Shown here: positions 1-12,046 of the stretch, in pieces | Layout of the letters: each line of letters opens with the position of its first letter | Numbering within the stretch: position 1 is the stretch's first letter | Assembly: GCA_020062065.1 (NCBI GenBank) | Contig: JAGUWZ010000124.1 | Location: 1-12,046 of the forward strand | Direction: 5' to 3' | Length of the DNA stretch: 12,046 nucleotides | Source of the DNA: Candidatus Omnitrophota bacterium | Lineage (GTDB): Bacteria; Omnitrophota; Gorgyraeia; Gygaellales; Profunditerraquicolaceae | Translations under genes and position numbers: made by a program | Notes under the pieces: generated by a model | What the model saw: only the letters and a program-made list of their open reading frames with translations | The model's database searches: none | What the model was told of the DNA's origin: nothing

Positions 1-94
1 AACGCAGATTTTCGCAGATAAATCTTTAAATCTGCGTATATCCGCGTGTAATCTGCGTTTATCTGCGTTCAAAAGGTAGTTCTTAAATTGGCTA
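1..94. repeat. Phased palindromic repeat, copy 1 (cut by window edge) plus conserved 24-bp flank
   Basis: Units CGCAGAT start at 3 and 13. The opposing units ATCTGCG/ATCCGCG start at 30, 40, 51 and 61, giving the 10-11-10 spacing of the other copies. The centre-to-centre distance (13 to 30) is 17, as in copy 4. Two outer units, about 21 bp, would lie before position 1, so the window edge cuts the element. Bases 71-94 are a conserved flank, the exact reverse complement of 11834-11857 beside copy 4. The right edge of this flank contains an SD-like AAGG (73-76) and the TTG at 88, so it runs into the 5' end of ribF. Confidence 0.88.
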
Positions 95-99
95 AGATT

Positions 100-1044
100 A
101 TGAAAGTTATCTACGGTTTAAACCAAATTAGAAGATTTAGAAGAGCTGTTGTAGCATTGGGGGTATTTGATGGGGTGCACTGGGGACATCGGCGCATCTT
201 AGAGTCCGCGGTAGATAAAGCTAAACGCATAAAAGGCAGAAGTATCGTGATTACTTTCTGGCCCGACCCGCATAGAGAAGAGAGCCTCTATTCTTTAGAG
301 CGCCGCTTAAGGTTAATAGAGTCTATCGGCATAGAGGTATGTATAGTCATAAATTTTAATAAGAAATTTTCCATAATCCCGGCAGAAGATTTTGTAAAGA
401 ATATTTTAGTAAATAAACTTAAAGCAGAGTATATATATGTAGGCGCTAATTTTAGATTCGGCAGAGACAAAGAAGGCAGCTGCGAAATTTTAAAAAAATT
501 ATCTCGTATTTACAATTTTAAATTAAAGGTATTTGACATAGTCAGGAGAAATAATCTGGCGATAAGCAGCACCTATATCCGTAAATTAATTAGAGAAGGA
601 AATTTTAAAGTTGCTCAAGAGTTACTCACCAGACCCGCAAGTATATTAGGCAGGGTAGTTAAAGGAAGCTCGTTAGGAAAAGTCTTGGGATTCCCTACCG
701 CCAATATTACCCCCCAGCATGAAGCATTGCCATCTCCAGGCGTATATGCGGTGAAGGTTATTTTGAATAAAAACATACTCAGCGGTGTCTGTTATATCGG
801 TAACAAGCCGACATTTACCTCCAAAAAGTATCAGCCTATCTGCAGGCAGATCAAGAATATAGAAGTTCATATCTTCAGTTTTTACAAAAATATATACGCT
901 AAAGAAATTGAGATACAGTTTATTAAGAAAATAAGGCAAGAAAAGAAATTTGCTTCTTCTCTTTCTTTGGTTAACCAGATAAAAAAAGATCTAATTCAGG
1001 TCAAAAAGTTGTTTTCTCGCCACCAACCATACCCCAAGATATAG
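100..1044 (+). CDS. ribF: Bifunctional riboflavin kinase / FAD synthetase RibF
   Basis: Makes FMN from riboflavin and then FAD from FMN, in the cytoplasm. Numbered from ATG 100 (314 residues), the N-terminal nucleotidyltransferase part has GVFDGVHWGH (21-30), TFWPDPH (52-58), VGANFRFG (114-121) and the STYIR motif (157-161). The C-terminal flavokinase part has GKVLGFPTANI (193-203), SPGVYAV (212-218), GNKPTF (234-239) and the ending typical of the family (IEVHIFSF, KIRQEKKF). The length is normal. The ATG at 100 gives the usual MKVI start but has no clear SD. An in-frame TTG at 88, with AAGG at 73-76, would add four residues and place the start inside the repeat flank. No promoter is visible in the window upstream, so transcription probably comes from outside it. 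It is not a dcw gene, and a strong promoter separates it from mraZ. Confidence 0.97.
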   Translation: MKVIYGLNQIRRFRRAVVALGVFDGVHWGHRRILESAVDKAKRIKGRSIVITFWPDPHREESLYSLERRLRLIESIGIEVCIVINFNKKFSIIPAEDFVKNILVNKLKAEYIYVGANFRFGRDKEGSCEILKKLSRIYNFKLKVFDIVRRNNLAISSTYIRKLIREGNFKVAQELLTRPASILGRVVKGSSLGKVLGFPTANITPQHEALPSPGVYAVKVILNKNILSGVCYIGNKPTFTSKKYQPICRQIKNIEVHIFSFYKNIYAKEIEIQFIKKIRQEKKFASSLSLVNQIKKDLIQVKKLFSRHQPYPKI

Positions 1045-1104
1045 CTATCTAAAGTAAAATATACACTACTTATTGTAGCATCTTAATTTAACTCAATTTT
1101 TATC

Positions 1105-1132
1105 TTGACAAAAAGGGATTTTTCCCTATACT
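1105..1132 (+). promoter_or_regulatory. Predicted dcw cluster promoter (sigma70-type)
   Basis: The -35 is TTGACA (1105-1110, perfect consensus) and the -10 is TATACT (1127-1132, five of six), with a 16-bp spacer. The start of transcription would be near 1139, just before the MraZ repeats and about 147 nt before the mraZ ATG. It is the best promoter match in the window and the natural driver of mraZ and downstream genes. Prediction from sequence only. Confidence 0.8.
1114..1127. promoter_or_regulatory. Palindrome filling the promoter spacer, possible operator
   Basis: AGGGATTTTTCCCT is a perfect 5-bp inverted repeat with a 4-bp centre. It lies between the -35 and -10 boxes and touches the first base of the -10. 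A dimeric repressor binding here would block RNA polymerase. No regulator can be named, and chance is possible for so short a site. Confidence 0.35.
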
Positions 1133-1141
1133 TAGTGATAG

Positions 1142-1177
1142 AAAGTGGTTGGAAGTGGTTGGAAGTGGTTGAAGTTA
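1142..1177 (+). promoter_or_regulatory. MraZ box: three direct repeats at 10-bp spacing plus a weak fourth
   Basis: AAAGTGG (1142-1148), GAAGTGG (1152-1158) and GAAGTGG (1162-1168) are each followed by TTG. A degenerate unit, GAAGTTA, follows at 1171-1177. The form, heptamer plus 3-bp spacer, matches the MraZ-binding repeats described in Mollicutes, and the 10-bp period matches the E. coli MraZ site. It covers about +3 to +39 from the predicted transcription start, fitting autoregulation by the mraZ product encoded just downstream. An inverted half-site, CCACTTT, lies at 1185-1191 and could also pair with AAAGTGG at 1142 in the transcript. Confidence 0.85.
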
Positions 1178-1226
1178 TCCCTCGCCACTTTTTGAAAGAG
1201 CAGTCTTTTTAAAATTAAATGTTAAG

Positions 1227-1257
1227 GCCCACCACTTACGTCGCAGTAGGCGTGGGT
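1227..1257 (+). promoter_or_regulatory. Possible hairpin in the mraZ 5' leader
   Basis: CCCAC (1228-1232) pairs with GTGGG (1252-1256), and CTTAC (1235-1239) pairs with GTAGG (1246-1250, one G-T pair). The loop is GTCGCA, with a small CA/C internal bulge, and G1227-T1257 can extend it by a wobble. It ends about 29 nt before the mraZ ATG. The left arm also holds CCACTT (1232-1237), an inverted MraZ half-site. It has no T-run, so it is not an ordinary terminator. Its role is unknown. Confidence 0.35.
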
Positions 1258-1285
1258 GAGGGTTCAGCAAGTTGTCCGTTCATTT

Positions 1286-1726
1286 ATGTTTTACGGTGAA
1301 TATATCCATTCTATAGACCGAAAAGGTCGTCTCATTTTGCCTGCCAAATTCCGTGAAGTAGCCAAGGGAAATTTCATAGAAAAATTTTTTGTTACTCGTG
1401 GACTGGATAGATGCCTTTTTATGTTTGCCGAAGAAGAATGGAAAGTCCAGGAACAGAAATTTAAATCCATCTCTTTTACAAAACAGGAAGCGCGTGTATT
1501 TAATCGTTTATATTTTTCCGGGGCGGTAGAGGTTACGATAGATCGACAGGGAAGAGTATTACTGCCGCAATACTTAAAGGATTTTGCCGAAATAAAAAAA
1601 GATATAGTTATTGTGGGGGTCTCCAACAGAATTGAAATTTGGTCGAAAGAAAAGTGGCAAGAATTTTACGGCAACTGGCGGCAGTCTTTTGAAGAAATCG
1701 CTCAAAAAATTATAGAGTCTTACTAA
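1286..1726 (+). CDS. mraZ: Transcriptional regulator MraZ
   Basis: DNA-binding protein of the AbrB-like swapped-hairpin fold. It forms ring-shaped oligomers and represses or tunes the dcw cluster through direct repeats upstream of its own gene. The protein has 146 residues, the family size, with two tandem half-domains each marked by DxxGRxxxP: DRKGRLILP at 11-19 and DRQGRVLLP at 86-94. The ATG at 1286 was chosen because MraZ proteins begin a few residues before this region (here MFYGEYIHSID). An in-frame GTG at 1256 would add ten residues, but it lies in the leader hairpin and the extension looks unlike the family. No good SD is seen near 1286. Its likely target repeats are at 1142-1177. The gap to rsmH is unusually long (159 bp) because a palindromic repeat sits there. 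Confidence 0.96.
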   Translation: MFYGEYIHSIDRKGRLILPAKFREVAKGNFIEKFFVTRGLDRCLFMFAEEEWKVQEQKFKSISFTKQEARVFNRLYFSGAVEVTIDRQGRVLLPQYLKDFAEIKKDIVIVGVSNRIEIWSKEKWQEFYGNWRQSFEEIAQKIIESY

Positions 1727-1756
1727 AGAATTGTAAAACTAATAGCAAACTTTCTG

Positions 1757-1848
1757 AACGCAGATTCACGCGGATCTAACGCAGATAAACGCAGATATTC
1801 CGACGATAATCTGCGAGAATCTGCGTTTGATTTGCGAATATCTGCGTT
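1757..1848. repeat. Phased palindromic repeat, copy 2 (between mraZ and rsmH)
   Basis: A 92-bp imperfect palindrome. Left-arm units start at 1759, 1769, 1780 and 1790 (CGCAGAT or CGCGGAT), and right-arm units at 1809, 1819, 1830 and 1840 (ATCTGCG or ATTTGCG). Spacing is 10-11-10 in both arms, and the centre distance is 19. The transcript would fold into a long hairpin between mraZ and rsmH. The AAC-GCA-GAT frame has no stop and is in phase with rsmH. Confidence 0.93.
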
Positions 1849-1885
1849 AATAAAAACTTCTCATTATTTTTTGCAAAGATCAATA

Positions 1886-2797
1886 ATGGTCATGACAATG
1901 GAACAAAACCTTCATACGCCAGTTATGCTTAAAGAAATATTGGATTATCTAAATCTTAGAGCCGGATTGACCATCGTCGATGCAACAGTAGGAACAGGCG
2001 GACACAGCCTGGCAATACTGGAGCGCATTGGTTTTACAGGAAGGTTGATCGGCATAGATAGGGATAAGGAGTCTCTTAATATTGTTCGGGAAAGATTGAA
2101 AAATTTTTCCAAGAATTCGAAATTTGTATATGGTAATTTTTGCGATATAAATAATATCTTAAAAGATTTGAATGTCGAGCGTATCGACGGAATCCTATTC
2201 GACTTAGGTATCTCATCTTTTCAGTTGGAGAACGCCCAGCGTGGTTTTAGTTTTCAATCAGAAGGGCCGTTGGATATGCGTTTGGACAGGAGTAGTTATA
2301 TTTCTGCCTATGACCTGTTAAATAACCTTAACGAAGAAGAAATTTCTCACCTGCTTTGGAGTTTTGGACAGGAAAGATGGCATAATCGTATTGCACATAT
2401 TTTGGTAAAGGAAAGAGAAAGCCACCCCATATCTACCACCTTAGAGTTGTCCAACATAGTAATTAATGCGATACCTGATAGATACAGACGTTATCATTAC
2501 CGCATTCATCCGGCGACAAGGACCTTTCAGGCACTACGCATCGCGGTGAATAGGGAATTGGAATCATTAGAACAAGCTCTAAACAAGTCCATAGGACTCT
2601 TGAGAAAGACAGCCAGGATAAGCGTAATTTCGTTTCACTCTTTGGAAGACCGTGTTGTAAAATTAACCTTTCGTAAATTCGCTAGCCTTGGATTGATTAG
2701 AATAATTACTCCTAAGCCTTTGACGCCGACACAATCGGAAATAGAGGAAAATCCAAGAAGCCGCAGTGCAAAGTTGCGGGTTGCAGAGAGACTATGA
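1886..2797 (+). CDS. rsmH: 16S rRNA (cytosine-1402-N4)-methyltransferase RsmH (MraW)
   Basis: Methylates N4 of C1402 in the 16S rRNA decoding centre using S-adenosylmethionine. Numbered from ATG 1886 (303 residues, normal), it has the SAM-binding motif VDATVGTGGHS (31-41), GIDRD (56-60), FDLGISS (105-111), GFSFQSEGPLDMRLD (120-134), HPATRTFQALRIAVN (208-222), SFHSLEDR (249-256) and the terminal NPRSRSAKLR (289-298). ATGs at 1886, 1892 and 1898 are all possible starts. The family begins about ten residues before HTPVML, so one of these is right, and none has a strong SD. An in-frame TTG at 1832 lies inside the upstream repeat and would add 18 residues. The stop overlaps the ftsL start by four bases (ATGA), which implies translational coupling. 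Confidence 0.97.
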   Translation: MVMTMEQNLHTPVMLKEILDYLNLRAGLTIVDATVGTGGHSLAILERIGFTGRLIGIDRDKESLNIVRERLKNFSKNSKFVYGNFCDINNILKDLNVERIDGILFDLGISSFQLENAQRGFSFQSEGPLDMRLDRSSYISAYDLLNNLNEEEISHLLWSFGQERWHNRIAHILVKERESHPISTTLELSNIVINAIPDRYRRYHYRIHPATRTFQALRIAVNRELESLEQALNKSIGLLRKTARISVISFHSLEDRVVKLTFRKFASLGLIRIITPKPLTPTQSEIEENPRSRSAKLRVAERL

Positions 2798-3192
2798 AAC
2801 TATCTAAATTTTTAAATCTTGCTTTTATTATTACCTTTTTCTCCCTCCTTTATGTCTGGCAGCAGACAGAGTTTTTTCGCCTTGCCTATGACGGCCAAAA
2901 GAATTTAGCGTTTTTTGAGGATTTACTTGATGAAAATTCCAACTTGAGGTATAATCTAAAAAAGAATACATCGCTGGTGCGAATCGGCAGCAAAGTTTCG
3001 GTTTACGGAGATTTCCAGATGCCTGATAACTATTGTCTGGTGAGAGCGGTTAATCCTCAAGAAAGTTTAAAGACGGCCTGCATCCGTTCGCCCAAAAAGA
3101 AGAACTTGTTATCCCGTATTTTTGCTCTCAAAAGACAGGCTGAGGCTCAAACCATAAACTCTTCAATTATATTCAGGATGGATGCTCAATAA
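2794..3192 (+). CDS. ftsL: FtsL-like cell division protein
   Basis: Small bitopic membrane protein that with FtsB and FtsQ forms the divisome scaffold controlling FtsW-FtsI. It has 132 residues: a short basic cytoplasmic start (K2, K5), one transmembrane helix at about 7-23, then a predicted coiled coil at about 24-65 (QQTEFFRLAY, then ENSNLRYNL), the layout of FtsL. The call rests on this architecture and on the position between rsmH and ftsI, because FtsL sequences are poorly conserved. The start overlaps the rsmH stop (ATGA) and AGAGAG at 2785-2790 may serve as SD. The C-terminal 45 residues or so, with a basic stretch (RSPKKKN) and no recognised domain, are longer than in most FtsL. A gap of about 97 bp with no clear promoter or terminator follows. 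Confidence 0.8.
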   Translation: MKLSKFLNLAFIITFFSLLYVWQQTEFFRLAYDGQKNLAFFEDLLDENSNLRYNLKKNTSLVRIGSKVSVYGDFQMPDNYCLVRAVNPQESLKTACIRSPKKKNLLSRIFALKRQAEAQTINSSIIFRMDAQ

Positions 3193-3289
3193 ACCCTGCA
3201 CTTTTTTCTTGTTCAAGTATTTGTTTTAAAAACTAAATAAATAAAAACTGCGGGGTAAATCGAAAACCATCCATCACTAAATTCATATA

Positions 3290-5017
3290 TTGGTGTATAT
3301 AGTAAATCACAGCCGCAGAACTGAAGCGGCATTCTTGTTATTCTTCATATTTTTTATATTCTCTTTAGCCCGCCTTTTTTATATCCAGTTTTTCCGTTCT
3401 CATCACCTGGCAGAAATTGCTAAAAAACAACACCATCTTTTTATAGAATTGGAACCCCGCAGGGGAACAATATACGACATTAATCTAAAACCCCAGGCGG
3501 TCAATTTAGCATGTGATTCCGTTTATGGCTGCCCCAATGAAATACCCAAGAAAGATAAAGAGGCAATCATAAAGCAACTTCAATCTTTATTAAACTTAGA
3601 CTACAGCTTTTTAAAAGAGAGGCTCTCGCGTAACAAATCTTTTATCTGGATTGCCCGTAAAATATCCCCCCAGCAGAGCGAGGCGATTAAAAAATTAAAT
3701 TTGAAAGGAATAGGTTTTATTAAAGAAAGCAAACGCTGTTATCCCAACAACTACCTCGCCAGTCAGGCTCTTGGTTTTGCCGGTCTTGATAATAAGGGAC
3801 TGGAAGGTTTGGAATTGTATTATGATAAATATCTTAGAGGAGAATCTGGTTGGGCCTTTATTTTGCGGGACGCCCACAGTAAAAAATTAGATATTTATGA
3901 AAGGATAATCTTACCCAAGGACGGTTATGATTTAATTTTGACCATAGATGAAGTGATACAGTATATTGCAGAAAGAGAACTTGATAAGGTATTCCGCAAT
4001 TATCGTGCCAGAGGTGCGAGTATAGTGGTTATGAATCCCCACACAGGAGAAATTCTGGCTTTGGCAAATCGTCCCACCTTTGACCAGAATCGACACGCCA
4101 ACGCCACTCCAGATCAGATTCGTAACCGCTCTATTTGTGATTTGTTTGAGCCGGGATCGGTATTTAAAATTGTTACTGCCTCGGCAGCGTTAGAAGAAAA
4201 TAAGGTAAGAGAAGAAGACAGGTTTTTCTGTGAGAATGGACAATACAGAGTAGCCAATCACATATTACACGACCATAGAGCACATGGTTGGTTGGTATTT
4301 AGGGAGGTGATTGAGCAGTCCAGCAACATAGGGATTTGTAAGGTGGCAGAGATTTTAGGTCCAGAAATTATCTGTCGTTACCTAAAACTTTTTGGTTTCG
4401 GTGCAAAAACCGGAATAGACCTGCCCGGTGAAATAAAAGGTATGACCAAAGATTTAAGAACCTGGTCTAAGACATCTATTGCGGCAATACCAATGGGCCA
4501 GGAAATAGGAGTAACTGCACTGCAGTTAGTGAATGCTATCTCAGTGATTGCTAATGGTGGCTATCTTATGAAGCCTTATATTGTAAAGGAAATCAGGGAT
4601 AAACAAGGCCAGACTATTGAAGTCTTTTCTTCTACCCCTGTGCGTAAAGTAATATCTCCTGAGACTGTGGCCCGAATTAAAAAGATACTTATTGGTGTGA
4701 TAGAAAACGGCACAGGTAAATTAGCCAGAAATCCGGATATTCTAGCTGCAGGTAAAACTGGCACAGCGCAGAAAGTAGAACCCAATGGCAGGTATTCACA
4801 CAGTAAATTCATAGCTTCATTTATGGGGTTTGCCCCGGCAGAAGATCCAGCCATTGCGGTGGTAATCACAGTAGATGAGCCGCGCGGTTATTATTTCGGT
4901 GGAGTCGTGTCTGCGCCGGTGTTTAAGAATGTAGTGGCAGATGTATTAAGGTATTTAAAAACCAGACAAACAAGCGGAGAGGTCTTGGCATTAAATGAGG
5001 TTAATGCAGTTAATTAA
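3290..5017 (+). CDS. ftsI: Septal peptidoglycan transpeptidase FtsI (PBP3, class B PBP)
   Basis: Membrane-anchored DD-transpeptidase that cross-links new septal peptidoglycan with FtsW. From TTG 3290 (575 residues) there is a cytoplasmic start, one transmembrane helix at about 13-33, the dimerisation domain beginning at RRGTIYD (57-63), and the penicillin-binding domain from about 215. Catalytic motifs are intact: SVFK with S290 and K293, SSN (344-346) and KTGT (489-492). No PASTA domains are present. The start is uncertain: TTG 3290 or GTG 3293 are the first candidates after an in-frame stop at 3278-3280, no SD is obvious, and the sequence from NHSRR onward looks authentic. Its end overlaps the murE start by 23 bases. 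Its place in the dcw cluster favours FtsI over the elongation enzyme PBP2. Confidence 0.95.
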   Translation: MVYIVNHSRRTEAAFLLFFIFFIFSLARLFYIQFFRSHHLAEIAKKQHHLFIELEPRRGTIYDINLKPQAVNLACDSVYGCPNEIPKKDKEAIIKQLQSLLNLDYSFLKERLSRNKSFIWIARKISPQQSEAIKKLNLKGIGFIKESKRCYPNNYLASQALGFAGLDNKGLEGLELYYDKYLRGESGWAFILRDAHSKKLDIYERIILPKDGYDLILTIDEVIQYIAERELDKVFRNYRARGASIVVMNPHTGEILALANRPTFDQNRHANATPDQIRNRSICDLFEPGSVFKIVTASAALEENKVREEDRFFCENGQYRVANHILHDHRAHGWLVFREVIEQSSNIGICKVAEILGPEIICRYLKLFGFGAKTGIDLPGEIKGMTKDLRTWSKTSIAAIPMGQEIGVTALQLVNAISVIANGGYLMKPYIVKEIRDKQGQTIEVFSSTPVRKVISPETVARIKKILIGVIENGTGKLARNPDILAAGKTGTAQKVEPNGRYSHSKFIASFMGFAPAEDPAIAVVITVDEPRGYYFGGVVSAPVFKNVVADVLRYLKTRQTSGEVLALNEVNAVN

Positions 5018-6536
5018 ATCATTAAATAAATTTAAAATTTACTCTGACGCAGCTGATACTTCAATGCCGTCTGAAGGGTGGAGTAAGAAAACGCCACTGG
5101 GTATCAATGCCAAGCAGAGTCGAACCATTGATTTTGAGGTCAAGGGCATTAGCTGTGATTCCAAACAGGTATCTGGCGACTTTATCTTCATCGCTATAAA
5201 AGGTGTAAATGCAGATGGGAATAATTTTATCCAGGAGGCGATAGAAAAAGGAGCAAAAGCAGTTATTAAGTCCCCAGATGACCACGTCCCCGCCTCACCC
5301 AAAAATATTGTTTTTATTGAAGTGGCTGATGAGAGAATAGCTTTAGCGAGATTAGCAGCGGAATTTTACGGTAACCCTTCTTCAAAAATGAGAGTTGTAG
5401 GTATTACCGGAACCAATGGTAAGACCACGACTGCGTATTTAATAGAAAGGGTTTTAAAAGAGGGGAATTTTATTCCGGCAGTTATTGGGACGATTAATTA
5501 CCGTTTCAAAGATAAGCTCATTCCCTCCAAAAATACAACTCCCGGCCCAATAGAACTTCAGTCTATGTTGGCTGATATGCTTAAAAAAGGGGTAAATTAC
5601 TCGATTATAGAGGTATCCTCGCATGGCTTAGACCAGAATAGAACCGACCAAATCAATTTCTCGTCTGCCATCTTTACCAATCTCACCCAGGACCATCTGG
5701 ATTACCATAAGACTCAAGAGAAATATTTTCAGGCCAAAGCAAAGTTGTTTAAAAATTTAGGAGACACCGCTTTTGCTGTTATAAACAATGATGATGCATA
5801 TGCAAGAAGACTTAAATCCCTAAGCCGCGGGAGGCTAATTTCTTACGGCATAGAGAATAAGGCGGATATAACAGCCAAAGACATAAAACTGGATTTAGCG
5901 CATACTGAATTTAATTTGGCAGCTGGGGATTTCAAAACCAATCTGGATATAAAACTTATTGGACGCCATAACGTATATAATGTCTTGGCTTGCTTTGCCT
6001 GGGCTGTGGGTGAGGGTTTGGATTTGGAGACCGTTAAGCTGGCCCTAGAAAAATTCAATTCGGTGCCTGGGAGGCTGGAGAAGATAAATTCAAATGCAGG
6101 TTTTTCTGTTTTTGTGGATTATGCGCATACTGAAGATGCGCTAAAAAATGTTATATCAGCTTTAAGGCAGATATCCAAAAATAGAATTATCGTGGTTTTC
6201 GGATGCGGGGGGAATCGTGATAAAACCAAAAGACCCAAGATGGGCAGTGTGGTTTCAAAACTGGCGGATTACGCCATTATCACAAATGATAATCCGCGTT
6301 GCGAAGCGCCTGAAGAAATAATCGAGGATATTAAAAAAGGCATTGAAGGCGATAACTACTGTGTGATCCTCGAGCGTTTTGAAGCGATAAAAAAATCTTT
6401 GTCTCTTGCCAAATCCGGCGATATTGTTCTTTTGGCCGGTAAAGGTCATGAGAATTATCAGATATTTAAGGACAAGATAATGCATTTTGACGATTGCGAG
6501 GTGGCCAGGCAGTGTTTGAAATCCATGAATTATTAG
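4995..6536 (+). CDS. murE: UDP-MurNAc-tripeptide synthetase MurE (meso-DAP-adding)
   Basis: ATP-dependent cytoplasmic ligase that adds the third residue to UDP-MurNAc-L-Ala-D-Glu. It has 513 residues. Motifs are the substrate-domain GISCDSKQV (51-59), P-loop GITGTNGKTTT (136-146), TTPG (181-184), TNLTQDHLDYH (228-238), the lysine expected to be carbamylated (K248 in YFQAK), YAHTEDAL (376-383), GCGGNRDKTKRP (403-414) and GKGHENYQ (482-489). NDNPR (431-435) is the signature for meso-diaminopimelate rather than lysine. The ATG at 4995 follows GGAGAGG (4976-4982) by 12 nt, and ATG 5004 is an alternative. The start overlaps ftsI by 23 bases and the end overlaps murF by 25. Residues about 17-45 look like an extra segment compared with typical MurE N-termini. 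Confidence 0.97.
   Translation: MRLMQLIKSLNKFKIYSDAADTSMPSEGWSKKTPLGINAKQSRTIDFEVKGISCDSKQVSGDFIFIAIKGVNADGNNFIQEAIEKGAKAVIKSPDDHVPASPKNIVFIEVADERIALARLAAEFYGNPSSKMRVVGITGTNGKTTTAYLIERVLKEGNFIPAVIGTINYRFKDKLIPSKNTTPGPIELQSMLADMLKKGVNYSIIEVSSHGLDQNRTDQINFSSAIFTNLTQDHLDYHKTQEKYFQAKAKLFKNLGDTAFAVINNDDAYARRLKSLSRGRLISYGIENKADITAKDIKLDLAHTEFNLAAGDFKTNLDIKLIGRHNVYNVLACFAWAVGEGLDLETVKLALEKFNSVPGRLEKINSNAGFSVFVDYAHTEDALKNVISALRQISKNRIIVVFGCGGNRDKTKRPKMGSVVSKLADYAIITNDNPRCEAPEEIIEDIKKGIEGDNYCVILERFEAIKKSLSLAKSGDIVLLAGKGHENYQIFKDKIMHFDDCEVARQCLKSMNY
6498..6504 (+). promoter_or_regulatory. Ribosome binding site deciding the murF GTG start
   Basis: GAGGTGG ends 7 nt before GTG 6512, an ideal SD distance, inside the end of murE. 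It favours GTG 6512 over the in-frame TTG at 6494, which has no SD and would add six residues unlike the MurF N-terminus. Confidence 0.7.
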
Positions 6537-8005
6537 AAGCTACACACGGGAAATTAGTCGTATCTGGGAAGAAAAACCGGGTTATGGGAATTTCTCTGGA
6601 TTCTCGTACGATAAGACCGGATGAGGCATTTATCGCTATAAAAGGAGATAATTTTGACGGACACGACTTTATCCATACGGCGATTAAAAAAAAAGCAGCG
6701 TGTATAATTAAAGAACGAGGGAAGACAAGATTTGGATCAGAAGAAAAAAATAAAACCTCTTTAAACGCAGATTTCCGCAAATCTAACGCAGATATACGCA
6801 GATTTATCCTTCGAGATAATCTGCGACCATCTGCGTGTAATCTGCAAGAATCCGCGTTAAAAAATGCTTTTTCAGAGGTAGCTATTATAGATGTCCAAGA
6901 TACCACAAAGGCATTGGGAGATATTGCAAATTTCCACCGCAAGAAATTCGATATACCGCTTATTGCCATTACCGGAAGCACTGGCAAAACTACAACCAAG
7001 GAGATGCTGGCCTGGATATTATCTTTTAAATTTAAGGTACTTAAAAACGAAGGCACAAAAAATAATCACATTGGTTTACCACAGACATTGCTGGGGTTGC
7101 GAAGAGATTATGATATCGCAATAGTGGAATTAGGGACAAATCATTTTGGTGAGATTGAAACCCTGGCGGAGATTTGCCAGCCAAATATAGGAATAATCAC
7201 CAATATCGGGCCGTCCCATCTTGAGTATTTTGGCGATTTGAAAGGCGTATTCCATGAGAAATATTCGCTGGTAAAAAATCTAAAACAACCTTCTATTGCT
7301 ATATTAAATGCGGATGACAGATTTCTAAGAATGCGCCTTAAGGCAAAAGAGCGCCCATTGTTTATGTTGGGGTTTGGTATCAAAAATCATTGCGAATTCC
7401 CAGCCTCGGCTATTAAAGATGCTTCTGGAGGACTGGAATTTTGTGTAAAAAAACATAAATTTATTTTAAAAACCCTGGGATTTTATAATATCTATAATGC
7501 CTTGGCTGCCATTGCCTGCGGATATACCTTCGGTATGAAATACAAAGATATGGCTGGAAGGCTTGGCAATTTTGAATTCCCCGAAGGTAGACTTAAGCTC
7601 AGAGAGTTGAAACAAAAGAGGTTTATTGATGATACCTATAATTCTAACCCCGCATCTCTTAAACAGGCATTGAATGTATTAGAAAATTTCAAAACCAGGG
7701 GTAAGAAGATTTTTGTTATGGGGGATATGCTGGAGTTGGGCGAGAATTCAGGAGTATTTCATTACCAGGCAGGAAAACTTGCTGCGAGGTCTTGTGATAA
7801 ATTTATCGCTGTAGGAAAACTATCCAGATTAGCGATAGAGGGGGCAAAGAAATCAGCTTTTGAAGAGAAAAATATGTTTTCATGTGACACCGCCTGGGAA
7901 GCCAGGGAAATCTTGTTCAAAGATATAGCGCCGGATAAAGATGATATTATATTAGTCAAAGGTTCCCGGGCAATGAAAATGGAGGAGATATTTAATATTC
8001 CTTGA
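6512..8005 (+). CDS. murF: UDP-MurNAc-tripeptide:D-Ala-D-Ala ligase MurF with a repeat-encoded insert
   Basis: ATP-dependent ligase adding D-Ala-D-Ala to complete the UDP-MurNAc-pentapeptide. From GTG 6512 it has 497 residues, about 40-50 more than usual. Motifs are GISLDSRTI (26-34), P-loop TGSTGKTTT (154-162), VELGTNHFGEI (205-215), HLEYFGDL (236-243), DDTYNSNPAS (373-382), MGDMLELG (403-410) and GSRAMKMEE (484-492). The surplus lies in the N-terminal UMP-binding domain: residues about 84-117 are encoded by palindromic repeat copy 3 (6761-6860), placed between CIIKER (64-69) and AIIDVQDTTKAL (124-135), which are close together in ordinary MurF. The frame stays open through the repeat and all catalytic motifs follow in frame, so the gene looks functional. 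It overlaps murE by 25 bases. Confidence 0.96.
   Translation: MFEIHELLEATHGKLVVSGKKNRVMGISLDSRTIRPDEAFIAIKGDNFDGHDFIHTAIKKKAACIIKERGKTRFGSEEKNKTSLNADFRKSNADIRRFILRDNLRPSACNLQESALKNAFSEVAIIDVQDTTKALGDIANFHRKKFDIPLIAITGSTGKTTTKEMLAWILSFKFKVLKNEGTKNNHIGLPQTLLGLRRDYDIAIVELGTNHFGEIETLAEICQPNIGIITNIGPSHLEYFGDLKGVFHEKYSLVKNLKQPSIAILNADDRFLRMRLKAKERPLFMLGFGIKNHCEFPASAIKDASGGLEFCVKKHKFILKTLGFYNIYNALAAIACGYTFGMKYKDMAGRLGNFEFPEGRLKLRELKQKRFIDDTYNSNPASLKQALNVLENFKTRGKKIFVMGDMLELGENSGVFHYQAGKLAARSCDKFIAVGKLSRLAIEGAKKSAFEEKNMFSCDTAWEAREILFKDIAPDKDDIILVKGSRAMKMEEIFNIP
6761..6860. repeat. Phased palindromic repeat, copy 3 (inside murF, in frame)
   Basis: The core palindrome is 6764-6858 (95 bp). Left units start at 6766, 6776, 6787 and 6797, and right units at 6819, 6829, 6840 and 6850, again spaced 10-11-10. 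The centre distance is 22, exactly 3 bp longer than copy 2. TTAT(C) 6804-6808 and GATAA 6815-6819 close the central loop. Translated in the murF frame it reads as heptads: N-A-D-F-R-K-S, N-A-D-I-R-R-F, then N-L-R-P-S-A-C and N-L-Q-E-S-A-L. Confidence 0.93.
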
Positions 8006-8039
8006 GTTCGTTAGTCTCGTTTGATTCGTTAAACGAAAT

Positions 8040-8136
8040 TAACGTAATTATTCTGCTACGCAAAACTAATAGAACTGCCTGGTTTTGCTTCGCAGAAATT
8101 TCTCCGAAGCTTTAGCGAAGGAGAATAACGTAATTA
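8040..8136. repeat. Two tandem hairpins flanked by 11-bp direct repeats, upstream of mraY
   Basis: TAACGTAATTA occurs at 8040-8050 and 8126-8136. Between them, hairpin A is TTCTGC-TAC-GCAAAAC (8051-8066) against GTTTTGC-TTC-GCAGAA (8082-8097). Hairpin B is TTCTCC-GAA-GC (8100-8110) against GC-GAA-GGAGAA (8115-8125). Each has a symmetric 3-by-3 internal mismatch. The ends of the 75-bp inner unit match as inverted repeats at 9 of 11 bases (8051-8061, 8115-8125), giving the outline of a miniature mobile element with a target duplication. The only SD-like bases before mraY, GGAGAA (8120-8125), lie in the 3' arm of hairpin B. A further small palindrome, TTCGT-TAA-ACGAA, is at 8025-8037. Confidence 0.65.
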
Positions 8137-8143
8137 ACGAAAA

Positions 8144-9232
8144 ATGTTATACTATTTATTTTATCCTTTACATAACGTAATTTCTTTTTTAAATGTATTC
8201 CGCTACATTACTTTCCGGGCAATCATGGCTGCGGTTACCGCTTTTGTTATTAGTATTATCTTTGGACCGCTGGTAATAAAACTAATAACCCGACTATCAA
8301 TAGGAGAGAATATCAGAAAGGAAGAGAGCGCTAAATTATATGAGCTACATAGTAAAAAACAAGGCACGCCTACAATGGGTGGAATTTTGATATTAGTGGC
8401 GATTTTTTCTTCAACCCTGCTCTGGGCGGAAATCCTGAATAGATATATATTAATTGTTTTATTCAGTACTTTATGGTTGGGGATCACCGGATTTATGGAT
8501 GATTATTTAAAACAGATAAGGAAATGCTCTAAAGGTCTGCCTGCAACTGCAAAATTTACCAGCCAAATCCTTCTTGGGATAATATTAGGGATGATACTTT
8601 TAATGAGTTCCAAAAATTACACAAAGGTGGATATACCATTCTTAAAGGACATATCTTTGGAGCTGGGCGTTTTCTATATCCTGTTTGTGATTATTGTAAT
8701 AGCAGGCTCTTCTAATGCCGTTAACCTTACTGACGGCTTAGACGGTTTAGCTATAGGCAGTGTGGTTATGGTAGCTGTAGCATATAGTATTCTCTCTTAC
8801 GTATCAGGCAATATAAATTTTAGTAACTATCTATTGATACCCTTTATTAAAGGCAGCGGCGAATTGACGGTATTCTGTGCCAGTATTATTGGAGCAGGAT
8901 TGGGTTTTTTGTGGTTTAATTGTTATCCGGCATCTATTTTTATGGGGGATGTGGGTTCTTTAAGTTTGGGAGGAGCGTTGGGGATAACCGCTCTTTTGAT
9001 TAAAAAGGAATTACTTTTGGTTATTGTTGGGGGAGTATTTGTCCTGGAAGCCCTATCGGTAATCTTGCAGGTGATTTCCTTCCGTCTTACCAACAGACGC
9101 ATATTTAGAATAACGCCTTTACATCATCATTTTCAGTTTTTAGGATGGTCGGAAAATAAGGTGATTGTAAGGTTCTGGATTATTAGCAGCATTTTTGCCC
9201 TCCTTACATTGGTTACTTTGAAGATTCGTTAG
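8144..9232 (+). CDS. mraY: Phospho-MurNAc-pentapeptide transferase MraY
   Basis: Polytopic inner-membrane enzyme that moves phospho-MurNAc-pentapeptide from UDP to undecaprenyl phosphate, forming lipid I. It has 362 residues, normal length, with about ten hydrophobic segments. Motifs are KQGTPTMGG (72-80), the Mg-binding aspartate pair in MDDY (D119, D120), NAVNLTDGLDG (191-201), FMGDVGSLSLGG (266-277) and the histidine triplet in TPLHHHF (H327-329). The ATG at 8144 gives the usual MraY opening (MLYYLFYPL). The only SD-like sequence, GGAGAA at 8120-8125, is 18 nt upstream, farther than usual, and sits in a hairpin. It follows murF after 138 bp rich in inverted repeats, so it may be less tightly coupled than the genes before it. 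Confidence 0.97.
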   Translation: MLYYLFYPLHNVISFLNVFRYITFRAIMAAVTAFVISIIFGPLVIKLITRLSIGENIRKEESAKLYELHSKKQGTPTMGGILILVAIFSSTLLWAEILNRYILIVLFSTLWLGITGFMDDYLKQIRKCSKGLPATAKFTSQILLGIILGMILLMSSKNYTKVDIPFLKDISLELGVFYILFVIIVIAGSSNAVNLTDGLDGLAIGSVVMVAVAYSILSYVSGNINFSNYLLIPFIKGSGELTVFCASIIGAGLGFLWFNCYPASIFMGDVGSLSLGGALGITALLIKKELLLVIVGGVFVLEALSVILQVISFRLTNRRIFRITPLHHHFQFLGWSENKVIVRFWIISSIFALLTLVTLKIR

Positions 9233-9247
9233 AATACCGCAAGAGAG

Positions 9248-9326
9248 TTAAAAATGCAAAATGAAAAATTAAAAATTAAGAAGTATATATCGTTGAAAAA
9301 ATAGATAAATAATTTTGCATTTTTAA
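9248..9326. repeat. AT-rich inverted repeat between mraY and murD
   Basis: TTAAAAATGCAAAAT (9248-9262) is the exact reverse complement of ATTTTGCATTTTTAA (9312-9326), a 15-bp stem separated by 49 bp. Adjacent runs of AAAAATT and AATTTTTAA (to about 9340) extend the partial symmetry. It fills most of the 117-bp gap before murD. It may be a small non-coding repeat or leader hairpin. No terminator T-run after a GC-rich stem is present. Confidence 0.6.
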
Positions 9327-9349
9327 TTTTAAATTTTTAATTGATTGAA

Positions 9350-10609
9350 ATGATAAATATAGATTACTTTAAAAACAAGAGAATTACAATAGTCGGGCTT
9401 GCCCGTAGCGGTGTGGCTTGTGCGAATTTACTCTATGATTTAGGAGCGATTGTAAGTATAACGGATAACAATGACAACCAGGCTATCCGCGAGAATGCCA
9501 CAAAGCTGAAATCAGAAGATATAAAGATTGAATTAGGTAGACATTCTAGAGAATTTATCGAAGAGACAAACCTGGTGGTTGTTTCTCCAGGGGTGCCGAA
9601 TAGCGCTCTTTTGTTTGTATGGGCGAGAGAACTAGAAATACCAGTTATCAGCGAGATAGAGGTTGCCTGGCTTTTATGTCCTGCTACGGTAATTGCTGTT
9701 ACGGGTTCAAATGGAAAAACTACCGTTACCACCTTAATCGGCAAAATTTTAGAGGCAAGCGCAAGGAAAGTTTTTATCTGTGGCAATATTGGCAGGCCCT
9801 TTACCAGTGAATTAACGAAGATGAAAGAAGGTGATTTTGTATCGCTTGAGATAAGCTCTTTCCAGCTGGAAACCACAAGAACGTTTAAGCCGAAAATTGC
9901 CCTTATTCTTAATATTACCGCCAATCATCTTGATAGATACAAAAGTATGCAGGAATATATCTATGCAAAAAAAAGGATTTATATGAATCAGGACTCAAGT
10001 GATTATTTAGTCTTAAACTATAATGATCCCATACTTAAAGAGTTGTCCCGGGAAGCCAAAGCTAAGTTAGAGTTTTTTTCGGAGAAAGGGAAATTGAATC
10101 CTAATCAGGCCGCGGTTTTAACTGTGGGTTCAATTTTAGCCATAGACAGACAATTGTGTTTGGATGTCTTTGCTGATTTTAAAGGGCTTGAACATCGGAT
10201 GGAGGTTGTAGCAGAGAAGGATGGAATTAAATTCATCAATGATTCTAAGGCCACTACTGTCGAATCCGCTGTCTGGGCATTAAAAAATATTTTTGAACCG
10301 ATAATTTGGATAGTGGGTGGAAGAGACAAAGGAATTGATTATAGAATTATTGTTGAGCTGGCCCGCAAGAAAGTAAAAAAAGCGATTTTGATTGGTGAGG
10401 CCAAAGAAAAAATTAAACAAGCCTTTAAAGACGCTGTATCCGTAGAGGATGCTTTAAACTTGGAAGAGGCGGTAAGTAGGGCTTATTCTAATGCTTCATC
10501 CGGCGACTGCGTATTACTCTCGCCAATGTGTTCCAGCTACGATATGTTTTCTGATTACGAAGAAAGAGGACGGGTGTTTAAGAAGACAGTCCTTGAGTTG
10601 ATTAAATGA
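9350..10609 (+). CDS. murD: UDP-MurNAc-L-Ala:D-Glu ligase MurD
   Basis: Cytoplasmic ATP-dependent ligase adding D-glutamate to UDP-MurNAc-L-Ala. From ATG 9350 it has 419 residues. Motifs are VGLARSGVA (15-23), SPGVP (79-83), P-loop TGSNGKTT (118-125), GNIG (145-148), SSFQLE (169-174), NHLDRY (192-197), the lysine expected to be carbamylated (K207 in AKKRIY), FINDSKATT (295-303), GGRDKG (323-328) and LLSPMCSSYDMF (389-400). TTG 9341 would add three residues, and no SD is clear for either start. The central domain is short: about 22 residues join the Asn-Asp-Pro motif (225-227) to GKLNPNQAAV (247-256), where E. coli MurD has roughly 50 before GQHNYTNAL, and the histidine of that motif is replaced. 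The function call is not in doubt. Confidence 0.96.
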   Translation: MINIDYFKNKRITIVGLARSGVACANLLYDLGAIVSITDNNDNQAIRENATKLKSEDIKIELGRHSREFIEETNLVVVSPGVPNSALLFVWARELEIPVISEIEVAWLLCPATVIAVTGSNGKTTVTTLIGKILEASARKVFICGNIGRPFTSELTKMKEGDFVSLEISSFQLETTRTFKPKIALILNITANHLDRYKSMQEYIYAKKRIYMNQDSSDYLVLNYNDPILKELSREAKAKLEFFSEKGKLNPNQAAVLTVGSILAIDRQLCLDVFADFKGLEHRMEVVAEKDGIKFINDSKATTVESAVWALKNIFEPIIWIVGGRDKGIDYRIIVELARKKVKKAILIGEAKEKIKQAFKDAVSVEDALNLEEAVSRAYSNASSGDCVLLSPMCSSYDMFSDYEERGRVFKKTVLELIK

Positions 10610-10638
10610 TGTTACAATTTTAACTTTACGATAAAACT

Positions 10639-11736
10639 ATGGTAATGCGCAATATCAGAATCCAGCTTTTTATGACTACCGTAACTTTGATTTGTATGGG
10701 TATTGTGATGATTTACAGCGCTTCAAGCATATACGCTTTGGAAAAATATAAGGATAGCGCTTTTTTCCTTAAAAGACATCTCAGTTTTGTTCTAATCGGG
10801 GCAGGACTTACCTTTTTAGTGATGTCTGTTGATTATAAAAAATTCAAGAAATATGCCAGAACACTTTTGTTAATTGCTCTATTCTTACTAGTATTGGTGC
10901 TTATTCCGGGAATCGGCAGGGAGGTTGCCGGTGCTCGTCGCTGGTTTAGATTCAAATTTATTAGTTTCCAGCCTGCGGAATTTGCTGGCATTGCGATGAT
11001 AGTTTACGTGGCGGATTTTATTTCACGCAAGATAAATGATATAAAAACAATCCGCCGGGGGCTTTTGCCGATAATGTCTGTTTTGGGTCTTATATCATTA
11101 TTAATCCTCTTACAACCAGATTTAGGAACTGCCCTGGCAATAGGCGCGGTTGTTTTTATCATGCTTTTTGTAGGAGGTTTAAAGTTATCTTATCTTTTGT
11201 CTATCATCTTGGGATTATTGCCTTTTCTTTATATATTGATATTTAGGGTAGCATACAGACGTATGCGTATTATGGCTTTTTTAAATCCCTGGGCCGATCC
11301 CAAAGGAAGCGGTTTTCAGATTATCCAATCACAGATTGCCCTGGGTTCAGGAGGCATATTTGGTACGGGGCTGGGCCATTCCCGCCAAAAATTATTTTAT
11401 CTGCCCGCAGCCCATACTGATTTTATTTTTTCCATAATCGGAGAAGAACTCGGTCTTGTGGGTACAATCGCTGTAATATTACTATTTATGATTTTTATGA
11501 GGCTGGGACTGAAGATAATAAGGAATTCCCAGGATAGATTTGGATACTTCTTAAGTCTGGGATTGGTTTCATTGCTTTCTCTAAAGGCAATAATAAATAT
11601 CGGGGTTTCTTGTGGAATATTGCCTACGAAGGGGCTGCCGCTGCCGTTTATCAGTTATGGCGGTTCATCATTTATTTTTGATCTGATAAGTGTGGGAATG
11701 CTTTTGAATATTTCACGGAGAGAAGAGTATCCCTGA
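10639..11736 (+). CDS. ftsW: Septal peptidoglycan polymerase FtsW (SEDS family)
   Basis: Multi-pass membrane glycosyltransferase that polymerises lipid II at the septum with FtsI. It has 365 residues and about ten transmembrane segments. SEDS motifs are GARRWF (98-103), QPAEF (111-115), QPDLGTA (159-165), NPWADPKGSGFQ (216-227), SQIALGSGG (231-239), the loop aspartate essential in the family (D261 in AAHTDFIF) and CGILPTKGLPLPFISYGGSS (325-344). The LPTKGLPLPFISYGGSS form and the dcw location favour FtsW over RodA. The ATG at 10639 is used, and ATG 10645 is also possible. No SD is visible in the 29-bp gap after murD. The large cytoplasmic N-terminal region of some FtsW is absent. It is the last gene in the window, and no murG follows within 310 bp. 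Confidence 0.96.
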   Translation: MVMRNIRIQLFMTTVTLICMGIVMIYSASSIYALEKYKDSAFFLKRHLSFVLIGAGLTFLVMSVDYKKFKKYARTLLLIALFLLVLVLIPGIGREVAGARRWFRFKFISFQPAEFAGIAMIVYVADFISRKINDIKTIRRGLLPIMSVLGLISLLILLQPDLGTALAIGAVVFIMLFVGGLKLSYLLSIILGLLPFLYILIFRVAYRRMRIMAFLNPWADPKGSGFQIIQSQIALGSGGIFGTGLGHSRQKLFYLPAAHTDFIFSIIGEELGLVGTIAVILLFMIFMRLGLKIIRNSQDRFGYFLSLGLVSLLSLKAIINIGVSCGILPTKGLPLPFISYGGSSFIFDLISVGMLLNISRREEYP

Positions 11737-11803
11737 TGGAACCTGTCATGTCTCTAGGTCATCCTTTAAATCCCAAAAGCTTGCCTCCAAGGTCTTTTAT
11801 TTC

Positions 11804-11832
11804 TTGACCCCTCTTTTTTAGTATAATATAAT
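11804..11832 (+). promoter_or_regulatory. Predicted promoter reading into repeat copy 4
   Basis: TTGACC (11804-11809), a 17-bp spacer and TATAAT (11827-11832). A second TATAAT at 11822-11827 has only a 12-bp spacer. Transcription would start near 11839, inside the repeat flank, and run rightward through the palindrome. No gene follows before the window ends. Confidence 0.5.
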
Positions 11833-11833
11833 A

Positions 11834-11948
11834 TAGCCAATTTAAGAACTACCTTTTAAACGCAGATACACGCAGATTACACGCGGATATTCGCAGATTT
11901 AAAGATTTATCTGCGAGAATCTGCGTTGGATTTGCGAAAATCTGCGTT
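11834..11948. repeat. Phased palindromic repeat, copy 4, with the conserved 24-bp flank
   Basis: The core is 11859-11948 (90 bp). Left units start at 11861, 11871, 11882 and 11892, and right units at 11909, 11919, 11930 and 11940, spaced 10-11-10. The centre distance is 17. Its flank, 11834-11857, is the exact reverse complement of 71-94. Over the shared part the whole element is nearly identical to copy 1 inverted, with only a few substitutions (for example 36 and 57). Confidence 0.93.
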
Positions 11949-12046
11949 AAAATTGGGTTGAAATTATCATTTTACTAGTTATTAAATCAGCTTATATAAT
12001 AAATATTCCTATATCTCATATTTTCCCTTACTTTTAATTTAATAGC

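Follow-up and report, generated by a model that had tools for sequence, protein, structure and literature searches.

The locus examined here raises the question of how a palindrome belonging to a dispersed, largely intergenic repeat family came to be read as protein within murF. The window, that is, the whole stretch of 12,046 nucleotides that was analysed, lies on contig C23; the draft genome to which it belongs has 162 contigs, a total length of 835,654 bases and a completeness of 71%. It is occupied by a cell-wall and division gene cluster that includes murF, with genes covering about nine tenths of it (summed from ORFs). The murF ORF is open from TTG 6494 (503 codons) and contains no stop or frameshift. 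Its product carries the Mur_ligase, Mur_ligase_M and Mur_ligase_C domains of Pfam, all above cut-off, and in structure comparison the best matches of the predicted protein were solved MurF structures. Its protein relatives are mostly labelled Candidatus Omnitrophota. Elsewhere in the window, the interval from mraY to murD holds an inverted repeat rich in A+T (9253-9342).

Within murF, a covariance model matched a palindromic core almost exactly where the preliminary description had placed it (6761..6860), and in frame. The segment 6750-6870 folds with -38.6 kcal/mol, versus -17.3 ± 3.2 kcal/mol for 200 shuffles (z -6.75), none of which was as good. Both blastn and the covariance model link this segment to intergenic copies, so it does belong to a repeat family, as had been proposed from reading the sequence. 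The core encodes about 34 residues, the number originally given, and the total surplus of the protein at this point is about 44 residues, within the 40-50 first estimated: the loop has 61 residues versus a commonest length of 17 in our MurF set, and the protein has 497 residues versus 452 in its closest relative, P0002 (76% identical). The difference between core and surplus indicates that the insert reaches some 15-20 nt beyond the core at either end. All later motifs were said to be intact and in frame, and the continuous ORF with its three Mur domains bears this out. The features are collected in Table 1.

Table 1. Coordinates in the window of murF and of the repeat copies
Feature	Position	Strand	Basis and remarks
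murF	6512..8005	+	497 codons from GTG 6512; ORF, three Mur ligase Pfam domains, fold match
In-frame core palindrome within murF (dispersed repeat family)	6762..6860	-	Covariance model, 87.1 bits (this copy is itself one of the 35 that built the model); blastn; fold
Probable whole insert with candidate flank duplication	6737..6878	+	Sequence inspection; agrees with a surplus of about 44-45 residues
Intergenic copy upstream of rsmH, type-B flanks	1755..1850	+	Model match
Type-A element after ftsW, core 11857-11950, inverted ends	11835..11991	+	Model match, flank analysis
Partial type-A copy at the contig start	1..94	-	96% inverted match to 11834-11927; model match 1-47

The murF segment gave at least 70 blastn matches in its own genome, on both strands (40 of 89 candidates scored). 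The covariance model, built from 35 aligned copies, gave at least 133 matches with E up to 0.001, which by count are at least 69 distinct places (150 of 983 candidates scored). Four CGCAGAT-type units lie in each arm, eight per palindrome, in a phase of 10-11-10 nt. In the 35 copies, the start-to-start spacings of the units were 10 (127 times), 11 (58 times), 21 (5 times) and 22 (5 times, with a mutated unit). The word pair ACGCAGATN{1,6}CGCAGAT occurs 180 times in the genome, and its reversed control does not occur at all. Most copies are of type A, measuring about 160 bp and bounded by inverted ends; another flank arrangement (type B) and mixed copies were also found. Identity with a known RNA family was ruled out, as Rfam gave no match in the window at gathering thresholds. 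This contig has a copy of the repeat at or close to each end (1-94 and 11834-11927) and several other contigs also start with it, indicating that the repeat limits assembly.

The family is mobile, as shown by target duplications of its type-A copies. The outer flanks of 29 such copies, in which both ends were recognised, share words averaging 7.76 nt (range 4 to 11), versus 4.25 ± 0.22 nt for re-paired flanks; none of 1000 re-pairings reached 7.76. Movement of the type-A copies thus duplicated some 7-9 bp of the target. They carry terminal inverted repeats, with AGCCAATTTAAGAAC at one end (58 places, up to 1 mismatch) and an imperfect inverse at the other, so that two features of MITEs, terminal inverted repeats and target-site duplication, are present. 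The copy in murF, like its sister of the same subtype at C63:7695-7782, is without type-A ends. The murF copy is flanked by TCAGAAG (6737-6743) and TCAGAGG (6872-6878), 135 nt apart with one mismatch, a weak candidate pair that is given without a chance estimate and is only suggestive of a target duplication of that copy. We infer that the murF copy itself arrived by transposition.

Among the proteins compared, the insert is peculiar to this one. Among 22 aligned proteins, it was present only in the window's protein and in that protein's own database entry, and among 200 non-redundant MurFs only in this one. In assembling the MurF set, 15 of 110 loci were dropped for lack of a usable frame; 215 sequences were kept, and 200 after removal of those 95% alike. 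The alignment of relatives that had been proposed as a check therefore shows the insert to be absent from them; for the nearest relatives, P0002-P0004, this was seen at the protein level. In a database comparison with residues 78-135, limited to shared 5-residue words, the one match among 10 candidates was the protein of the window itself. A lineage-specific MurF domain with no relation to the repeat was ruled out, because the segment recovers the repeat family in an ordinary blastn comparison. A contig break at MurF in genome G003 was likewise ruled out, two overlapping contigs there being without the insert.

We then considered where the extra residues lie in the protein. In an AF2 model made with 22 sequences (mean pLDDT 79.6), residues 81-122 in the numbering of the 503-codon ORF have pLDDT below 50 and are flanked by the confident strands 70-74 and 130-134 of the N-terminal domain. 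In the three alignments shown, solved MurFs match the sequence to either side of the inserted segment and leave the segment itself unaligned. The preliminary description had supposed a surface loop and asked for a structural model. The model supports a loop, disordered and set between confident strands; that it projects from the surface is suggested by its low pLDDT and position. TSLNADFR and DNLRPSACNLQESALK are tryptic peptides of the predicted insert.

Taken together, we consider it very probable that a small, non-autonomous MITE-like palindrome, present in about 70 copies, inserted into a loop that separates two strands of MurF's N-terminal domain, and that read-through of it adds about 44 mostly disordered residues. 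On this account, the copies would have arisen by amplification in this Omnitrophota genome, and the stop-poor 7-nt units of the element leave about 40% of its frames open without prior adaptation. The copy in murF would have entered an open frame, its total length being a multiple of three, at a loop tolerant of extra residues, and would have been kept. The insert peptide is presumably made and MurF with the insert presumably works, and the insert is probably near neutral.

Three other explanations were weighed against this one. The insert might have been taken into use, either as an mRNA hairpin that tunes expression of the mur cluster or as a loop that functions in MurF, and be kept by selection. 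The murF copy differs from the family consensus by 20% (median of copies 7%), yet its hairpin is the fifth most stable per nucleotide among the 35 copies, and a half copy is also found in murC-murB, a further pair of mur genes in this genome. Divergence combined with stability is, however, common to the divergent subtype to which the murF copy belongs (its sister L002, at C63:7695-7782 of the same genome, differs by 23%), so that no selection in murF is needed. Moreover, the insert is disordered in the model and absent from the 199 other MurFs, and we regard such use as improbable.

An artefact of assembly or binning, in which a repeat-driven misjoin put the copy into murF, has the assembly-breaking behaviour of the repeat in its favour, with several contigs starting with it and both ends of this contig carrying copies. 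We nevertheless consider it very improbable, since the murF frame, the reading phase and both flanks continue exactly, and the copy is of a distinct subtype rather than the common one; the database cluster of this protein, with 2 member sequences on 2 contigs, also speaks mildly against it. Hardly any likelihood attaches to murF being a decaying pseudogene with the palindrome as one of its lesions. At 71% completeness the genome might hold another murF, but the 503 codons run without a stop or frameshift, the three Mur domains are kept, and this is the only strong MurF match in the genome, the other matches listed being weaker and other Mur ligases.

Read-through of the inserted palindrome, the reading that we prefer, is in keeping with the coding properties of the family. 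In 32 cores, a mean of 2.6 of 6 frames were open, versus 1.36 after shuffling (highest shuffle mean 1.84), and three open frames were found in 25 of 52 full-length copies of the genome. Given such stop-poor cores, an insertion in the right phase is readable without prior adaptation. Among 72 motif clusters taken from pieces of the genome, some of them halves of one copy and with gene-end overlaps left out, only two lie in frame in a recognised gene with 25 or more codons to either side, one in murF and the other in murC-murB. So few in recognised genes, in spite of the high gene coverage of the window, is expected if most insertions into genes are lost. Open frames through copies at L024 of the same genome (31 + 40 residues) and at L234, L238, L249 and L198 of relatives look antisense or chance by eye and were not counted.

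In the second case, murC and murB form one frame of 795 codons with MurC and MurB domains (L250:335-2716, minus strand; C146:834-3215 of the genome), and a half copy of three units lies at their junction (C146:1739-1767). It is absent from the model matches and was recognised by its units and flank; it encodes RLRPSACNPRESAFNRLFE, which resembles LRPSACNLQESALKNAFSE of murF. The murC and murB genes of relatives are in different, overlapping frames in five of the eight inspected by script, the other three having no motif match, and among the MurC matches listed from other genomes none has an open frame longer than 486 residues. This junction suggests that adjacent genes can be joined by elements of the kind.

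We also found a full copy in frame in valS of a relative, G032 (L188:1501-1589; C49:5243-5331). Thermus thermophilus ValRS (1gax) aligns up to residue 473 before the copy and from residue 474 after it. Further upstream, this valS runs in a different frame, so that the gene is broken in the assembly, which makes it a weaker case. It is the only one of 33 copies in relatives to lie in the frame of a recognised gene (33 of 35 loci looked at; L189 and L197 left out). Upstream in the same valS, a second repeat-like peptide (CLPAGR) adjoins the frame change.

Elements of this kind are known from other bacteria. Rickettsia palindromic elements (RPE) and their likes in Wolbachia, of about 105-146 bp, occur both between genes and in frame in conserved genes according to PMC2229807, in a table of which their target duplication carries a question mark. 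The comparison with Rickettsia drawn at the outset is sustained: here too, a palindrome of the same family as intergenic copies is tolerated as extra residues in a conserved gene, being absent from relatives, with the frame intact and the insert disordered. As far as the two can be compared by description, the present family differs from RPE in its phylum (its relatives are mostly Candidatus Omnitrophota), its eight phased units and its visible target duplications. With these findings, protein-coding palindromes are known from an uncultured phylum that has no relation to Rickettsia, and the visible target duplications make transposition of such inserts into genes a testable question.

MITEs such as Correia/NEMIS, ERIC and RUP, which PMC2229807 describes as 100-200 bp long with inverted ends, target duplications and a stable hairpin, and some of which have open frames fused to genes, resemble the present family in size, ends, duplications, hairpin and coding fusions; they differ in that ours has an eight-unit phased internal array, with a unit sequence that varies by genus and a constant architecture. 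The GTAG/CGTC REPs, according to PMC3733652, lie mostly between genes, with some in genes of several species coding for 20-30 residues; in one instance, two Xanthomonas carry them at roughly the same position of recB. They share with our family a mainly intergenic location with few copies in coding sequence, whereas our core is about 95 nt long versus 20-40 bp, has no tag ends, and has a Y1 gene without nearby units. None of the 35 aligned cores has a GTAG or CGTC end; they start with T(A/G/T)AACGC or nearly so. A RAYT/REP system was ruled out, as the 3,342-base locus around the single Y1_Tnp gene of this genome contains no repeat unit. That gene (L209, C140:3841-4182) is flanked by GCTTTAGCTA-like inverted words. 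Carriage by phage or plasmid was ruled out likewise, the strict four-unit pattern having no occurrence in viral_contigs and bases 11831-12000 no match to plasmids. One open-access library yielded no literature on this repeat or on palindromes of Omnitrophota. The kind of element is known from Rickettsia RPEs and intragenic REPs, and the family, its architecture and the recurrent loop appear to be new.

The family extends beyond this genome. The covariance model matched in 14 of 57 other genomes of related groups. Of 383 further genomes in the phylum, 12 contain a strict three-unit pattern; the highest count is 15, in G062, which lies outside the class, and G353 and G395 show only an evenly spaced 10-10 form. 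In some genomes of other genera, the units are CACGGAT, CACAGAT or CACGAAT, with the 10-11-10 phase kept (alignment A3, loci L186-L195 and L230-L249). Agreement among the units within an element is 0.60, versus 0.27 by chance, with 0.33 the highest of 1000 shuffles. In 25 elements of several genera, 12 of 27 predicted pairs had compensatory changes on both sides; these elements were picked among matches to the structure model, a selection that leans towards structure. An eight-unit phased design that changes in concert between genera hints at a binding partner of the palindrome.

The same MurF loop carries other inserts elsewhere in the phylum. At least 10 extra residues were present at this loop in 12 of the 200 MurFs, the window's included. 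The loop insert of L118 is a strong palindrome (dG -73.7 for 144 nt) dispersed in its own genome with 76 matches, of which four places including itself are at least 70 nt long and most others 25-60 nt. Similarly, the loop insert of L109 is a strong palindrome (dG -68.3 for 156 nt) with 43 matches in its own genome, many longer than 70 nt; both energies stand without a shuffle comparison. The L109 repeat also occurs in the genome of L118 (37 matches), and the L118 repeat has no match in the genome of L109. The murF of L109 has two in-frame copies of its palindrome (L109:6209-6338 and 6797-6904). The loop insert of L050 is single-copy in its genome, which counts against a general rule. P0008, P0114, P0046 and P0047 are also among the loop-extended MurFs, at the protein level.

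From the three proven cases (the window's MurF, L118 and L109), we judge the chances evenly balanced that this loop is a recurrent permissive site across the phylum, at which different mobile palindromes independently became coding, and that stop-poor phased units are ready-made material for protein insertions and, as in murC-murB, even for gene fusion. Repeated use of one MurF loop would provide natural replicates of essential enzymes absorbing 30-50 new residues. A second variable site of MurF lies at about residues 305-318, where nine of the 200 proteins have extra residues (P0054, P0021, P0078, P0113, P0047, L071, L085, L087 and L137); at the protein level, some of the peptides there look repeat-derived (NPVRNNNSKSKISNG).
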